64,000 bases of DNA from Kaistia terrae (GTDB lineage Bacteria > Pseudomonadota > Alphaproteobacteria > Rhizobiales > Kaistiaceae), in contig NZ_JAPKNH010000004.1 in assembly GCF_026344005.1 (NCBI RefSeq), forward strand, positions 372,001 through 436,000, in the 5' to 3' direction. The position numbers were made by a program, and so were the translations under genes. The stretch's first letter is position 1. Each line of letters opens with the position of its first letter. Below the pieces are notes generated by a model. The model saw nothing but the letters and a program-made list of their open reading frames with translations, was not told the DNA's origin and searched no databases. Below are positions 1 to 64,000 of this stretch, piece after piece.

Positions 1-59
1 CCAAGCTGCTCAATCGCTACATCCAGCCCGACAGCGTGCAGGGAGGAGCGGCGGCATGA
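1..59 (+). CDS. 3' end of an upstream gene (partial)
   Basis: An open frame enters from the left edge (first full codon at base 3) and ends at TGA 57-59, giving the tail KLLNRYIQPDSVQGGAAA. The next gene starts at ATG 56-58 inside an ATGA overlap, the usual sign of a translationally coupled phage early operon. An AGGAG-like stretch (41-47) supplies the next gene's ribosome site. Too little is visible to assign a function. Confidence 0.5.
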   Translation, partial: KLLNRYIQPDSVQGGAAA

Positions 60-364
60 GCAATGTCATCGACATCGCCACGCGCCGCCCGATCGTCAGC
101 CCTGAGGCCGAGACAATCTTCCGAAGCTGCGAGCCAACGGAAGGATGGGCGATGGTCTATGGCAAGGGCATCGGCCAGCTCCTCATCGAGGACTACCCGA
201 GCCTGTCCGACGAAGAGGGCCGACATGTTGCCCGAGCCTGCGCGGACTACGCGTTCGAGGCTTTCGTCGGCAAGGGCTGCACCGATGAGCGGGCGGACGA
301 ACTGGCCGAGATCATGTTCTGGACCATGATCGGCGCGCTGGTAGGGATGGGGGGCGCCGCATGA
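56..364 (+). CDS. Small hypothetical protein of prophage early region
   Basis: This is a 102-residue, acidic, mostly helical protein that I do not recognise. It starts in an ATGA overlap with the gene entering from the left and ends in another ATGA overlap (361-364) with the replication-like gene. The tight packing marks an early phage operon read rightward. The C-terminus, EIMFWTMIGALVGMGGAA, is hydrophobic enough for one short membrane or buried helix. No catalytic motif or cysteine cluster is visible. Confidence 0.6.
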   Translation: MSNVIDIATRRPIVSPEAETIFRSCEPTEGWAMVYGKGIGQLLIEDYPSLSDEEGRHVARACADYAFEAFVGKGCTDERADELAEIMFWTMIGALVGMGGAA

Positions 365-942
365 CGAAGCAGCGCATCGACTTCTTGTCGGTCGATGCTG
401 CCCGGTTCAACGCTCTCCGTGACCAGTGGAGGGACGTGGCCTCGGGCTGCGTCCTCCCCGTGGTCGCTCATAAGCTGGCCTCGCTACTGCCGGCCTATGT
501 CAGCCGCGAGTATGGCTATGCCTTCCCGACTGACGAGCAGCTTGCCGAAACCATCAAGGCGACACCCCGGACCGTCGGGCGAGGGATGAACGCGCTCGAC
601 ACCGCCGACTTGATAGAGCGGAAAACCGTGGTCAAGCGAGACGACAAGGGCGAGGCTATCGGCCGGCTTCGGCGCATCTTCCTGACGCTCCCGCATCAGG
701 CAGGTGAACGGACAACAAGTGAACGGACAGAGGTGAACGGACAGGCCGAGGTGACGGACAAGATCAGGCAGGTGAACGGACAACAGTTGTCCGAATATAC
801 CCTGACAGGATTACCCCTGATAATTCGAATGGCTCTGGAACAAGAAAGTATGGAGCTATGCCCACACGCGAGGGATGTCCCATCGGCTACACCGACGATT
901 TCGACTTCCTCGACGCGTTCGACCGGAGCGTGGTGGACATGA
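361..942 (+). CDS. Phage replication-initiator-like winged-helix protein with internal iterons
   Basis: The N-terminal half (about residues 30-110) looks like a winged helix-turn-helix of the phage replisome-organiser type: a helical stretch (LPAYVSREYGYAFPTDEQLA), a recognition-helix candidate (ATPRTVGRGMNAL) and a basic wing (RKTVVKRDDKGEAIGRLRR). The coding sequence of the middle (about residues 115-144) consists of iteron-like repeats, followed by a perfect palindrome and then a more AT-rich stretch. Lambda O is organised this way, with the origin iterons inside the initiator gene, so I infer an initiator with its own origin; no homology to O is claimed. The last 28 codons overlap the next gene, so the true C-terminus may be shorter or frameshifted. 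A short helix-turn-helix regulator is the alternative. Confidence 0.55.
   Translation: MTKQRIDFLSVDAARFNALRDQWRDVASGCVLPVVAHKLASLLPAYVSREYGYAFPTDEQLAETIKATPRTVGRGMNALDTADLIERKTVVKRDDKGEAIGRLRRIFLTLPHQAGERTTSERTEVNGQAEVTDKIRQVNGQQLSEYTLTGLPLIIRMALEQESMELCPHARDVPSATPTISTSSTRSTGAWWT
704..782 (+). repeat. Iteron-like direct repeats (candidate phage origin)
   Basis: The 11-mer GTGAACGGACA occurs exactly at 704-714, 719-729, 733-743 and 772-782. A one-base-shorter form, GTGACGGACA, lies at 751-760. Most copies are preceded by A or AG. All lie within the coding frame of the preceding replication-like gene. Four to five spaced copies of a short motif within 80 bp, next to an initiator-like gene, are typical of iteron origins. 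Binding by the encoded protein is inferred. Confidence 0.6.
777..793. promoter_or_regulatory. Perfect 8+1+8 palindrome beside the iterons
   Basis: CGGACAAC, one A, then GTTGTCCG: a perfect inverted repeat that shares its left arm with the last iteron. The next 40 bp (794-835) are AT-richer than their surroundings and could be a DNA-unwinding element. It may bind the initiator as a dimer, as in many iteron replicons where an inverted repeat works as an operator. Confidence 0.45.
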
Positions 943-1133
943 CCGACGGCCGGGTGATCGGCGCCGGCGAGATTGGGCGGATCGTGCAGGAAGCATTCGA
1001 CAAGACCACCGGCAGCAGCCCGCTCTTCATGCCGTTCTTCTGGAGCGATGTCTGCGCGCTTCGAAAGAACGACACAGAGGAATGGTTCCGGCGCCGGGCC
1101 GGCCAGTTGATCCACAGGAGGGCAGCAGCATGA
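858..1133 (+). CDS. Small hypothetical protein, prophage early region
   Basis: This is a 91-residue protein (MPTREGCPIGYTDD at the start) that I cannot assign. It overlaps the 3' end of the replication-like gene by 85 bp in another frame and overlaps the following PC4-like gene in an ATGA (1130-1133). A GGAG lies only 2 bases from this ATG, so the start is uncertain. The sequence is mixed helical with an aromatic core (MPFFWSDVCALRKND) and a basic C-terminus. Its place in the coupled early operon suggests a DNA-metabolism accessory. Confidence 0.5.
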   Translation: MPTREGCPIGYTDDFDFLDAFDRSVVDMTDGRVIGAGEIGRIVQEAFDKTTGSSPLFMPFFWSDVCALRKNDTEEWFRRRAGQLIHRRAAA

Positions 1134-1372
1134 CCGATCGCGCCATCGCCACCATTCCCAAGAACGCCCGGGAGGCCATCCGTGTGAGCCTCCGAGACAC
1201 GAAAGGGCGCCGAGCGATTGACGTCCGGATCTTCGAGGACCGCGGCAAGGGACCGGAGCAGAGCCCTAAGGGGCTTAGCATCCGCCCGGATCTCATTCGC
1301 GCGGTGATCGAGGGGCTTCAGCAGGCGGAGAGTGCTGCGGCCGAGGAAGGTCTTATTGGCCCGCCGGCGTAG
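1130..1372 (+). CDS. PC4/p15-like transcriptional coactivator family protein
   Basis: The 80-residue product has the outline of bacterial PC4-like single-strand DNA-binding proteins. It has a beta-rich stretch AIRVSLRDTKGRRAIDVRIF, a central KGLSIRPDLI segment and a final helix LIRAVIEGLQQAESAA. The family usually works as a small dimer on ssDNA or melted promoters. GGAGG at 1118-1122 gives a good ribosome site for ATG 1130, which overlaps the previous stop. In phages such proteins are often early genes linked to replication or late transcription. The 3' end overlaps a convergent gene by 20 bp. Confidence 0.7.
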   Translation: MTDRAIATIPKNAREAIRVSLRDTKGRRAIDVRIFEDRGKGPEQSPKGLSIRPDLIRAVIEGLQQAESAAAEEGLIGPPA

Positions 1373-2204
1373 CGGCCGCAGCTTGTTCCAGCGCGTCCAA
1401 TACCCGGTGACCGAGTTCTTCCATGGTGGCAAAGTCGGCCAAGATCTGTGGATGCAGGACCAAGGGCGGGAGCGCGGGTTCACGGTAGGAATGGAGAAAG
1501 AGCGGCTCGAAGCGGCAAAGCGCTTTCTGCTCAGCATCTAGCCGGTCTGCCTCGTCATATTGACCTGCCATCGTGGCGGCAAAAGACAACTGCTCCAGCC
1601 GCCTGTAAACCGCCTCATTCGCTGTCGGTACGGCATATGGCGGGATGTAAAGCGATATGCGGTGTGCAAGAGCATCGCGGTAGTCGTCGTGGTATTCGAA
1701 CCATCCCGCCATCTCCTCGCGGAGATAGGTGGCCAAGTTCCCAGGCATGGAGCCCAGCACTGCCATGTTCTTGGGGCGAAGGCCAACCCAGGTGGCGGGA
1801 AGGTCGGCGCCATCGGATTTCTTGATCTGCCTCTCGTTGACCCACACCCATGCGAGGTTGTCACCGCAGCCGCTGGTGTCAATCACGAACGCGTGCAGGA
1901 AGCTGGTCACATCGGCCATTCCGTCTCGGATCGGTATCTCGTCACGTTCTGGGGGGAGAGTGGAAAAGATGCGCCGGGTGCAGTGAGCCATCAGCCTCAT
2001 GCGCCTCATGTAGCCTTGCGTCGCATGCTCTTTGGCGATCGGATTTGTGAACGGGAACTGGGTGATGCGCATCACGAGCGAATTCTCACGATCGTCTATG
2101 GATGCGAATGCCGCGGCCATGTCGTCAATCGCGTCCTGAGAGTAGTAGGCCAAAGCATTCTCCGGGTGTCCTGAGCTCCAGAATTCACTCGTAGCATGCC
2201 TCAC
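1353..2204 (-). CDS. Hypothetical protein with HEPN-like R-x4-H motif
   Basis: A 283-residue protein read against the phage early operon, starting at a GTG (complement of 2202-2204) with only a weak ribosome site. It is rich in helices and aromatic residues and contains YRDALAHRISLYIPP. Here R176 and H181 form the R-x4-6-H pattern typical of HEPN ribonucleases, in a sequence setting (RDALAHR) like that of many HEPN proteins. I do not otherwise recognise the family. The isolated, opposite-strand position suits a lysogeny-expressed accessory gene, possibly an abortive-infection factor, but that rests on the motif alone. Tail-to-tail overlap with the PC4-like gene is 20 bp. Confidence 0.55.
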   Translation of the reverse strand: MRHATSEFWSSGHPENALAYYSQDAIDDMAAAFASIDDRENSLVMRITQFPFTNPIAKEHATQGYMRRMRLMAHCTRRIFSTLPPERDEIPIRDGMADVTSFLHAFVIDTSGCGDNLAWVWVNERQIKKSDGADLPATWVGLRPKNMAVLGSMPGNLATYLREEMAGWFEYHDDYRDALAHRISLYIPPYAVPTANEAVYRRLEQLSFAATMAGQYDEADRLDAEQKALCRFEPLFLHSYREPALPPLVLHPQILADFATMEELGHRVLDALEQAAAATPAGQ

Positions 2205-2325
2205 CGCTTAAAACGCACGCGACGGGATAACCGGCCCTATCGCGGATAATCTTTTCATATCAGCCACTTGCAAACCCGCTACGTCCGTATCAATTGTGTA
2301 CGTATTGAGGTTGCAGGGGTTCGCC
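2205..2325. promoter_or_regulatory. Divergent intergenic region
   Basis: This 121-bp stretch separates the leftward HEPN-like gene from the rightward serine recombinase and must hold both promoters. It is more AT-rich than its neighbours (for example GGATAATCTTTTCATATCAG at 2245-2264, with a TATAAT-like core). No convincing operator palindrome was found. A GTG at 2296 could start the recombinase ten codons earlier. Confidence 0.35.
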
Positions 2326-2994
2326 ATGAAATCCGCCGTCGCCTATCTCCGTGTCAGCACGCATCGTCAGGGTCGCTCGGGCTTGGGTGTCGAAGCCCAG
2401 CGGGAGGCCATCCGCCGTTTCGCCGAGGCCGAGGGTATCGAGATCCTTGGCGAGCATGTCGAGGTCGAGACGGGCAAGGGCTCGGATGCGCTCGACCGCC
2501 GGCCGATCCTTGCCCAGGCATTGGCGCAAGCCCATCAGCGGCGCTGCCCGATCATCGTGGCGAAGCTCGATCGGCTCAGCCGAGACGTCAGCTTCATTGC
2601 CGGCCTAATGGCGCAGAAGGTGCCTTTCGTGGTGGCTGAGCTGGGCACGGACGCCGATCCATTCATGCTGCACCTCTACGCCGCCCTGGCCGAGAAGGAG
2701 CGCTCCCTGATCAGCCAGCGCACCAAGGCGGCACTGGCCGCGAAGAAGGCGCAGGGCGTGAAGCTGGGCAATCCCCACTATGCCGCCTCTGTCGGGAAGG
2801 CGCGCGCGGCGATCGTGGCCAACGCCGACCAGTTCGCAACCTCCGTACTGCCGATCGTCGAGGGCATCCAGGCCTCCGGTGTCACCGCCCTCGATGGCAT
2901 CGCCGGGGCTCTGAATGCCCGTGGCGTCCATACCCGGCGCGGCGGAAAGTGGCACGCCAGCACCGTCCGAAACCTGCTGCTACGAACTGCGTAG
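2326..2994 (+). CDS. Serine recombinase (resolvase/invertase family)
   Basis: The 222-residue protein begins [15 protein letters not shown], which contains the nucleophilic serine (S11) of the resolvase catalytic domain. It continues with the arginine-rich active-site region [15 protein letters not shown] and the long helix [20 protein letters not shown] (domain about residues 1-140). The C-terminus, [20 protein letters not shown], is a short helix-turn-helix DNA-binding end as in invertases. It is far too short to be a large serine integrase. It may mediate inversion or resolution in the element, or be the element's own integrase. ATG 2326 was chosen because it begins the canonical beta-1 strand; an upstream GTG at 2296 would add ten unrelated residues. 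Confidence 0.88.
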
Positions 2995-3127
2995 GACCGC
3001 ATTCCTAGCGACACTTGAACCGCGATGGATTTTCGCATATAGGAATATTGTCCGCTGAGAGATGCGGGCATGCTCAAGGGCCTTAGGGCAGCGGGCTTTC
3101 CAATGGACAGGGAAGCCGTGCCAGTCG

Positions 3128-3754
3128 ATGCCCAGGGCCAAAAACCCACTTGCCACACCTCGTTGCCAGATCTGCCGCCACCCTGAACGGTTGCGGATCG
3201 AGATGGCACGCCTGAGCGGCGCTAGCCTCGACAGCATCGCCAAGAAGTTCACGATCGGCCGTGATGCCATCTGGCGGCACATGGAACAGCATGTCGATGG
3301 CGACCGCCGTTCCATGCTTGTGGCCGATGTTCCCCTGAAGGAACTGGCCGATCGTGCGGCAGAGGAAGGCCTCAGCCTCATCGACTATCTCGGCATTGTG
3401 CGGACCACGGTCCTCAATCAGCTGCTCGGTGCTGCATCGGTCAATGATCGCCATGGCACGGCATCGCTGGCCGGCAGGGCAACTGACGTGCTGCGTGAGA
3501 TCGGCAAGCTGACCGGCGAGATCCTGCGCTCGGCCCCGGTGTCGAACGTCACCAACAACACGATGGTGTTCATGAGCTCGCCGGCCTTCGCCAATCTGGA
3601 GCGGATGCTGATCGAACGGCTGGCCCCGCATCCGGAAGCCCTGCGGGCGGTGCTGGACGGCCTGCAGGCTCTGGAGTGCGGCGGTGCTGAGGGCGGGCCC
3701 ACGATCGAGGCCATCCCCATGATCACGGAGGCGCAGGATGCACGCGCAGCGTGA
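3128..3754 (+). CDS. Terminase small-subunit-like DNA-binding protein
   Basis: The 208-residue protein starts at MPRAKNPLATPRCQICRHPE. It has a CQIC pair followed by a helix-turn-helix (GASLDSIAKKFTIGRDAIWR), a layout common in small proteins encoded just before phage TerL. The rest is helical and may mediate oligomerisation. The 3' end overlaps terL by 17 bp, which implies coupled translation. No clear ribosome site precedes ATG 3128; an ATG at 3071 and the frame's start at 3062 are alternatives. The expected role is recognition of the packaging site and delivery of DNA to TerL. Confidence 0.65.
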   Translation: MPRAKNPLATPRCQICRHPERLRIEMARLSGASLDSIAKKFTIGRDAIWRHMEQHVDGDRRSMLVADVPLKELADRAAEEGLSLIDYLGIVRTTVLNQLLGAASVNDRHGTASLAGRATDVLREIGKLTGEILRSAPVSNVTNNTMVFMSSPAFANLERMLIERLAPHPEALRAVLDGLQALECGGAEGGPTIEAIPMITEAQDARAA

Positions 3755-5012
3755 TGGTGCCTTCTATGCCCGACTGGCCGAGACGCTGGCGAATAGCTGG
3801 CGGCTGAAGGCCCGGCCCGAACAGTTGCCTCCGGCTGGCGGGTGGCTGACCTGGTTGATCCTGGCCGGCCGCGGCTGGGGCAAGACGCGGACGGGCGCCG
3901 AATGGATCCAGGAGCAGGTTCTGACCGGCACCGCTTCCCGCATCGCCCTGGTGGCAGCGACAGCCTCCGATGCGCGTGACGTGATCGTCGAGGGCGAGAG
4001 CGGCCTGCTGGCCATCGCCCCGCGCGGCATGCGGCCCGAATACGAACCCTCCAAGCGCCGCCTGACTTGGCCTAACGGCGCCATGGCGACGACCTTCTCC
4101 GCAGATGAGCCGGACCGGTTGCGCGGGCCGCAGTTCGATGCCGCCTGGTGCGACGAGATTGCCGCGTGGAAGTATCCCGAAAGCTGGTCGATGCTGCAGT
4201 TCGGCCTCCGCCTCGGCAAGCAGCCGCGAGTGGTGGTGACGACGACGCCGAAGCCGGTGCAGATCATTCGCGACCTACAGCGCCGGCATATGGCCGGTGA
4301 CAAGACCATCGCCATCACGCGCGGGCGCACCAACGACAATCGCGACAACCTCGCCGCAACCTTCCTGGCTGAGATCGAGCGACGCTATGGCGGAACGCGC
4401 CTTGGCCGGCAGGAACTGAACGGCGAGCTTCTGGAGGACATCCCCGGTGCCCTGTGGACCCGGACGATGATCGATGCCGCGCAGGTAGATCGCCTCCCCG
4501 AAATGGCGCGCGTGGTCGTGGCGGTTGATCCCTCGGGCACCAAGGGCAGCGGGGATGACGGCGACAGCATCGGCATTGTGGTTGCTGGGAAGGGCATCGA
4601 CGGGCTCGGCTACATCCTGGCCGATCGCACCTGCAAGCTCTCGCCGGATGGCTGGGGACGCCGCGCGGTCGAGGCCTATCGCGAGTTCAAGGCGGACCGG
4701 ATCGTCGCTGAGCGCAACTTTGGCGGCGCCATGGTCGAGCATGTGCTCCGAACCGTCGATGCCAACATTCCCTACAAGGAAGTGACCGCCTCGCGCGGCA
4801 AGATCGCCCGGGCGGAGCCGGTGGCCGCTCTCTACGAGCAGTGCCGGGTCAAGCATCGGATCGGTTTGACCGAGCTCGAGGACCAGCTCTGCGCCATGAC
4901 CGCCGACGGCTATGTCGGCGACGGGTCCCCTGACCGGGCTGATGCGGCCGTTTGGGCACTCAGCGAACTGGTCGTGACCGGCTCGACTTTCACACTCGAC
5001 AACATTTGGTAG
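3738..5012 (+). CDS. Phage terminase large subunit
   Basis: The 424-residue protein has the full TerL architecture. The packaging ATPase has Walker A GRGWGKT (about residue 45), Walker B AAWCDEIAAW, and a TTTPKP coupling motif. The RNase H-like nuclease has acidic residues in VAVDPSGTKG, IVAERNFGG and DRADAAVWAL. Length and motifs fit the Terminase_6 group, close to the DNase/TerL of gene transfer agents and siphophages. It would pump DNA into proheads and cut concatemers. An 11-bp gap separates it from a DUF2213 gene; a portal gene, normally next, is absent, so the head module is incomplete. Confidence 0.93.
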   Translation: MHAQRDGAFYARLAETLANSWRLKARPEQLPPAGGWLTWLILAGRGWGKTRTGAEWIQEQVLTGTASRIALVAATASDARDVIVEGESGLLAIAPRGMRPEYEPSKRRLTWPNGAMATTFSADEPDRLRGPQFDAAWCDEIAAWKYPESWSMLQFGLRLGKQPRVVVTTTPKPVQIIRDLQRRHMAGDKTIAITRGRTNDNRDNLAATFLAEIERRYGGTRLGRQELNGELLEDIPGALWTRTMIDAAQVDRLPEMARVVVAVDPSGTKGSGDDGDSIGIVVAGKGIDGLGYILADRTCKLSPDGWGRRAVEAYREFKADRIVAERNFGGAMVEHVLRTVDANIPYKEVTASRGKIARAEPVAALYEQCRVKHRIGLTELEDQLCAMTADGYVGDGSPDRADAAVWALSELVVTGSTFTLDNIW

Positions 5013-5023
5013 GGACCGAAAGC

Positions 5024-6004
5024 ATGCACCTGACCGACAGATTGACGATAGACGGCACGAAACGGACGGCGGACGGCTACCTCGCTATCAATGCCCGTGC
5101 CGCCCGCTCCGGCAACGTCCAGACTTATCTCGGCGCCGAGGTCGGCCGGCCGGATCTGGCACAAGTCCGTGTCTATCGCCCCGATGAGGAAGTGTTCAGC
5201 AAAGACACGATGGCGTCGTTCGCGCATCGGCCCGTCACCATGGGCCATCCCAGCACGCCAGTCTCGGCGGCGAACTGGAACCAGTTTGCGAAGGGCTGGA
5301 GTGACGGCGAAATCGCCCGCGACGGCGAGTTCATTCGCATCAACATGCTGCTCGCCGATGCCGATGCAATCCGGGCGGTCGAGAGCGGGGTCCGTGAAAT
5401 TTCCATGGGTTACGACTGCGACCTGATCTGGGGCGCAGGCACCAGCCCGTCGGGGGAAGTCTACGACGCCAGGCAGAGCAGGATCCGCGGCAACCACGTC
5501 GGAATTGTCGAGCGCGCCCGTGGCGGCTCGGAGCTGAGAATTGGAGACAGCGCCATGAATGCAAATGACGGCCTGGTGGCCGGGATGACCATCGACCAGG
5601 CGGCATCACTGCCGCGCTATCAGAAGCTTGGGCCTCAGGGGCGGCAGTATGCGGCCCGCGACCTGGCTATGCTTCAGGCCGGCACTTCAGATCGCTCGGC
5701 GCACGACGGCATGGTCCAGCGCCTGGGCGACGCCTGGCAGGGTGATCGCCAACACATCGCACTGCCGAATGACATCTTGGCCGGCCTGTCTGCCAAAGAC
5801 CGATCGGTGGTCCTGCCGGCATTGGCCCGGCTGCGGGACCAGAGCGGTCCGGCCCTGCGTCACGCCATCTCCGACGCGCGTAGCATCGCGGTCCAGTTGC
5901 TCGGCCAACCTTCAGGCCGGATGATGTCGGATAGCGAGATCTCCCACGCTCAGCGGGCCGCGCAGCACGTGCTGGCGCTCTGTGACGCAGCAGGGGACGT
6001 CTGA
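5024..6004 (+). CDS. DUF2213 phage protein (head-maturation type)
   Basis: The 326-residue protein begins MHLTDRLTIDGTKRTADGYL and continues with FAHRPVTMGHPSTPVSAANW, GEFIRINMLLADADAIRAVE and VREISMGYDCDL. These are hallmarks of DUF2213, found next to portal and capsid genes in many phages and thought to include a prohead-protease-like fold. The C-terminal 130 residues are helical and less conserved. It starts 11 bp after terL and ends 1 bp before the next ATG, so the three genes form one operon. The missing portal upstream suggests a deletion at this junction. Confidence 0.75.
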   Translation: MHLTDRLTIDGTKRTADGYLAINARAARSGNVQTYLGAEVGRPDLAQVRVYRPDEEVFSKDTMASFAHRPVTMGHPSTPVSAANWNQFAKGWSDGEIARDGEFIRINMLLADADAIRAVESGVREISMGYDCDLIWGAGTSPSGEVYDARQSRIRGNHVGIVERARGGSELRIGDSAMNANDGLVAGMTIDQAASLPRYQKLGPQGRQYAARDLAMLQAGTSDRSAHDGMVQRLGDAWQGDRQHIALPNDILAGLSAKDRSVVLPALARLRDQSGPALRHAISDARSIAVQLLGQPSGRMMSDSEISHAQRAAQHVLALCDAAGDV

Positions 6005-6005
6005 C

Positions 6006-6614
6006 ATGGTGAAAGACCTGAAGACTCAGATCCACGACGCTCTTACCGGCGCCCTGACGCGCGATGATGTCTCGGCCGTGCTCTCGGCCAGCCGGCAGGC
6101 GCTCGACAAGGCCGAGACCGAGGTTGCGCACCTGCAGCGGGCGTCCCTCGATCCTCTGGTCGCGCCTGACAAGGCCGATGTGACCCGTGATGCATGGGAG
6201 CGGGCAAGGTTCGATCGTGACCGTATCGCCGCCGCCATCGTCGCGCTGGAGCAAAGGGTCGCGCAGCTTGCCCGGATCGATGCCGAGGCGGACAAGCGCA
6301 ATGCCTATCAGGTCGCCAAGGCCGAGCGGGACGCGCTGGCGGCCGATCTGCGGGATCGTTATCCGGCGCTCGCCGAAGAGCTCGTTTCGCTGCTGGTGCG
6401 GCTGCAGGCCAGCGATGCGCGGCTCGCGACGGTCAACCGGGCAATCCCCGATGGTGAGGCATGGCTGGGGTCGGCTGAGGCCATCGCCCGGGATTGCCCG
6501 ATCGACTTCCGGAGCGGAGTCAGCCTGATCTCGCGCATCACGGCGGCCAGGCTTCCGAGCTTCGGCGCAGCAGGAATCGAGTTCCTCTGGACGGAGCGCG
6601 GGTCCGGCCGATAG
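6006..6614 (+). CDS. Coiled-coil hypothetical phage protein
   Basis: The 202-residue product is almost entirely helical. Long heptad stretches (VSAVLSASRQALDKAETEVA, IAAAIVALEQRVAQLARIDA and a following charged helix) predict a coiled coil over about residues 20-150. The C-terminus is less regular (RITAARLPSFGAAGIEFLW). It begins 1 bp after the DUF2213 stop. It could be a scaffold or head-associated protein by position, since coiled-coil scaffolds often follow protease-like genes, but no capsid gene follows here. Confidence 0.55.
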   Translation: MVKDLKTQIHDALTGALTRDDVSAVLSASRQALDKAETEVAHLQRASLDPLVAPDKADVTRDAWERARFDRDRIAAAIVALEQRVAQLARIDAEADKRNAYQVAKAERDALAADLRDRYPALAEELVSLLVRLQASDARLATVNRAIPDGEAWLGSAEAIARDCPIDFRSGVSLISRITAARLPSFGAAGIEFLWTERGSGR

Positions 6615-6755
6615 CGGCAGCACAGTTTCCATCCGGCGCCGGGTCATGGAGAGGGCAACGCAGCCTGCCCAACAACGGAAAGCCCTTCTCCCGCGGCGCC
6701 AAGTCTGAGCGGGCCAAGGAGGGCAAGGCCGCACTTTCTCACCCATGGAGATCTC

Positions 6756-7163
6756 ATGTCGAAAATCGACGTCTTCTGCGATCAGCTCGGCATCGGGATT
6801 GTGCCCTATTCGACCCGGAAAGGCCGATGGGAAACGAACGCGCGCCAGTCACTCCGCTGGATCGCCAAGCACCGCGGCGAGGGGCATCTCTCGATCGTGC
6901 TGAAGGCGATCAAGGCCCGGCCCGAGAACGCTATGGAGCTATGGTCTGAGACGATCCTGGCCGTGTCGGATGTTCTCACGGCATTCCCTGAGCTGGAGGC
7001 TCGCGGCGGCGAGCTTTTGGACCAGTTCGAAGAGCTCGATCTCGCCAGCCTTCGGCAGCAGGCCAAGATGTGCACCGTCGGCGGCGTCACTACGCGACAG
7101 GCGCTGACAGTGCTGCTGGCCAGTTCCCTGGCGATGAAACTCGTGCCTGTCGTAGGCCCCTAA
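6756..7163 (+). CDS. Hypothetical prophage protein
   Basis: A 135-residue protein preceded by GGAG (6747-6750) at good spacing. It reads SKIDVFCDQLGIGIVPYSTR, then ARQSLRWIAKHRGEGHLSIV, and ends with a helical stretch TTRQALTVLLASSLAMKLV. Proteins of this outline occur in alphaproteobacterial prophages, but I cannot assign a function. Helix spacing suggests a small DNA-binding or adaptor protein. The 141-bp gap before it (6615-6755) holds no other convincing gene. Confidence 0.5.
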   Translation: MSKIDVFCDQLGIGIVPYSTRKGRWETNARQSLRWIAKHRGEGHLSIVLKAIKARPENAMELWSETILAVSDVLTAFPELEARGGELLDQFEELDLASLRQQAKMCTVGGVTTRQALTVLLASSLAMKLVPVVGP

Positions 7164-7271
7164 AGCCTCGGATGAACTGCTGCCGGTGCTAGCCTTCTAC
7201 CCGGCACAAAGCCTCCTAGACATCCCGTAGGTTGTCATGCTCATCTTTCCGCTATCTGTGGGGGGGAGCAT

Positions 7272-8345
7272 ATGGGCTTGCTTGATGACGCCGTGTTGGA
7301 ACGGCTTCGTTTCCAACGAATGATCTTTCACGTAGTCGGTCCAAAGGATGATGACCTCGACCTGATGGATGAGATCGACGCGACAGGCTTTGAGTCATTC
7401 TTTCTCCAACGGGTTAGAGAAACAAATATTGGAAATCGGTTTGATTTCATCGGCGAAGAGCAGGGTATCAAGCCAACACTGAATGCCATGATTTCTCGTC
7501 CCAACGATTTCGTCTCTCTCTCAAAACAGCTCGCCGAATCTTTCCACAATCAGCATAGAAATGTCGCCTCCTCGAAAGGGGCATTCATAATTGCAAGCGT
7601 AACGGGGGCCACATATCCGATTTTTGCACTCATCAAGTTCGATGACATGCAGGTCTTACGCTTTCGGCAGGAAAAAACTCCAGAAGGCCGCATAAGGGCG
7701 GTGGTATCGGAGATCGGAAATACGTTTGTTGAAGACAAGAAGGCAATGCAGAAGTCGGCGTTGATCGCGCTCAGCGACGACGGAGGATCGATTGCCGTCT
7801 ATGATCGCACTAATAGGAAAGATATTGGCCAGTACTTCAAGACATTCTTGGGAGTTAAAAGGCTATACACGCCGACCGAGGCTACAACCCGCTTTAAGAA
7901 GGCACTCGAAGCAGCGTTTCGGGACAGCAAGGAGTTTGCTTCGGACGAAACGAAGCGGAGCTGGCGCCAGCGGCTGCGAACTGAAAGCGAGGCGCGAACG
8001 TCGATCGATCCTGAAACAGACCTTGAGGGGTTTGGAACGGGCGTTTTCGGCTCCCTTTGGCAAGACCAGCGGTTTAGGTCCTCCCTCGATAGGCATCTTC
8101 AGGCGCAGCGTGTCTCTGGCGAGGTAATCGAACTAGACATCACGCAAATTCCAGCGCCTCGAACGCGCCGGATTAAGACCCTCGAGGACGTCTTGATCAT
8201 CTACCCGAGGAGCCTAGACGACGCTGTCAACATTGTGGATGTGCAGCGGGGCGCCGACGGTTCGGCAACCATAACGATTCGGACGCAGAGGATCCTCGAC
8301 GATGAGCTCTTGGGCGAAGGCTCTGAAAGACGGCCTCCAGGCTAG
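7272..8345 (+). CDS. NdpA/YejK-like nucleoid-associated protein (defence-cassette candidate)
   Basis: The 357-residue protein shows the outline of the 37-kDa nucleoid-associated family (NdpA/YejK). An N-terminal alpha/beta part is followed by an ASSKGAFIIASVTG strand and ATYPIFALIKFDDMQVLRF. Then comes KSALIALSDDGGSIAVYDR, directly followed by the family-like block DIGQYFKTFLGVKRLYTPTE. The match rests on pattern recognition, not alignment. A very strong ribosome site (GGGGGGAG at 7260-7267) precedes the ATG. The gene overlaps the next by 44 bp and has lower GC than its phage neighbours, suggesting a separately acquired cassette. NdpA relatives recur in antiphage operons as possible DNA sensors; that role is inferred here. 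Confidence 0.6.
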   Translation: MGLLDDAVLERLRFQRMIFHVVGPKDDDLDLMDEIDATGFESFFLQRVRETNIGNRFDFIGEEQGIKPTLNAMISRPNDFVSLSKQLAESFHNQHRNVASSKGAFIIASVTGATYPIFALIKFDDMQVLRFRQEKTPEGRIRAVVSEIGNTFVEDKKAMQKSALIALSDDGGSIAVYDRTNRKDIGQYFKTFLGVKRLYTPTEATTRFKKALEAAFRDSKEFASDETKRSWRQRLRTESEARTSIDPETDLEGFGTGVFGSLWQDQRFRSSLDRHLQAQRVSGEVIELDITQIPAPRTRRIKTLEDVLIIYPRSLDDAVNIVDVQRGADGSATITIRTQRILDDELLGEGSERRPPG

Positions 8346-9807
8346 AGCCGAAGGGCGCTCCTTCGTCGAAACTGTAGCGATTTTTCAGCTGGACTGCGTG
8401 TTCGCTACGGCCGCCGACTGGGCTTGGCTCGTTGAGAAGCGGACCGAAGCCGCAGCGCGCGGCTTGACTATTGGCGCCCATGATGGCGGAGAGGATACTC
8501 ATGTCGACTTGATGAACGACACGGTTGACGCCTTTCCACTGCGCGCAGTGATACGGGTCGTCAAGGCGCCGATTGTCGGTGTGGTGCGCTTCTTTTCAGC
8601 CATGGCTTTGGTTGCGTCCGCTCGGTCCTCTCCAGAGGCTTTCGAGCAATCGAGGGCCATCTTAGTAGCGGACCTCGAGACCTCATCAACGACAGCGGGA
8701 TTGAGCATCCAGCAATGGACCGACCTGGAACCCGAATTGGGTCCAGACTATGCCTTTCGCTCTCCTAGGAAGATGGTCTCCGACGTATCTGGGCACGGCC
8801 TGGTTCCATCGAACGCAGCGACCTGGGTCATTCCCTCAGCGACAACAGACGATCTTCTGGTGGAGCTCAAACCGACGGCGGCACGACGCCTAGCACTTTG
8901 CCTGCCCACCGATATTATCGCAAATGGCCACGGAAGCGTGCAGTGCGTTTTTCGAGGTAGCCGAAAGGTGACGACGCTGGTTCCGCCTTTGGGCAACGAA
9001 CTCTGGAGTTCGGAGGCTCTCTCATCCGCCCTTCAGGAAGCATCGCATTGGGTCTATTGCGAAGCCCCCGACGCGGAGACGCGACACGCGCTTCTGGCTG
9101 CCGAGATCGCGCGAGGGTGGCCCTCTTCTAGCGACTGGAGTGAAGGAACAGGAGCGGTGGTGTCGGCGGCGCTGGAGTGTGCCAGGACGGCTTATAGACT
9201 TCATTTGCATGGCAAGGGCGTAGAAGCGCTCAAGCTGATGTCCGACCTCCGAAAGGGTTTGGCGGAAGACGCCAAGGCCGTTTCCGCCCAGACAGCAAGC
9301 CTATCTGGCAACTTGTGGCGTGATGCTGCAGTAGCGTTCGCGGCACTGGTATTGAAGCCCGCGTCCTCAGGAGGGACTTGGCTTTGGCTCCCCGCAGCAG
9401 CAGCCTTGTATCTTGCCTTCAGTTTGCTGCTTACGAGATCCATTGCAGATAAGGCCGTGGATGCTATCCGCTCCAACGAGCAGACCTTCCGTAAAAATCT
9501 CTACGCCCCCATAGTCTCTAAAGACGAGTACGACGGCCTCGCGGGGGCGGGGTACAGTGAATCCTTCTCAAGCTATCGAAAGTTCTCAAACTGGATCGCG
9601 ACGGCTTACATCTTAGCGATCATGGTCCTTATGGCGCAGTTCATCTCAGAGCCGACGATGTGGGTACACTTGCAGACAATTGTCAGTCACCTCGAGACGC
9701 TGCTGTTGGTCGCCTGGGAACTTCTGGTGGAAGTGGAGGCCGCGGCGAGGACCCGCGTCTGTGACTGGCTCTCGCAATTGCAGTTGCAGCCGGCAACTAC
9801 CAAGTGA
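8302..9807 (+). CDS. Membrane protein, partner of the NdpA-like gene
   Basis: The 501-residue protein has a cytoplasmic-looking N-terminal region of about 330 residues followed by a membrane region. Hydrophobic segments lie near residues 338-353 (AAVAFAALVLKP), 360-379 (TWLWLPAAAALYLAFSLLLT) and 433-450 (ATAYILAIMVLMAQFI), and an amphipathic segment near 455-480. I do not recognise the N-terminal domain. Its start overlaps the upstream gene by 44 bp, so the two are probably translated together and work as a pair. The layout, a DNA-associated partner plus a multi-helix membrane protein, resembles sensor/effector defence pairs such as Kiwa in architecture, not in demonstrated homology. The transcript may end near the hairpin at 9988. 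Confidence 0.6.
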   Translation: MSSWAKALKDGLQARAEGRSFVETVAIFQLDCVFATAADWAWLVEKRTEAAARGLTIGAHDGGEDTHVDLMNDTVDAFPLRAVIRVVKAPIVGVVRFFSAMALVASARSSPEAFEQSRAILVADLETSSTTAGLSIQQWTDLEPELGPDYAFRSPRKMVSDVSGHGLVPSNAATWVIPSATTDDLLVELKPTAARRLALCLPTDIIANGHGSVQCVFRGSRKVTTLVPPLGNELWSSEALSSALQEASHWVYCEAPDAETRHALLAAEIARGWPSSSDWSEGTGAVVSAALECARTAYRLHLHGKGVEALKLMSDLRKGLAEDAKAVSAQTASLSGNLWRDAAVAFAALVLKPASSGGTWLWLPAAAALYLAFSLLLTRSIADKAVDAIRSNEQTFRKNLYAPIVSKDEYDGLAGAGYSESFSSYRKFSNWIATAYILAIMVLMAQFISEPTMWVHLQTIVSHLETLLLVAWELLVEVEAAARTRVCDWLSQLQLQPATTK

Positions 9808-9918
9808 CAGGGCCCAGCAGCTCAGCTCCGGCTGACGTGCGTGTGCTCCCCAGGATATGCGCGCCAAGAGCTTTTCGTTGGCCTGGTCAATGCTCTCACG
9901 TTCGAAGCAGCTTACTCG

Positions 9919-9949
9919 GCGCCGCAAGATCCTCGCTCGGTATGAGCAA
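9919..9949 (+). repeat. 31-bp direct repeat, copy 1
   Basis: The sequence from GCGCCGCAAG to TATGAGCAA recurs at 11779-11809 with 28 of 31 positions identical. It lies 112 bp after the membrane-protein stop in a stretch with no gene. Both copies sit a short way downstream of a stop codon and upstream of a GGCCGG hairpin, so they belong to a duplicated arrangement. No function is known to me; a recombination site or a remnant of a common gene end is possible. Confidence 0.55.
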
Positions 9950-9987
9950 CCTGCGACGTGACAGTTCAAGCCCCCGCTAGGGGCGCC

Positions 9988-10013
9988 GGCCGGTGAGGAT
10001 TAGCCTCCCGGCC
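9988..10013 (+). terminator. Hairpin downstream of the two-gene cassette
   Basis: GGCCGG-t-GAGG pairs with CCTC-CCGGCC around a 5-base loop, followed shortly by AGTTTTAAG. This is a plausible rho-independent terminator for the preceding cassette, placed just before the tRNA gene. A similar GGCCGGTGAGGAT element is used at 12173. Confidence 0.5.
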
Positions 10014-10025
10014 ACCAAGTTTTAA

Positions 10026-10102
10026 GTCGGCGTGGAGCAGCCCGGTAGCTCGCCAGGTTCATACCCTGGAGGACGGCGGTTCGAATCCGCCCGCCGCAAC
10101 CA
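10026..10102 (+). tRNA. Initiator-like tRNA-Met (CAT)
   Basis: A 77-base cloverleaf with an encoded CCA (10100-10102), the initiator D-arm signature TGGAGCAGCCCGGTAGCTCG, anticodon stem CCAGG/CCTGG with loop TTCATAC (anticodon CAT), and T-arm GGCGG TTCGAAT CCGCC. The acceptor pairs well for five base pairs, but positions 1-72 (G and A) and 2-71 (T and C) are unpaired. An unpaired 1-72 is the bacterial initiator hallmark; the second mismatch is unusual. It lies within prophage DNA, so it is either a phage-carried or a decaying copy rather than the main initiator gene. Confidence 0.75.
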
Positions 10103-10111
10103 AATTCAACG

Positions 10112-10339
10112 CTATTCGCCAACGGCCTTTAGGCCGAACAAGCCGAGATGCAGGGCAATGGGCCAGATGGCTGTAGCGACGGTCGAGACTGCAACAGTCG
10201 TGGCCAGAACCAATTCGAACCAGCGTAACGAGACGACCTGCTTGGTCATGACCTCCTTGCCGTCCCAGAAGAGCTTGCCGTCTTTGACATGCATCTTCTT
10301 GATGTCATTCCAACCCATCTCTTTGCCCTGTTGATCCAT
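10112..10339 (-). CDS. Small membrane protein, cargo of divergent module 1
   Basis: The 75-residue protein has a short soluble N-terminus (KKMHVKDGKLFWDGKEVM) and one hydrophobic C-terminal helix region (LVLATTVAVSTVATAIWPIA). Proteins of this outline are frequent accessory genes in alphaproteobacterial prophages; I know no function. Its start codon (10337-10339) overlaps the start of the rightward terminase-like frame in a CATG. A strong ribosome site, GGGAGG on the minus strand, lies inside the first codons of that rightward frame. The expression signals of this gene are therefore carried by the terminase-like sequence. Confidence 0.6.
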   Translation of the reverse strand: MDQQGKEMGWNDIKKMHVKDGKLFWDGKEVMTKQVVSLRWFELVLATTVAVSTVATAIWPIALHLGLFGLKAVGE

Positions 10340-10730
10340 GACAGTCCTCCCAAATCCCCGTCATGAATCATTCTCTCAGGCGTTGGCCAAGGGCAAGACG
10401 GCTGATGAGGCCTATGCACAGGCCGGCTATGCGCCCAATCGCGGCAATGCCACCCGCATGAAAGCAAATGAAAGCATCCGGAAACGGGTGGATGAACTTC
10501 AGGGCCGGAGCGCCAAGCGGGTCGAGGTGACCGTCGAAAGCCTTGCCGCCGAGCTCGAAGAGGCCCGCGCGCTCGCCCTTACAGAGAAGCAAACCGGTGC
10601 CGCCGTCTCCGCCACCATGGGCGAGGCGAAGCTACTGCGTCTGGCGATGCAAATGCCGGCCTTCGACAGCGGGCCCGGGCACCGCCAGCGGTGTCACTGC
10701 GCGGCAGGTGCTGTTTGTTGGGTTGGTTGA
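10338..10730 (+). pseudogene. Terminase small-subunit-like frame, copy 1 (3'-truncated)
   Basis: The first about 95 residues (PNPRHESFSQALAKGKTADE, AYAQAGYAPNRGNATRMKAN, VTVESLAAELEEARALALTE) match the N-terminus of terminase small subunits of rhizobial phages. After GEAKLL the family-typical C-terminus is replaced by an unrelated Cys/His-rich tail that looks like an out-of-frame read into another gene. No ribosome site precedes the ATG. About 82% of the first 234 bases, and all of the last 156, match a second copy at 12968. I read it as a decayed gene whose 5' end still serves as promoter and ribosome-site region for the divergent cargo gene. Confidence 0.6.
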
Positions 10731-10789
10731 CGCCGTAATCGTGCATCCCAGCGCACCGGGCAACACTTCTTTTCCGGAAGGGAGGCCTC

Positions 10790-11728
10790 ATGGCTAATAT
10801 TCCTCGCCTGTTCGCCGGACAGCTTTCACCCGGCGATTTCCGCGCCCGTATCAGCAAGCCCGACCAGGATGCGTCTGATCCAAACCTCGGCCGCGAACAT
10901 ATCGACTTTGACACGGCTTGGCCGTTCGCCGGCAACATCCACGCGGTGGTGAAACAAAGGATCAACGGCATTAATGCCAACCAGACCCCGGATGCAGCTA
11001 ACTTGAGCCCGAGGACCATCTATTTCTCGGCGCTGCCCTATGTTCCCTGCGTCAAGATCTTCCTGTCAGCCCCGGATGGGTCGTCGATCACTTGGCGCGA
11101 AGATGTCGGCCCGAACGCGCCGGGCGCGGGCTCACTCACCTATGAGGCGTTTAACGATCGGGTGGTGATCTACTCTCAGTCCGGGCAGTTCCGGTTCAAT
11201 AATCTAGTCTGCGCCGTCGTCTTCAAGATCCCCGCTCGCGACCTCGGTATCGTCGGCAATGATCCGCATCCCCTCGCACGGATGCTGATGGGGAAGCGCG
11301 GGGACGACTATGGCCTCTACGCATCGCGGCCGGGCTTCGACGTCCGGACGTGCTCAAAAGCGCAAATGATATTTAGCTCGGACGACGAGTTTACGGTGAT
11401 TAACGGGACGGACAGCAATTCCGTAAAGGGGACGGCAAAAACCGCGACCGACAATACCTTTACGACGATCCACTTCTCCTACGACTGGAAGGGTTACATC
11501 CCGATCGTGCTGTTCTTCTGCACGTTCGACGGGTCGGCCGGTCTAGGGCGAAACTATGTCCTGCCGGCGGACAGGGAGATCAACACGTGGGGCGGTGCCT
11601 ATCCCGCGTCCGGGTTTATCACTTTCCCATCGCCCGGCGTGGGTATGGTCAGTCTCAGGCGGATCGGGGAACTGTCCACCATCTATTATTCGCTGATCGT
11701 GCTCGACGAGCCTCTCCCGACGGGTTGA
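10790..11728 (+). CDS. Phage structural-like hypothetical protein
   Basis: A 312-residue protein with a strong ribosome site (GGAAGGGAGG before ATG 10790). It is rich in beta-forming, Gly/Asn/Tyr/Phe segments (AGQLSPGDFRARISKPDQDA at the start, VVIYSQSGQFRFNNLVCAVV, TFTTIHFSYDWKGYIPIVLF) and lacks a signal peptide or catalytic motif. Proteins with such N-termini occur near tail or lysis genes of alphaproteobacterial phages, so a virion protein is likely. It is isolated here, with no tail genes around it, consistent with a degraded prophage. The 31-bp repeat and a DUF2171 gene follow. Confidence 0.55.
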   Translation: MANIPRLFAGQLSPGDFRARISKPDQDASDPNLGREHIDFDTAWPFAGNIHAVVKQRINGINANQTPDAANLSPRTIYFSALPYVPCVKIFLSAPDGSSITWREDVGPNAPGAGSLTYEAFNDRVVIYSQSGQFRFNNLVCAVVFKIPARDLGIVGNDPHPLARMLMGKRGDDYGLYASRPGFDVRTCSKAQMIFSSDDEFTVINGTDSNSVKGTAKTATDNTFTTIHFSYDWKGYIPIVLFFCTFDGSAGLGRNYVLPADREINTWGGAYPASGFITFPSPGVGMVSLRRIGELSTIYYSLIVLDEPLPTG

Positions 11729-11778
11729 TCTGTCTCAGCCGAGCGCAAGCGAGCACCTCACAGCAAAATAGAAGAGCC

Positions 11779-11809
11779 GCGCCGCAGAATCCTCGCTCGA
11801 TATGAGCAA
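11779..11809 (+). repeat. 31-bp direct repeat, copy 2
   Basis: Second copy of the repeat at 9919-9949 (28 of 31 identical), 50 bp after the structural-like gene. It contains an in-frame ATGAGCAAG, but no ribosome site precedes it, so I do not call a gene here. Confidence 0.5.
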
Positions 11810-11886
11810 GCCGCCGGCTGAGATTTCGACCGGCGTGCATCCAAGTTGTCCGGTCCGCGTTGCCCTCCGCAACCTAGGAGGACAAA

Positions 11887-12147
11887 ATGGTCGATGCATC
11901 TCAGATTCAGGAACACGCGGAAGTCATCGGAGCGGACGGTGCCCATATCGGAACCGTGGACGGCGTCGAAGGTGACCGCATCAAGTTGACCAAGTCGGAC
12001 AGCGGCGTGGGCGCCCACGAGGGCCATCACCATTTCATCCCCTTGTCCCTGGTCGCCGACGTCGAGGGCACCCAAGTGCGACTGTCGGCCAATGCCGACG
12101 TTGCCGTGACCTATGAACAGGAACAGGGCGGGGAACCGACGGAATAG
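11887..12147 (+). CDS. DUF2171 family protein
   Basis: An 86-residue protein, MVDASQIQEHAEVIGADGAH, followed by IGTVDGVEGDRIKLTKSDSG and HHHFIPLSLVADVEG: the PRC-barrel-like DUF2171 pattern, widespread in alphaproteobacteria as a small soluble protein of unknown function, sometimes stress-induced. AGGAGG (11876-11881) gives an excellent ribosome site. The histidine-rich GAHEGHHHF could bind metal. A terminator follows at 12173. It is not a typical phage gene and probably entered as cargo. Confidence 0.75.
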   Translation: MVDASQIQEHAEVIGADGAHIGTVDGVEGDRIKLTKSDSGVGAHEGHHHFIPLSLVADVEGTQVRLSANADVAVTYEQEQGGEPTE

Positions 12148-12172
12148 ACCCCGCTCGTCAGTCCAATTTTGG

Positions 12173-12206
12173 GCGGCCGGTGAGGATGAACTCGCTGGCC
12201 GCTTTT
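12173..12206 (+). terminator. Rho-independent terminator after the DUF2171 gene
   Basis: GCGGCC (12173-12178) pairs with GGCCGC (12197-12202) with inner GAG/CTC pairing, followed directly by TTTT. It shares the GGCCGGTGAGGAT core with the hairpin at 9988. Confidence 0.6.
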
Positions 12207-12271
12207 ATGATCTGGGTCTTGCGCTTAATGCCCTGCAACGGCACTTTGTGCCGGAATGAAATGAGGGGCAG

Positions 12272-12523
12272 ATGCTCAACACGTTGTACGCGGCGCTTAT
12301 CGCTGCATGCTTATACTTAGGCTATGTGCAGTTTGCGCTTTGGGTGTTGGTGCCTCTCGGGGCGCTGGCGGTTTTGCTATTCTTCTTCAGCAATCGTGCA
12401 GCGTTCGAAGTCGGCATGCGCGAGCGTGGCCCGATTTACTTCCTCATCATTTTGACCGGCAACATCATTCTGTGCGGCGCCGCTTTCGCCATAGGCTGGG
12501 TCGCATCGACGTTCTTATCGTGA
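12272..12523 (+). CDS. Small membrane protein
   Basis: The 83-residue product is mainly two or three membrane helices (LNTLYAALIAACLYLGYVQF, LWVLVPLGALAVLLFFFSN and YFLIILTGNIILCGAAFAIG) joined by a short charged loop (RAAFEVGMRERGP). GAGGGG sits about 7 bases before the ATG. No family is recognised; prophage-region membrane proteins of this size can be holins or accessory genes. It converges on the zinc-ribbon gene at 12535. Confidence 0.55.
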   Translation: MLNTLYAALIAACLYLGYVQFALWVLVPLGALAVLLFFFSNRAAFEVGMRERGPIYFLIILTGNIILCGAAFAIGWVASTFLS

Positions 12524-12534
12524 ACTGAGCCGCG

Positions 12535-12969
12535 CTAGGGTGCCTTTTTGATCCAGCTGAATTCGGTAACGTGACCGAAATCTGCATGGCATTTAGGGCA
12601 GACCTTGGGCCGTCCGGAACGGTTGGCGGAGACCAGCCGACTGAACTGCCCTTTCTCAAGGCAGAGTGGGCAGAATGGCAACCCAACCTTGTCTCCGTCC
12701 GCGCTCAGCTCATAGGTGTATCCTCTATAGTGTTCCGTCCTGTCTGTTTTAAAAGCGATGGCGTCCTGTAAACGCGCTATCTCTTTCTCACCAGCATGAA
12801 GCTCATCAGCGACGTCAACGAGACCCAGCTTTGCGTCGGCGAGTGCTGTCGTTAACTCAGCAACTTTGAGCTTCAGCGAAGCCTGGTCGACCTGAATATC
12901 GACGTTGTTCAGCTCCCTGGCGAACCCAATCGCAGCGGTCACCGCAGAAATAGCCCCACCGATATCCAT
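12535..12969 (-). CDS. Helical zinc-ribbon protein, cargo of divergent module 2
   Basis: The 144-residue protein starts MDIGGAISAVTAAIGFAREL. It has a helical, probably coiled-coil middle (VAELTTALADAKLGLVDVAD and the following helix) and a C-terminal zinc ribbon with CPLC and CPKC pairs 23 residues apart. The N-terminal helix could associate with membrane. Its start (12967-12969) overlaps the rightward terminase-like start in a CATG, exactly as in module 1. A GGGGAG ribosome site on the minus strand is embedded in the codons for VLPNP of that frame. The two cargo genes (10112 and 12535) are unrelated in sequence although their 5' control DNA is shared. Confidence 0.6.
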   Translation of the reverse strand: MDIGGAISAVTAAIGFARELNNVDIQVDQASLKLKVAELTTALADAKLGLVDVADELHAGEKEIARLQDAIAFKTDRTEHYRGYTYELSADGDKVGLPFCPLCLEKGQFSRLVSANRSGRPKVCPKCHADFGHVTEFSWIKKAP

Positions 12970-13393
12970 GCCTGTTCTCCCCAATCCCCGTCATGAGAGC
13001 TTCACCCAGGCGCTGGTCAAGGGCAAGACAGCTGATGACGCCTACGCACAGGCCGGCTATATGCCCGATCGGGGCAACGCGTCGCGCATTAAAGCAAATG
13101 AAAGCATCCGGAAGCGGGTGGACGAATTGCAGGGGCGGAGCGCGAAGCGGGTCGAGGTGACTGTCGAAAGCCTCGCCGCCGAGTTGGGAGAGGCTCGGGC
13201 TCTCGCCCTTACAGAGAAGCAAACCGGTGCCGCCGTCTCCGCCACCATGGGCGAGGCGAAGCTACTGCGTCTGGCGATGCAAATGCCGGCCTTCGACAGC
13301 GGGCCCGGGCACCGCCAGCGGTGTCACTGCGCGGCAGGTGCTGTTTGTTGGGTTGGTCGTTTCCCTGGTTTCAGAGCTTCTGAAGGGGCTTAG
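12968..13393 (+). pseudogene. Terminase small-subunit-like frame, copy 2 (3'-truncated)
   Basis: Second copy of the frame at 10338, aligned without gaps at an offset of 2,630 bp. Bases 12968-13201 differ from copy 1 at many mostly silent positions, while 13202-13357 are identical to 10572-10727. It carries the same non-native tail after GEAKLL and no ribosome site. After 13357 the copies diverge completely. The abrupt change from about 82% to 100% identity indicates recent recombination or gene conversion of the 3' part. Confidence 0.6.
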
Positions 13394-13527
13394 TCCCCCA
13401 GCGCTCCGCACGAGGTCGAGCCTGGCTGGCGGCCCAGTTGGTGAAGCTCACCGACAAGGTCGACAACCAGGCCAGCCAGATCGCGGCGCTCACCGCAACG
13501 ATAGAAGCTATCAAGCCTCGTCGGTAG
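13326..13527 (+). pseudogene. Frameshifted fragment of a small membrane/coiled-coil phage protein
   Basis: From 13326 one frame reads TARQVLFVGLVVSLVSELLK, a membrane helix. After about 13425 the sense shifts by one base to AAQLVKLTDKVDNQASQIAA followed by LTATIEAIKPRR and a TAG at 13525-13527, a short coiled coil. One membrane helix plus a C-terminal coiled coil fits a holin-like or tail-lysis accessory protein. The frameshift near CTGGCTGGCGG and the lack of a proper start show it is broken. The first 32 bases lie in the 156-bp block shared with copy 1. The rest, to about 13615, holds nothing else I can support. Confidence 0.45.
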
Positions 13528-13663
13528 CTGGAGGCGGCCTGAAGGCGACTAGATCATTGGCCGCAAAGCTGCCCTTGCCCGAGGTGAAGAAGAAGCGGAG
13601 GGGCAAGGACGCTTAGCTAGTCTTGACGAGGGACCGGCATTGGAGTGCAGGGACGAGCCCCCT

Positions 13664-14896
13664 CTACGCCGACGTCGTTGACAAAGGCCGAATGTTGCAC
13701 GTCTGGCCTCTTCTGCTCGATACTCGCAAGATGAGATATCCGGCAATCCCTGATGCTGCGGATCCGAAGAGAATGCCAAGCTTGACGCGGTCCTGCAGGA
13801 CAGGGTCGTCAAACGCGAGAAGGTCTATAAACAGGCTCATCGTAAAGCCGATACCACACAGAAAGGCTACACCGAGCATTTGGCCCCAGCTGGCAGCCGG
13901 CGGTAATTTGGCCACGCCGATCCCAACCAGGATTACTGCGGCCCCAAATACACCGATTAGCTTCCCCAAGAAGAGGCCACTGGCGACGCCGAGCGAAAGA
14001 GGCTCGAGCATAGAGGAGAGCGTAACGCCAGCGAAGGACACGCCAGCATTGGCGAAGCCGAAAATGGGGACGATGAGGAACGCAACTGGACGGTGGAGAG
14101 CCTGTTCGAGGCGATGGAGCGGGGACTCCTCGGGCGCAGCCTCTGGGGTTCCGGGTGTCAGCTTGATCGGAACGGTGAGGGCTAACAGGACACCGGCGAT
14201 CGTCGCATGGACGCCGGACCGATAGGTGAAGAACCACAGAAGAACGCCGAACGCCATATAGGGGCTCAGTTGCATTACCTTGGCCCGGTTCATCCCGATC
14301 AAGACGACAAGGATTGCAGTGGCTGCCAGTAGATCCGGAACCGAGATGCCTTTGCTGTAGAAAACCGCGATAATGATCACCGCGCCAAGGTCATCGAGGA
14401 TGGCTAGGGCCGCCAGAAAGACTTTGAGCGAAGCAGGGACGCGCGGACCCAGTAGCGAGAGCACGGCCAGAGCGAAAGCTATGTCGGTAGCCGAGGGGAT
14501 GGCCCAACCGTGGATGGCTTCGTGGTCGTGGTAATTGAGTGCAACGAAGATAAGGGCGGGGGCGATCATGCCTCCAGCCGCTGCGGCACCCGGTAGCAAT
14601 CGTCGGGACCAAGACGATAGGTGGCCGTCCGTCATCTCTCGTTTGATTTCCAGCCCAACCATCAGAAAAAAGACGGCCATGAGAGCATCGTTGACCCAGT
14701 GCTGGACGCTGAGTGGGCCGAGGTAGTTCTGTAGCGCCGAAAAATAGATCGGCGCGACTGGAGAGTTGGCGACAACCAGGGCAAGGCTAGCTACGGCCAT
14801 CAGCACCAGTCCCCCCGATGTCTCGCTATCCAGGAAACGTCGGAGAGTGGCGTTGATGCGACCGAATGAGAGTTCGGGGGCGAATGGCTTGGGCAT
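13664..14896 (-). CDS. nhaA: Na+/H+ antiporter NhaA
   Basis: A 410-residue multi-helix membrane protein with clear NhaA blocks: FLMVGLEIKREMTDGHL, AIPSATDIAFALAVLSLLG, and the paired aspartates of FLAALAILDDLGAVIIIAVF that bind sodium and protons, then FGFANAGVSF and GIGFTMSLFIDLLAF. Length fits the family (about 390-440). It exchanges external protons for internal sodium at alkaline pH. Ribosome site CCTCCC (complement GGGAGG) precedes the ATG. It lies between prophage remnants and tRNA-His, so it is probably island cargo. Its promoter region contains an ATTGGCCAAT palindrome. Confidence 0.93.
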   Translation of the reverse strand: MPKPFAPELSFGRINATLRRFLDSETSGGLVLMAVASLALVVANSPVAPIYFSALQNYLGPLSVQHWVNDALMAVFFLMVGLEIKREMTDGHLSSWSRRLLPGAAAAGGMIAPALIFVALNYHDHEAIHGWAIPSATDIAFALAVLSLLGPRVPASLKVFLAALAILDDLGAVIIIAVFYSKGISVPDLLAATAILVVLIGMNRAKVMQLSPYMAFGVLLWFFTYRSGVHATIAGVLLALTVPIKLTPGTPEAAPEESPLHRLEQALHRPVAFLIVPIFGFANAGVSFAGVTLSSMLEPLSLGVASGLFLGKLIGVFGAAVILVGIGVAKLPPAASWGQMLGVAFLCGIGFTMSLFIDLLAFDDPVLQDRVKLGILFGSAASGIAGYLILRVSSRRGQTCNIRPLSTTSA

Positions 14897-14971
14897 GCTT
14901 CAGCGTCCTTCGGGAGGGGTTGAGACCATCCTCCGTATTGAGCCTAAGCTCGACGCACGCAGCACACGTCA

Positions 14972-14989
14972 CCTATTGGCCAATATAGG
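14972..14989. promoter_or_regulatory. Palindrome upstream of nhaA
   Basis: CCTATTGGCCAATATAGG, with a perfect ATTGGCCAAT core (14975-14984), lies about 80 bp upstream of the nhaA start. It could be a regulator site; NhaR-type LysR regulators bind AT-rich inverted repeats, but no such regulator is in the window. Confidence 0.3.
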
Positions 14990-15002
14990 GATCATGATCT
15001 GT

Positions 15003-15098
15003 ATGTCCACCGCTCCGGTGGCGAATGGCGACCCGCTGGCGGCTCGGCGAGCTTTCGTTGAGGCCGCGCACGAGGCTGGCCTTCTATCCGAAGAATGA
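15003..15098 (+). CDS. Possible small peptide gene
   Basis: ATG 15003 opens a 31-residue frame, STAPVANGDPLAARRAFVEA then AHEAGLLSEE, with coherent helical composition. No ribosome site is evident, and it may be the remnant end of a longer gene. Divergent from nhaA. Confidence 0.25.
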   Translation: MSTAPVANGDPLAARRAFVEAAHEAGLLSEE

Positions 15099-15175
15099 TC
15101 GCCGTGAGCAGTCATTTGGCATGTGGCGGATGTCAGCGCAGGCTTCGGCAACGCCGGCCATACGTGGGGCAATTT

Positions 15176-15514
15176 CTACCCTCCCGAGCGGGATCCGGTC
15201 GCTATAACGTTTTCCACATCTTCGCCTGCTGAGCGCATGCGAGCGCGAAACTCGAAGGAACGGCCGCGCCGGAAGTTTATCGCAATGGGCGCTTTGACGA
15301 GGCCCTGGAGTGGCGCGAAGTAGAATGAGATCGACATCTCACCTGGACGCGATACCGTTGCCGCCACAGGCCCGACTGCGGTGCTAGTGAGCCTCTTTTT
15401 GGTGAACTGGGCGATAGCTGCCTGGCACGTGTCGGCAACGACGGGATTATAAGAGACGCCAGGAGAACAGCCGAGCCCGTTGGGAAGATAGGTTGTCACA
15501 TAAAAGTGGGTCAT
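15176..15514 (-). CDS. Hypothetical protein in the island
   Basis: A 112-residue protein starting MTHFYVTTYLPNGLGCSPGV after a good ribosome site (AGAGGA on the minus strand, 5 bases away). It has alternating strands (GEMSISFYFAPLQGLVKAPI) and a basic C-terminus, with no signal peptide. I do not recognise it. Upstream, 15515-15902 (388 bp) holds no supported gene; a 70-codon rightward frame at 15694 lacks a ribosome site and coherent composition. Confidence 0.5.
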   Translation of the reverse strand: MTHFYVTTYLPNGLGCSPGVSYNPVVADTCQAAIAQFTKKRLTSTAVGPVAATVSRPGEMSISFYFAPLQGLVKAPIAINFRRGRSFEFRARMRSAGEDVENVIATGSRSGG

Positions 15515-15902
15515 TCCAATCCTCTTTTCCATCGGCCATGGCTGAATGTCGCGTCTACCCGAGCTTGGCCCGAGCTAGCATGGCGTTTAACCGCTGCAAA
15601 ACGACGGCTGATCGATGGAGAGCGGCGGCTCCCTCGCTAAGCGGAGTCTCTACGCCTTCTTCAATCCGTACAGGAGGCGGGACAGGCTGAACCATGCCTG
15701 CATATGCCGCCTTTATTTCGGGGAAGTATAGCGCCTGTCGACTGAGCCGGCTCCATGTCGCGTGGATTTGCAGCGGTGCTAGGGGCGCTCTGAATTCTTG
15801 CTGCAGAGAAGCCTGCTCGCAGGTGCTCTACAAATTCCGGAAAGGGACACCGCCTCGCATCCTTACCGGCCCGATCTTCGACTACGTGTTCGGGGTGGCG
15901 GC

Positions 15903-16580
15903 TTAGGCGCGTACTGGAACGTATGACCGGAGGCTGGCGGGAGCTCTTTGGAAGGCGTTGCTGTTTTCCAGCATCGTACCGAAAGTGCTCCGGCTGAAGA
16001 ACGCGAAGTCGGATTCGAAAAACGTCCCGTAAATGTCGCTGTATCTAACAGTTCCGACTAAGAGGAACACATACCCGTCGAGGCCAACTGCCATCTGTGA
16101 GACCAAATCGTTGTCTCCAACCTCGGCGGGCGCTATCGAGACCGTCGTCGGCTTGCTTGATGGACCAAGAGAGTTCCATCCCTTGAGGCCAAAGTTAGAG
16201 ACGGGCAGAGCGCGCTCGATGGTCTCTCCGATCTCTCCCACTTTTGCTTTAATGACTTTTGCTGCGACGTTGAAATTTGGTGCGGGGGTAGCTCCCACGT
16301 TCTCCAGATGGATGACAAGTTTGTATCCGTTGCCCACGTAATGTTCAGCAGTGGTTGCGTGAACATAGGCTCGGGTTTCGGCGTGAGCCAAAGCCTTCGT
16401 GGTCGTTAGTGCCTCGCGGGTTTGCTTGAGCGACGTCCACAAGGACAAAAGGGCTACTGCGCTCAACACCAGACTGACGCAGGTCACCCAAAACATCCAG
16501 CGCGCCCAATAGGCCATTTCTTGCTGAGCGGCCAAGTCCAAGCTGTCGCGGGTCATTGCGACAAAATCTGCAACTGTCAT
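15903..16580 (-). CDS. Hypothetical membrane-anchored protein
   Basis: The 225-residue protein has an N-terminal membrane helix at about residues 27-50 (MFWVTCVSLVLSAVALLSLW). A short coiled linker (TSLKQTREALTTTKALAHAE) follows, then a soluble, beta-rich domain of about 150 residues (GYKLVIHLENVGATPAPNFN, GYVFLLVGTVRYSDIYGTFF). Such one-helix proteins with a C-terminal beta domain are common hypothetical proteins in accessory islands. GGGAGGGGAATATG on the minus strand supplies the ribosome site. Function unknown. Confidence 0.6.
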   Translation of the reverse strand: MTVADFVAMTRDSLDLAAQQEMAYWARWMFWVTCVSLVLSAVALLSLWTSLKQTREALTTTKALAHAETRAYVHATTAEHYVGNGYKLVIHLENVGATPAPNFNVAAKVIKAKVGEIGETIERALPVSNFGLKGWNSLGPSSKPTTVSIAPAEVGDNDLVSQMAVGLDGYVFLLVGTVRYSDIYGTFFESDFAFFSRSTFGTMLENSNAFQRAPASLRSYVPVRA

Positions 16581-16646
16581 ATTCCCCTCCCGTCCCCACC
16601 GCAGAGAAGCAGGGCCAGGTCGGAATGTCGAGGTATAGGGGGAGAT

Positions 16647-16934
16647 ATGGACGCGCAGCGAGTGCAGGTTCTGATGCTGATCTTGGCGGTGGTCCCGCTG
16701 GTCGTCGGCGGAGGTGCCATCCTATATCCGGTCAGCACCATGCTCATATGCGGCGTCCTGGCGGTCTATGCCGGCGGTGCGCTGTTCCTGCCCAGCTCGG
16801 GGCTCGCAGCCATTCCCGCCGCTTCAATCCTCATCGTTGGCGGGATCGGCCTCTGCGGTCTGGCCGGCGCTATCCATGCTGTGCGCCAGATGGACCCTCG
16901 GCCGAAACCCCCGAAGAAAAACCCCTACGACTGA
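16647..16934 (+). CDS. Small hydrophobic membrane protein
   Basis: The 95-residue product starts MDAQRVQVLMLILAVVPLVV after GGGGGAG at close spacing. It has three hydrophobic segments (AVVPLVVGGGAILYP, STMLICGVLAVYAGGALFLP, AASILIVGGIGLCGLAGAIH) and a basic cytoplasmic tail (DPRPKPPKKNPYD). I do not recognise a family. It is the last gene before tRNA-His. The 155 bp to the tRNA (16935-17089) contain no gene; the island junction probably lies here. Confidence 0.5.
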   Translation: MDAQRVQVLMLILAVVPLVVGGGAILYPVSTMLICGVLAVYAGGALFLPSSGLAAIPAASILIVGGIGLCGLAGAIHAVRQMDPRPKPPKKNPYD

Positions 16935-17089
16935 CGCTCCATGTCGCATTCCATGTTGCGTCGGGCTGCCGCACGTCAGGCAAAACTGAGGAAAACCCAC
17001 AATTGTGGATGCAACACGAACGCGACATGGTCGGCCCTTTTCAGGGGGCGAGGCCATCGTCAAGTCGTTGATTTTTAAGGAGAATGCTT

Positions 17090-17166
17090 TGGTACAGTTG
17101 GCTGGGCTCGAACCAGCGACATTCGGATCCACAATCCGACGCTCTAACCAACTGAGCTACAACTGC
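17090..17166 (-). tRNA. tRNA-His (GTG), no encoded G-1
   Basis: The minus strand gives a clean cloverleaf: 5' GCAGTTG acceptor, D-arm GCTCAGTTGGTTAGAGC, anticodon loop TTGTGGA (GTG) and T-arm GCTGG TTCGAGC CCAGC. It ends A73 with an encoded CCA (complement of 17090-17092). The base before G1 is C and the discriminator is A73, so neither the encoded G-1 nor the C73 of most bacteria is present; position 1-72 is a G-U wobble. This is the known histidine-identity variant of a group of alphaproteobacteria. Its 3' end faces the prophage block, as expected when an element has integrated into a tRNA end. Confidence 0.93.
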
Positions 17167-17251
17167 GTGCCAAAAGCGAGCGGAACTTAGAATCAAAGTT
17201 CGCGGGTTTCAAGTGCGGAATCAGAGTTATCCGCAGAAGCTTGGCTGCCAT

Positions 17252-17283
17252 GCAAAACGGCCCGAAATGGCTTCGGGCCGTTT
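17252..17283 (-). terminator. Terminator downstream of phasin 1
   Basis: AAACGGCCCGAA and TTCGGGCCGTTT form a near-perfect stem with a short loop. Read on the minus strand, the second arm runs into TTTT, 40 bp after the phasin stop. Confidence 0.75.
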
Positions 17284-17322
17284 GCTATTCTGGCGGATTT
17301 CCGCGGGAAAAAGCCGAAAGGA

Positions 17323-17826
17323 TCAGCCCGGCTGGAAGCCCTTGAGCGCCTTCTCGAAGCCCTGCTTGACCGGGCGCGAAGCGTCGGTTGCGAACTTTTG
17401 CGAGAATTCGTGAATCTCGCGGGTCTGCGCTGTCAGCGTCTCGAACTGCTTGCGCGCGAACGAGGCCTGCAACTCCATCGCTTCCGCGAACGACTTGACG
17501 CCCATGAAATCGCGGGCGAACGCGAAGGTCGCATCCGCATGGGTCTTGGCGTTGTCGAGCGACTTGCTGCCGAGGGCGAGGAAACCGCTGCGAGTGGTCT
17601 CGTAGCTGTCCTCAAGCGCTTCGGTTGCCTCTTCGGTGGCGCTCTTCAGCTTGGCGTAGGCGTCCTTGCTGTCGGCGACGGCCTTGTCGGCGAAGTCACG
17701 GAACACAGCCGGAACTTCGACATTCGGAACGGCAAAGCTGAAGGCTTCGAACGGCGCGTCGAAACCCTTGCTCGTCTTGGCAGTGGACTTGGCGTTTTTG
17801 GGAGCGGCGGAAGCGGTGTCGGACAT
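17323..17826 (-). CDS. Phasin family protein 1
   Basis: The 167-residue protein has the helical phasin core: FDAPFEAFSFAVPNVEVPAV, then helical stretches KDAYAKLKSATEEATEALED and LDNAKTHADATFAFARDFMG, then KQFETLTAQTREIHEFSQKF. Phasins coat polyhydroxyalkanoate granules and control their size and number. ATG 17826 was chosen because it gives a typical MSDTASAAPK start; the upstream extension has no phasin character. It lies next to a second phasin gene. A TGC-N3-GCA element upstream suggests control by a PhaR-like repressor. Confidence 0.85.
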   Translation of the reverse strand: MSDTASAAPKNAKSTAKTSKGFDAPFEAFSFAVPNVEVPAVFRDFADKAVADSKDAYAKLKSATEEATEALEDSYETTRSGFLALGSKSLDNAKTHADATFAFARDFMGVKSFAEAMELQASFARKQFETLTAQTREIHEFSQKFATDASRPVKQGFEKALKGFQPG

Positions 17827-17938
17827 GAACTGAAAGTCTCCATCGGGCTCTAGGGCCGTCGCGGAGCTTGATCCCGGATCCGTTACCCGGACCCTTTGCA
17901 ACTCCGATCGACTTGAGCGCGAACTTACACTAAGTCAT

Positions 17939-17950
17939 GTTGCAATGCAA
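17939..17950 (-). promoter_or_regulatory. PhaR-like TGC-N3-GCA operator candidate
   Basis: On the minus strand TGCATTGCAACA, with inverted halves TTGC-N3-GCAA, lies about 110 bp upstream of phasin 1. It resembles the TGC-N3-GCA sites bound by PhaR-type regulators in other rhizobia. The similarity is by eye from memory of the consensus. Confidence 0.4.
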
Positions 17951-17989
17951 TATTATGTTGCGACGCACAATTTCAGAATTATTTCAATC

Positions 17990-18013
17990 CTTTAGCGTCG
18001 AATGACGCTAAAG
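17990..18013 (-). terminator. Hairpin downstream of phasin 2
   Basis: CTTTAGCGTC (17990-17999) and GACGCTAAAG (18004-18013) form a perfect 10-bp stem with a GAAT loop, 58 bp past the phasin 2 stop. The following bases (minus strand GATTGAAATAATTC) are AT-rich but not a clean T-run. Confidence 0.5.
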
Positions 18014-18071
18014 CCCTGTCGATATCCTGCAAGGCAACCGGCCGCCGGCGCCTTGCCGATTGTTTTGAGAC

Positions 18072-18452
18072 CTACTTCTTGCCTGGCTGCTGGACGCTGC
18101 TGGCGGCCTTTCCGATGGCTTCCGCCATGTCCTTGCTCTGGCTCTGAGCTGTCTCTACCTGCGACTTCAGGTACTCCTGCTGGATCTGGCCGAGTTCCTC
18201 AACGGTTCGGGCGCGGACCAGCTTCTGGGCGAAGTCAAAGGAAGCGGCCACATTGGCTTCCAGGAAAGCCAGCGCCTGGCGGTTGACGTCGCGCGCACTG
18301 GATTGCAGCGTCTTGGCCGATGTCTCCGACTTCTCAACCGCCTTCACCGTGGCGCCCATGAACTCGTCAAAAGCCTTCTTGGCCTGATCGACGCTCTTGT
18401 CGGCAAGCGCGCGCATCTGCTCCGGAATTTCGAACGCCGTTTTGTCAGCCAT
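18072..18452 (-). CDS. Phasin family protein 2
   Basis: The 126-residue protein, MADKTAFEIPEQMRALADKS at the start, continues as an uninterrupted amphipathic helix bundle (VDQAKKAFDEFMGATVKAVE, ARDVNRQALAFLEANVAASF, VEELGQIQQEYLKSQVETAQ). This is the compact phasin pattern of alphaproteobacteria. The start at 18452 is set by the family-typical N-terminus. It lies 245 bp upstream of phasin 1 with a hairpin between, so the two are separate transcription units. It probably coats PHA granules; a general amphipathic stress role is possible. Confidence 0.85.
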   Translation of the reverse strand: MADKTAFEIPEQMRALADKSVDQAKKAFDEFMGATVKAVEKSETSAKTLQSSARDVNRQALAFLEANVAASFDFAQKLVRARTVEELGQIQQEYLKSQVETAQSQSKDMAEAIGKAASSVQQPGKK

Positions 18453-18782
18453 CGCGATCTCCCATGTTGAGGACAAGACAACAATAGCTCTCGGGGGCAG
18501 AGACGCAAGGCGAGGCCGCGCCGAATGCTTTCGGGATCGGTTGCTTTTGAACCGCGGCGCAAGCAACACATTAACCAAGGGAGGCAAGAGATAAGGGGTT
18601 GCGGCGCTGTGGCGTGGACCGGCGAGGTTCCTCCCTATATTAGCTTATCTCTATGGAATGGTTGTCCTTCGTGGGACGGTCGTTCGCCGGCAGGTCAAGC
18701 CGGAATGGGGACGCAGGCCAAACTCGGTCGATGCGAGCGCCGATAGCCAGCACGCCGGAATGGCGGGAAAAGTGGCAACCGT
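18453..18782. promoter_or_regulatory. Divergent region between phasin 2 and the sensor kinase
   Basis: This 330-bp region has no supported gene. It contains CATTAACCAAGG (18569-18580), with a TTAACC half-site like those of CtrA, and an AT-rich CCTATATTAGCTTATCTC (18633-18650) that may be the kinase promoter. Neither can be confirmed by eye. Confidence 0.3.
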
Positions 18783-21700
18783 ATGAGTGGACGCAACCTT
18801 GCCTATCTCGACCTGTCGGCCCTGCCGACCGTCGGACCGGCATTGCTGTCTGCCCGCCCGACTTTCGTCTGGGCGGCGGACGGGCGACGCGTCCTTTGGG
18901 CCAACGCCGCCGGCGCCGCCTTTTTCGGTGTCGCGGAACTGGACCGTCTGCTGGATCGCCGTTTCTCCGACACACTTCCCTCGACCACCCAGATTGCCCG
19001 CTTTGCCCGGGCGCTGCCGAAGGGGGCCACTCGTGTCGAACGGATCAGCTTCGCAACGGGCGGTCGGCTGCAGATGCTCGCCGCACATTGCACCCGCATC
19101 GCGCTGGCCGATGATACCAGTGCCGTCCTGATCGCGCTCGATGCGCCGCGCGGACAATCTGCCTCGCTCGTTGAACGCGCCGAGCGCCTGGCCGATGCCG
19201 TCGTCGCCGAGGATTGCCTGGTCGCGATTCTGGATGCGTCCGGCGAGGTCGTCGCCGCATCGGGCGGGCTTGACGCGCTGACGGCGGCCGAAAGTGCCAT
19301 CGAGGCGTTGGTCGCCGGCATCGATCGCAGCGACGAGCGCCTCTTGAAGCGCGTCATCCGGATCGACGATGCGCGCCGCCCGGCCGGCGTCGCCCGCTTC
19401 GAGCAGGAGGGGCGCCGCTTCCATCTGCTGGTCGTCGGCCCGGCGGAACGCGTCGCTATCGAGCCGGCTCCCGTCGTCACCGCGCCGCTGCCGGAAGTCG
19501 TTGCTGCGACCCAGCCCGCCGAGACTGTTCCGCTTGAGACGCCAGCCCTGGTGCCCTCGGCAGAGCCGGAGACGGACGAGGCTGCACCGGAGCCGGTGGC
19601 GGTCCCGCTAGACGAACTCGCGGTCGAGCCGGAGCCCGTCGCGGTCGTTGCCCCTTCGGACGAGGAGATTCCCGTCGTCCAGCCTTTGGCCGAGGTTGAG
19701 CGCGTGCCGAAGTCGATGGCAGATATCGTCGAGGCCGTGAGCGATGGCGTCGTCGCGAATGCTGTCGTTGCGGAAGAGCCGGTCGAAGCTCCCGTGTCGG
19801 AGCCCTCGCCGCCGACCGCTGCCGAGACGCTGGCAGAGCCTTCGGTCGAGGCGCCGTCCGATGCTGCCGATCACAACGAGCCCGAATTCCAGTTCGAAGC
19901 TCCGACCGGCCCCATCCGCTTCGTCTTCCAGATGGATGCCGAGAGCCGGTTCAGCTTCGTCTCGCCGGAGTTCGCCGCCGTCGTCGGTCCGCATTCGGCT
20001 TCTATCGTTGGCGTGGCCTGGTCCGAGGTTGCTTCTGCGCGGGGGCTGGACGCGAAAGGGACCATCGCAGCCCTGATCGCCCGCCGCGACACGTGGAGCG
20101 GCGCAACGTTGAGCTGGCCGGTCGATGGTTCGGACCAGCGCGTCTCGGTCGATCTCGCGGCGCTGCCCGCCTTTTCGCGCGATCGTGCGTTCGAGGGCTA
20201 TCGCGGTTTTGGTGTGCTCCGTCCGACTGAGCTGCGCCGCGAGCCGCCCGTTGCTGCGCCGAAGCCGGTTGTCGTGCCTCCGACGCGCCCGCCGGTGGTG
20301 CAGCCGTCGAATGTCGTGCATTTGCCGCGCCCGGCCGTCACGCCCGGTGATGCCGAGCGCCTGAGCATGCCCGAGCAGGACGCCTTCCGGCGCATTGCCG
20401 TGGCGCTTGGCGCAAAGGTCGAGGACGCGGCGAAGGAAGCCGAAACGCAGGCGACACCCGTCGCGCAACCTCCTGCCGTCGAGCCGGACGCGCCCTTGGC
20501 GCAAGAGCCTGTCGTCGAAGCGCCAGTTTCCGAACCTGTCGTGGCAGCGTCCGAAGCTGTCGAGCCGGAGGCGGAGATCGCCCCGGCGGGCTTGGCGCAG
20601 GGCCAGCCTGTTAGTGCGCCGGAGCTGGCCGAGCCGGTCGTACCCGCCGCCGCCGCGCCCGAGCCCGAAACGCTTCCGTCTGTGGCGGAGACCCCGCCTG
20701 CCGCCCCCGCGCCAGACCGTCAGCTTGTCGAAGATCTGGCTGCCGCGGGCCACAAGATTGCCGAGCTCGAGGCGATCCTCGATACCGCCACTGATGGCGT
20801 TGCCGTGGTTGACGCCAATGGCTGCATCGTGCGGATCAACCGCAGCGCCGAAGCACTGTTCGGGGTCGATTCCGTTGATGTTGCCGGACTGCCCTTCACC
20901 CATCTGCTGGCCGAGGAAAGCCGGAAGTCGGCGCTCGATTATCTGGAGGGCCTGGCCCAGAACGGCGTCGCCAGCGTGCTGAACGATGGCCGTGAAGTGA
21001 TCGGCCGGGTGCCGCAGGGCGGGCTCATTCCGCTGTTCATGACGATGGGCCGGCTCGGCGAGACGGGTAAATTCTGCGCTGTGCTGCGCGACATCACGCA
21101 GTGGAAGAATGCCGAGGAAGAGCTGATCAACGCCCGCCGCGCGGCCGAGACCGCCTCGATGCAGAAGTCGGACTTTCTGGCCCGGGTCAGCCACGAAATC
21201 CGCACGCCGCTCAACGCCATTATCGGCTTCTCCGAAGTGATGATGGAGGAGCGTTTCGGGCCGATCGGCACCGAGCGCTACAAGGAATATCTGCGCGATA
21301 TCAATGTGTCGGGTGCGCATCTGATGAGCCTGCTCAACGACCTCCTCGACCTTTCCAAGATCGAGGCGGGCAAGCTCGATCTGAATTTCGAGGCGGTGGC
21401 CTTGAACGAGATCGTCATGGAATGCGTCGCCATGATGCAGCCGCAGGCCAATCGCGAGCGCATCATCATCCGCACCAGCCTGTCGAGCCAGGTGCCGAGC
21501 ATCGTTGCCGATCCGCGCTCGATCCGTCAGATCGTGCTGAACCTCGTTTCGAACGCTGTGAAGTTCACGCTGGCCGGCGGCCAGGTGATCGTCTCGACGG
21601 CGTTGGAGGAGCGCGGCGAGGTCACGCTGCGCATTCGCGATACCGGCATTGGCATGTCGGAGAAGGATGTCGAGACGGCGCTGATGCCGTTCCGCCAGGT

Positions 21701-21863
21701 CGCGAGCGCCACCAAGCATCGCAGCGACGGCACGGGTCTCGGCCTGCCGCTGACCAAGGCGCTGGTTGAGGCCAACCGCGCCGCCTTCCTGATCGACAGC
21801 GCGGTCGGGCAGGGCACGCTGATCCGTGTCACCTTCCCGTCGACGCGGGTTCTGGCCGGGTAG
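18783..21863 (+). CDS. PdhS-like PAS sensor histidine kinase (PleC/DivJ/PdhS family)
   Basis: The 1026-residue kinase has an N-terminal PAS-like region (TFVWAADGRRVLWANAAGAA). A long Pro/Ala/Glu/Val-rich linker (about residues 220-360 and again 490-650) is interrupted by a second PAS-like domain (GPIRFVFQMDAESRFSFVSP). A third PAS (ILDTATDGVAVVDANGCIVR) precedes the dimerisation domain with the phosphorylatable His804 in ARVSHEIRTPLNAIIGFSEV. The ATPase has N-box RQIVLNLVSNAVKFT and G-boxes RDTGIGMS and DGTGLGLPLTKAL. The block MMEERFGPIGTERYKEYLRD after the histidine is typical of the DivJ/PleC/PdhS family, whose members phosphorylate DivK/PleD to set cell polarity and division. Length matches Brucella PdhS (about 1035). 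No membrane helix is seen, as expected for a soluble PdhS. Confidence 0.8.
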   Translation: MSGRNLAYLDLSALPTVGPALLSARPTFVWAADGRRVLWANAAGAAFFGVAELDRLLDRRFSDTLPSTTQIARFARALPKGATRVERISFATGGRLQMLAAHCTRIALADDTSAVLIALDAPRGQSASLVERAERLADAVVAEDCLVAILDASGEVVAASGGLDALTAAESAIEALVAGIDRSDERLLKRVIRIDDARRPAGVARFEQEGRRFHLLVVGPAERVAIEPAPVVTAPLPEVVAATQPAETVPLETPALVPSAEPETDEAAPEPVAVPLDELAVEPEPVAVVAPSDEEIPVVQPLAEVERVPKSMADIVEAVSDGVVANAVVAEEPVEAPVSEPSPPTAAETLAEPSVEAPSDAADHNEPEFQFEAPTGPIRFVFQMDAESRFSFVSPEFAAVVGPHSASIVGVAWSEVASARGLDAKGTIAALIARRDTWSGATLSWPVDGSDQRVSVDLAALPAFSRDRAFEGYRGFGVLRPTELRREPPVAAPKPVVVPPTRPPVVQPSNVVHLPRPAVTPGDAERLSMPEQDAFRRIAVALGAKVEDAAKEAETQATPVAQPPAVEPDAPLAQEPVVEAPVSEPVVAASEAVEPEAEIAPAGLAQGQPVSAPELAEPVVPAAAAPEPETLPSVAETPPAAPAPDRQLVEDLAAAGHKIAELEAILDTATDGVAVVDANGCIVRINRSAEALFGVDSVDVAGLPFTHLLAEESRKSALDYLEGLAQNGVASVLNDGREVIGRVPQGGLIPLFMTMGRLGETGKFCAVLRDITQWKNAEEELINARRAAETASMQKSDFLARVSHEIRTPLNAIIGFSEVMMEERFGPIGTERYKEYLRDINVSGAHLMSLLNDLLDLSKIEAGKLDLNFEAVALNEIVMECVAMMQPQANRERIIIRTSLSSQVPSIVADPRSIRQIVLNLVSNAVKFTLAGGQVIVSTALEERGEVTLRIRDTGIGMSEKDVETALMPFRQVASATKHRSDGTGLGLPLTKALVEANRAAFLIDSAVGQGTLIRVTFPSTRVLAG

Positions 21864-21890
21864 GGAAGACCGAATCCGACGCAAGCAGAT

Positions 21891-22019
21891 CTTCACCTCT
21901 CCCTGAGGGAGAGGTCGGAGCGAAGCTCCGGGTGAGGGTTAGGGAACTATCCGGGTGAGGCCGTAAACCCTCACCCGCCGTCCTTCGGCCGTCGACCTCT
22001 CCCTCAGGGAGAGGTGAAG
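21891..22019. repeat. Palindromic intergenic repeat element
   Basis: A 129-bp near-palindrome. The outer arms begin CTTCACCTCTCCCTGAGGGA and end with its complement; each arm itself contains the small hairpin CTCCCTGAGGGAG. The inner part carries CCTCACCC/GGGTGAGG and short CGAAGCTCCG / CCTTCGGCC loops. Elements of this look are scattered between genes in many Hyphomicrobiales. Lying between convergent genes, it may also stop transcription in both directions. Confidence 0.75.
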
Positions 22020-22031
22020 CAAGATAGCGGC

Positions 22032-22451
22032 TCACCCCGTCGCAGGCCTTACCCCAAGACTGGTGAAGAACCGCAGCAAATAGCCGTCGGGGTCGGCGAC
22101 GACGAACTGGTGATGGCCGAGTTCCTCGTTCTCTCGCCGATACCAGCGCGTCTCATAGGGCAGCGAGATCGGCGCCGCATCGCGCATCCGTTCCCAGAGC
22201 GCATCGACGTCGTCGACCTGAATTTGAAAATTGACGCCGCGGCCGAACGGGCGTTCGAGGACCGACTTGTGGAAGCGGCGTCCGGGGCCTTCCGCCTCTT
22301 CCAGCATCAGATGCACGCCGTCGCGGTCGAGGAAAACGAAACCCTCTTCCGGGCGGCCGTAGAGGACGCGAAAGCCGGCCAGTTCTACATAGAAGCGCAG
22401 TGAGTCTTCGAGGCTGGAAACCTCCAGTTCGGGCACCAGCTTCGGCTGCAT
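22032..22451 (-). CDS. VOC family protein (glyoxalase/bleomycin-resistance fold)
   Basis: The 139-residue protein has the paired beta-alpha-beta-beta-beta modules of the vicinal oxygen chelate fold: VPELEVSSLEDSLRFYVELA, GFVFLDRDGVHLMLEE, NFQIQVDDVDALWERMRDAA and HHQFVVADPDGYLLRFF. This arrangement is typical of bleomycin-resistance-like and dioxygenase-like members. Histidines and glutamates that may bind metal are present, but the substrate cannot be told. The ATG at 22451 was chosen because it begins the first strand. It is transcribed with the LysR gene 19 bp upstream. Confidence 0.8.
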   Translation of the reverse strand: MQPKLVPELEVSSLEDSLRFYVELAGFRVLYGRPEEGFVFLDRDGVHLMLEEAEGPGRRFHKSVLERPFGRGVNFQIQVDDVDALWERMRDAAPISLPYETRWYRRENEELGHHQFVVADPDGYLLRFFTSLGVRPATG

Positions 22452-22470
22452 CGGGTCGCTTTCTATGCCG

Positions 22471-23352
22471 CTACTCGGCGGCGATCTGCATGGAGAGGTT
22501 GTCGAGCGACGACACGATGTGTTCGGCCAGCGCATCGACGATCGGCGTGGTCGGCTTGTTCCAGGCGCGCACCAGCCCGATCTCGCAGGGCGCGAGCTTC
22601 GGAAAACCGTCCGCCTCGCCGAGCACGCGCATACCCGGTCGCAGCGCCGATTCCGGCTGCACCGAAATGGCGAGGCCGGCCAGCACGGCGGCGGCGAGCG
22701 CCGTCGAATTATTGCTGGAATAGAGGATGCGATAGCGCCGGCCGATCGGAGCCAGCGCTTCGATCGCCGTCTTGCGCCAGCAGCAGGTGTCGCGGCCAAG
22801 CGCCAGCGGCAGCACGTCTTCCTGTTCCAACTGGTGATGGTTCGAGACCACCCAGAGCAGGGGCTCTTGCCGGACCACCTCGGTCATCGGCGTGCCCTTG
22901 ATGTTGGTGATGATGCCGAGGTCGAGTTCGCCGGCGCGCAGGCAGTCCAGCAGCTGCAGCGTCGGTTCGCAGACCACCGTCACCTCGACGCGCGGATTGG
23001 AGCGTGAGAAGCGCGCCAGGATCTCTGGCAGGAAACGGTCGGCATAGTCGTCCGGCGTGCCGAGGCGGACACGGCCGGAGAGTTCGTCGTCGTCGAAGGC
23101 GGCCATCGTCTCGTCAGACAGCCGCACCATGCGGCGGGCGTATCCGAGCAGCCGCTCACCGTCCTCGGTCAATTTCGCGCTGCGCCCGTCACGGCCGAAA
23201 ATCGGCTTGCCGAGCCGCTCTTCGAGCCGGCGCATCTGCATCGAAACGGCGGATTGCGTCTTGTGAACGGTCTCGGCGGCCCGCGTGAAGCTGCCGGAAT
23301 CCGAGATGGCGACAAAGGTTCGCAACTGGTCGAGATCGAGCATGGAGGCCAT
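22471..23352 (-). CDS. LysR-family transcriptional regulator
   Basis: The 293-residue protein begins MASMLDLDQLRTFVAISDSG, then the winged helix-turn-helix SFTRAAETVHKTQSAVSMQM-RRLEERLGKPIF. The effector-binding region (GRVRLGTPDDYADRFLPEIL, AGELDLGIITNIKG) follows, as in LysR-type regulators. The two-domain length is normal. An ATG at 23343 is a second possible start. It lies upstream of, and in line with, the VOC gene; LysR proteins usually control themselves and nearby genes. The 290 bp to the divergent DUF1127 gene form the shared promoter region. Confidence 0.88.
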   Translation of the reverse strand: MASMLDLDQLRTFVAISDSGSFTRAAETVHKTQSAVSMQMRRLEERLGKPIFGRDGRSAKLTEDGERLLGYARRMVRLSDETMAAFDDDELSGRVRLGTPDDYADRFLPEILARFSRSNPRVEVTVVCEPTLQLLDCLRAGELDLGIITNIKGTPMTEVVRQEPLLWVVSNHHQLEQEDVLPLALGRDTCCWRKTAIEALAPIGRRYRILYSSNNSTALAAAVLAGLAISVQPESALRPGMRVLGEADGFPKLAPCEIGLVRAWNKPTTPIVDALAEHIVSSLDNLSMQIAAE

Positions 23353-23642
23353 GGTCAGTTCCCTCGCTGGATGCAGCAACCGTTCCGGGCAGGCCACAAA
23401 ATCCGACATTTCGTCCGCGAACGAAGCATCGGCGTTTCGGCTGGAACGGTCTGCCGGGGGCGTGCAACAAGCAGGTGCGCCCCGACGATATGCATCATCA
23501 AATCCGATGGCTGATATTAGAAACATTCGTTGGAATGATCAATCGGGACGGAGCATCTTACCAATCGTACCCAACACGCGTGACCGGGCAGCCCCTTCGA
23601 ACCAGTCGAAGGAACCCTTCGCGCTCGCCGCTGGAGGCCGAT

Positions 23643-23993
23643 ATGACCACATTCGAAACGTTCACCCCGGAAGCTCGCCCCTCGCGTGGCCGCACGATCC
23701 TCATGGTCGGCGCCAATCTCCTGGTGGCAGTTGTGACGCGCGTTCGCGTATGGAAAAATCGTCGCGAAGTCGCGCGTCTCCTGCAATGGGACGCCCACAT
23801 GCTTGGCGACATCGGCCTGACGCAGGGCGACGTCTATTCGGCGCTGGCAACGCGCGCCGACGAGGACGCGTCGGTGCAGCTATCGATGCGCTCGCTCGAG
23901 CGCCGCTATGCCAGCCATGCCCAGGCGAGGGATCGTCTCGCGCATGCTGCCGAATTGCGCGGCCCCGCCGCCCGTTACGAGCGCAAGGCATAG
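23643..23993 (+). CDS. DUF1127 (YjiS-like) protein with N-terminal extension
   Basis: The 116-residue protein contains the DUF1127 motif WKNRREVARLLQWDAHMLGD followed by IGLTQGDVYSAL (about residues 37-70). Short arginine-rich members of this family act in RNA turnover and in carbon or phosphate control in alphaproteobacteria. An N-terminal hydrophobic stretch (ILMVGANLLVAVVTRVRVW) and a 40-residue C-terminal tail extend it. GGAGG (23632-23636) precedes ATG 23643. A strong terminator follows at 24069. Confidence 0.8.
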   Translation: MTTFETFTPEARPSRGRTILMVGANLLVAVVTRVRVWKNRREVARLLQWDAHMLGDIGLTQGDVYSALATRADEDASVQLSMRSLERRYASHAQARDRLAHAAELRGPAARYERKA

Positions 23994-24068
23994 CGACCGT
24001 AAGGTCGTCGAAATCCTTGCCTCAACACCGCAGCTGGAACCCCTAGATCCCCTGGTGGTTCCATACTT

Positions 24069-24097
24069 GGCCCGCCGCATCCGTGGCGGGCCTTTTT
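24069..24097 (+). terminator. Rho-independent terminator after the DUF1127 gene
   Basis: GGCCCGCC (24069-24076) and GGCGGGCC (24085-24092) form a perfect 8-bp GC stem, followed by TTTTT. It also faces the convergent DUF937 gene. Confidence 0.85.
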
Positions 24098-24119
24098 CAT
24101 TTCTCGCCCGTCTTCCCGG

Positions 24120-24815
24120 TCAGTCTTTCCGGGTCGTCGGCGCGAAGCGGTCGAAGATCATTTCCATCGACTTGCGATAGTTGTCCTGCATGCTTTTGCC
24201 GGCGTCGAACAGCCGGTCGATCACTTCCTCGTTGCTCATCGGGCCGGGCTCCGGCTCGGGCTCCTTCTCCTTGCCGAGGAAGCTCTCCATCAGCGTGACG
24301 AAGGGGAGGTCGGGTCGCTTCTGCGCCGCCGGCTTCGGCTTGGCGCCGCCGCCGGTCATCTCGCGCATCATGGCGAGGAACGGGTTGTCGTAGGTTTCGG
24401 TCTGCCGCTGCAGCCCGCCCATCATCATGTTGGCCATGACCGGCATCATCCGCCGGATGACGTCCTGGGCGATGCCGGTCGTCGCCTCGACCTGCAAGGC
24501 GACAGCCCTGGCGACCTCTGGCGAGCCGAACATGCGCTCGACGATGTTTTCACCGTCGGCGCGGGCCTTTGGCGTCATGGCAGCGAGGGGATTGTCAAAG
24601 TAGGACTGGAACTGGCCGGCGCCGACTTGCTGCCAGAAGGCGGCGACGCCGAATGGGTCGGCGGCGCTGCGGCGCATGCCGAGCCAGAAGGCCGGCATCA
24701 TCGCCTCGAAGGCCTTCGACTGCTGGTCGGAGGAAAGGCCGAACTCCTTGGCCATGTTCGCGGCGAAAGCGCCTTGCTGGGCCTCCAGCATCAAATCGTA
24801 GAACGTCTTCATCAT
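24120..24815 (-). CDS. DUF937-like protein
   Basis: The 231-residue protein (MMKTFYDLMLEAQQGAFAAN) has a helical N-terminal region with SSDQQSKAFEAMMPAFWLGM. A Met-rich middle (VIRRMMPVMANMMMGGLQRQ) is followed by a charged, Pro/Glu-rich linker and a C-terminal helix (NEEVIDRLFDAGKSMQDNYR). The first half fits DUF937. No enzyme motif is visible. GGGAG on the minus strand, 7 bases before ATG 24815, supports the start. It sits just downstream of the universal stress gene on the same strand with a 75-bp gap, so they may be co-transcribed. Confidence 0.6.
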   Translation of the reverse strand: MMKTFYDLMLEAQQGAFAANMAKEFGLSSDQQSKAFEAMMPAFWLGMRRSAADPFGVAAFWQQVGAGQFQSYFDNPLAAMTPKARADGENIVERMFGSPEVARAVALQVEATTGIAQDVIRRMMPVMANMMMGGLQRQTETYDNPFLAMMREMTGGGAKPKPAAQKRPDLPFVTLMESFLGKEKEPEPEPGPMSNEEVIDRLFDAGKSMQDNYRKSMEMIFDRFAPTTRKD

Positions 24816-24890
24816 GTTGCTCCCGCCGCCCCGTTGCATGATCGGCGCGGCGGTCGGTCCGCGTCAAACGAATCGTGTCGATCGTCGAAG

Positions 24891-25715
24891 TTAGTGCGTC
24901 ATCAGCACCGGCAAGGTAAGTCCGTGGAGCATGCCGCGCGTGGCGCCGCCGAGGATCCATTCCAGCAGGCGGTTATGGCCGTAGGCGCCCATCAGGATGA
25001 CGCCCGCATTGGCGTCCGCCGCCGCCTGACGAATGGCCTTGGATACGTCCTTGCCGGGATTGGGCACCTTGCGGATGCTGCTCTCGATGCCGTGGCGCAG
25101 CAGATGGCCGCAAAGCCGCTCGCCGGTCGGCAGCTTCTTGCCGTCATCGACCAGCACGATCTCGACATGCGTTGCCATCTTCAGGAACGGCGTGGCGGCG
25201 CGAACCGCGCGGGAGGCCGTGATGGTGCCATCCCAGGCGATCACGATCCGGCTCGTATCAATGGTAGTGGGGCCTTTGCGCGGCACGATCAGCAGGGGCG
25301 CGCCGGCGTTGAACAATACGGCTTCGATCAGCGCTTCGCGCACCGGTTCGGGATGGTCGGGGTCGTCCTCGCCGATGATGACAAGATCGGCAAGCCGCAC
25401 TTCATGGACAATGCCGTCCAGGCCGCCACCGGCCATGACGTCGACCAGGTGTGCTTCTGCGTCGATGCCCGCTTCGGCTGCGATGGAGTGGAAGGCGCCG
25501 ATCGCCGTCTCGGCTTCCTTGAGCGCCTGGTTGCGGGCGCTGATCATGAAATCGGCCGGCACCGGCGCAATCGCATAGCCGGGGACAATAGGGTCATAAG
25601 CCAGCGAAAGGCCGCTCAGATGGGCGCCGAGCCGCTTGGCCAGATCCGCAGCCGCGCGTGCCGCCGGGCGATCTCCGGCGAGGTCCACGACGACGCTGAT
25701 GTCCTTGATATCCAT
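24891..25715 (-). CDS. Universal stress protein, tandem UspA domains
   Basis: The 274-residue protein has two Usp domains. The first (DISVVVDLAGDRPAARAAAD ... LADLVIIGEDD) is more divergent. The second carries RIVIAWDGTITASRAVRAAT and ends in GVILMGAYGHNRLLEWILGG, with the glycine pattern of the ATP-binding Usp motif (G-x2-G-x9-G). Tandem Usp proteins help bacteria survive starvation and low oxygen. An FNR/FixK-type box (25776-25789) lies 60 bp upstream, fitting oxygen-dependent expression. Confidence 0.88.
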   Translation of the reverse strand: MDIKDISVVVDLAGDRPAARAAADLAKRLGAHLSGLSLAYDPIVPGYAIAPVPADFMISARNQALKEAETAIGAFHSIAAEAGIDAEAHLVDVMAGGGLDGIVHEVRLADLVIIGEDDPDHPEPVREALIEAVLFNAGAPLLIVPRKGPTTIDTSRIVIAWDGTITASRAVRAATPFLKMATHVEIVLVDDGKKLPTGERLCGHLLRHGIESSIRKVPNPGKDVSKAIRQAAADANAGVILMGAYGHNRLLEWILGGATRGMLHGLTLPVLMTH

Positions 25716-25775
25716 GATGCGCTTCCTTGACTGTCACGAGCGGGTCGAAGCTAGAGTCTACTCCGCCCGCGCGCT

Positions 25776-25789
25776 TTGAGAAGGATCAA
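25776..25789 (-). promoter_or_regulatory. FNR/FixK-type anaerobox upstream of the universal stress gene
   Basis: Plus strand TTGAG-AAGG-ATCAA; minus strand TTGAT-CCTT-CTCAA: nine of ten conserved positions of the TTGAT-N4-ATCAA box. Its distance from the start (60 bp) suits an activator site. Confidence 0.6.
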
Positions 25790-25806
25790 TTGCAACAGGC
25801 CTGCAA

Positions 25807-27177
25807 CTAATAGGCGTGGCGGCGGAAGACCTCGCTGATGTCGCCGTTCCATTCCGTGCGGCATTCGTGCAGCAGGCGCTCGGCCAGGGTCTGGCCGCTG
25901 GCGACGATCTCCTCGACCGGCTGCAGGTAGACCGTCTCGTCATGGCCGTCGCTGTTCAACTGCCTGCGCGCGGCGAGGCCCTGGCGGGCGATCTGCACCA
26001 TCTCGCGGGCGATGTCGCGGACCGTACCATTGCGGAACGGGGTCGACAGGGCAGTCTTTGGAACGCCGTCGCGCAGCGCCTGACGCTCTTCCTCGGTCCA
26101 GTCCTTGACCAGTTCCCATGCAGCGTCCAGCGATGCCTGGTCATAGAGCACGCCGACCCAAAGCGCCGGCAGCGCCGTCAGCGGCCGCCACGGACCCGCG
26201 TCCGCGCCGCGCATCTCGATGTACTTCTTCAGCCGCACATCGGGGAACAGCGTGGTGAGATGATTGTTCCAGTCGGAAAGCGTCGCCACTTCGCCCGGAA
26301 GTCCGGGCAGCTGCCCCTTCAGCAGGTCGCGGAACGACTGGCCGGCGACGTCGTGATAGGTGTCGCCGCGCTTGACGAAATACATCGGCACGTCGAGCGC
26401 CCAGTCGACATAGCCTTCGAATCCGAAACCTTCGTCGAACACGAACGGGATCAGGCCGGAGCGCTGGTTGTCGGTGTCGCGCCAGATCTCGGCGCGGTTG
26501 GACAGCAGGCCGTTGGCGGCATTGTCGAGGAAGGGCGAATTGGCGAACAGCGCCGTCGCGATCGGCTGCAGCGCCAGCGAGACGCGCATCTTCTTGACCA
26601 TGTCGGCTTCGTCGGCGAAGTCGAGGTTCACCTGGACGGTCGAGGTGCGGAACATCATGTCGAGGCCGCGCGTGCCGACCTTCGGCATGTAGCCCGCCAT
26701 GATCTCGTAGCGCGATTTCGGCATCACAGGCGTTTCGGCCAGCGACCAGATCGGCGACGTGCCGAGGCCGATGAAGCCGACGCCGAGCGGCTCGGCGCAT
26801 TCGCGCACCTGGGCCAGATGCGCGTGCAGTTCGCGACACGTCTGGTGGATCGTCTCGAGCGGCGCGCCGGAGAGCTCGAACTGGCCGCCGGGCTCCAGCG
26901 AGATGGCGCCGCCGCCGACCGGATCGACCAGACCGATGATCAGGCCGCGGTCCTCGATCGGCTGCCAGCCGAGAAGACCTTCCATCAGGCGCAGGATGCG
27001 TTCGATGCCGCGCGGTCCCTCGTAGGGGACGGGCGTCAGGTCATCGGTGTAGAAGCCGAACTTTTCGTGTTCGGTGCCAATTCGCCATTGGGATTTGGGC
27101 TTGGAGCCACTGGCAATTACGTCGACGAGTTCGTCGCGCGATTCGACGGTCGTGGAATCGGTAGCGTCGCGGGCCAT
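25807..27177 (-). CDS. gshA: Glutamate-cysteine ligase (plant/proteobacterial type)
   Basis: The 456-residue enzyme joins glutamate and cysteine, the first step of glutathione synthesis. Family marks include QWRIGTEHEKFGFYTDDLTP near the N-terminus, the glycine-rich nucleotide/substrate region DPVGGGAISLEPGGQFELSG, MFRTSTVQVNLDFADEADMV, and YIEMRGADAGPW. Length matches the class-3 (plant-like) enzymes of alphaproteobacteria, unlike the E. coli type. Plant-type members are often redox-regulated by cysteines; this protein has few cysteines. No ribosomal-RNA methyltransferase gene lies nearby, although one is commonly adjacent in related genomes. Confidence 0.93.
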   Translation of the reverse strand: MARDATDSTTVESRDELVDVIASGSKPKSQWRIGTEHEKFGFYTDDLTPVPYEGPRGIERILRLMEGLLGWQPIEDRGLIIGLVDPVGGGAISLEPGGQFELSGAPLETIHQTCRELHAHLAQVRECAEPLGVGFIGLGTSPIWSLAETPVMPKSRYEIMAGYMPKVGTRGLDMMFRTSTVQVNLDFADEADMVKKMRVSLALQPIATALFANSPFLDNAANGLLSNRAEIWRDTDNQRSGLIPFVFDEGFGFEGYVDWALDVPMYFVKRGDTYHDVAGQSFRDLLKGQLPGLPGEVATLSDWNNHLTTLFPDVRLKKYIEMRGADAGPWRPLTALPALWVGVLYDQASLDAAWELVKDWTEEERQALRDGVPKTALSTPFRNGTVRDIAREMVQIARQGLAARRQLNSDGHDETVYLQPVEEIVASGQTLAERLLHECRTEWNGDISEVFRRHAY

Positions 27178-27336
27178 GAGTACTCCGAAGCAATGAGGCG
27201 CGGCACATTAGCGGCGCGCTGTCGGTACGGCAATGGACCGCCATTTGAGCTGCAAAGCTGCGCTCGAAGGTGGACCGATCGCCCGAATCTGTGCACCGAT
27301 AGCACCAAGGATACGTTTTCAGGGAGGAAATTCAGC

Positions 27337-28083
27337 ATGACCGATTCGTCGAGACCCGTTGCCATCATCACCGGAGGCACGCGCGGCATTGGTGCTGCGA
27401 TCGCGCGGGCGCTGGCGGCGCGGGGCGTCGACCTGGTGCTTTCCGGCCGTCACCGTGACGAGCCCGTGGAAAAGCTGATGCGCGAACTGGGCGCTATCAC
27501 CGGCGTCCTGTTCCACGCCGGCGACGCCGCTGATCCCGCCTCCGCGCCCGCCGTGGTCGATGCGGCGCTCGCCCGGTTCGGTCGTGTCGATTATCTGGTG
27601 CCGTCGGCGGGCGGTGCGGTTCCCGGAACGGCGCTGACCGTGACGCCGGAGGCCTGGGACAACGCGTTTCGCGTGCACGTCCACGCACCGTTCCATCTGT
27701 TTCGCGCTGCGCACGCCTCGCTCGCCAAGCAGGGCGGGGCGATGCTGCTGATCTCGTCGGTGGCTGGCCTGCGCGGCTGCCCCTCTACGGTCGCCTACCA
27801 GACCGTCAAGGGCGCGCTGCCGCAGATGGGACGGGCGCTGGCCCGCGACCATGGCCATGAGGGCATTCGCATCAACACGATCTGCCCCGGCATCATCGAG
27901 ACCCGTTTCCATGACGCGATGACGCCGGAAGCCCGCGCCAACAACCTCGCCAACCGCATCCCGCTGCAGCGCCTCGGCTTGCCCGAACAGGTAGCAACCG
28001 CCGCCGTCGAACTGCTGACCAACGAGTTCATCACCGGCGAGACGCTCGTCGTCGATGGCGGCATGAGCATGCGGATGGTTTGA
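27337..28083 (+). CDS. Short-chain dehydrogenase/reductase
   Basis: The 248-residue protein has the Rossmann TGGTRGIG cofactor motif at residues 13-20, the catalytic serine in LLISSVAGLRG and the YQTVK active-site Tyr-Lys pair. The C-terminal NEFITGETLVVDGGMSM is typical of classical SDR enzymes. Substrate is unknown; FabG-like and sugar or steroid dehydrogenases share this outline. AGGGAGGAAA gives a strong ribosome site for ATG 27337. A UUCG-loop hairpin follows at 28092. Confidence 0.9.
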   Translation: MTDSSRPVAIITGGTRGIGAAIARALAARGVDLVLSGRHRDEPVEKLMRELGAITGVLFHAGDAADPASAPAVVDAALARFGRVDYLVPSAGGAVPGTALTVTPEAWDNAFRVHVHAPFHLFRAAHASLAKQGGAMLLISSVAGLRGCPSTVAYQTVKGALPQMGRALARDHGHEGIRINTICPGIIETRFHDAMTPEARANNLANRIPLQRLGLPEQVATAAVELLTNEFITGETLVVDGGMSMRMV

Positions 28084-28091
28084 TCGCACAG

Positions 28092-28115
28092 CCCGGAAGG
28101 CTTCGGCCTTCCGGG
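28092..28115. terminator. Hairpin with UUCG loop between convergent genes
   Basis: CCCGGAAGGC (28092-28101), loop TTCG, GCCTTCCGGG (28106-28115): a perfect 10-bp stem closed by C(UUCG)G. It sits between the convergent SDR and EamA genes; the plus-strand 3' flank is only weakly T-rich. Confidence 0.65.
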
Positions 28116-28128
28116 ATACTTTCCTTCG

Positions 28129-29088
28129 TCAGCGCCGTCCCAGCACGATCACGTTGCCGATCATGACGAGCGCGAGTCCGGCAATCGCGAACGCCGTCCA
28201 GTGATAGCCTTCGGCGACGGTCGAGATCAGCAGCGCGAACACCGGGAACAGCACGGTCGAATAACCGGCTCGTCCCGAGCCGATCCGGCCGAGAAGCGTC
28301 AGATAGGCGAAGAAGGCGATCACGGACGAGAGGATCGCCAGCCAGAGCAGCGATGCGATGTACTGGAACGACCAGTCGATGATGAAGGGCTTGCCGAGCG
28401 CGGCGGCGCTGAGCGCCAGGATCGCGGCGCCATAGGCCATGCCCCAGGCACTGGCCGAGACGACCGGAACGCCACGCCTTTGCGTCGTGGCGGAAATCAT
28501 GTTGCCGATGCAGAAGAACAGCGTGCCGCCGACGCAGAGCAGCAGGCCAATGGCCGCGTCATGGTCGATTTCGGTTCCGGCGATCTCCGGCCAGAACATC
28601 AGCGCCACGCCGCCGAAGCCGAAGGCAGCGCCCGCGAGGATGCGCCGATCGATCGGCTGGCGCAGGAAGATCGCCCCAAGCAGCATGTTGAAGACGGAGG
28701 CGAGCGAGAAGATGACGGCCAGCAGGCCAGAGGTCAGCTTCGCCCCGCCGACATAAAACTGCAGGAAATTCATCGAGAAGATGAAGAAGCCGAGCCCGAG
28801 AAAGCGCAGATGGTCGGCGAGCGGGAAGGCGAGGCGATGTCGGCGGATGAAGGCCCAGCCGAACATCACCAACGAGGCGAGCAGGAACCGCCAGGTCAGC
28901 GCCACCTGCGGCGCAACAACGCCCAATTGCATCTTGAGCGCGATCCAGCTGGTGCTCCAGGCGAAGACGGTCACCGCGTAGAGCGAATAGTCGAAGCGCG
29001 TCATCGGCGCGGTGGCGGAGGTCGGGCGGCGAGTAGAGGCGGACGCGACCGGGGCGTCGAGAACGACGGAATTTTCGGGGGGAGGCAT
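28129..29088 (-). CDS. EamA-family drug/metabolite transporter
   Basis: The 319-residue protein has ten hydrophobic segments in two EamA repeats: VTVFAWSTSWIALKMQLGVV starts the first, GLLLCVGGTLFFCIGNMISA the second. Helices such as GLLAVIFSLASVFNMLLGAI and TAFAIAGLALVMIGNVIVLG are also seen. Members export amino acids, nucleosides or toxic metabolites. The N-terminal 28 residues are soluble and unusual; an ATG at 29004 (MTRFDYSLYAV) is a likely alternative start. The 273 bp upstream (29089-29361) form the shared promoter region with the RND operon. Confidence 0.85.
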   Translation of the reverse strand: MPPPENSVVLDAPVASASTRRPTSATAPMTRFDYSLYAVTVFAWSTSWIALKMQLGVVAPQVALTWRFLLASLVMFGWAFIRRHRLAFPLADHLRFLGLGFFIFSMNFLQFYVGGAKLTSGLLAVIFSLASVFNMLLGAIFLRQPIDRRILAGAAFGFGGVALMFWPEIAGTEIDHDAAIGLLLCVGGTLFFCIGNMISATTQRRGVPVVSASAWGMAYGAAILALSAAALGKPFIIDWSFQYIASLLWLAILSSVIAFFAYLTLLGRIGSGRAGYSTVLFPVFALLISTVAEGYHWTAFAIAGLALVMIGNVIVLGRR

Positions 29089-29361
29089 GCGGCGTTCCGT
29101 ATTGCTGGGACGGCACCGTGGGCCGGACGTTTGCGTGCGTCCAGCAAATCTTTGTGAGCGGTGACGTCACGCAGTTTGATGAATGCGATGCTGCAATGCG
29201 AAAGAACGGCGGAATTCAGCGCCAAATTGCGATGGAGGATTGGTCCTCCAATCAGCGGGAACACTCGCATGGACAGGCGCTTGTCGAAACTTACCGCGAT
29301 TTAATGAGGACCGCGCCGGCGACCGCCCCATAGCAATACGGGGGACACAGGAAAGCTCGTC

Positions 29362-30711
29362 ATGCGCAGATCCGTTGTTGCCGTGCTCGTTGTTGCCGCA
29401 GTGGTTGTCGTCGGTGTTGCCTATCGGGAGGGGCTTCTTCCCGCCTCGATCGCCCGGTTTACCGCCAGCGATGGTCCGCCGGCGGACAAGGGCGGGGGCG
29501 GGGCAAAGGGCGGACGGCGCACTGCCACCCCATCCGTGACCGTGGCGGCAGCGGAAACCGGCGATCTGCCTGTACGGCGGTCGACCATCGGCTGGATCAA
29601 CTCGACCGCTTCCACCTCCGTGACCACCCAGCAACAGGGCGTCGTCACCCGCATCGCGCTGGCGAATGGCGCGGACGTGAAAGCTGGCGACCTTCTCGTC
29701 CAGCTCGACGACCGTGCCGCGCAGGCGACACTCGCGCGTGACAAGGCGGCGCTCGTTCGCGACCAGGCCACGGTCGTTTCGACCAAGGCCGATCTGACGC
29801 GCGCACAGAGTCTCGTCGCCAAGCAGGTGGATTCGAGCCAGCAACTCGATCAGGCCGTCGCCGCCGCTGCCAGCGCCGCCGCCATCATCTCGCTCGACCA
29901 GGCTAATATCGACGCCGATCAGGTCGTGGTCGACGATATGCGGATCGTCGCGCCGCATGACGGGCGGCTCGGCGCGTTCGCGATCACCGTCGGCAGCCTC
30001 GTTCAGCCGGGCACGACAGTCGTTGTTCTGACCGACATGACCAATCTCGAGGCGAATTTCACCGTCTCCGATGCCGATGTCGGCTTGCTGCGTCAGTCGC
30101 TGGCGAGCGGTGATGTGCCGGTGCGCGTCTCGCCCTCGAACCAGCCGACCGCGGAGGCTTCCGGACTGAAGGCGGCTGGCAATTCCGTTCCGGCCAATTC
30201 GGCCACAACCTCGACGCAGGCGACCGTCGACTTCATCGACAGCAACATCAACACCGGATCCGGCACGATGGCCGTTCGCGCGGCTGTGCCCAATCCGGAT
30301 CGCACCTTCTGGCCGGGGCAGGCGGTCAAGGTCGAGATCGATCTCGGCAGGCATAGCAATGTCGTCCTCGTGCCGACGGTCGCGGTGCAGCCCGGACAGA
30401 CTGGCTCGAACGTCTTCGTGGTCAAGCCGGACCAGACCATCGACGTCCGGCCGGTTGAACTCGCCGGCATCGTCGGTGATCGCGCCGGCATCGTATCCGG
30501 CCTCAAGGCCGGCGAGATGGTGGTGACGGAGGGCCAGCTTTCGCTCGCAAGCGGCATGAAGGTCACGGTGCGCGACGCCAAGCCCGCTCCAACGGAGAAG
30601 GGCGCTCCGTCCAATACGAATGGCGACGGCGCTGCCATCACCAAGGGCGACACGCCGCAGAAGAAGTCCGGCGCGCCGGCGTCCGTCGACGGATCGGAGG
30701 CAAAGCTGTGA
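29362..30711 (+). CDS. RND efflux periplasmic adaptor (HlyD/MFP family)
   Basis: The 449-residue protein starts with a hydrophobic anchor (VVAVLVVAAVVVVGVAYREG). It has the lipoyl halves VVTRIALANGADVKAGDLLV and MRIVAPHDGRLGAFAITVGS flanking a helical hairpin, then beta-barrel parts (VFVVKPDQTIDVRPVELAG). A 35-residue Lys/Pro/Gly-rich tail is atypical. It links the inner-membrane pump encoded next to an outer-membrane channel, as MdtA does for MdtBC. The stop overlaps the pump's GTG start in GTGA. No channel gene is in the operon. Confidence 0.9.
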   Translation: MRRSVVAVLVVAAVVVVGVAYREGLLPASIARFTASDGPPADKGGGGAKGGRRTATPSVTVAAAETGDLPVRRSTIGWINSTASTSVTTQQQGVVTRIALANGADVKAGDLLVQLDDRAAQATLARDKAALVRDQATVVSTKADLTRAQSLVAKQVDSSQQLDQAVAAAASAAAIISLDQANIDADQVVVDDMRIVAPHDGRLGAFAITVGSLVQPGTTVVVLTDMTNLEANFTVSDADVGLLRQSLASGDVPVRVSPSNQPTAEASGLKAAGNSVPANSATTSTQATVDFIDSNINTGSGTMAVRAAVPNPDRTFWPGQAVKVEIDLGRHSNVVLVPTVAVQPGQTGSNVFVVKPDQTIDVRPVELAGIVGDRAGIVSGLKAGEMVVTEGQLSLASGMKVTVRDAKPAPTEKGAPSNTNGDGAAITKGDTPQKKSGAPASVDGSEAKL

Positions 30712-33700
30712 AGATTTCCGAACTCTGCATCCGCCGTCCGGTCGCCACGATCCTGTTCTTCCTCGGCATCGCCATGGGCGGCGTCTTCGCCTACCAGCAA
30801 TTGCCCGTCGCGGCGCTGCCGGAAGTCAGCTTCCCGACCATCAGCGTCTCCGCGCAATTGCCCGGCGCCTCGCCGCAGACCATCGCGACCGCCGTCGCCA
30901 CGCCGCTGATCAAGCAGTTCGAGACCATTTCAGGCATCGACACGATCAGCGCCACCAGTTCGCTCGGCAATTCGCAGATCGTGCTGCAGTTCGCGCTCAA
31001 CCAGAACATCGATACCGCCGCCGGGGACGTGCAGGCGGCCATCGACCGTTCGCTGCGGCAATTGCCGCCCAACATGCAGAACCCGCCGAGCTATCGGAAG
31101 GTCAATCCGGCCGATGCGCCGGTTCTGCTGCTGGCCGTGCAGGGAGATACCCTGCCAATGTCGACGCTCGACGATTTCGCCGAGAACGTGATCTCACCGA
31201 GCCTGTCGACGCTGCCCGGCATCGCCCAGGTCGGCGTCTATGGCGGCCAGACCTATGCCGTGCGCGTGCAGGCCGATCCCAACAAGCTCGCCACCCGCAA
31301 CATCGGCCTCGACCAGATCTCCTCCGCGCTCGCCGCCGCCAACGACCAGACGCCGGTCGGCACGATGCAGAACAAGAGCCAGTCGCTGGTGATCGACGCG
31401 CCGACGCAGATGACCAATGCTGAGGCCTTCAAGCAACTGATCATCGCCAATCCGAACGGCAGCCCGGTGCGGCTCTCGGATGTCGCCAATGTCGTCGACG
31501 GCGTCCAGAACTCGCAGACGGCCGGCTGGTATGACGGCACGCGCTCGATCGTGCTGGCGATCCAGCGCCAGCCAAGCGCCAATACGGTCGCCGTGGTCGA
31601 CGCGGTCAACGCGCAGCTTCCAAAACTGATGGCGTCGATGCCGGCCTCGATGACGATCAAGGTGCTGAACGACCGCTCCACCTCGATCCGCGCCGCCATT
31701 TCCGACGTCCAGACGACGCTGGCGATCACCATCGGTCTGGTGATCCTCGTCATCTACCTCTTCCTCGGCAAGGTTTCCGCCACCTTCATTCCGGCCCTGT
31801 CGGTGCCGCTGTCGCTGGTGGCAGCCTTTGGCGGCATGTATTTCTTCGGATTCAGCGTCGACAACATCTCGCTGCTCGGCCTCACGCTCGCCGTGGGCCT
31901 CGTGGTCGACGACGCCATCGTCATGCTCGAAAACATCATGCGCCATGTCGAGGAGGGCATGCCGCCCTTCGAGGCGGCGCTGATCGGCAGCCGCGAAGTC
32001 GGCGCGACGATCGTCTCGATGACGCTGTCGCTGGTGGCCGTGTTCCTGCCGGTTCTGCTGATGGGCGGCGTCATCGGCCGGCTGTTCAACGAGTTTGGCG
32101 TCGTCGTCACGCTGGCGATCGGCGCGTCGATGGTGGTGTCGCTGACGCTGACGCCGATGCTGGCGGCGCGCCTGCCGAAATCTGCCAGTAGCCATGTGCG
32201 CCGTGGGCCGGCTGCCTGGTTCGAGCGCGGCTTCCTCTGGGTCGAGGGCCGCTATGATCGCGGCGTCGACTGGTGCCTCGCCCACCGCTTCATCATCCTC
32301 GGCGTCTTCCTCGCCTCGGTCGCGGCATCGGGCTGGCTGTTCATGACGCTGCCCAAGGGCTTCTTCCCGCAGGAGGACATCGGCCAGCTTTCCGTCTCGA
32401 CCCAGGCGCGGCAAGACATCTCCTTCGACGCCATGGTCGGCTTGCAGCGCCAGGTCGAGGCGACGCTGAAGGCCTCGCCCTATGTCGATCACGTCGCCTC
32501 CTTCGTGGGCGGCGGACCCGGCTCGGTGACGCTGAACTCCGCCTCGCTGTCGGTGCAGCTGAAGCCGAAGGACGAGCGCCCGCCGGTCAATGTCATCATG
32601 AATGAGCTCCGGGGCCAGCTTGCTCGCATCCCCGGCATCCAGTCCTATATCCAGCCGGTGCAGAACCTGCGCATCGGTGGCGTCAGTTCGCAGAGCACCT
32701 ACCAGCTGATGCTGCAGGCGATCGACCAGCAGGCGCTGAACGACTGGGCGACGAAGATGACATCCGCGATGCGGGCGGATCCGCACTTCGTCGATGTCGC
32801 CAACAATTTGCAGAACAACGCGCTGCAGGCCCGCGTTGTCGTCGACCGCGACAAGGCGGATTCGCTCGGCATCTCCGCCGCCACCCTGCGCCAGACGTTT
32901 GAGGACGGCTTCGGTACCTCAACGGCCGCGACGATCCAGGCGACCGGCTCCAGCTATGACGTCATCCTCGAATATGACCCCGACCTTGCCTGGTCGGACA
33001 GCCTGCTCTCCGATATCCGGGTCCGCTCTGCGTCCGGCACGCTGGTGCCGTTGTCGAGCTTTGCCAGTGTTCAGCGCACGGTCGGGCCGGTCACGGTCAA
33101 CCAACTGGGCCAGCTGCCGGCCGCGACGATCTCGTTCAACCTGCCGGACGGCGTGGCGCTGAGCCAGGCGACGGACCAGGTCGAGGTGCTGAAGCAGCAG
33201 ATCGGCGTTCCGGCCAATGTCTACACCTCCTATGCCGGCACGGCGCAGGTGTTCCAGCAATCGCTGGCGACGCAGGGCATCCTGATCTTCGCGGCGGTGC
33301 TGACGATCTATGTCGTGCTCGGCATGCTCTATGAGAGCTTCATCCACCCGCTGACCATCCTTTCCGGCTTGCCGGCGGCGGCGTTCGGCGCACTGGTGGC
33401 GCTGAAGGTCATGGGGCTCGATCTCTCGGTGATAGCGCTGATCGGCATCCTGATGCTGATCGGCATCGTCAAGAAGAACGCCATTATGATGGTGGATGTC
33501 GCCATCGCCGGGCAGCGCGAGGAGGGGCTGGCGCCGCGGGTCGCGATTCACCAGGCGGCGGTGCGCCGGTTCCGGCCGATCATGATGACGACCTTCGCGG
33601 CCCTGCTCGGCGCGGTGCCGATCGCGCTCGGCACCGGCGCCAGCGCCGAACTGCGCCAGCCGCTCGGCATCGCGGTGGTCGGCGGCCTGCTGGTCTCGCA

Positions 33701-33860
33701 GCTTCTGACCCTGTTCATCACGCCGGTGATCTTTGTGGAGATGGAGCGGCTGAGCCGGTTCCTCGCCGGCCTGCGCCGGGAGAGTAGGGCGGCGGCCAGT
33801 CGGGATGCGGAATCTATCCGGCCTGGTCTGGAGCCCGCTCCGCATCCGGCTGCCGAATAG
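30708..33860 (+). CDS. RND multidrug efflux pump (MdtB/MdtC-like)
   Basis: The 1050-residue protein has the RND layout: helix 1 PVATILFFLGIAMGGVFAYQ, a large periplasmic loop, helices 2-6 with the proton-relay motif GLVVDDAIVMLENIMRHVEE, a second half with its own loop, and MLIGIVKKNAIMMVDVAIAG near helix 11. It is an inner-membrane trimer driving out drugs or metabolites. The HAE1-type sequence is closest in style to MdtB/MdtC. It begins at GTG 30708, overlapping the adaptor stop, after GGAGG. The next 78 bp contain a perfect hairpin just before the Nudix gene. Confidence 0.93.
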   Translation: MKISELCIRRPVATILFFLGIAMGGVFAYQQLPVAALPEVSFPTISVSAQLPGASPQTIATAVATPLIKQFETISGIDTISATSSLGNSQIVLQFALNQNIDTAAGDVQAAIDRSLRQLPPNMQNPPSYRKVNPADAPVLLLAVQGDTLPMSTLDDFAENVISPSLSTLPGIAQVGVYGGQTYAVRVQADPNKLATRNIGLDQISSALAAANDQTPVGTMQNKSQSLVIDAPTQMTNAEAFKQLIIANPNGSPVRLSDVANVVDGVQNSQTAGWYDGTRSIVLAIQRQPSANTVAVVDAVNAQLPKLMASMPASMTIKVLNDRSTSIRAAISDVQTTLAITIGLVILVIYLFLGKVSATFIPALSVPLSLVAAFGGMYFFGFSVDNISLLGLTLAVGLVVDDAIVMLENIMRHVEEGMPPFEAALIGSREVGATIVSMTLSLVAVFLPVLLMGGVIGRLFNEFGVVVTLAIGASMVVSLTLTPMLAARLPKSASSHVRRGPAAWFERGFLWVEGRYDRGVDWCLAHRFIILGVFLASVAASGWLFMTLPKGFFPQEDIGQLSVSTQARQDISFDAMVGLQRQVEATLKASPYVDHVASFVGGGPGSVTLNSASLSVQLKPKDERPPVNVIMNELRGQLARIPGIQSYIQPVQNLRIGGVSSQSTYQLMLQAIDQQALNDWATKMTSAMRADPHFVDVANNLQNNALQARVVVDRDKADSLGISAATLRQTFEDGFGTSTAATIQATGSSYDVILEYDPDLAWSDSLLSDIRVRSASGTLVPLSSFASVQRTVGPVTVNQLGQLPAATISFNLPDGVALSQATDQVEVLKQQIGVPANVYTSYAGTAQVFQQSLATQGILIFAAVLTIYVVLGMLYESFIHPLTILSGLPAAAFGALVALKVMGLDLSVIALIGILMLIGIVKKNAIMMVDVAIAGQREEGLAPRVAIHQAAVRRFRPIMMTTFAALLGAVPIALGTGASAELRQPLGIAVVGGLLVSQLLTLFITPVIFVEMERLSRFLAGLRRESRAAASRDAESIRPGLEPAPHPAAE

Positions 33861-33909
33861 CGTTGGTTCCTATCGATCGAGGTTCGTATTCACCCCGTCA
33901 GCGACTACA

Positions 33910-33935
33910 AGTCCCCCAAACTGATTTGGGGGACT
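33910..33935 (+). promoter_or_regulatory. Perfect hairpin covering the Nudix ribosome site
   Basis: AGTCCCCCAAA (33910-33920), loop CTGA, TTTGGGGGACT (33925-33935): a perfect 11-bp stem ending 3 bases before ATG 33939. The GGGGGA in the right arm is the only ribosome-site-like sequence, so the folded RNA would hide it. It could also end transcription of the RND operon, but the T-run is short. Confidence 0.55.
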
Positions 33936-33938
33936 TTC

Positions 33939-34592
33939 ATGACCAGTCTGGCAGGCGCCACGGCGAGCTATCATCCGAAGCGCGGCGACAAGGGCGAAAA
34001 GATTCTCCTGAAGAAGCCGAGTCTGCCCAGCACGCCGGACACATGGCTGAACCCCGACATGGCGGCGACCTTCGTGCCCGGCAGCGAGGTTCCGTCTGAG
34101 ATCGCAGGCATCCCGCTCGCGCCCTGGCTGGACGTGCCGCGCACCGAGGCCGAGTGGCAGGCGGTCGCGGGCATCAAGACCGATCTCGTCGAGCCACCCT
34201 TGCAGGGTCTGGCGGGCAAGAAGGCATCGAGCGGCGTCGTGATCGAGGAGGCGGATGGCCGCGTCTGGCTGATCGCGCCATCGAACCAGTTCGGTGGCTA
34301 CAAGGCGAGCTTCCCGAAGGGGACGGCTGATCCGAAGCTCTCCTTGCAGGCAACGGCCATCAAGGAAGCGTTCGAGGAGACCGGCCTGCGCGTCGAGATC
34401 ACGGGTCTCATCGGTGATTTCCCGCGTACGACATCGGTGGCGCGGATGTATCGCGCGCGTCGCCTCGGCGGGACGCCTGGTGCAATGGGATGGGAAAGCC
34501 AGGCCGTGCATCTGGTGCCGAAGGCGAAGCTGCTCGACTTCCTGAACATGCCCGCCGACCACGCTTTGGCGAAGATCCTGCTCGCAGGCTGA
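33939..34592 (+). CDS. Nudix hydrolase
   Basis: The 217-residue protein has a Nudix box in FPKGTADPKLSLQATAIKEA-FEETGLRVEITG (residues about 124-155): the glycine, the central glutamates of EAFEETG and the hydrophobic tail are present, though the usual RE is KE. The N-terminal 90 residues are an unassigned extension. Members cleave nucleoside-diphosphate-linked compounds, using magnesium; the substrate is unknown. Expression may be limited by the hairpin at 33910. Confidence 0.82.
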   Translation: MTSLAGATASYHPKRGDKGEKILLKKPSLPSTPDTWLNPDMAATFVPGSEVPSEIAGIPLAPWLDVPRTEAEWQAVAGIKTDLVEPPLQGLAGKKASSGVVIEEADGRVWLIAPSNQFGGYKASFPKGTADPKLSLQATAIKEAFEETGLRVEITGLIGDFPRTTSVARMYRARRLGGTPGAMGWESQAVHLVPKAKLLDFLNMPADHALAKILLAG

Positions 34593-34689
34593 TCCGGCTC
34601 CTTCGGCGCGGGTAAAAAATCCCGCAACCTCGTCGAAATGCATCCGGCTCGCTCGTCGTCCTGTCGTGCCATGACAGGAGGAGAGCACC

Positions 34690-35163
34690 ATGCAGAAGAT
34701 CACGCCGTTTCTCTGGTTCGACAACCAGGCCGAGCAAGCCGTCCATTTTTATGCCTCGGTGTTCAAGAATGCCAAGGTTGGCAAGGTCGCCCGCTATGGC
34801 GAGGCCGGGCCGGGACCGGCGGGAAGCGTGATGGTCGCGACCTTCGAAATCGAAGGGCTGGCCTTCACGGCGCTGAATGGCGGGCCGAACTTCAAGTTCA
34901 CGCCGGCGGTCTCCTTCGTCATCGACTGCAAGTCGCAGGCCGAGGTCGACTATTTCTGGGAAAAGCTTGCCGAAGGTGGCCGGACCGACCAGTGCGGCTG
35001 GTTGCAGGACCGGTTTGGCCTCTCCTGGCAGGTGACGCCGACCGTGCTGATCGAGATGCTCAATGACCCCGACCCGGCGAAATCGCAACGCGTCATGGCG
35101 GCGATGATGCAGATGACCAAGATCGAGATCCCCAAGCTGCATGAGGCCTATGAGGCGGCCTGA
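34690..35163 (+). CDS. PhnB-like VOC protein
   Basis: The 157-residue protein begins QKITPFLWFDNQAEQAVHFY and has FEIEGLAFTALNGGPNFKFT, AVSFVIDCKSQAEVDYFWEK and DRFGLSWQVTP. This is the PhnB / 3-demethylubiquinone-methyltransferase-like branch of the VOC fold. Despite the family name these proteins are not shown to be methyltransferases. AGGAGGAG before the ATG is an excellent ribosome site. The next gene follows after about 90 bp. Confidence 0.85.
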   Translation: MQKITPFLWFDNQAEQAVHFYASVFKNAKVGKVARYGEAGPGPAGSVMVATFEIEGLAFTALNGGPNFKFTPAVSFVIDCKSQAEVDYFWEKLAEGGRTDQCGWLQDRFGLSWQVTPTVLIEMLNDPDPAKSQRVMAAMMQMTKIEIPKLHEAYEAA

Positions 35164-35255
35164 ATGACGGCTTGGTGACTCTAAACGCGGGCTGGCGGAA
35201 TCGGCTGGTTCGGCATCTATTGATGGATGCCGAACCCAAGCGAGCCGTCAGCCCC

Positions 35256-35957
35256 ATGCGCATTCTCGTTGTCGAAAATTATCAAGCCACCTCGCTCGGC
35301 CTGATGCGGCCAGCGCTCGCCGCGGCCGGAGCGATCATCGATGTCCGCCGGGCGCATGAGGGAGATCCGCTGCCCGAAGCGCCGGACGGCTATGACGCGA
35401 TCATCGTGCTGGGCGGCGGACAAAGTGCGGTCGACGACGAGACGCATCCCTATCTGCCGCGCCTTGCCGGCCTGATGCGGGCCTTTGGCGATGCCGACAA
35501 GTCCGTCCTCGGCATCTGCCTCGGTTCGCAGATTTTGGCACGCGGCTACGGCGCGAAGAACGTCCTCGGCCGACCGACTGAATTCGGCTGGCAGGAGGTG
35601 ACGCCGACCGAGGCCGGCCGCGACGATCCCGTCGTCGGCGTGCTGGAAGGCGCTTCGCCGCTGTTCCATTGGCATTCCGATACATTCAGCCTGCCGGAAG
35701 GGGCCGTCCACCTCGCCTCAAGCGCGTTGACGCCCAACCAGGCGTTTCGCATTGGCCGCGCCGTATACGGCATCCAGTTCCATTTTGAGGCCGATACGGC
35801 GCTGGTGCGCGACTGGAATGAGGCCTTCGCGGATGTCGCCGCAGAGATCGATCCGGACTGGCCCGAGCGGCATGCGCGGGAGGAGGGGCCGCTCGGCGGC
35901 CGCGCTGACGAAGCCGGCCGGGCCATCGCCCGCGCCTGGATTGCGACCATCCGCTGA
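35256..35957 (+). CDS. Class I glutamine amidotransferase
   Basis: The 233-residue protein starts MRILVVENYQATSLGLMRPA. It has the class I triad: nucleophile elbow GICLGSQ (C at about residue 89) and GIQFHFEADT with the histidine and glutamate. The core resembles stand-alone GMP-synthase-like amidotransferases. It has no linked synthetase, so the acceptor is unknown. I chose ATG 35256 because it opens the first beta-strand; 35223 and 35172 are longer alternatives. Confidence 0.85.
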   Translation: MRILVVENYQATSLGLMRPALAAAGAIIDVRRAHEGDPLPEAPDGYDAIIVLGGGQSAVDDETHPYLPRLAGLMRAFGDADKSVLGICLGSQILARGYGAKNVLGRPTEFGWQEVTPTEAGRDDPVVGVLEGASPLFHWHSDTFSLPEGAVHLASSALTPNQAFRIGRAVYGIQFHFEADTALVRDWNEAFADVAAEIDPDWPERHAREEGPLGGRADEAGRAIARAWIATIR

Positions 35958-36046
35958 GGGCGGAGTTTTGCTTGTCACTCCGGCATGAAATGGCGCGCTG
36001 CGCGGGTGGATCGCTGAGCCTTACAGCTGCAGTTCCAAGCCTCGAC

Positions 36047-36204
36047 CATCATCCTGAGGTGCCCGGCGAAGCCGGGCCTCGAAGGAGGGTCCTGGGGGCT
36101 GAGTGGAGTTAGCGCCTCCTGCCGGCGCAGGAGTCCTGGAAATACTGGCGCTCCGCTGGACCCTCCTTCGAGGCTTCGCCGACGCGAAGCACCTCAGGAT
36201 GATG
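36047..36204. repeat. Palindromic intergenic repeat (CATCATCCTGAGG type)
   Basis: A 158-bp inverted repeat. CATCATCCTGAGGTGC opens it and GCACCTCAGGATGATG closes it, with CGAAGGAGGG/CCCTCCTTCG as inner arms and a CCCGGCGAAGCCGGG hairpin in the left arm. Elements of this exact style are common in Bradyrhizobium-related and other Hyphomicrobiales genomes. The rest of the 309-bp gap (35958-36266) holds no gene. Confidence 0.78.
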
Positions 36205-36266
36205 GCGGAGCGGGGCGACCAGACTGAAGGCTCGCGGGAACGGCACGGCCTTTGGTCCGGACTATC

Positions 36267-37064
36267 TTACTCTCTGCGAACTGGTCGCTTCGCCGTCGCG
36301 CGTTCCTCGAATTGCATCAGCCGCAATGAGGCGATCTCTTCTCGCGCACCGGCCTCGGCGGCGTCCTTCATCGAGGCCGCGACATAGGCGATGTGATCGA
36401 CCGCCGCCTTTCGCGCCGCCACCGGGTCGCCGGCGAGGATGGCATCGCGGATCGCCTTGTGCTGGGCCAGCAGTTGGTCGCGCGAGCCCGACTGCCCATA
36501 GAGCCGGCTGCGGTTGTAGAACACGCCGTCGGCGAGCAGCCGGTAGCAGGCACGCAGCACGTGAATGATGACGATGTTGTGGGTCGCTTCGCCGATCGCC
36601 TGGTGGAACTCGACGTCGAGCGCCGCCTCGCGCCGGAAGTCAGCCTTGCCGTGCTCCGTCTCCATCGTCTCGATGATGCGGCTGAGGATCGTGCGGTCGG
36701 CCTCGGTGGCGCGCTCCGCCGCCATGGCCGCCGCCGACGCCTCGATTTCGCGCCGGAACTCCAGATAGTCGCCGCCCGCCTTGGGCGACTGCGCGATCAG
36801 CTCGACGATCGGCGCGGCGAAGACAGAGCCTTCGATCGCGGCCACATAAGTGCCGCCGCCCGGACGGCTTTCCACCAGCCCACGACCTTCGAGCGCCTTC
36901 AATGCGTCGCGCAGGATCGGCCGCGAAACGGCGAGGGTCGCCGACAGGTCGCGCTCGCCCGGAAGCTTGTCGCCCGGATGCAGGACGCCTTCCAGCACCA
37001 GCATCTGAATCTGACGCGCCACTTCGTCAGCGGTCGCACGGGAAGGAATCGGTTGAAAGACCAT
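36267..37064 (-). CDS. GntR/FadR (FCD) regulator, LldR-like
   Basis: The 265-residue protein, starting MVFQPIPSRATADEVARQIQ, has the GntR winged helix GDKLPGERDLSATLAVSRPI-LRDALKALEGRGLVESRPGG. A helical FCD effector domain (DVEFHQAIGEATHNIVIIHV, AQHKAIRDAILAGDPVAARK) carries the Asp/His residues that bind metal and carboxylates. Divergence from lldD, with a palindrome between, supports an LldR-like lactate-responsive repressor. ATG 37064 was preferred over the longer frame because it begins the conserved N-terminal helix. Confidence 0.85.
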   Translation of the reverse strand: MVFQPIPSRATADEVARQIQMLVLEGVLHPGDKLPGERDLSATLAVSRPILRDALKALEGRGLVESRPGGGTYVAAIEGSVFAAPIVELIAQSPKAGGDYLEFRREIEASAAAMAAERATEADRTILSRIIETMETEHGKADFRREAALDVEFHQAIGEATHNIVIIHVLRACYRLLADGVFYNRSRLYGQSGSRDQLLAQHKAIRDAILAGDPVAARKAAVDHIAYVAASMKDAAEAGAREEIASLRLMQFEERATAKRPVRRE

Positions 37065-37095
37065 GCGAATGAGCCTATCAGGTTCAATCAGAAAG

Positions 37096-37114
37096 TGGTC
37101 AATTAATTGATCCA
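37096..37114. promoter_or_regulatory. LldR-type operator candidate
   Basis: TGG-TCAATTAATTGA-TCCA: a perfect 12-bp palindrome (37099-37110) with matching flanks, centred in the 102-bp gap between the divergent regulator and lldD. FCD-family regulators bind short inverted repeats with TGGT/ACCA-like ends. Confidence 0.55.
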
Positions 37115-37166
37115 GTTTGGCGGGCGGGGCTCGCATTTCAAAAACAAATGAAATTGGAGTGCCACC

Positions 37167-38312
37167 ATGGGCAACTTGAAAGACGCTACAAGCATCGCAG
37201 ATCTGAGGCTGTTGGCGAAGCGCCGTGTTCCCAAGGCCTTCTTCGATTACGCCGATCGCGGCTCCTACAATGAGGAGACGATCGACGCCAACAGCGAGGA
37301 CTTCAAGGCCCTCAAGCTGCGCCAGCGCGTCATGGTCGACGTTTCCAACCGCTCGACCGAGACGACGCTACTCGGCGAAAAGTTCGCTTTCCCGTTCGCC
37401 TTCGCGCCGACCGGCCTGACTGGCATGCAGCATGCCGATGGCGAGATCCTCGCCGCCAAGGCTTGCGAAAAGGCCAACATCCCGTTCGCGCTGTCGACCA
37501 TGTCGATCTGCTCGATCGAGGACGTGGCGGCGGCGACCACGCGGCCGTTCTGGTTCCAGCTCTACGTGATGAAGAACCGCAACTTCGCCAAGCAGCTGGT
37601 CGAGCGCGCCATCGCGGCAAAATGCTCGGCACTGATCCTGACGCTCGACCTGCAGGTGCAGGGCCAGCGTCACCGCGACATCAAGAACGGCATGACGGTT
37701 CCGCCGCAGATCAAGCTGCACAACGTCCTCGACATGGCGACCAAGCTTCCCTGGGCGTTCAAGGTTCTGGGCAGCAAGCACAAGACGTTCGGCAATCTGA
37801 ACGGCGTCGAAGGCATGAGCGGCGTCAAGTCGCTCGGCCAGTGGATCTCCGGCCAGTTCGACCCGGCGCTGAACTGGGATGACGTGGCCTGGATCCGCTC
37901 GATCTGGCCCGGCAAGCTGATCCTCAAGGGCGTGCTGGATGTGGGTGACGCGCAGAAAGCGGTCAACACCGGCGCCGACGCCATCGTCGTCTCCAACCAT
38001 GGCGGCCGCCAGCTCGACGGCGCCCCCTCGGCGATCTCGCGCCTGCCGCGCATCGTCGATGCGGTCGGCAACCAGACCGAAATCCTGTTCGACAGCGGCA
38101 TCCGCTCTGGCCAGGACGTTCTGCGCGCGCTGGCGCTCGGCGCCAAGGGCTGCATGATGGGCAAGGCCTTCCTGTTCGGCCTCGGCGCGGGCGGCGAAGA
38201 GGGCGTCTCGAAGGTCATCCAGATCGTCGGCAAGGAACTCGACGTCTCGATGGCCCTGACAGGTCGTCGCACCCTGGCCGAGATCGACGATACCGTCATC
38301 GACCGGGGTTGA
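37167..38312 (+). CDS. lldD: L-lactate dehydrogenase, FMN-dependent
   Basis: The 381-residue protein is an alpha-hydroxy-acid-oxidising flavoenzyme: ARR-type substrate-contact region near RVPKAFFDYADRGSYNEETI, FMN contacts in APTGLTGMQHADGE, WFQLYVMKNR, and the catalytic histidine in VVSNHGGRQLDGAPSA (about residue 278), then DSGIRSGQDVLRALALGA. It oxidises L-lactate to pyruvate and feeds electrons to quinone at the membrane. Glycolate or mandelate oxidase are alternatives, but the divergent LldR-like regulator supports lactate. The ATG follows GGAGTGCC. Confidence 0.9.
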   Translation: MGNLKDATSIADLRLLAKRRVPKAFFDYADRGSYNEETIDANSEDFKALKLRQRVMVDVSNRSTETTLLGEKFAFPFAFAPTGLTGMQHADGEILAAKACEKANIPFALSTMSICSIEDVAAATTRPFWFQLYVMKNRNFAKQLVERAIAAKCSALILTLDLQVQGQRHRDIKNGMTVPPQIKLHNVLDMATKLPWAFKVLGSKHKTFGNLNGVEGMSGVKSLGQWISGQFDPALNWDDVAWIRSIWPGKLILKGVLDVGDAQKAVNTGADAIVVSNHGGRQLDGAPSAISRLPRIVDAVGNQTEILFDSGIRSGQDVLRALALGAKGCMMGKAFLFGLGAGGEEGVSKVIQIVGKELDVSMALTGRRTLAEIDDTVIDRG

Positions 38313-38367
38313 GCCCGGCTCGCCGCCCGCCTACTGCTTGAGCAGGCGGCGCTGGCGGGAGAAAGCG

Positions 38368-39645
38368 ATGCGCGAGGGACCAAGGCGTTTCGAGGATCAT
38401 CCGCTTCGAAGCGCGGTGCTGAACGAGATCCATGCGCGGCCTTTCCACATGATGGAAGCGCCGCGCATCGTTTTGAATTACGCCTTCATGACCGATGCCG
38501 GTCATGCCGACACGGCGCGCGACCGGCTTACCGCGCTGTGCGCCCGCAACGGCCTGCCGCAACCGGCTGCCAATGCGCGCCATCATGTGGTCGATCTCTG
38601 CGGCGGCACGCTACGCTGGGAGAGCCACGCCGAATTCACCACCTATAGCTGGGACGCGCGCGGCGGCACCGGGGCGCTGCCGGCCGAGACGCCGTTCGGC
38701 GAGGCGTTCGAGGCACCTGGCCCGCTGATGGTGGCGGCAAGGCTTGATCTCATTGCAGACCAGAGACCGATTGCCGAGCTTCTGACCGGCTTTGATCCGG
38801 GCTCGCTCGCCGTCTCCGAGGTCGCCGGCGGGCGCGGCGTGATCGCGTCGGATTTCCGCGAGGATGGCGACGGCTATACGCGCCTGCTGGTGGTCGATCG
38901 CGGGCTCGAGCCGCAGGAGGCCGGGCCGATCGTCCAGCGCCTGCTCGAACTCGAGACCTACCGGACGCTTGCCATGCTGGGGCTGCCGGAGGCGCAGCGC
39001 CTGCACCCGGAGCTTCGCCGCATCGAGACCGAGCTGGTCGCCAATACCGGCCGCTTCCGCGCCAGCGAGGGATTCGAGGCCAACCGGGCGCTGCTCGACG
39101 ATCTGACCGCTCAAGCGGGCGATCTGGAAGCCGGAGCTGCCGAGAGCGCCTTCCGCTTTGGCGCCAGCCGCGCCTATTCCGAGATCGTGCGGCTGCGCCT
39201 CAACGCCATGGATGAGCAGCCGCTCGCCGGTTATTCGAGCTTCACGGCGTTCCTCGCCCGTCGCATGGCGCCGGCGATGCGCACCTGCCAGACGGTCGAG
39301 GGTCGCCAGCAGGATCTATCGCGAAAGCTGGCCCGAGCGGCGGCGTTGCTGCGCGCCCGCGTCGATGTCGAGCTGTCGCAGCAGAACCGCGCTTTGCTCG
39401 ACAGCATGAACCGCCGCGCCCGACTGCAATTGCGCCTGCAACAGACGGTCGAGGGGCTCTCGGTCGCGGCAATCAGCTACTACATCGTCGGGTTGATCGG
39501 CTATCTCGCCAAGGGCTCGTCGGTCGTCGGATTCGAGCTCGACCCGACGCATCTGACCGCCTTCGCGGTAATCCCGGTGGCGCTGTTCGTCTGGTACCTC
39601 GTCCGCCGCATCCGGTCTCGGCACGACGATGGCCAGGGTGACTAG
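38368..39645 (+). CDS. DUF3422 membrane-anchored protein
   Basis: The 425-residue protein begins MREGPRRFEDHPLRSAVLNE and continues IHARPFHMMEAPRIVLNYAF, the conserved opening of DUF3422. Near the C-terminus lies TVEGLSVAAISYYIVGLIGY, then a second membrane segment (LTAFAVIPVALFVWYLVRRI). Most of the protein is cytoplasmic and helical. The function is unknown. It lies 55 bp after lldD on the same strand, so it may be in the lactate operon. GGGAG precedes ATG 38368. Confidence 0.85.
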   Translation: MREGPRRFEDHPLRSAVLNEIHARPFHMMEAPRIVLNYAFMTDAGHADTARDRLTALCARNGLPQPAANARHHVVDLCGGTLRWESHAEFTTYSWDARGGTGALPAETPFGEAFEAPGPLMVAARLDLIADQRPIAELLTGFDPGSLAVSEVAGGRGVIASDFREDGDGYTRLLVVDRGLEPQEAGPIVQRLLELETYRTLAMLGLPEAQRLHPELRRIETELVANTGRFRASEGFEANRALLDDLTAQAGDLEAGAAESAFRFGASRAYSEIVRLRLNAMDEQPLAGYSSFTAFLARRMAPAMRTCQTVEGRQQDLSRKLARAAALLRARVDVELSQQNRALLDSMNRRARLQLRLQQTVEGLSVAAISYYIVGLIGYLAKGSSVVGFELDPTHLTAFAVIPVALFVWYLVRRIRSRHDDGQGD

Positions 39646-39650
39646 GCGCT

Positions 39651-40574
39651 TCAGGCTGGGGCGAGAAGGCGTTGCAGTCCCTCGTCCCAATGCGGATGCT
39701 CGCCATAAAGCCCGGCAAGATGATCGATGAATAGCCGGACCTTGGCGGCAAGGAAGCGCCGGCTCGGATAGACGGCATGCACCGCGACATGCCGCGAGGC
39801 GCGATAGGCCGGCAGCACGACGACGAGGCGGCCCTCGCGAAGCTCCGGCCCCACATCCCAGGTCGAGCGGAAGGCGATGCCGAGCCCGGCCAGCACCGCC
39901 TCGCGCACGACCTCGTTGGAATTGGTGCGAAGCCGGCCTTCGACATGCACCGTCACCGGTCCGTCCGGGCCTTCGAGCCGCCATGGGTCCTGGCTGGCGG
40001 TGGCGAGCAGGGTATGGCGCGACAGCTCGGCGATCGTCTGCGGCGTGCCGTGCTCGGCGAGATAGGCCGGCGTTGCGCAGAGCAACCGGTGATTCGGTGC
40101 CAGCCGCCGGGCGACAAGGCTTGAATCCGTCAGTTCGGCGATGCGGATCGATACGTCTATGCCGTCCTTGACCAGGTCGACGAACTCGTCCGATAGCACG
40201 AGATTGACGGTGAGGCCGGGATTGGCGGCGAGGAAGCTGCCCAGATGCGGGGCGATGTGCAGCCGGCCGAAGGTGGTCGGGGCTGAAACCTTCAGCGTGC
40301 CGCGCGCGACGTCGGAACGGCGGCTGACAAAGGATTCCGCCTCGTCGATCGAGGCGAGGATCTGCACGATGCGGTCGTGGAACCCGCGCCCCGCCTCCGT
40401 CAACGCGATTTGCCGGGTCGTGCGCTGCAACAGGCGCGTGCCAAGGCGATCCTCCAGGCGCTTCAGGCGCTTGGAGACGACGGCGGGAGATAGTCCAAGC
40501 TCGCGACCCGCCGCCGAAAGGCTTCCGGCGGTGACAACGCGGGCGAAGATCTCCATATCGGATAGAGTGCTCAT
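39651..40574 (-). CDS. LysR-family transcriptional regulator
   Basis: The 307-residue protein starts STLSDMEIFARVVTAGSLSA with recognition helix SPAVVSKRLKRLEDRLGTRL. The effector domain (GTLKVSAPTTFGRLHIAPHL, VRIAELTDSSLVARRLA-like core) is of the type that activates nearby metabolic operons. It is divergent from glcDEF with 127 bp between the starts, so it is a candidate regulator of glycolate use, although glycolate operons are often controlled by GntR proteins. It ends 5 bp from the convergent DUF3422 gene. Confidence 0.88.
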   Translation of the reverse strand: MSTLSDMEIFARVVTAGSLSAAGRELGLSPAVVSKRLKRLEDRLGTRLLQRTTRQIALTEAGRGFHDRIVQILASIDEAESFVSRRSDVARGTLKVSAPTTFGRLHIAPHLGSFLAANPGLTVNLVLSDEFVDLVKDGIDVSIRIAELTDSSLVARRLAPNHRLLCATPAYLAEHGTPQTIAELSRHTLLATASQDPWRLEGPDGPVTVHVEGRLRTNSNEVVREAVLAGLGIAFRSTWDVGPELREGRLVVVLPAYRASRHVAVHAVYPSRRFLAAKVRLFIDHLAGLYGEHPHWDEGLQRLLAPA

Positions 40575-40701
40575 TGCCTCTATACTGGCAAAAAAGTGGG
40601 GTGATTTTCAATCCTGCGGCAAGGATGATTGTTTTCCATCCCGGCTTGGGTACAAACCCGTCCACGCTTAGATTGGTTCTGAACTGGGGAGTGAGGATGC
40701 C

Positions 40702-42135
40702 ATGTCCGCGATAGAAATTCCGAAACCGGACCCGCGCATTCTGGCGCGCCGCGATGCCATCGTCGCCGGACTCGCCGCGCTGCTGCCTCCGACCTCGCTG
40801 ATCACCGAGGAGGATGAGCGCCGCGCCTATGACACGGACGCGCTCACCGCCTATCGCCGCGTCCCGCTCGCTGTCGTCCTGCCGGAAACCACCGAGCAGG
40901 TTTCCAAAGTGTTAACATTCCTGAACCGGGAAGGCGTGAAAGTTGTTGCTCGCGGCGCCGGCACGTCGCTGGCCGGCGGCGCCATTCCGAGCGAGGACGC
41001 TGTCGTTCTCGGCGTCTCGAAGATGAGCCGCATCCTCGACGTCGATACCGCCAACCGTACCATCCGCGTCGAGTCTGGCGTCACCAATCTCGGTGTTTCC
41101 GGCGCCGTCTCGCATCTCGGCTTCTTCTATGCGCCCGACCCGTCGAGTCAGCTTGCCTGCACCATCGCCGGCAACATCGCGATGAACTCCGGCGGCGCGC
41201 ATTGCCTGAAATATGGCGTCACCACCAACAACGTGCTGGGCGTCAAGATCGTGCTGATCGATGGCACCATCGTCGAGATCGGCGGCGCGCATATGGATGC
41301 GTCGGGCTACGATCTGCTCGGCCTGATCGTCGGTTCGGAAGGCCAGCTTGGCATCGTCACCGAGGCGACGCTGCGCATCCTGCCGCTGGCCGAGGGCGCG
41401 CGGCCGATGCTGATGGGCTTCCAGTCGGCTGAGGATGCCGGCGCCTGCGTTGCTGCGATCATCGCCTCCGGCATCATTCCGGTCGCGATCGAATACATGG
41501 ACCGCCCGGCGATTCAGGTCTGCGAGGCTTTCGCGCATGCCGGCTATCCGCTCGACGTCGAGGCGCTGCTGATCATCGAGGTCGAGGGTTCGGAAGCCGA
41601 GATCGAGGATCTGATCGGAAAAATCACGCGGATTGCCGCGGACTACAACCCGTCCGGTCTGCGCATCTCGCAATCGGAAGCCGAGAGCGCTGCGATCTGG
41701 AAGGGTCGCAAATCTGCCTTCGGGGCGATGGGCCGGCTTGCCGATTATATCTGCATGGATGGCACCATCCCGACCGGCCAGCTTTCCGCTGTCCTGACCG
41801 GCATCGCCAGGATCTGTGAAGGCTACGGCCTGCGCGTTTCCAACATCTTCCATGCCGGCGATGGCAATCTGCACCCGCTGGTTCTGTTCAACGCGAATGA
41901 TCCGGAAGAGCAATACAAGGCCGAGCGCTGCGGCGAGGACATCTTGAAGCTCTGCGTCGATCTCGGCGGCTGCCTGACCGGGGAGCACGGCGTCGGCATC
42001 GAGAAGCGCGACCTGATGACCTATCAGTTCAACACCATCGATCTCGACCAGCAGATGCGGGTGAAGACTGCGCTTGATCCGCAATGGCTGTTGAACCCGA
42101 ACAAGGTGTTCCCGCTCGCAGGACGTCCCGTCTGA
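40702..42135 (+). CDS. glcD: Glycolate oxidase subunit GlcD (FAD-linked)
   Basis: The 477-residue flavoprotein has the PCMH-type FAD domain: PLAVVLPETTEQVSKVLTFL, VVARGAGTSLAGGAIPSEDA, SQLACTIAGNIAMNSGGAHC and LLGLIVGSEGQLGIVTEATL. The C-terminal oxidase cap ends with NIFHAGDGNLHPLVLFNAND and TGEHGVGIEKRD. With GlcE and GlcF it oxidises glycolate to glyoxylate at the membrane. Related D-lactate dehydrogenases look similar, but the glcE-glcF neighbours settle the call. The gap to glcE is short (GTG at 42137 or ATG 42164). Confidence 0.93.
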   Translation: MSAIEIPKPDPRILARRDAIVAGLAALLPPTSLITEEDERRAYDTDALTAYRRVPLAVVLPETTEQVSKVLTFLNREGVKVVARGAGTSLAGGAIPSEDAVVLGVSKMSRILDVDTANRTIRVESGVTNLGVSGAVSHLGFFYAPDPSSQLACTIAGNIAMNSGGAHCLKYGVTTNNVLGVKIVLIDGTIVEIGGAHMDASGYDLLGLIVGSEGQLGIVTEATLRILPLAEGARPMLMGFQSAEDAGACVAAIIASGIIPVAIEYMDRPAIQVCEAFAHAGYPLDVEALLIIEVEGSEAEIEDLIGKITRIAADYNPSGLRISQSEAESAAIWKGRKSAFGAMGRLADYICMDGTIPTGQLSAVLTGIARICEGYGLRVSNIFHAGDGNLHPLVLFNANDPEEQYKAERCGEDILKLCVDLGGCLTGEHGVGIEKRDLMTYQFNTIDLDQQMRVKTALDPQWLLNPNKVFPLAGRPV

Positions 42136-42163
42136 TGTGCCAGATCATCCAGGAAGCATGCCG

Positions 42164-43336
42164 ATGACCTCGATCCTTCTCCCCGACAGCGAGGCCGAGA
42201 TCGAGGCGATCGTGCATGAGGCGGCGCAGTCGCGCAGCCCGCTGGCGATCCATGGCGGCGGCACACGACCGCTTGGCAGGCCCGTCCACGCCGACCGCGC
42301 GCTGTCGACGAAGCTCCTGACCGGCATCACGCTGTATGAGCCGTCGGAACTGGTCATTTCGGCTCGTGCCGGCACGCCACTCGCCGAAATCCAGCAGACG
42401 CTGGCTGCCAATCGTCAGCGCCTGCCGTTTGAGCCGATCGACTATCGCCGCCTGCTCGGCAATCACGGTATCCCCACCATCGGCGGCGTGACGGCTTCGA
42501 ACAGTTCTGGCCCGCGCCGTCTGCAGTCGGGCGCTGCGCGCGACTCGCTGATCGGCGTTCGCGCCACCACCGGGCGGGGCGAGACTATCAAGTCCGGCGG
42601 CCGCGTCATGAAGAACGTGACCGGCTATGATTTCGTCAAGCTGCTGGCCGGCTCCTGGGGCACGCTCGGCGTGCTGACAGAGGTTACCTACAAGCTCATT
42701 CCCGAAGCCGAGACCGAGCTGACGCTGCTTCTGACCGGCCTTTCGGCGCAGCGCGCCGTCGAGGCGATGACGGCGGCGCTCGGGACGCCTTTCGAGGTGA
42801 CGGGAGCCGCGCATCTGCCGGCGATCGACGGGATGCCGACGCGGACCGCGCTGCGGCTCGAAGGTTTTGACGCCTCGGTCGCCTATCGTACCGACCGGCT
42901 CGATCAGGTGTTGAAGCCGTTTGGCGCCTTCGAGACCATTACGGCCGAGGCTTCGCGTGTGCTCTGGAGGACGATACGCGATGTCGAGGCGCTGGAGACG
43001 CCGCAGGATGCTTCGATCTGGCGGATCTCGGTCCGGCCGAGCGATGGCCCAAAAGTGGGCGAACAGCTCGTCACGCGGCTTGGTAGCCGCGTGCTCTATG
43101 ACTGGGCAGGCGGCTTGATCTGGGCGAGTGCGACGCCGGAAGGCGATGGCGGCGCTTCGGTCGTGCGCGGGGCGGTTGCGGCCGTCGGGGGTCATGCCAC
43201 GCTGGTGCGCGGGTCGCCGGAGCTGCGCGCGACCGTGCCGATCTTCGAGCCGGAGACGCCGGGCGTGGCGGCGATGAGCCGCCTGATCAAGGCGACCTTC
43301 GATCCGGCCGGGGTGCTCAATCCGGGGAGGATGTGA
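42164..43336 (+). CDS. glcE: Glycolate oxidase subunit GlcE
   Basis: The 390-residue protein has a shorter FAD-binding domain than GlcD: SPLAIHGGGTRPLGRPVHAD, VISARAGTPLAEIQQTLAAN, GNHGIPTIGGVTASNSSGPR and VMKNVTGYDFVKLLAGSWGT. It ends FDPAGVLNPGRM, as in GlcE. ATG 42164 has AGGAAG at 7-base spacing; GTG 42137 and ATG 42158 would lengthen it by up to nine residues. In the complex GlcE likely passes electrons from GlcD to GlcF. The usual direct link to glcF is broken by a leftward gene at 43412. Confidence 0.92.
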   Translation: MTSILLPDSEAEIEAIVHEAAQSRSPLAIHGGGTRPLGRPVHADRALSTKLLTGITLYEPSELVISARAGTPLAEIQQTLAANRQRLPFEPIDYRRLLGNHGIPTIGGVTASNSSGPRRLQSGAARDSLIGVRATTGRGETIKSGGRVMKNVTGYDFVKLLAGSWGTLGVLTEVTYKLIPEAETELTLLLTGLSAQRAVEAMTAALGTPFEVTGAAHLPAIDGMPTRTALRLEGFDASVAYRTDRLDQVLKPFGAFETITAEASRVLWRTIRDVEALETPQDASIWRISVRPSDGPKVGEQLVTRLGSRVLYDWAGGLIWASATPEGDGGASVVRGAVAAVGGHATLVRGSPELRATVPIFEPETPGVAAMSRLIKATFDPAGVLNPGRM

Positions 43337-43411
43337 GCCATGCTTCAAAGCGCGATGGATTGTCCGGCGCGGCCGCCGGCGCTTTGCAGCGCCGGGGCCA
43401 GCGCGCTGGCG

Positions 43412-43747
43412 CTATTCGGTGAAGCGGACGACGCCGATTTCGCAGACGTCGACGTTCTCTTCGACCACTTCGCTGTCGTCGACAAACACGCCCTTAAAGT
43501 CGAATTTGCAGTAGCCGCTGCCGTCATCCATGTTGATTTCGATCGATCCGCCGGCCGGAACCTGGTCGTCGCCGAGAATATCCTCTTCCCAATCCTTGGA
43601 GCCGACGTTCGAGGCATAGAACTCGTTCAGATCGGAACTGGTCTCGTTGATGATCTTGACCTTGCGGTTTTCCGCGCTGGCCGATCCGCCGAGAACCAAC
43701 GACGCGAAAAAGGCCGCTCCCACGGCTGCCCACAGACGATGCTGCAT
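43412..43747 (-). CDS. Small secreted protein, antisense insertion between glcE and glcF
   Basis: The 111-residue protein has a signal peptide (MQHRLWAAVGAAFFASLVLG then GSASA, cleavage expected near residue 25). The mature domain is beta-rich: KVKIINETSSDLNEFYASNV, DQVPAGGSIEINMDDGSGYC and a final VDVCEIGVVRFTE. Its two cysteines could form a disulfide. Periplasmic proteins of this pattern are widespread hypothetical proteins in Hyphomicrobiales. ATG 43747 starts the signal peptide. It is read against the glc operon and fills the glcE-glcF gap. Confidence 0.75.
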   Translation of the reverse strand: MQHRLWAAVGAAFFASLVLGGSASAENRKVKIINETSSDLNEFYASNVGSKDWEEDILGDDQVPAGGSIEINMDDGSGYCKFDFKGVFVDDSEVVEENVDVCEIGVVRFTE

Positions 43748-43867
43748 AGTTATTTCCTTGAGTGCGCCGAAGAGATTTCGCGCGTCTCGCCAATGCCAGA
43801 TGCCCTTGGGTCGCGCAAGCACGATTGTGCGCCGTCCCTAACCCCGCCCGCGGCGGCAGAGTGAACC

Positions 43868-45166
43868 ATGCAAACCTCCTTTTCCCTCGCCCAGCTCGCC
43901 GACCCGGATGTCCGTGAATCCGAGAAGATCCTGCGGACCTGCGTGCATTGCGGCTTCTGCACCGCGACATGCCCGACCTATGTGCTGCTTGGCGACGAAC
44001 TCGACAGTCCGCGCGGGCGCATCTACCTGATCAAGGACATGCTGGAGGGCGGCAAGCCGGCCAACGAGCAGGTCGTCAAGCATGTCGATCGCTGCCTGTC
44101 TTGCCTCTCCTGCATGTCGACCTGTCCTTCCGGCGTGAACTACATGCACCTCGTCGATCATGCGCGCGCGCATATCGAGGAAACCTATGACCGGCCCTTG
44201 GCCGACAAGGCGATCCGTTCGGCGCTCGCCGCCGTGATGCCCCATCGCAACCGCTTCCGGCTGGCGCTTGTCGCGGCCGCCGCCGCGCGACCTTTCGCAG
44301 GTCCGATCGGCAAGGTGCCGGGCTTCAAGCGCATCAGCGCCATGCTGAAGCTGGCGCCGCGCTTCCCGCATGGCCGCACGGCTTCGGAAGGTCCGGGCAC
44401 GTTCCCGACGACGGCCGAGAAGCGTGGCCGTGTCGCGCTGCTTTCCGGCTGCGTCCAGCCCGTGCTCGATCCCGGTATCAACGAGGCAACGATCCGCCTG
44501 CTGAACCGTGTCGGCGTCGAGGTGGTGATTGCCAAGGGAGAAACCTGCTGCGGCTCGATCACCCATCACATGGGCAAGTCCGAGCAGGCGCACGCGACCG
44601 CGAAGCGTACCATCGACGCCTGGATCGCCGAGATGGACGGCGAGGGCCTCGATGCCATCATCATCACGGCGTCGGGCTGCGGTACGACGATCAAGGATTA
44701 TGGCTTCATGTTCCGCGAGGATCCTGTCTATGCGGAGAAAGCGGCGCGCGTGTCAGCGATCGCCAAGGACATCACGGAATATCTGGAAAGCCTGAAACTG
44801 GCGCCCGTCACGGCTCCCGCGCCTCTGACGGTCGCCTATCATTCTGCCTGCTCGATGCAGCACGGCCAGCAGATCAAGACGACGCCGAAGACCCTGCTTT
44901 CGAAGGCGGGCTTCACCGTGCGCGACGTGCCGGAGGGGCATCTGTGCTGTGGTTCGGCCGGCACTTACAACATGCTGCAGCCGGAGCTTTCGCAGCAGTT
45001 GAAGGCGCGCAAGCTGGGCAATATCGCCAAGGTCTCGCCGGATGTGGTCGCCACCGGCAATATTGGCTGCATCACCCAGCTTTCGGGCGGCGTGCCGGTC
45101 GTCCATACGATCGAACTGCTGGATTGGGCCTATGGTGGCCCAAAGCCGGCCGGTCTTCGTGGCTGA
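43868..45166 (+). CDS. glcF: Glycolate oxidase iron-sulfur subunit GlcF
   Basis: The 432-residue protein has two 4Fe-4S motifs near the N-terminus (CVHCGFCTATCP and CLSCLSCMSTCP). Two cysteine-rich CCG domains follow, with GETCCGSITHHMGKSEQ and LCCGSAGTYNMLQPE. It forms the electron-transfer end of the GlcDEF glycolate dehydrogenase and probably reduces quinone. It begins 531 bp after glcE because of the inserted antisense gene, so it may have its own promoter in 43748-43867. It converges on the DUF1488 gene. Confidence 0.94.
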   Translation: MQTSFSLAQLADPDVRESEKILRTCVHCGFCTATCPTYVLLGDELDSPRGRIYLIKDMLEGGKPANEQVVKHVDRCLSCLSCMSTCPSGVNYMHLVDHARAHIEETYDRPLADKAIRSALAAVMPHRNRFRLALVAAAAARPFAGPIGKVPGFKRISAMLKLAPRFPHGRTASEGPGTFPTTAEKRGRVALLSGCVQPVLDPGINEATIRLLNRVGVEVVIAKGETCCGSITHHMGKSEQAHATAKRTIDAWIAEMDGEGLDAIIITASGCGTTIKDYGFMFREDPVYAEKAARVSAIAKDITEYLESLKLAPVTAPAPLTVAYHSACSMQHGQQIKTTPKTLLSKAGFTVRDVPEGHLCCGSAGTYNMLQPELSQQLKARKLGNIAKVSPDVVATGNIGCITQLSGGVPVVHTIELLDWAYGGPKPAGLRG

Positions 45167-45208
45167 TGTATGCATCGCACCGTTCGCGCCGTGCGATGTC
45201 GGCCAAAA

Positions 45209-45472
45209 TCAGAGGTCGCTGGCGTTGAGCATGCAGGAGGCGTTCGCCTGTCTGGAATAGACGCGCGCCGCCGCATGTTCGATCCGTTCCCGATTGGCGT
45301 CGAACATGCGCAATGCCGCGTCTTCGTTCTGGCCGACGCTGGGGTCGATCCGGGCAATGGCATCTGCCTCAAGATAGAACGAGACTTCCTTCGCACTATC
45401 ATGACCCCAGAACTGAATCCTATGGCGCGATTCGTTGTAACTTCGGCTTCGATTGGGAAAATGAAGGCTCAT
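45209..45472 (-). CDS. DUF1488 family protein
   Basis: The 87-residue protein has the typical DUF1488 pattern: MSLHFPNRSRSYNESRHRIQ, FWGHDSAKEVSFYLEADAIA, MFDANRERIEHAAARVYSRQ. It is a small soluble protein of unknown function frequent in alphaproteobacteria. It stands alone between convergent glcF and the TMEM175 gene. The 205 bp upstream (45473-45677) hold no other gene I can support. Confidence 0.85.
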   Translation of the reverse strand: MSLHFPNRSRSYNESRHRIQFWGHDSAKEVSFYLEADAIARIDPSVGQNEDAALRMFDANRERIEHAAARVYSRQANASCMLNASDL

Positions 45473-45677
45473 TCCTCAAGCATACGCTCAATCCGACCGA
45501 AGCGTTACCGATATCGAGAGGCCGCGCTTGGCCATTAGTACCAAGGCGGGCGGTGTCTTAAATCTTCCCGAAAACAGGGAGGCTTCAGAACGACACCGTC
45601 GTGAGACGCTTCAGGTCGGAGTGCATGACTTGTCGATTAGGCGAGGTTTGGTTCGCTATCGACGTCCATCCGCCTAT

Positions 45678-46283
45678 CTAGTCTTTGGGCGCGTGTGCGC
45701 CACCAGTCGAGGCCAGTAGCACGCGCTCTACGCGGCGATCCGGCACCAGCCACATCAGCGCGACACCGACATAGCCGGCGATCGCGATCCATGGGTTGAG
45801 AAATGCGAGGCCAATCGCTGCGGCATAGATCACCACCGATATCTTGCCCTTGCGGTCATGGCCGAAGGCTACGGCCAGTGCTGAATCCGCGCCTTCGAGC
45901 CGGATGAGGGAGCGGGCCAGGATGTAGTAGGCGATGCCCGACATCATCAACACGAAGCCATAGACCGCGACCGGCACGGATTCGATGTGGTTCTCGCCCA
46001 TCCAGGCAGTGGTGAAGGGCGTCAGTGACAGCCAGAACAACAGATACAGATTGGCCCAGAGCACGCTGCCTCGGACATGGCTTACGGCATGGAACATGTG
46101 GTGATGATTGTTCCAGTAGATGCCAATCATGATGAAGCTCAGGACGTAGCTGAGAAAGACCGGCACAAGCGGTAGCAGCGTGTGGATGTCCGCCTGATGC
46201 GGGACTTTCAGCTCGAGCACCATGATGGTGATGATGATGGCGATCACGCCATCGCTGAAGGCTTCGATCCGGCTCTTGTTCAT
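45678..46283 (-). CDS. TMEM175-family ion channel (DUF1211)
   Basis: The 201-residue membrane protein begins MNKSRIEAFSDGVIAIIITI, carrying the RxxxFSD signature of bacterial TMEM175 potassium-permeable channels. It has six hydrophobic segments (LVPVFLSYVLSFIMIGIYWN, VLWANLYLLFWLSLTPFTTA, VAVYGFVLMMSGIAYYILAR, VVIYAAAIGLAFLNPWIAIA). Bacterial members form tetramers with weak K+ selectivity. I chose the second ATG (46283), since GGTGGAG is 8 bases upstream; 46289 is the alternative. Confidence 0.88.
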   Translation of the reverse strand: MNKSRIEAFSDGVIAIIITIMVLELKVPHQADIHTLLPLVPVFLSYVLSFIMIGIYWNNHHHMFHAVSHVRGSVLWANLYLLFWLSLTPFTTAWMGENHIESVPVAVYGFVLMMSGIAYYILARSLIRLEGADSALAVAFGHDRKGKISVVIYAAAIGLAFLNPWIAIAGYVGVALMWLVPDRRVERVLLASTGGAHAPKD

Positions 46284-46474
46284 GCGCATGGCTCCACCGC
46301 AATGAGGCTCTCACGCTAGCCCGTTGCGCGTCGCCGCTCCATCGCCTTTCGGAGAGCGGCTCGTCCCGAACGAGGTCCACTCGTCTGGCAAACTTTCGCT
46401 CACAGACCAAGTTGCCCACGGCCGATCTGTCTGCGGCACTTGCGTGGTCGCAAAGCCGTGCTAGGCTTCGCCTG

Positions 46475-46569
46475 TCTCATCGGGGTGCCCTGATCCATCG
46501 GATCTTGGCTGAGAGGTCTTCGGACTAACCCGCGAACCTGATCCGGATCATGCCGGCGGAGGGATTGAG
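46475..46569 (+). promoter_or_regulatory. TPP (thiamine pyrophosphate) riboswitch
   Basis: The conserved cores are plain: CGGGGTGCCC (46481-46490), GGCTGAGAGG (46507-46516), ACCCGCGAACCTGATCCGGA (46528-46547) and ATGCCGGCGGAGGGA (46550-46564), closed by a short P1 stem (CTCAT/ATTGAG). It lies 77 bp before thiM, so thiamine pyrophosphate should switch off thiME, probably by hiding the AAAGGA ribosome site or by termination. Confidence 0.93.
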
Positions 46570-46645
46570 CCAAGCGCCTGGATGCTCAAGCACCTGGATG
46601 TTCTTGCCGTCTTCCGTCCTGCGTCACAGCAAAGGACGTCTACTC

Positions 46646-47482
46646 GTGTCTTCCACCCTCATTCGCAATCTGACGATTTCCGACGCCGCAAGCGCGCTTG
46701 ATGCTATGCGAGCGACCCGTCCTCTCGTTCAGAACATCACCAACTACGTCGCCATGACGATTTCGGCCAATGTTCTGCTCGCCGTTGGCGCGTCGCCTGC
46801 CATGGTCCATGCGGTCGAAGAGGTCGACGAGTTCGTCGCGATTTCCAATGCGCTGGTGATCAATGTCGGCACTCTTTCGCCGCTTTGGATCGAGGGCATG
46901 CAGCGGGCGGCCAAGCAGGCTGTCGCGCTCGGCAAGCCCTGGGTGCTAGATCCCGTCGGCTGCGGCGCAACGAAATTCCGCACGGACTTCGCCGTCGAGA
47001 TGAGCCGGGCCGGTCCCGCCATCATTCGCGGCAATGCCAGCGAGATCATGAGTCTGGCGGGCGCTGCCGGTGCAGGGGGCAAGGGCGTCGATTCGACCGC
47101 CTCCTCCGACGCGGCGCTCAAGGCCGGCAAGGCACTGGCGCTCGCCAGCGGCGCGATCGTCGCCATCACCGGCGAGACGGACTACGTCACCGACGGTACG
47201 CAGGTCGTGGCGATTACGGGCGGTAGTGCACTGATGCCGCTCTCGACCGCGCTTGGCTGTGCTCTGTCGGCGACGGTTGCGGCCTTCGCCGCCGTGCGCC
47301 CGCCCTTCGAGGCCGCAGTCGCGGCCATTGCCGTCTATGGCGCGGCCGGTGCCGCCGCCGCCACGCGCGTGACCGGGCCGGGGCATCTCCCCGCAGAGCT
47401 TTGCGACGCGCTTCATGCGGTCGATGCCGACATGATCGCGCGCTACGCGACGATCCGGGTTGTTGAAGAGGTGAATGTCTGA
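46646..47482 (+). CDS. thiM: Hydroxyethylthiazole kinase
   Basis: The 278-residue protein has the ThiM signature LVQNITNYVAMTISANVLLA followed by GASPAMVHAVEEVDEF. It also has WVLDPVGCGATKFRTD, IIRGNASEIMSLAG, and the C-terminal ribokinase-like GSALMPLSTALGCALSATVA. It phosphorylates salvaged hydroxyethylthiazole for thiamine synthesis. I start it at GTG 46646, which follows AAAGGA; the longer frame from 46550 would run back into the riboswitch. Its stop overlaps the thiE ATG (TGATG). Confidence 0.93.
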   Translation: MSSTLIRNLTISDAASALDAMRATRPLVQNITNYVAMTISANVLLAVGASPAMVHAVEEVDEFVAISNALVINVGTLSPLWIEGMQRAAKQAVALGKPWVLDPVGCGATKFRTDFAVEMSRAGPAIIRGNASEIMSLAGAAGAGGKGVDSTASSDAALKAGKALALASGAIVAITGETDYVTDGTQVVAITGGSALMPLSTALGCALSATVAAFAAVRPPFEAAVAAIAVYGAAGAAAATRVTGPGHLPAELCDALHAVDADMIARYATIRVVEEVNV

Positions 47483-48123
47483 TGCGCCGTCCTTTCGATC
47501 TTTCGCTCTATCTCGTCACGGACGAGGACCTGGCCGGACCGCGCGGCGTCGCCGAGACGGTGCGGGCTGCCATCGAGGGCGGCGTGACGCTCGTCCAGCA
47601 TCGCTTCAAGCAGGGCTCGACGCGCGATTTCGTTGCGACGGCTTCGGCGCTCGTGGAAATCCTGCGTCCGCGCGGCATTCCGCTCATCATCAACGATCGC
47701 GTCGATGTCGCGCTGGCCGTCGATGCGGATGGCGTCCATGTCGGCCAGAGCGACATGCGCGCGGCCAAGGTGCGTGAACTGATCGGCCCGGATCGCATCC
47801 TCGGTCTCTCGGCGGCGCAGTTTCATGAACTGACGCCGGAAGAACTCGGCCCGCTCGATTATCTCGGCGTCGGCCCGGTCTTCGCCACGGCGACCAAGCC
47901 GAACGCGCCCGATCCGATCGGCTTCGAGCATCTAGGCCGGATCAAGGCGGCGGCAGGCCTGCCGGTGGTCGCCATTGGTGGCCTCAAGCCCGAGCATGTC
48001 GAGCCGACGCTGGCGGCCGGCGCCGATGGCCTCGCCATCGTCTCCGCCATCATGGCGGCGGAAGATCCGGCCAAGGCGGCGCGCGAATTTGCCGATCGCA
48101 TCGCGCGCTACCGGGCGCAATAG
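47482..48123 (+). CDS. thiE: Thiamine-phosphate synthase
   Basis: The 213-residue TIM-barrel enzyme couples the thiazole phosphate with the pyrimidine pyrophosphate. Family marks: DLSLYLVTDEDLA, EGGVTLVQHRFKQGSTRDF (usually QLR/QYR), LIINDRVDVALAVDADGVHV-GQSD, ILGLSAAQFHE, YLGVGPVFATATKPNAPDPI and VVAIGGLKPEHV. The usual VQLR(x)K region reads VQHRFK, a small variation. It is translationally coupled to thiM. No thiD follows, so the kinase for the pyrimidine is elsewhere. Confidence 0.93.
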   Translation: MRRPFDLSLYLVTDEDLAGPRGVAETVRAAIEGGVTLVQHRFKQGSTRDFVATASALVEILRPRGIPLIINDRVDVALAVDADGVHVGQSDMRAAKVRELIGPDRILGLSAAQFHELTPEELGPLDYLGVGPVFATATKPNAPDPIGFEHLGRIKAAAGLPVVAIGGLKPEHVEPTLAAGADGLAIVSAIMAAEDPAKAAREFADRIARYRAQ

Positions 48124-48132
48124 GGCGACTTA

Positions 48133-48145
48133 TTCCAAAACGGAA
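48133..48145. promoter_or_regulatory. Short inverted repeat upstream of aceB
   Basis: TTCC-N5-GGAA, in TTCCAAAACGGAACAAG, lies about 90 bp before the aceB start in the 106-bp gap after thiE. It may be an operator for a glyoxylate-cycle regulator; the evidence is weak. Confidence 0.25.
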
Positions 48146-48229
48146 CAAGTTCTGCCCTGATCATGCAGGTTCAGTTGAAGACGGCGGCGTGGCATAGTCC
48201 GCTCCAACGTGCCCACCGAGGAGTTGTCC

Positions 48230-49825
48230 ATGTCCGCCACCAACGCTGAACGCCTGGTCGTCAAGGGAGCCCTGGGCCCCCGTTTCGACGAGATCCTGAC
48301 GCCCGAGGCGCTTGCCTTCGTCGCCGAACTGCATGGCCGGTTCGACGCCAAGCGCCGCGCTCTGCTCGAATTCCGCAATGAGCGTCAGGTCTTCTTCGAC
48401 AATGGCGGGCTGCCGGACTTTCTGCCCGAGACCAAGGCGATCCGCGAGGGCGACTGGAAGGTCGCGCCGATCCCGGCCGACCTGCAGGACCGTCGCGTCG
48501 AGATCACCGGCCCGGTTGATCGCAAGATGATCGTCAACGCGCTGAATTCCGGCGCGAAGGTGTTCATGGCCGATTTCGAGGATGCGTCCTCGCCGGTCTG
48601 GGCCAACATGGTCGAAGGGCAGCTCAACCTGAAAGACCGTTGGGCCAACCAGATCGACTTCAACGACCCGCGCAACGGCAAGGACTACAAGCTCGGCCCC
48701 AACCCGGCCGTGCTGATCATCCGTCCGCGCGGCTGGCACCTGCCCGAGCGCCACATCACGTTCGACGGCGCGGCCGCCTCCGGCTCGCTGGTCGATTTCG
48801 GCCTCTACGTCTTCCATAATGCCAAGGCGGCGCTGGCGCAGGGCTCGGGCGCCTATTTCTACCTGCCGAAGACCGAGAGCCATCTGGAAGCCCGTCTCTG
48901 GAACGAGGTGTTCACCTTCGCAGAGCAGGAACTCGGCCTCACGCATGGCTCGATCAAGGCGACCGTGCTGATCGAGACTCTGCCGGCGGCCTTCGAGATG
49001 GACGAGATCATCTATGAGTTGAAGGACCACATGGCCGGCCTCAATTGCGGCCGCTGGGACTACATCTTCTCGTTCATCAAGACGCTGCGTAACAACAAGG
49101 CGTTCCTGCTGCCGGATCGCGGCCAGGTCGTCATGGGCAAGGCGTTCCTGCTCGCCTATTCGGAACTGCTGATCAAGACCTGCCACCGCCGCGGCGCCTT
49201 CGCCATGGGCGGCATGGCGGCGCAGATCCCGATCAAGAACAACCCGGAAGCGAACGCCGCTGCCTTCGCCAAGGTTCGCGCCGACAAGGAACGCGAGGCC
49301 AATGCCGGCCATGACGGCACCTGGGTCGCGCATCCGGATCTGGTGCCGGTCGCGATGGAAGTGTTCGATCGCCTGATGCCGACGCCGAACCAGCTGACGC
49401 GCCTGCGCAAAGAAGTTTCCTTCGGCCAGAAGGACATGCTCGCCATCCACGAGGGCACCCGGACGGAAGAAGGCCTGCGCCACAACATCCGCGTCGGCGT
49501 CCAGTATATCGAGGCGTGGCTGCGCGGCCGTGGCGCGGTGCCGATCTACAACCTCATGGAAGATGCGGCGACCGCCGAGATCAGCCGTGCGCAGATCTGG
49601 CAGCAGCTCAATTTCGAGGCGACGCTGGAAGACGGCCAGAAGGTGACGGAAGAGCTGTTCCGCCGTGCGCTGGCCGAGGAAATGGAAGTCGTGAAGGGCG
49701 AGGTCGGTCCGGACAATTACGCCGCCGGCCGCTTCCCGGAGGCGATCGAGCTGTTCGCGCAGCTCTCGACCGCCAAGACCTTCGAGGCGTTCCTGACCGT
49801 CCCGGCCTACAAGCTGATCGACTGA
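48230..49825 (+). CDS. aceB: Malate synthase A
   Basis: The 531-residue enzyme condenses glyoxylate with acetyl-CoA to malate. Family motifs: VFMADFEDASSPVWANMVEG, IRPRGWHLPERHITFDGAAA, YFYLPKTESHLEARLWNEVF, TVLIETLPAAFEMDEIIYEL, GLNCGRWDYIFSFIKTLRNN, with catalytic Arg and Asp in these blocks. The length fits form A (about 530), not form G (about 720). ATG 48230 follows GAGGAG. Together with glcDEF it completes glycolate to malate. No isocitrate lyase gene is in the window. Confidence 0.95.
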   Translation: MSATNAERLVVKGALGPRFDEILTPEALAFVAELHGRFDAKRRALLEFRNERQVFFDNGGLPDFLPETKAIREGDWKVAPIPADLQDRRVEITGPVDRKMIVNALNSGAKVFMADFEDASSPVWANMVEGQLNLKDRWANQIDFNDPRNGKDYKLGPNPAVLIIRPRGWHLPERHITFDGAAASGSLVDFGLYVFHNAKAALAQGSGAYFYLPKTESHLEARLWNEVFTFAEQELGLTHGSIKATVLIETLPAAFEMDEIIYELKDHMAGLNCGRWDYIFSFIKTLRNNKAFLLPDRGQVVMGKAFLLAYSELLIKTCHRRGAFAMGGMAAQIPIKNNPEANAAAFAKVRADKEREANAGHDGTWVAHPDLVPVAMEVFDRLMPTPNQLTRLRKEVSFGQKDMLAIHEGTRTEEGLRHNIRVGVQYIEAWLRGRGAVPIYNLMEDAATAEISRAQIWQQLNFEATLEDGQKVTEELFRRALAEEMEVVKGEVGPDNYAAGRFPEAIELFAQLSTAKTFEAFLTVPAYKLID

Positions 49826-49865
49826 TCCACGTCGATTGACGCGAACCTCGCGTTCAGCAAATATC

Positions 49866-49892
49866 GCGGCAGGCTGATGCAGCCTGCCGCTT
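49866..49892 (+). terminator. Terminator after aceB
   Basis: GCGGCAGGCT (49866-49875) and AGCCTGCCGC (49881-49890) form a perfect 10-bp stem with a 5-base loop, followed by TTGCG. 41 bp past the aceB stop. Confidence 0.7.
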
Positions 49893-50016
49893 GCGCCCCT
49901 TGGGGTATGGTGAATGTATCGGATGGAATGAACCTGATCCGTTGGCTCCGGCGAACGCCTCAGCAATGCAAGCACTGACGTGACTGCGTTCGCCCTGAGG
50001 CAAAGGAACAGGAAAC

Positions 50017-50577
50017 ATGCGCGATTTTCGCGATGCCAAATCCATGGCAAAGGCGCTTCGGGCCTCGATGGCCGAGCGCAATATCGAACTCTCCCACAGC
50101 GAAACGCTGGAGATTGTCGCCCGCCAGTTTGGCTATGACGACTGGAACATCCTGGCGGCCGAGATCGCTTCGCCACCGGCGGAAGCGGCCGGGACCGGCG
50201 ACCTGCAATTCAAGCAGATCATCCCGATCCTGCGGATCTTCGACATCGCCAAGGCGATGGAGTTTTATCGCGATTTCCTTGGCTTCGCGGTCGATTGGGA
50301 GCATCGCTACCATGAGGGCATGCCGCTCTATGCGCAGGTTTCGCGCGACGGCATGGTGCTGCATCTGAGCGAACATCACGGCGATGCCAGCCCAGGCTCG
50401 ACCGTCTTCGTCTGGATGCAGGGGATCGAGGCGTTTCACCGCGAGCTGAGCGACAAGAAATACGGCTACTCGCGCCCGGGACTGGAAAAGACCGGCTATG
50501 ACGCGCGGATGTTCGAAGTGCCGGATCCGTTCGGCAATCGCATCCGGTTCAATGAACGGGATGCCGTCGGCGGCTAG
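50017..50577 (+). CDS. Glyoxalase-superfamily protein with N-terminal helical domain
   Basis: The 186-residue protein has an N-terminal helical domain (about residues 1-55: KSMAKALRASMAERNIELSH, SETLEIVARQFGYDDWNILA) of the glyoxalase-related type. One VOC module follows (IPILRIFDIAKAMEFYRDFL ... RMFEVPDPFGNRIRFNERD). Members are sometimes annotated as bleomycin-resistance-like. AAAGGAACAGGAAAC precedes the ATG. A very strong terminator follows. Confidence 0.82.
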   Translation: MRDFRDAKSMAKALRASMAERNIELSHSETLEIVARQFGYDDWNILAAEIASPPAEAAGTGDLQFKQIIPILRIFDIAKAMEFYRDFLGFAVDWEHRYHEGMPLYAQVSRDGMVLHLSEHHGDASPGSTVFVWMQGIEAFHRELSDKKYGYSRPGLEKTGYDARMFEVPDPFGNRIRFNERDAVGG

Positions 50578-50601
50578 AGACTGCCTCGATATCAGCAGAA
50601 C

Positions 50602-50638
50602 AAAAGACCCATCCCGATCAATCGGGATGGGTCTTTTT
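50602..50638. terminator. Bidirectional rho-independent terminator
   Basis: AAAAGACCCATCCCGAT and ATCGGGATGGGTCTTTT form a perfect 17-bp stem with a 2-base spacer, flanked by A-run and T-run. It can stop both the glyoxalase gene and the convergent DHA2 exporter gene. Confidence 0.92.
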
Positions 50639-50642
50639 GCGT

Positions 50643-52142
50643 CTAGATCTCGACGGCGGTCGGGACGGGGTTTCGGCCGCCGCGCAGCGGGCGCTCTTCC
50701 ATGATCAGCAGCAGCACGAGCGAAATGCCGATGCAGATCGTTGCCGCGATGAAGACGCCGCTGAACGCACCGGCCAGCGAAATCCCGGCCTCTGCGGCTG
50801 CCGCGATCTTGGCCTCGACCGAGCCGCCTTCACCGCCGGAAATCGCGCCGAGGCCGCCCAGGAAGATCGCGCCGAAGGCCGCCACCAGGATGGCGCTGCC
50901 GAGCGAGCGCATGAAGTTGATCGTTGCCGTGGCCGTGCCGAGGTGATGCGCCTGGACGGCGTTCTGCGCCACGACGATTGTCACCGGGAACAGCGTGCCA
51001 AGACCCGCGCCGATGAAGGTCAGCAGCACCTCGATCGAGATAAGATCAAGCCGGCCCGCGAAAAGCGCAAGCACGCCGGTCAGGATCATCGCAACCGTAA
51101 GCCCGATCGTCGGCGAGCGCTTGTAGTGCTGCACGCGCGCCATCACGCGGCCGGAGAACTGGGCGCCGAACACCGTGCCGATCGAAAGCGGGATCAGCGC
51201 GAAACCAGATTCAGCCGCCGACAGATGCAGGACGGACTGGAAAAACAGCGGCATGTAGATCGAGAGGCCGACCATCGTGCCAATGCCGAAGAAGCCTGCG
51301 AGCGTCGCTGTCGCCACGACCTGATCGCGCAGCACACCGACCGGCAGGAAGGGCTCCGGCGCCGTCAGCACGCGGGTGACGAACAGACCCCAGGCCGCCG
51401 CCGAGGCGACGAGCAGGCTGACAATCTGCATCGAACTCCACGGATAGGAAACGCCACCCCAGCTGAGGGCGAGCAGCAGGAGGACAGCGGCCGCGACGAG
51501 CAGTACGGCGCCGATGACGTCGAGCTTGTGCGGCCGGTCGTTGCGCGGCAATTTCTTCAGCGCGTTGAAGGTCATGGCGAAGGCGATGAGGCCTAGCGGC
51601 AGGTTGATCCAGAAGATCACCGACCAGTGCAGCGCCTCGGAAAGCACGCCGCCCAGCACCGGGCCGGCGACGCTCGCCAGCGCAAACACGGCGCCGAAAT
51701 AGCCCATATATTTGGCGCGTTCCTTTGGGGAGATCGCGTCGCCGATGATGGTATGGGCGAGCGAGATCAGTCCACCGCCGCCCAGGCCCTGCAGGAAGCG
51801 GGCGAGGATCAACCCGGTCATGGTTGGCGCGATGGCGCAGGCGATCGAGCCGATGATGAAGATCACGATGGCGATCAGCAGCACGGTGCGGCGGCCGTGA
51901 ATGTCGCTAAGCTTGCCATAGAGCGGCGTGACGGCTGTCGCGGAGAGCAGGTAGGCTGTCACAACCCAGGCGATGTTCTGGAGATCGCCAAGCTCCCGAC
52001 CGATGGTCGGCAGGGCGGTCGCAACGATCGTCTGGTCGAGAGCTGCAAGGAACATCGCCAGCATGACGCCAAGAATGATCGAGCGGATGGTCGCGTGGTC
52101 GAGCGGAGCCGGGCCGGAACGCGGGGAAACGGTAGCATCCAT
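50643..52142 (-). CDS. DHA2-family MFS multidrug exporter (14 helices)
   Basis: The 499-residue protein has the DHA2 layout. Helix 1 contains LDQTIVATALPTIGRELGDL (motif D1), the loop motif A is YGKLSDIHGRRTVLLIAIVI, and motif C is ALASVAGPVLGGVLSEALHW. 14 membrane segments are expected from the hydrophobicity. It exports drugs by proton exchange. The short helical insert in the middle and Gly-rich helices match QacA/EmrB-type pumps. The gap to the second exporter gene upstream is 151 bp; the two may be co-transcribed with emrA. Confidence 0.9.
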   Translation of the reverse strand: MDATVSPRSGPAPLDHATIRSIILGVMLAMFLAALDQTIVATALPTIGRELGDLQNIAWVVTAYLLSATAVTPLYGKLSDIHGRRTVLLIAIVIFIIGSIACAIAPTMTGLILARFLQGLGGGGLISLAHTIIGDAISPKERAKYMGYFGAVFALASVAGPVLGGVLSEALHWSVIFWINLPLGLIAFAMTFNALKKLPRNDRPHKLDVIGAVLLVAAAVLLLLALSWGGVSYPWSSMQIVSLLVASAAAWGLFVTRVLTAPEPFLPVGVLRDQVVATATLAGFFGIGTMVGLSIYMPLFFQSVLHLSAAESGFALIPLSIGTVFGAQFSGRVMARVQHYKRSPTIGLTVAMILTGVLALFAGRLDLISIEVLLTFIGAGLGTLFPVTIVVAQNAVQAHHLGTATATINFMRSLGSAILVAAFGAIFLGGLGAISGGEGGSVEAKIAAAAEAGISLAGAFSGVFIAATICIGISLVLLLIMEERPLRGGRNPVPTAVEI

Positions 52143-52293
52143 GGAAAAATCGCCAATGTGATTGTGCGCCGGCCGGGGGTGGGCCGGGAAAAAGACGCCT
52201 GATGAATCGGGTTCAGCAAGGGCGGCTAATACTAGCGCCGTTGCCTCTGGATCTCAATGCGAGCGCGGTGGAGTACCGTGCCCGCCGCGGAGG

Positions 52294-53862
52294 TTAGTGG
52301 CCGCCACCGGCGCCGGCCGGGGCTGGCTGGGGCTTGCGGGCGAGCGGCACCAGCAGCACGATCGCCGCGAAGATGATGGCGAGCACCAGGAAGACGTCGG
52401 AGAAGGCCATCACCAACGCTTCGCGCTTGACCGACAGGGTCAGCGTCTTGATCGCCGCGATATTGGCATCGCTGCCCAATGTCGCGGAGAAGCCCTTGGT
52501 CATCACGTCGAGGCGCTCGGTTGCCGCCTCGCGGCCCCACTGCACCTGCTCATGCAGGCGCGTGATGTGCAGGTCCCAGCGGTTGTTGAGGATCGTCGTG
52601 ATGACGGCAAGGCCGACGGCGCCGCCGAGATTTCGGGTCAGGTTGAACAGGCCGGAAGCGTTCTTCATCCGCTCGGGCGGCAGCGTGCCGAGTGCCAGCA
52701 TCGACACCGGCATCATCGAGGTCATCAACGCGACGCCGCGCATGGCCTGCGGAATGAACAGTTCGTTGAAGGCCCAATCCTTGGTGATCGGCACCAATTC
52801 GAGGCAGGACAGCGCGAACAGCGACAGGCCGAACGCCATCATGTAGCGCGGGTCCATCTTCTGGCCGAGCCGGCCGACGATCGGCGCCGTCATCATCATG
52901 AACAGGCCGGTGACGAACATCGTCTCGCCGATCTGCAGTGAATCGTAGCCGCGTACCCGGGCCAGATAGACCGGATAGAGGTAGACCAGACCGTAGAGGC
53001 CGACGCCGAGCATGAAGGAGAACAGCGCGCCGGTCGCGAAATTGCGGTTGTTGAAGGCGCGGACATCGACGATCGGCTCTTCCGCGCGGAGGACGCGCCA
53101 GAAGAACAGAGCGCCGGCGACGATCGTTACGACCGCCAGGATCGCGATTGTTTCGTCCTGGAACCAGTCATTGGCCGAGCCTTCTTCCAGCACATATTCG
53201 AGGCTGCCGAGGAAGGCCGCGAGCGTGATCAGGCCGAGATAGTCAAACTTCTGCAGCAGCTTGAAATTGGGCTTGTCCCAATCGACGAAGGCCAGCACGC
53301 CGATCGTGACGCAGATGCCGGGAATGACGTTGACCAGAAACAGCCAGTGCCACGAGAAGATGTTGGTGAGATAGCCACCGATCGTCGGGCCGACCGTTGG
53401 GGCCAGCGTCGCGATCAGGCCGACAATTGCCGAAACCATGGCGCGGCGGTTCGGCGGGAAGATCGTGAAGGCCGCCGCGAAGACCGCCGGAATCATGCCG
53501 CCGCCGATAAAGCCCTGCGCGGCGCGCCAGGCGATCATTTCGCCAATTGACGAGGAACTGGCGCAGCCGATCGAGGTGATGGTGAAGCCGCCGGCCGCGA
53601 TGGCGAACAGATAGCGCGTTGACAGCGCGCGGCCGAGGAAGCCCGATAGCGGGATCATGATGATCTCGGCAATCAGATACGCCGTCTGGACCCAGGAGAT
53701 TTCCTGCGCGCTGGCGGAAAGGCCGGCCTGGATCTCGGTCAGCGACGACGAGACGATCTGGATGTCGAGGATCGCCATGAACATGCCGACGGCCATGGCG
53801 ACGAAGCCAAGCGTACGGCGGGGCGTCATCTCGGGCAGAGCGTTTGGTTGCGGACCGGCCAT
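52294..53862 (-). CDS. EmrB-type MFS multidrug exporter
   Basis: The 522-residue protein has EmrB marks: MAVGMFMAILDIQIVSSSLT with the DHA2 D1 motif, WVQTAYLIAEIIMIPLSGFL, a motif-A-like loop (GRALSTRYLF), motif C in IATLAPTVGPTIGGYLTNIF, and 14 hydrophobic segments. A Pro/Ala/Gly-rich short tail ends it. It forms an inner-membrane pump with the EmrA-like adaptor encoded 162 bp upstream. A divergent TetR gene with a clear palindromic operator controls the set. Confidence 0.92.
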   Translation of the reverse strand: MAGPQPNALPEMTPRRTLGFVAMAVGMFMAILDIQIVSSSLTEIQAGLSASAQEISWVQTAYLIAEIIMIPLSGFLGRALSTRYLFAIAAGGFTITSIGCASSSSIGEMIAWRAAQGFIGGGMIPAVFAAAFTIFPPNRRAMVSAIVGLIATLAPTVGPTIGGYLTNIFSWHWLFLVNVIPGICVTIGVLAFVDWDKPNFKLLQKFDYLGLITLAAFLGSLEYVLEEGSANDWFQDETIAILAVVTIVAGALFFWRVLRAEEPIVDVRAFNNRNFATGALFSFMLGVGLYGLVYLYPVYLARVRGYDSLQIGETMFVTGLFMMMTAPIVGRLGQKMDPRYMMAFGLSLFALSCLELVPITKDWAFNELFIPQAMRGVALMTSMMPVSMLALGTLPPERMKNASGLFNLTRNLGGAVGLAVITTILNNRWDLHITRLHEQVQWGREAATERLDVMTKGFSATLGSDANIAAIKTLTLSVKREALVMAFSDVFLVLAIIFAAIVLLVPLARKPQPAPAGAGGGH

Positions 53863-54024
53863 GATCGTCTCCTGGGGCTATGCCCCTAAAAAGCGCCAGT
53901 TGCGAAGCTCTGGCGGCACGGCCGTGCGCGACGGTCGGGTTCGACGAGAGGGGAGTGGGTGGCCGGTAGGGACGGCATGCCCAGTTCCCCTCTCGAAGCG
54001 CTCTCCCGAGGGAGAGAAGCTGGA

Positions 54025-55263
54025 TCAGTTGTTCGCAGCGACCGCGCCATCGCCGGTGCGGCTGTCGATCTCGACAACCACGGAGAGTCCGGGACGGAGA
54101 TTGCCTTTCGCCGCTTCCGAAGCGGGGATGCGGATGCGAACCGGCACGCGCTGCGTGATCTTGGTAAAGTTGCCGGTCGCGTTGTCGGCCGGCAGCAGGC
54201 TGAAGACAGCGCCCGAAGCCGGAGCGACGCTCTCCACCGTGCCTTCGATCGTGGCATCGGAATAGGCATCGACGCTGACGGTCGCGCTGGCTCCGGGCCG
54301 GATCCGGCCAAGCTGCGTTTCCTTATAGTTGGCGTCGACATAGACATCCTGCAGCGGCACGACCGCCAGCAGGCGCTGGCCGGTGGCAACATATTCGCCC
54401 GGATCGACGGCGCGGTTGCCGACGACGCCGTCGAACGGTGCGCGGATGACCATGTGGTCGAGGTCGAGCTTCTTCTGGTCGAGCGTCGTCTGATATTGGT
54501 CGAGCGCTCGCTCGGCTTCGACGCGCTGCGCCTGCATGACGGCGACATTGGCCTCGGCCGTGGTCAGGCCTGCCTTGGCCGATTCAACGGCCGCCGCGGT
54601 CTTGTCCTTGGTCGCCTGGGCCTGCTGCAGCGACTGCTGCGACGCGAACTGATTTTTTGCAAGCGTAGACGCGCGAGCGAGATCGGCGACGGCGAGCTCC
54701 GCGTCGGCATTGGCGGAGGCGATCGACGTTCTGGCCTGCTCGACGCCGGCTTGGCCGGCCTCGATCTGCTTGTCGATCCGGGCGACGGCAGCCTGCTGGG
54801 CCGCGATCTGGTTCTCGGCCGCGGTGACGGCGAGCTTTTGATCGGAATCGTCCAGATAGACCAGCGGATCGCCACTCTTCACCGCTGAATTGTTGGCGAT
54901 GGCGACCTTGGTAACGTAGCCGGAAAGCCTTGGCGCGACGGTCGAGGTATCGGCGCCGACATAGGCGTCGTCCGTCGAGACCATGAAACGGCCGACGGTC
55001 CACCATTCGTGGCCGAAATAGGCGCCTGCCGCGATGGCCACAGCCGCAACCGTCAGAAGAAGAAACCGCCGCCGCCCGCCGCGCTTGGCCGGGGGTACAG
55101 CAATCGCAGGCTTGGCAGTGCCGCTCTCGCCGGGCGCGGAGGGCCGCTCGGCAAGGGGTGTCGCCGGCGACGGCGGTGTTGCTTCGGTTTTCCTCAGCTG
55201 GATCGGCTCCAGCTCGGAAACGCCGGTATCGTCAGGGGTCTCGACAAGTGCGACCTTTGCCAT
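54025..55263 (-). CDS. EmrA-type membrane fusion protein
   Basis: The 412-residue adaptor has a Pro-rich cytoplasmic N-terminus and a membrane helix at about residues 65-88 (FLLLTVAAVAIAAGAYFGHE). The lipoyl half VSTDDAYVGADTSTVAPRLS-GYVTKVAI is followed by a long helical hairpin rich in Ala/Gln, the second lipoyl half (IRAPFDGVVGNRAVDPGEYV), and barrel strands. This matches EmrA, which links EmrB to an outer-membrane channel. ATG 55263 was chosen; the longer frame adds 11 residues overlapping the operator. Confidence 0.92.
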   Translation of the reverse strand: MAKVALVETPDDTGVSELEPIQLRKTEATPPSPATPLAERPSAPGESGTAKPAIAVPPAKRGGRRRFLLLTVAAVAIAAGAYFGHEWWTVGRFMVSTDDAYVGADTSTVAPRLSGYVTKVAIANNSAVKSGDPLVYLDDSDQKLAVTAAENQIAAQQAAVARIDKQIEAGQAGVEQARTSIASANADAELAVADLARASTLAKNQFASQQSLQQAQATKDKTAAAVESAKAGLTTAEANVAVMQAQRVEAERALDQYQTTLDQKKLDLDHMVIRAPFDGVVGNRAVDPGEYVATGQRLLAVVPLQDVYVDANYKETQLGRIRPGASATVSVDAYSDATIEGTVESVAPASGAVFSLLPADNATGNFTKITQRVPVRIRIPASEAAKGNLRPGLSVVVEIDSRTGDGAVAANN

Positions 55264-55297
55264 GACTCGTGTCCTGTCCTTCAGCCCCGAAAGCATT

Positions 55298-55318
55298 TTG
55301 ACCGAACGGTTCGGTCAA
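55298..55318. promoter_or_regulatory. TetR operator 1 (perfect palindrome)
   Basis: TTGACCGAAC-G-GTTCGGTCAA: a perfect 10+1+10 inverted repeat 35 bp upstream of emrA and divergent from the TetR gene. Confidence 0.8.
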
Positions 55319-55358
55319 CGGCGCTTGAATTAGGCTCATTGACTGTTTAAATCAAGAT

Positions 55359-55379
55359 CGAACTGAACGGTTCGGTCAA
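55359..55379. promoter_or_regulatory. TetR operator 2 (half-perfect)
   Basis: GTTCGGTCAA (55370-55379) repeats the right arm of operator 1; the left arm CGAACTGAAC is partly degenerate. It is centred 61 bp from operator 1, close to six helical turns. Confidence 0.6.
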
Positions 55380-55507
55380 AAAATCGTGCGCCGCAACATG
55401 AAGGCCGGTCCGGTTGGTTTGGTCGCCGCTTCTTGGTAATTTCGAATTGGACAAAGGTGGTCCCTGACTCGCAACAGCGGGAGCGCCTGCAAAAAGGGAG
55501 AAATGTT

Positions 55508-56170
55508 GTGTCATTCGTCGACGCTACCCGTGAGGCCGAAGAGGTCGGAGCGGGGCAGGATTCGCGAAAGCGCGAGCAGATCATGCGCGGCGCGAGTCAG
55601 GTCTTTCTGGAGAAGGGCTTTGATGCGGCGAGCATGAACGACATCGCCCGTGCGGCCGGCGTCTCGAAAGGCACGCTCTATGTCTACTTTGCCAATAAGG
55701 AACGGCTGTTCGTCGAACTGATTTCGACCGAGAAGCGCGAGGAAGTTTTCCGGATCGTCTCGCTCGATTTCGAAAATCACGACGTCGAGGCGGTCCTGAA
55801 GAAGTTTGGCCGCGAACTCTGCGCGATATTGACCAAGCCCTATTACATCAAGGCGATGCGGTCGGTGTTCTCGATCATCAACCGGATGCCGGAAGTGGGC
55901 GTCGAGTTCTATTCGAACGGTCCGCTGCTGTGCACGGAACTGCTTGCCAAATATCTGAACGCACAGACCCAGGCGGGCGTCCTGGAGACAGATGATCCGT
56001 TGCTCGCGGCCCAGCAGTTCGTTGAACTGTCGCAGAGTGGCGTCATGCGCAGCGTCTTGTTCGGCGTTATCGATACGCCGAGCCCGGAAGAGATCGGACG
56101 TCGCGTCGATAGTGCCGTCAAGATTTTCATGAAGTCCTACAAGGCGCCGCAGTCGGCCTTGGTCAACTGA
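55508..56170 (+). CDS. TetR-family repressor of the emrAB-like genes
   Basis: The 220-residue protein has the TetR N-terminal domain: REQIMRGASQVFLEKGFDAA, then SMNDIARAAGVSKGTLYVYF-ANKERLFVELIS (helix-turn-helix). The helical ligand domain includes KPYYIKAMRSVFSIINRMPE. GTG 55508 follows GGGAGAAATGTT; the longer frame from 55433 has no family character. Divergent emrA and two palindromic operators make it the likely repressor. Its ligand is unknown. It ends beside an intergenic repeat at 56172. Confidence 0.9.
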   Translation: MSFVDATREAEEVGAGQDSRKREQIMRGASQVFLEKGFDAASMNDIARAAGVSKGTLYVYFANKERLFVELISTEKREEVFRIVSLDFENHDVEAVLKKFGRELCAILTKPYYIKAMRSVFSIINRMPEVGVEFYSNGPLLCTELLAKYLNAQTQAGVLETDDPLLAAQQFVELSQSGVMRSVLFGVIDTPSPEEIGRRVDSAVKIFMKSYKAPQSALVN

Positions 56171-56171
56171 G

Positions 56172-56272
56172 AGAGCCGCTCATCGTTTCATGAAAACGCT
56201 GAACGGCTCTAACTCTTTGTCTTTTCGAGCTTTCTTCGCGTGTAGCAATAACCCGCTCCGCTCGAAAACGCC
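56172..56272. repeat. Intergenic repeat with hairpin, copy A
   Basis: AGAGCCG ... CGGCTCT (56172-56178 and 56204-56210) forms a stem with inner TCA/TGA and CGTTT/AAACG pairing. The 3' part, GAACGGCTCTAACTCTTTGT followed by TTCTTCGCG, closely matches the sequence after the DUF3563-like gene at 63629. Such modular elements are common between genes in Hyphomicrobiales. It separates convergent tetR and the L,D-transpeptidase gene. Confidence 0.6.
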
Positions 56273-56893
56273 CTAACGGACGACGACCTTCGTTCCGACG
56301 GGAACGCGGCTGTAGAGATCGCTCACATCCGCATTGACCATGCGAATGCAGCCAGACGACACATTGTGGCCGATCGTCCAGGGTTCGCTGGTGCCGTGGA
56401 TCCGGAAGATCGTGTCGTTGCCGCCCTTGTAGAGATACATGGCGCGGGCGCCGAGCGGGTTCTTTGGGCCGCCTTCCATGTAGGCGGGGAGGATGCGACC
56501 CTTGGCGCGTTCGCGGGCCCGCATGGAGGCCGGCGGCGTCCAGCCCGGCCATTCGGCCTTGCGCCCGATCTTGACGTTGCCCTGCCAGCCAAAGCCCTCG
56601 CGGCCGACGCCCACGCCATAGCGAAGCGCCTTGCCGTTGCCCTCGACGAGATAGAGATACTTCTCGTTCGAATGGATGATGATGGTGCCGGGCTTCTCGC
56701 TCGTATTGTAGCGGACACGCTGGCGCTGGTACTTGGCGGGCAGCGAAGCGCCGGGGCCGGAAGCTCGCACTCCGAAATTGTCGCTGGGCTGGAAGAGCTT
56801 CTGGAAGAAGTTCTCGGCCTGTGCGCTGCCACCCGCGGTCAGTGAAACTGCTCCGGCGATGAGCGAAGCGGCTAAGGCGCGTTTCAGATTCAT
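56273..56893 (-). CDS. L,D-transpeptidase (YkuD/ErfK family)
   Basis: The 206-residue protein has a signal peptide (MNLKRALAASLIAGAVSLTA). The YkuD domain starts near GTIIIHSNEKYLYLVEGNGK, with RIHGTSEPWTIGHNVSSGCI-RMVN, where the His and the nucleophilic Cys of the H...SxGCxR motif lie. It acts in the periplasm, making 3-3 cross-links in peptidoglycan or anchoring proteins; Hyphomicrobiales use many such enzymes. The divergent ABC exporter gene shares the upstream region with a CRP-type palindrome. Confidence 0.92.
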   Translation of the reverse strand: MNLKRALAASLIAGAVSLTAGGSAQAENFFQKLFQPSDNFGVRASGPGASLPAKYQRQRVRYNTSEKPGTIIIHSNEKYLYLVEGNGKALRYGVGVGREGFGWQGNVKIGRKAEWPGWTPPASMRARERAKGRILPAYMEGGPKNPLGARAMYLYKGGNDTIFRIHGTSEPWTIGHNVSSGCIRMVNADVSDLYSRVPVGTKVVVR

Positions 56894-57002
56894 AGGGTCC
56901 CCCGTTCAGCCAATCGCGCCGTGTCGGCGCGGTTCTCGAAAAATCTACGATAGAATCGCAGTTCTGCCACGGCAACCAGCGTGCGAATCACGGGGCCGTG
57001 AT

Positions 57003-57018
57003 TGTGATCGCGATCACA
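57003..57018. promoter_or_regulatory. CRP-type palindrome
   Basis: TGTGATCG-CGATCACA: a perfect 16-bp inverted repeat with the TGTGA-N6-TCACA consensus. It lies 110 bp upstream of the L,D-transpeptidase and 121 bp upstream of the ABC exporter. Confidence 0.6.
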
Positions 57019-57138
57019 GTGGCTTCATTCTCCCGGCAGGCGATTAAGGTTCGGTAACGCCACGGCCATCTTGCCGTCAGGTGATCCCCGCAATAGTGGT
57101 CGGCGGACAGGGTCGGCCTGTGCTGGTTGGAGAGTTCT

Positions 57139-58890
57139 ATGCACAAGCTCAAGTCGGCGCTGGCGACAGTCCTGCGGATTTCACTTCCCTATTTCCGCTC
57201 GAACCAGAAGTGGATCGCGCTCGGCCTGTTGGCCATCGTCATCGGGCTTCAGCTCTTTGGCGTCTGGCTCGACGTTCGGTTCAACCAGTGGAACAATGAT
57301 TTCTACACGGCGCTGCAAAAGCGCGACTGGGCCGTCTTCGCCTATCAGATGTTCGTCGTGTTCTCCTGGATCGCCGCGCTATCGATCCTTTCCGGCGTCT
57401 ATCAGGCCTATTTCCAGCAATGGCTGCAGCTGAAGTGGCGCACATGGCTGACCCATCGCTATGTCGGTCGCTGGATGGCGGATGGCACGCACTACCGGAT
57501 GCGCCTCGCTGGAAACCCGGCTGACAACCCGGATCAACGTATTGCGGACGATACCGACCGTTTCACCGACGGAACGCTGACCATCGGCGTCGCGCTACTC
57601 GGCCAGGTCGTGTCGCTGTTCTCGTTTCTCTTCATCCTGTGGGGGCTGTCATCCGGTCGCCCGCTGGTCCTGTTCGGCACCGCCTACAATATTCCGGGTT
57701 ACCTGGTCTGGACGGCGCTCGGCTATGCCATTGTCGGCACGTTCCTAGCCCATTGGTTCGGCAAGCCGCTGGTAAGGCTCAATTTTCTGCAACAGAAATA
57801 CGAGGCGGACTTCCGCTTCTCGCTGGTCCGACTGCGTGAGAATTCCGAAGAAGTGGCGCTGCTGCATGGAGAAGCTCCGGAGCGTCGCGCGCTTGGCGAG
57901 CGCTTCGACAAGATCTACGGCAACTTCGTCGCGCTGATGAAGCGGCAGAAGATCCTCGGATTCTTCACCAGCGGCTATGTGCAGATCGCGATCATCTTTC
58001 CCTTCATGGTCGTCAGCCCGCTCTATTTCTCCGGCGCGATGGAGCTTGGCGACCTGATGCAGACGGCCTCCGCCTTCGGCTCGGTCCGCATGGCGCTCTC
58101 CTTCTTCGTCACGGCCTACGCGACGCTCGCAAGCTGGAAAGCTGTGGTCGACCGTCTCGATGGCTTCGAACATGCGATCGACATTGCCGAGAGCCCGGAG
58201 ATGCAGGGCCCCACGCTTGCCGCCGACAATGCCGATGCCGATCTCACGATCCATGGTCTTGTCGTCAGCCTGCCTGATGGTCGCGAAATCGTCGACGTGC
58301 CGGAGCTGAAGCTGGCGCCGCGCGAACGCGTGCTTTTGACGGGCCCATCGGGCTCGGGCAAATCCAGCCTGTTCCGCGCGGTGGGCGGGGTATGGCCGTT
58401 CGGAAATGGCTCGATCCAGATTCCCGAAGGCGCCAACCTGCTGATCCTGCCCCAGGGCGCCTACATGCCACTTGGCTCCATTCGGGCGGCACTTGCCTAT
58501 CCCGGCGAGCCCGAGGGCCTTGAGACCGATCGGGCGACCGAGGCACTTTCGGCAGTCGGCCTTTCGGGACTGGCGGACCACCTCGACGAGGAGGCGCATT
58601 GGGGCAACCGTCTTTCCGGCGGCGAACAGCAACGCATCGCGATCGCCCGCGCCATTTTGGCCAAGCCCGACTGGCTGCTTCTGGACGAAGCAACGAGCGC
58701 GCTCGACGAAAAGGCGGAGGCGTCCGTCTATGATCTCATCCGCCAGCGTCTGCCGGAGACGACGGTAATCTCGATCGGGCATCGCTCCAGTCTGGCGGTC
58801 CTGCACGACCGCTTTCTCGAACTCGTCGCGAATGGCGGCGGCGGCCATGTTCTGGTCGAGAGGCAAGAACCGGCGCTTGCGCCAGCGTAG
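57139..58890 (+). CDS. SbmA/BacA-like ABC exporter with fused ATPase (YddA/BclA type)
   Basis: The 583-residue protein joins an SbmA/BacA-like membrane domain (about residues 1-330, with FNQWNNDFYTALQKRDWAVF and NPADNPDQRIADDTDRFTDG) to an ABC ATPase. The ATPase has Walker A LTGPSGSGKSSLFRAVGG, signature RLSGGEQQRIAIAR, Walker B WLLLDEATSALDEKAEA and the H-loop ISIGHRSS. BacA- and BclA-like proteins import peptides such as NCR peptides and move very-long-chain lipids. This one has its own ATPase, so it is like BclA/Rv1819c. ATG 57139 follows GGAGAG; a TTG at 57127 is an alternative. Confidence 0.92.
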   Translation: MHKLKSALATVLRISLPYFRSNQKWIALGLLAIVIGLQLFGVWLDVRFNQWNNDFYTALQKRDWAVFAYQMFVVFSWIAALSILSGVYQAYFQQWLQLKWRTWLTHRYVGRWMADGTHYRMRLAGNPADNPDQRIADDTDRFTDGTLTIGVALLGQVVSLFSFLFILWGLSSGRPLVLFGTAYNIPGYLVWTALGYAIVGTFLAHWFGKPLVRLNFLQQKYEADFRFSLVRLRENSEEVALLHGEAPERRALGERFDKIYGNFVALMKRQKILGFFTSGYVQIAIIFPFMVVSPLYFSGAMELGDLMQTASAFGSVRMALSFFVTAYATLASWKAVVDRLDGFEHAIDIAESPEMQGPTLAADNADADLTIHGLVVSLPDGREIVDVPELKLAPRERVLLTGPSGSGKSSLFRAVGGVWPFGNGSIQIPEGANLLILPQGAYMPLGSIRAALAYPGEPEGLETDRATEALSAVGLSGLADHLDEEAHWGNRLSGGEQQRIAIARAILAKPDWLLLDEATSALDEKAEASVYDLIRQRLPETTVISIGHRSSLAVLHDRFLELVANGGGGHVLVERQEPALAPA

Positions 58891-58993
58891 ACAAACGTTC
58901 CGCGCCAAACGTCGGCGCCGGAATTGTTTCCCTCGGTTGAACAGTGTGTCGTGTCGTGGCTACGTTTCGGCAGGCAATCAGATCGTGTAAGTT

Positions 58994-59007
58994 TTGATCC
59001 AGATCAA
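58994..59007 (+). promoter_or_regulatory. FNR/FixK-type anaerobox upstream of doxX
   Basis: TTGAT-CCAG-ATCAA: a perfect TTGAT-N4-ATCAA box, 33 bp upstream of ATG 59041. This is a strong match to FNR/FixK sites of alphaproteobacteria. Confidence 0.7.
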
Positions 59008-59040
59008 ACGAGCACGCCGATCCGGCGCCTGGAGAAACTT

Positions 59041-59505
59041 ATGACCGATACCACTTCGCAGAAGCTGATTGTTCCCGCCTTCGGCGGTCTCTACGCGGCT
59101 ACGCCCGTCTTCGAGGCCCTGCTGCGCTTTGTCGTCGGCTTCTGGCTGGTTCCCCACGGCGCGCAGAAGCTGTTCGGTCTGTTCGGCGGTGGCGGCATTG
59201 AAGGCACTGCAGGCTTCTTCGCCCAGATCGGCCTTCAGCCGGCGATCCTGCTGGCAACTCTCGCTGGCCTCGGCGAATTCTTCGGCGGCCTGTTCCTGGC
59301 GATCGGCCTGCTGACCCGTCCGGCCGCTCTGGTCGCAGCCTTCGTCCTGCTGGTCGCCACGCTGAGCGTTCACCTCGGCAACGGCTTCTTCATGGCCACC
59401 GGCGGCTTCGAATATGCCTCGCTCTGGTTCTTCGCCGCGCTCTATTTCTTCTTCAAGGGCGGCAACCAGTATTCGGTCGACGCCAAGCTCGGCCGCGCTT
59501 TCTAA
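59041..59505 (+). CDS. DoxX family membrane protein
   Basis: The 154-residue protein has the DoxX outline: four hydrophobic segments beginning FEALLRFVVGFWLVPHGAQK, with LFGLFGGGGIEGTAGFFAQI, GLGEFFGGLFLAIGLLTRPA and ALVAAFVLLVATLSVHLGNG. DoxX proteins are linked to thiosulfate/sulfide stress and redox balance in various bacteria. CTGGAGAAA precedes ATG 59041. The FNR-type box upstream suggests control by oxygen. A terminator follows. Confidence 0.88.
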   Translation: MTDTTSQKLIVPAFGGLYAATPVFEALLRFVVGFWLVPHGAQKLFGLFGGGGIEGTAGFFAQIGLQPAILLATLAGLGEFFGGLFLAIGLLTRPAALVAAFVLLVATLSVHLGNGFFMATGGFEYASLWFFAALYFFFKGGNQYSVDAKLGRAF

Positions 59506-59532
59506 GGCGATAAGTTCTTCGTACGCTTTGAC

Positions 59533-59557
59533 AGGCCGCCCTTCGGGGCGGCCTTTT
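59533..59557 (+). terminator. Terminator after doxX
   Basis: AGGCCGCCC and GGGCGGCCT form a perfect 9-bp stem with a TTCG-type loop, continued by TTTT. Confidence 0.88.
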
Positions 59558-59618
59558 GCATTTCAGAAGGTCCTTGCGCTTCAGCGTCATGCGGGCGTGA
59601 GGTTGCCCGTTCAAGGTC

Positions 59619-59690
59619 GATGCGGTACGAAACGCGCCGCTAGACGCGGTACAAAATGTACCTTCGGATGCGATACCAAATGGTTCGCTC
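59619..59690 (+). repeat. Three 24-bp imperfect tandem repeats in the hisS leader
   Basis: The 15-base cores GATGCGGTACGAAAC (59619), GACGCGGTACAAAAT (59643) and GATGCGATACCAAAT (59667) are spaced exactly 24 bp apart and end 19 bp before hisS. Read in one frame they repeat DAVRNAPL / DAVQNVPS / DAIPNGSL. The second unit also has a GTAC...GTAC inverted core. Function unknown; a regulator site or a decayed coding repeat is possible. Confidence 0.5.
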
Positions 59691-59709
59691 GAGAGACGGG
59701 ATCGACGAC

Positions 59710-61200
59710 ATGGCCGAGAAAGAAAAGACGAACGCCTTGAAGGCGCGCCTGCCGCGCGGGCTCGTCGATCGCCATGCCGGTGCGATCAAGACGGCGGATC
59801 GGATGATCGCCACGATTCGGGACGTCTACGAGCTCTATGGCTTCGAGCCGGTCGAGACGCCGCTGATCGAATACACGGATACGCTTGGAAAATTCCTTCC
59901 GGATCAGGATCGTCCCAATGAGGGCGTGTTCTCGTTCCAGGACGATGACGAGCAGTGGTTGAGCCTGCGCTACGATCTGACCGCGCCGCTCGCCCGCTAT
60001 GTCGCCGAGAATTACGACCAGCTGCCGAAGCCCTATCGCAGCTATCGCAATGGCTGGGTGTTCCGCAACGAGAAGCCCGGCCCGGGCCGTTTCCGCCAGT
60101 TCATGCAGTTCGACGCCGATACGGTCGGCTCCGCCTCGCCGGCAGCCGATGCCGAAATGTGCATGATGATGGCTGATACGCTGGAGGCGCTCGGCATCAG
60201 CCGTGGCGACTATCTCATCCGCGTCAACAACCGCAAGGTGCTCGACGGCGTCATGGAGGCGATCGGGCTCGCCGGGCCTGAGAATGCCGGCAAACGGCTG
60301 ACGGTGCTGCGCGCCATCGACAAGCTCGACAAGTTCGGCCCCGAAGGTGTCCAGCTTCTTCTTGGCGCAGGCCGCAAGGACGAGAGCGGCGATTTCACCA
60401 AGGGCGCGGGCCTCGACGAGGCCGGCGTTGCGACGGTGATGAAATATGTCGCCGCCCAGTCGAGCGTCGGCAATGAGGCGACGGTCGCGAGCATTCGCCA
60501 GCACATCGAGATGGGACCTTCCGGTGTCGAGGGCCTGAATGAACTCGACCAGATCTCGGTCATCACCACGGCGGCCGGCTATTCCGATCGAATCAAGATC
60601 GATCCCTCGGTCGTGCGCGGGCTCGAATATTACACTGGCCCCGTGTTTGAGGCCGAGCTGCTGTTCGAGACCGTCAACGAAAAGGGCGAGCCCGCCCGCT
60701 TCGGCTCGGTCGGCGGCGGCGGTCGTTATGACGGACTGGTTGGACGTTTTCGCAGTGAATCCATTCCCGCGACCGGCTTTTCCATTGGCGTTTCGCGCCT
60801 GATGGCGGCGCTGACGGCGCTCGGCAAGGTCTCGGTCGAGGCCGAAATCGGTCCGGTCGTCGTGACGATCTTTGATCGTGACCGCATCGGCGAATACCAG
60901 AAGATGGTCAAGGAACTGCGCGACGCCGGCATTCGCGCCGAACTCTACCTCGGCGGCTCCGGTCCCAAGGCACAGCTCAAATACGCCGATAAGCGCAATG
61001 CTCCCTGTGTCATCATCCAGGGCGGCGACGAAAAGGCGAAGGGCGTCATCCAGGTCAAGGATCTGGTGCTCGGCAAGAAGATGGCGACCGAGATCTCCGA
61101 CAATGCCGCCTGGCGCGAGGGGCGTCCGGCACAGGTCGAGGTTCCCGAGGCGGATCTGGTCGCAGCCGTGCGCGAGATCCTGGCGCGACAGGCGGGGTGA
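59710..61200 (+). CDS. hisS: Histidyl-tRNA synthetase
   Basis: The 496-residue class II synthetase has motif 1 ([20 protein letters not shown]), motif 2 ([20 protein letters not shown]), the histidine A-region ([16 protein letters not shown]), motif 3 ([13 protein letters not shown] ... [13 protein letters not shown]) and the C-terminal anticodon-binding domain. In motif 2 the ERPQ of E. coli (R116, Q118, which contact G-1:C73) reads EKPG here, matching the tRNA-His at 17090 that lacks G-1 and has A73. ATG 59710 begins the typical N-terminus; the frame from 59656 reads through the leader repeats. GTG of hisZ overlaps its stop. Confidence 0.95.
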
Positions 61201-62318
61201 GCGAAATGGTCGAGACGACCCAACTTCGTATTCTTCTATCCGAGGCGGGCTATCGCTTTGTCGACCCGCCAATCGTTTCGGAAGCCAATGTCTTCCTGGA
61301 CGTCGCGGGCGAGGATCTGCGCCGTCGTCTTTATCTGACGACGAGCGCCGACGGCCGCGAGCAGTGCCTGCGGCCGGAATTCACCATTCCCGTCTGCCTG
61401 CAGCACATCGCCAGCGGCGATGCGCACCGTACGGCTGACTATGCCTATCTCGGCCCGGTCTTCCGCCAGCGCCCCGGTGGCGCGAATGGCGAGTTTTTGC
61501 AGGCGGGTGTTGAATCGCTCGGCCGCACGGATCGCATCACCGCCGACGCCGATGTGCTGGCGTTGGCGCTGGACGCTGTCCGGGTCTACGGCCTCGACGA
61601 ACCGATCGTTCGGATCGGCGATTCCGCGCTGTTTTCCGCCATCATCGATCAGCTTGGCGTCGCGGCCATCTGGAAGCGTCGCTTGTCGCGCGCCTTCGGC
61701 GACCGCGCCCGGCTCGACGCGACGATCGCGCGGCTTTCTGGCGGCAAGTCGGCGGAGGCGCCAGCGCATGCCGGCTTCCTCGCCGCCCTCGACGGCACGG
61801 ATCATGACGCGGCGCACCGCATCGTCGAGGATCTGCTGTCGATTGCCGGCATCCGCGCCGTAGGCGGCCGCTCGGCCGGCGAGATCGCGGATCGCTTCCT
61901 GGAACAATCGGCCTTGGCCGCCGGTGGCGGGCTCGACGAACGCGCGCAGTCTGTCCTCGGGCGCTTCCTGGCCATCGCCGGCAAGCCGAACGCCGTCATC
62001 CAGGACCTGAAGACGCTGGCGAGTGACGAAAAGCTCGGCATGGACGCTTCGATCGAAGGCTTCGAGAAGCGTGCCGAAGGCCTCGCACGCCGCGGGATTG
62101 ATCTGGAGCGCCTCGATTTCGCCGCCGATTTCGGCCGTCGCCTCGACTATTACTCGGGCTTTGTCTTCGAGATCTACGACAAGGCGCTGCCGGCCGGCCA
62201 GCAGGTCGTCGGCGGTGGTCGCTATGACCGGCTGATGCCGCTTCTCGGCGCCAAGTCGACCGTGCCCGCGGTCGGTTTCGCGCTCTGGCTCGATCGCGTG
62301 AAGGAAGTAGCGGCATGA
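61197..62318 (+). CDS. hisZ: ATP phosphoribosyltransferase regulatory subunit
   Basis: The 373-residue protein is a HisRS catalytic-core paralogue without the anticodon domain: [64 protein letters not shown], and [16 protein letters not shown] with [15 protein letters not shown]. The substitutions in motif 2 and the histidine region separate it from a true synthetase. It complexes with HisG for the first step of histidine synthesis. GTG 61197 overlaps the hisS stop; ATG 61206 is an alternative. Its stop overlaps the hisG start. Confidence 0.94.
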
Positions 62319-63301
62319 CCGACGCCCCGCTCGTTCTCGCCGTCCCCTCCAAGGGCCGGCTGCAGGAAAATGCCAACGCCTTCTTTGCCCGCGCCGGTTT
62401 GCCCGTCGTCCAGCAGGGCAGCGCGCGCTCCTATCGCGGCCGCATTGGTGGCCTGCCGGATGTCGAGGTCGCGTTCCTCTCGGCTTCCGAAATCACGCGC
62501 GAACTGGCTGCCGGCTCCGTCCATCTCGGCATCACCGGTCGCGATCTGGTCGAGGAAGAGGTTTCGGACTTCGCCCAGCGGCTCGATCTCGTCCTGCCGC
62601 TCGGCTTCGGCCATGCCGACGTCGTTGTCGCCGTGCCGGAAGCCTGGATCGATGTCCGCTGCATGGCGGATCTCGACGACGTCGCAGCCGATTTCCGCGC
62701 CCGCCATGGCCGCTGGCTGACGGTCGCCACCAAATACGTCAACCTGACGCGGCGCTTTTTCACTCAGAACGGCATTGCCGACTACCGGATCGTCGAAAGC
62801 CTCGGCGCCACGGAAGGTGCGCCGGCATCGGGTGCCGCCGATTTGATCGTCGACATCACCTCGACTGGCTCGACACTGACCGCCAACGCTCTGAAGATCG
62901 TCGGCGATGGCGTGATCCTGCAGTCCGAGGCACACCTCGTTGCAAGTCTCTCGGCGACCTGGAGCGGGGCGGCGCGCGGAGCATTGCGGGTCATCCTCGA
63001 CCGGATCGAGGCCGAATCCGCCGGCCGTTCGCTGCGTGAAATCCGTGCCGATGTGGTTGATCCGGAAGGCGCGGCCAAGGTTGCCGCCGACCGTTTCGGC
63101 GCGACGACGCCGTTTGGCATGCCTTCGGGCCACCTGCTGCTGCATTGCCCGGCCTCAAAGGTCTACGCCTGCGCCGAATGGCTCCGTACCGGGGCCGGCG
63201 CGCGCACGGTCTCCGTCTCCCGCCTCGATACGGTGTTCGCGTCGACCAGCCCGTTGGCGGAACATCTGCTCGGCCGCATCGACGGTCGTGCCAGAGCCTG
63301 A
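62315..63301 (+). CDS. hisG: ATP phosphoribosyltransferase catalytic subunit, long form
   Basis: The 328-residue enzyme makes phosphoribosyl-ATP, starting histidine synthesis. Marks: [73 protein letters not shown], and [19 protein letters not shown] (the phosphate-binding GSTL). Short HisG needs HisZ and is about 210-230 residues; this one has about 100 more at the C-terminus ([20 protein letters not shown] at about 270-290) although HisZ is present. ATGA overlap with hisZ gives a coupled three-gene operon. Confidence 0.94.
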
Positions 63302-63455
63302 GCCGCATTTTTCTCGCCGTCGCTGCCTCCCGAAATTGGGGGAGGCGCGACGGTGGGCATGCGTTTCCTGCATTGCTGCGTTGCAACATCGTGTTTTGCA
63401 ATGCGGCGAAAATGACTTACCTTAGCGTCATCACCCACAACAGGGAGACACGCAG

Positions 63456-63614
63456 ATGTTTAAGTCCTTGAAGAAGTTTCGTCGCAGCTGGTCCGAATAC
63501 GTCAATTTCGACCCGGAAGCAGCTCAGCTGGCCCAGGCCGGCGACCTGATTGACCTCGAAATGATCCAGCGCGACCTCGACCGTCGCGGCCGTCGTTCCT
63601 ACGGCGGTTACTAG
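63456..63614 (+). CDS. Small DUF3563-like protein
   Basis: A 52-residue protein, MFKSLKKFRRSWSEYVNFDP, continuing AAQLAQAGDLIDLEMIQRDL and DRRGRRSYGGY. The helical DLIDLEMIQRDLDRRG core resembles DUF3563, a short family of unknown function common in Hyphomicrobiales. GGGAGACACGCAG gives a good ribosome site. The stop lies in the hairpin at 63612. The 154 bp before it contain its promoter. Confidence 0.65.
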   Translation: MFKSLKKFRRSWSEYVNFDPEAAQLAQAGDLIDLEMIQRDLDRRGRRSYGGY

Positions 63615-63689
63615 AACCGTTCATCGCTGAACGATTCTAAGCCTTTGTTGGATCGCGTTTTTCTTGCGCGAACCGGCATGAAAACGACT
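63612..63689. repeat. Intergenic repeat with hairpin, copy B
   Basis: TAGAACCGTTCA (63612-63623) and TGAACGATTCTA (63628-63639) form a 12-bp stem with one mismatch and a TCGC loop, overlapping the DUF3563 stop. The following AGCCTTTGTTGGATCGCG resembles the 3' part of the element at 56172. It lies between convergent genes and may act as a terminator. Confidence 0.6.
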
Positions 63690-64000
63690 CTAAGTCGCTG
63701 AGGCGTTGCCTGGCAGCTTGAGTTCATAGCGCAGGCGCGTCGCCTCGGCGCGGCAGTGACAACCTTCGACGTGGTCGTTGACCAGACCCATCGCCTGCAT
63801 GAAGGCGTAGACCGTGGTTGGGCCGACAAAGCTCCAGCCTCGTCGCTTGAGGTCCTTCGACAGGCGCACCGAGGTCGGTGAGGTGCTGTTGGCCGTAAGG
63901 CTGGCCTTGTCGAACGCATCCGGCCGTTCGCTGGCCGGCGGCTCGAAACTCCAGACATAGGCGGCGATCGAGCCTTCGCTTTCGATCAGTTCCAGCGCGC
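63690..64000 (-). CDS. tag: DNA-3-methyladenine glycosylase I, C-terminal part
   Basis: The minus-strand frame ends at TAG (complement of 63690-63692) and runs off the right edge; about 102 residues are visible. It reads LELIESEGSIAAYVWSFEPP, LSKDLKRRGWSFVGPTTVYA, FMQAMGLVNDHVEGCHCRAE, the C-terminal half of Tag. The WSFVGPTTVYAFMQA block and the zinc-binding HVEGCHCR residues are typical. The enzyme removes 3-methyladenine from DNA. The N-terminus and start lie beyond 64000. Confidence 0.92.
   Translation of the reverse strand, partial: ALELIESEGSIAAYVWSFEPPASERPDAFDKASLTANSTSPTSVRLSKDLKRRGWSFVGPTTVYAFMQAMGLVNDHVEGCHCRAEATRLRYELKLPGNASAT

What the first reader, a model, noticed from the sequence alone, without database searches (positions are those of the whole stretch)
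10112..13393. Duplicated divergent module: truncated terminase-like frame shares a CATG start with unrelated cargo genes
Seen: at 10337-10340 and again at 12967-12970 a CATG serves as the start for both a leftward gene and a rightward terminase-small-subunit-like frame. The leftward genes (a 75-residue membrane protein; a 144-residue zinc-ribbon protein) are unrelated, yet both use a GGGAGG/GGGGAG ribosome site lying inside the rightward frame's first codons (VLPNP). The rightward frames have no ribosome site and a false C-terminus. Inference: the 5' end of the old terminase gene is kept as a promoter and ribosome-site platform to which different cargo genes are joined exactly at the start codon.
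Basis: partly seen in the sequence, partly recalled or inferred. Interest (0 to 1): 0.7.

Follow-up and report, generated by a model that had tools for sequence, protein, structure and literature searches.

The report
Start-codon junction that swaps phage genes
In a group of bacterial viruses, the first few codons of the DNA-packaging gene also serve, on the other strand, as the ribosome site for a neighbouring gene, and many unrelated genes have been swapped in there, joined exactly at the shared start codon.

Summary
At 10337-10340 and 12967-12970 one CATG starts a leftward cargo gene and a rightward small-terminase (terS) frame; the cargo's Shine-Dalgarno (SD) site lies inside terS codons 3-5.

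Among 44 non-redundant sites with this terS start, 32 have CATG, and 31 of those 32 carry a leftward ORF of at least 66 aa. Controls: 150 of 647 other gene starts with CATG; 37.7% of 16,268 CATGs. The 31 plus one annotated plasmid case (L284) give 32 cargo proteins in 25 BLAST families.

Phage pairs share DNA that begins within 0-3 nt of this ATG, with unrelated cargo to the left. In 10 of 31 sites the terS frame is cut to 12-70 codons, in most of them beside a different packaging gene. Three of six swap pairs show mismatch patterns like crossovers inside the terS 5' end; three do not.

Best reading: a phage module-boundary sequence that is also an antisense ribosome site. The window copies are decayed, stacked modules. 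A promoter in the element is not shown; there are no transcript data.

The parts
10112..10339 (-). Cargo gene 1, 75-aa small membrane-type protein; same BLAST family as cargo of L139 and, through L139, L114
   Evidence: ORF; BLAST cluster; membrane type judged by eye
10337..10340 (.). Shared CATG: start codons of cargo 1 and the terS frame
10346..10351 (-). Shine-Dalgarno core of cargo 1 (GGGAGG on - strand) inside terS codons 3-5
   Evidence: sequence; -10.2 kcal/mol
10338..10397 (+). Leader: first 60 nt of terS, the unit conserved between loci
   Evidence: nhmmer 2e-15; island analysis
10338..10730 (+). terS remnant 1, false C-terminus after about codon 101
   Evidence: phrog_51 1.5e-12
10578..10722 (+). 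Stretch identical to 13208-13352 (recombined or converted 3' part of the copies)
   Evidence: 0 of 145 mismatches
12535..12969 (-). Cargo gene 2, 144-aa coiled/zinc-ribbon protein (phrog_1244); relatives at the same junction in L159/L030 and L111, and on the second leader type in L210, L189
12967..12970 (.). Shared CATG: start codons of cargo 2 and the terS frame
12977..12982 (-). Shine-Dalgarno core of cargo 2 (GGGGAG on - strand) inside terS codons 4-5
   Evidence: sequence; -8.5 kcal/mol
12968..13027 (+). Leader copy 2
   Evidence: nhmmer 9e-18
12968..13393 (+). terS remnant 2, false C-terminus
   Evidence: phrog_51 3e-10
13208..13352 (+). Stretch identical to 10578-10722
10026..10102 (+). 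tRNA-Met (CAT) at the far end of cargo 1; tRNA-Met near cargo also in L160, L153, L159, L050, L162 and phiLM21
9987..10013 (.). 27-nt hairpin-like repeat left of module 1 (copy at 12174-12200, 78%)

Best explanation
The first ~60 nt of terS in a lineage of temperate-type phages (the named genome hits are alphaproteobacteria) is a module-boundary element with two jobs. Read rightward it encodes the terS N-terminus. Read leftward it supplies the start codon (the CATG is shared) and a strong SD site for a divergent cargo gene. Because the SD sits at a fixed distance, a foreign gene is expressed only if its own start codon lands on the CATG; this makes the junction exact (inferred from selection). 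Phages sharing the element then exchange or stack cargo, probably by homologous recombination in the terS 5' end, so that incoming cargo brings its own first part of terS (about 18 to 240 nt in three pairs). When the packaging module is later replaced, the 5' end of the old terS survives because the cargo still needs its ribosome site. In the window two such modules were stacked and then decayed with the prophage. Shown by sequence: shared CATG, antisense SD, cargo turnover at the ATG, retained 5' fragments. Inferred: recombination route, selection on geometry, expression in the lysogen. Unproven: a promoter in the element.
For: 31 of 32 CATG sites with leftward ORF >=66 aa. 25 cargo families among 32; only Met1 invariant in their alignment. 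Exact swaps by blastn: L032/L033 homology starts at the ATG (90% over 6.3 kb), L035/L036 2 nt left of it, L097/L123 and L055/L123 at the C of CATG, L139/L142 3 nt left of it and over a truncated leader. Reverse case: L029/L137 and L030/L111 share cargo, with blastn homology ending 65-79 nt into terS. 60-nt islands up to 93% identical with flanks 32% and 23-32% in ungapped comparison. Crossover-like gradients in 3 of the 6 swap pairs inspected: L032/L033 3/18 then 0/179 mismatches; L035/L036 12/69 then 6/141; window pair 38/240 then 0/145 (cut points chosen by eye). Leftward SD <= -4 in 31/31, terS's own SD in 2/31. Leu4 codon CTC/CTT in 31/31 vs 19/91 in the sister type (p 3e-16). Of 10 sites with a terS frame of 12-70 codons, 6 lie beside a packaging gene of another PHROG (546, 606, 83, 15261/641; L153 judged from L128, same junction) and 2 beside a divergent phrog_51 member. 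A scan with the terS middle/C-terminus gave 37 loci: 2 cut by a contig edge, none of the other 35 an orphan 3' fragment (22 with this N-terminal type, 13 with another). Cargo joined at its native start: zinc-ribbon homologs in Sphingomonas and Bermanella plasmids align from residue 1 at their annotated start. Purifying selection on cargo: L159/L111 dN/dS 0.076.
Against: No promoter signal above control. Three of six swap pairs (L097/L123, L055/L123, L139/L142) show no such gradient, or more change beyond the leader than in it. The search pattern itself requires CTN-CCN, so a leftward SD is partly built in: VLPN sites without shared cargo also have it (12 of 13 <= -4). L093/L161 has CATG and no cargo (12 aa). 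One truncated site (L037) lies beside its own intact terS, and for L141 no terS was looked for. Cargo coding scores did not separate from control ORFs (30/32 positive, but 66% of control also). Sites are related, so counts are not independent. How terS is translated without an SD is unexplained.
Confidence: 0.74

Rival explanations
1. Ordinary illegitimate recombination plus selection: cargo breaks fall at gene edges because others are lethal, and the conserved 60 nt mainly reflects terS coding constraint. The element is not a recombination linker.
For: Module borders match gene borders in many phages without conserved boundary sequences (passages of PMC3029335 and PMC3233612). Three of six swap pairs show no crossover-like gradient in the leader.
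Against: Leaders persist where the rest of that terS is gone and another packaging gene follows; synonymous sites of codons 18-20 fixed while neighbours vary; mismatch gradients in three pairs.
Confidence: 0.23
2. The terS 5' end is kept because it holds the packaging recognition site (cos/pac), not because of the cargo.
For: Small terminases recognise DNA at cos sites (start of the abstract of PMC10370121 in the listing; pac sites inside terS are recalled).
Against: Fossil leaders lie beside packaging genes of other families and abut a cargo start codon; a packaging site needs neither.
Confidence: 0.06
3. Spurious antisense ORFs in GC-rich DNA.
For: 37.7% of all CATGs in these loci open a leftward ORF of >=66 aa; coding scores do not discriminate.
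Against: 31 of 32 here; homologous cargo under purifying selection; one is annotated independently in RefSeq (L284, WP_309164186.1); one family recurs on a second leader type aligned from residue 1.
Confidence: 0.02

Closest known systems
Conserved boundary (linker) sequences at module junctions of mosaic phages (model described in PMC3029335 and PMC3233612, passages seen; original lambdoid work recalled)
   Same: Short conserved sequence between modules that are unrelated on both sides; homologous exchange proposed there
   Different: Here it lies inside the 5' coding end of terS, overlaps both start codons and carries the neighbour's ribosome site on the other strand; [quoted passage not shown]
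Start-Associated Sequences (SAS/ESAS) of Cluster K mycobacteriophages (PMC3203893, passages seen)
   Same: A conserved element directly before the start codons of genes of many families, many copies per genome
   Different: SAS was scanned there as 13 bp GGGATAGGAGCCC and is not described as another gene's codons; that motif is absent from the leader consensus
Phage morons (recalled)
   Same: Small extra genes, often on the opposite strand, that change between related phages
   Different: Morons are defined by their own promoter and terminator; here the ribosome site is borrowed from terS and no promoter is shown
Sinorhizobium phage phiLM21
   Same: Related terS N-terminus (70% over 54 aa), divergent 55-aa ORF, tRNA-Met nearby
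   Different: Uses the second leader type (SD in a 23-bp gap, no shared CATG); that ORF is not annotated in the record

Membership tests
Phage boundary/linker sequence | Short conserved sequence flanked by unrelated DNA on both sides in different phages | tested here: met
   60-nt leader up to 93% identical with flanks 32% and 23-32%, ungapped; one listed pair, L139/L142, is in fact homologous on the right when gaps are allowed
Phage boundary/linker sequence | Homologous exchange takes place in it | tested here: inconclusive
   Mismatch gradients in 3 of 6 pairs, cut points chosen after inspection; no cross done
Phage boundary/linker sequence | Lies between genes | tested here: not met
   Lies in terS codons 1-20
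Moron | Extra gene absent from or different in close relatives | tested here: met
   L032/L033, L035/L036, L139/L142
Moron | Own promoter | tested here: inconclusive
   No clear sigma-70-like excess; conserved CTTGCCCTT on the leftward strand
Moron | Own terminator; expressed in the lysogen | not tested
   no transcript data; terminators not scanned
Cluster K SAS | Conserved element before starts of unrelated genes | tested here: met
Cluster K SAS | Motif GGGATAGGAGCCC | tested here: not met
   leader consensus printed does not contain it (by eye)
Small terminase subunit (phrog_51) | N-terminal terS profile match | tested here: met
Small terminase subunit (phrog_51) | Complete C-terminal part | tested here: not met
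   window copies run into a shared non-terS tail after about codon 101

The most novel reading that the evidence does not exclude
A recombinase-free cargo-exchange system: the 5' end of a packaging gene is under dual selection, as codons and as an antisense translation start of fixed geometry, and this keeps a near-identical 60-nt linker across phages that lets many genes be plugged in at their own start codon, exchanged by general recombination and stacked in tandem. Cargo mRNA from the lysogen would run antisense to terS and could also hold terS down until induction.
Probability: 0.33. Interest if true: 0.85.

Novelty: new variant of a known kind. Interest (0 to 1): 0.72.

Why it matters
Whether phage mosaicism arises by recombination at conserved boundary sequences or by random joining plus selection is an old question; [quoted passage not shown] Here is a border with a countable, exact junction, a reason for its conservation (antisense ribosome site in a packaging gene) and natural pairs showing the swap, so the two models make different, measurable predictions. 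It also gives a handle for finding small unannotated cargo genes: look left of the terS start.

Tried and rejected
A sigma-70 promoter in the leader was tried and not supported. Codon-score proof of coding was tried and did not discriminate. A common site at the far end of the cargo, as for integron-like cassettes, was looked for only by eye in the 31 downstream ends printed; none was seen, though tRNA-Met genes recur (6 of 31). A pattern for the shared terS tail gave 0 exact matches in viral contigs. Host-genome surveys gave little: the leader pattern occurs in 2 of 397 genomes of the order and 1 of 385 of the class, own genome included in each. The phage collection held no match for either window cargo. 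No structures were predicted. Papers: the listings (0 papers), of which only the top 10-15 titles were shown each time, contained no description of this junction; of PMC12429752 (phiLM21-like prophages) I saw only passages, which do not mention it. Most subscription papers are not in that library.
Full report
What is in the window. Two modules lie in what looks like a decayed prophage region. Each has a leftward cargo gene (75 aa at 10112-10339; 144 aa at 12535-12969) and a rightward terS-like frame (10338-10730; 12968-13393) that start in one CATG. The frames match phrog_51 terminase small subunit at their N-terminal part. The similarity to terS ends near codon 101, and both frames run into the same foreign tail. 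The two copies differ at 38 of the first 240 nt and are identical over the next 145. The leftward SD sites are strong (-10.2, -8.5 kcal/mol) and there is none for the terS frames (+0.6, +0.3). A third terS-like remnant on contig C23 of the same genome, out of frame with its own start, does not share its CATG with a gene: the leftward frame there is 9 codons.

Is it general? I scanned IMG/VR for terS starts coding M-x-(V/I)-L-P-N-x-R-H-(D/E) without asking for the base before the ATG (45 stretches, 46 sites). After adding all other loci and the window, and dropping duplicates and sites with under 250 nt on the left, 44 sites remained: base before ATG C 32, A 9, G 3. Of the 32 CATG sites 31 open a leftward ORF of 66-243 aa; one opens 12 aa. 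Controls from the same loci: 150 of 647 other rightward ORFs of >=150 aa that start with CATG, and 37.7% of 16,268 CATGs; binomial 5e-19 and 1.5e-12, overstated because sites are related. There the cargo starts further left: 65 of 92 sites have a leftward ATG ORF of >=35 aa, 57 of the 65 at a gap of 17-24 bp, in 45 BLAST clusters. Single ORFs that short are weak evidence. The gap typically reads like CAT-n-TCCTCCCAAGGTTAACC-CATG and holds the cargo SD. So there seem to be two forms of one boundary; in the form seen here the ribosome site lies in terS.

The cargo is exchanged at the start codon. The 31 cargo proteins and one from a plasmid (L284, in RefSeq as a 4-fold beta-flower protein with this very start) fall into 25 BLAST families; their alignment keeps only Met1. 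Pfam/PHROG names at E<=0.01 include DUF2321 (2 members), beta-flower (2), a Cro/C1-type HTH (1) and phrog_1244 (3). PADLOC gave only single-member hits. Pairwise blastn: L032 and L033 are 90% identical over 6.3 kb starting at the ATG, with unrelated DNA to its left until homology resumes about 600 bp away; L035/L036, L097/L123 and L055/L123 start within 2 nt of the ATG. L139 and L142 start 3 nt left of it, although both have only a truncated leader and a divergent terS downstream, with cargo of 67 and 194 aa. Conversely L029/L137 and L030/L111 share cargo, and their blastn homology ends 65-79 nt into terS.

The joined codon is the cargo's own start. Homologs of the 144-aa zinc-ribbon protein outside phages align from residue 1 at their annotated starts in Sphingomonas and Bermanella plasmids, and within a few codons of it in others; on the VLKN leader type L210 and L189 align from residue 1 to 1 (52% and 42%). 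This was tested for one cargo family only. Cargo is under purifying selection where pairs exist: L159/L111 dN/dS 0.076, and pS 0.77-0.85 against pN 0.18-0.33 in four saturated pairs.

The terS 5' end outlives terS. In 10 of 31 sites the terS frame is only 12-70 codons. Beside eight of these I found another packaging gene: phrog_546 (L143, and L153 judged from L128 with the same junction), phrog_606 (L158), phrog_15261/641 (L114, L160), phrog_83 (L137) and a divergent phrog_51 member (L142, L139). Phrog_546 and 15261 have no named function; their terS role is inferred from their place before terL in L143 and L114. L037 has its own intact terS next door; L141 was not examined further. Profile alignments of 28 truncated copies of both types (E 1e-18 to 3.7; L138, L279 and L230 weak) end between +58 and +69 in 13 cases. 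A reverse test, a scan with the terS middle and C-terminus, gave 37 loci; two are cut by a contig edge and none of the other 35 is an orphan 3' fragment, but exact peptide seeds limit that scan. Tandem stacking is seen in L037 (three leaders, leftward ORFs of 151, 77 and 66 aa, then intact terS; the first leader is only a weak match, E 0.1) and in L115 (three pieces).

Selection on the antisense signal. The leftward SD is <= -4 kcal/mol in 31 of 31 shared sites, while terS's own SD is so in 2 of 31, against 53% of long-ORF starts and 30% of random 20-mers. Because the pattern fixes CTN-CCN, a better test is codon choice: Leu4 is CTC/CTT in 31 of 31, 9 of 13 VLPN sites without shared cargo (p 0.005) and 19 of 91 VLKN sites (p 3e-16), while CTG is 38% of CTN use. 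In 20 shared terS frames of >=120 codons (window copies included) codons 18-20 (AAG GGC AAG) show no synonymous change (18/18, 19/19, 19/19) although codons 14-17 and 21-23 vary. On the leftward strand this reads CTTGCCCTT and could be a promoter part, but a sigma-70 scan found no clear excess.

How exchange happens (inference). In L032/L033 the first 18 nt of terS differ at 3 positions and the next 179 at none; in L035/L036 12/69 then 6/141; in the window pair 38/240 then 0/145. The cut points were chosen after seeing the data, and three further pairs (L097/L123, L055/L123, L139/L142) show no such gradient or the opposite. The pattern in the first three is what homologous crossover inside the terS 5' end would leave: cargo arrives with its own piece of terS. 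The exact junction is then inherited, and each new cargo family needs one founding fusion, which only works if its start codon meets the fixed SD.

Known or new. Boundary sequences between phage modules and start-associated sequences are known kinds (passages seen). I found no report, in the searches named in Tried and rejected, of one placed inside a packaging gene's 5' codons with the neighbour's ribosome site on the other strand. I file it as a new variant of a known kind. Open points: promoter, terS translation without an SD, independence of the counts, the recombination route, and any expression data.

Noticed in passing
window 10026-10102: tRNA-Met (CAT) about 9 bp beyond the end of cargo 1; tRNA-Met lies within 2.5 kb left of the junction in 6 of 31 sites (window, L160, L153, L159, L050, L162) and near it in phiLM21.
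   Followed up: partly
window 9987-10013 and 12174-12200; L003 about 205-235: Hairpin-like 27-mer repeated left of each module and seen in the C23 remnant; perhaps a terminator.
   Followed up: no
window 12272-12523 and L004:7033-7329: 83-aa membrane-type protein with a very similar copy (by eye) in the C23 prophage remnant.
   Followed up: no
window 10790-11728: 312-aa rightward ORF with an SD-like GGGAGG upstream and no Pfam or PHROG family, between the two modules.
   Followed up: no
L283:3810-3977 (-): Unannotated 55-aa leftward ORF in phage phiLM21, 23 bp from terS; it resembles the cargo of L250 by eye.
   Followed up: partly
L258, L247, L230, L267: In VLKN-type phages terS 5' frames of 16-23 codons run straight into what looks like a new rightward gene start, as if the leader also serves rightward replacements.
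   Followed up: no
window 3738-5012: Large terminase (phrog_979) elsewhere in the window, not next to the two terS remnants; window 7272-8345 matches the NA37 nucleoid-associated family.
   Followed up: no
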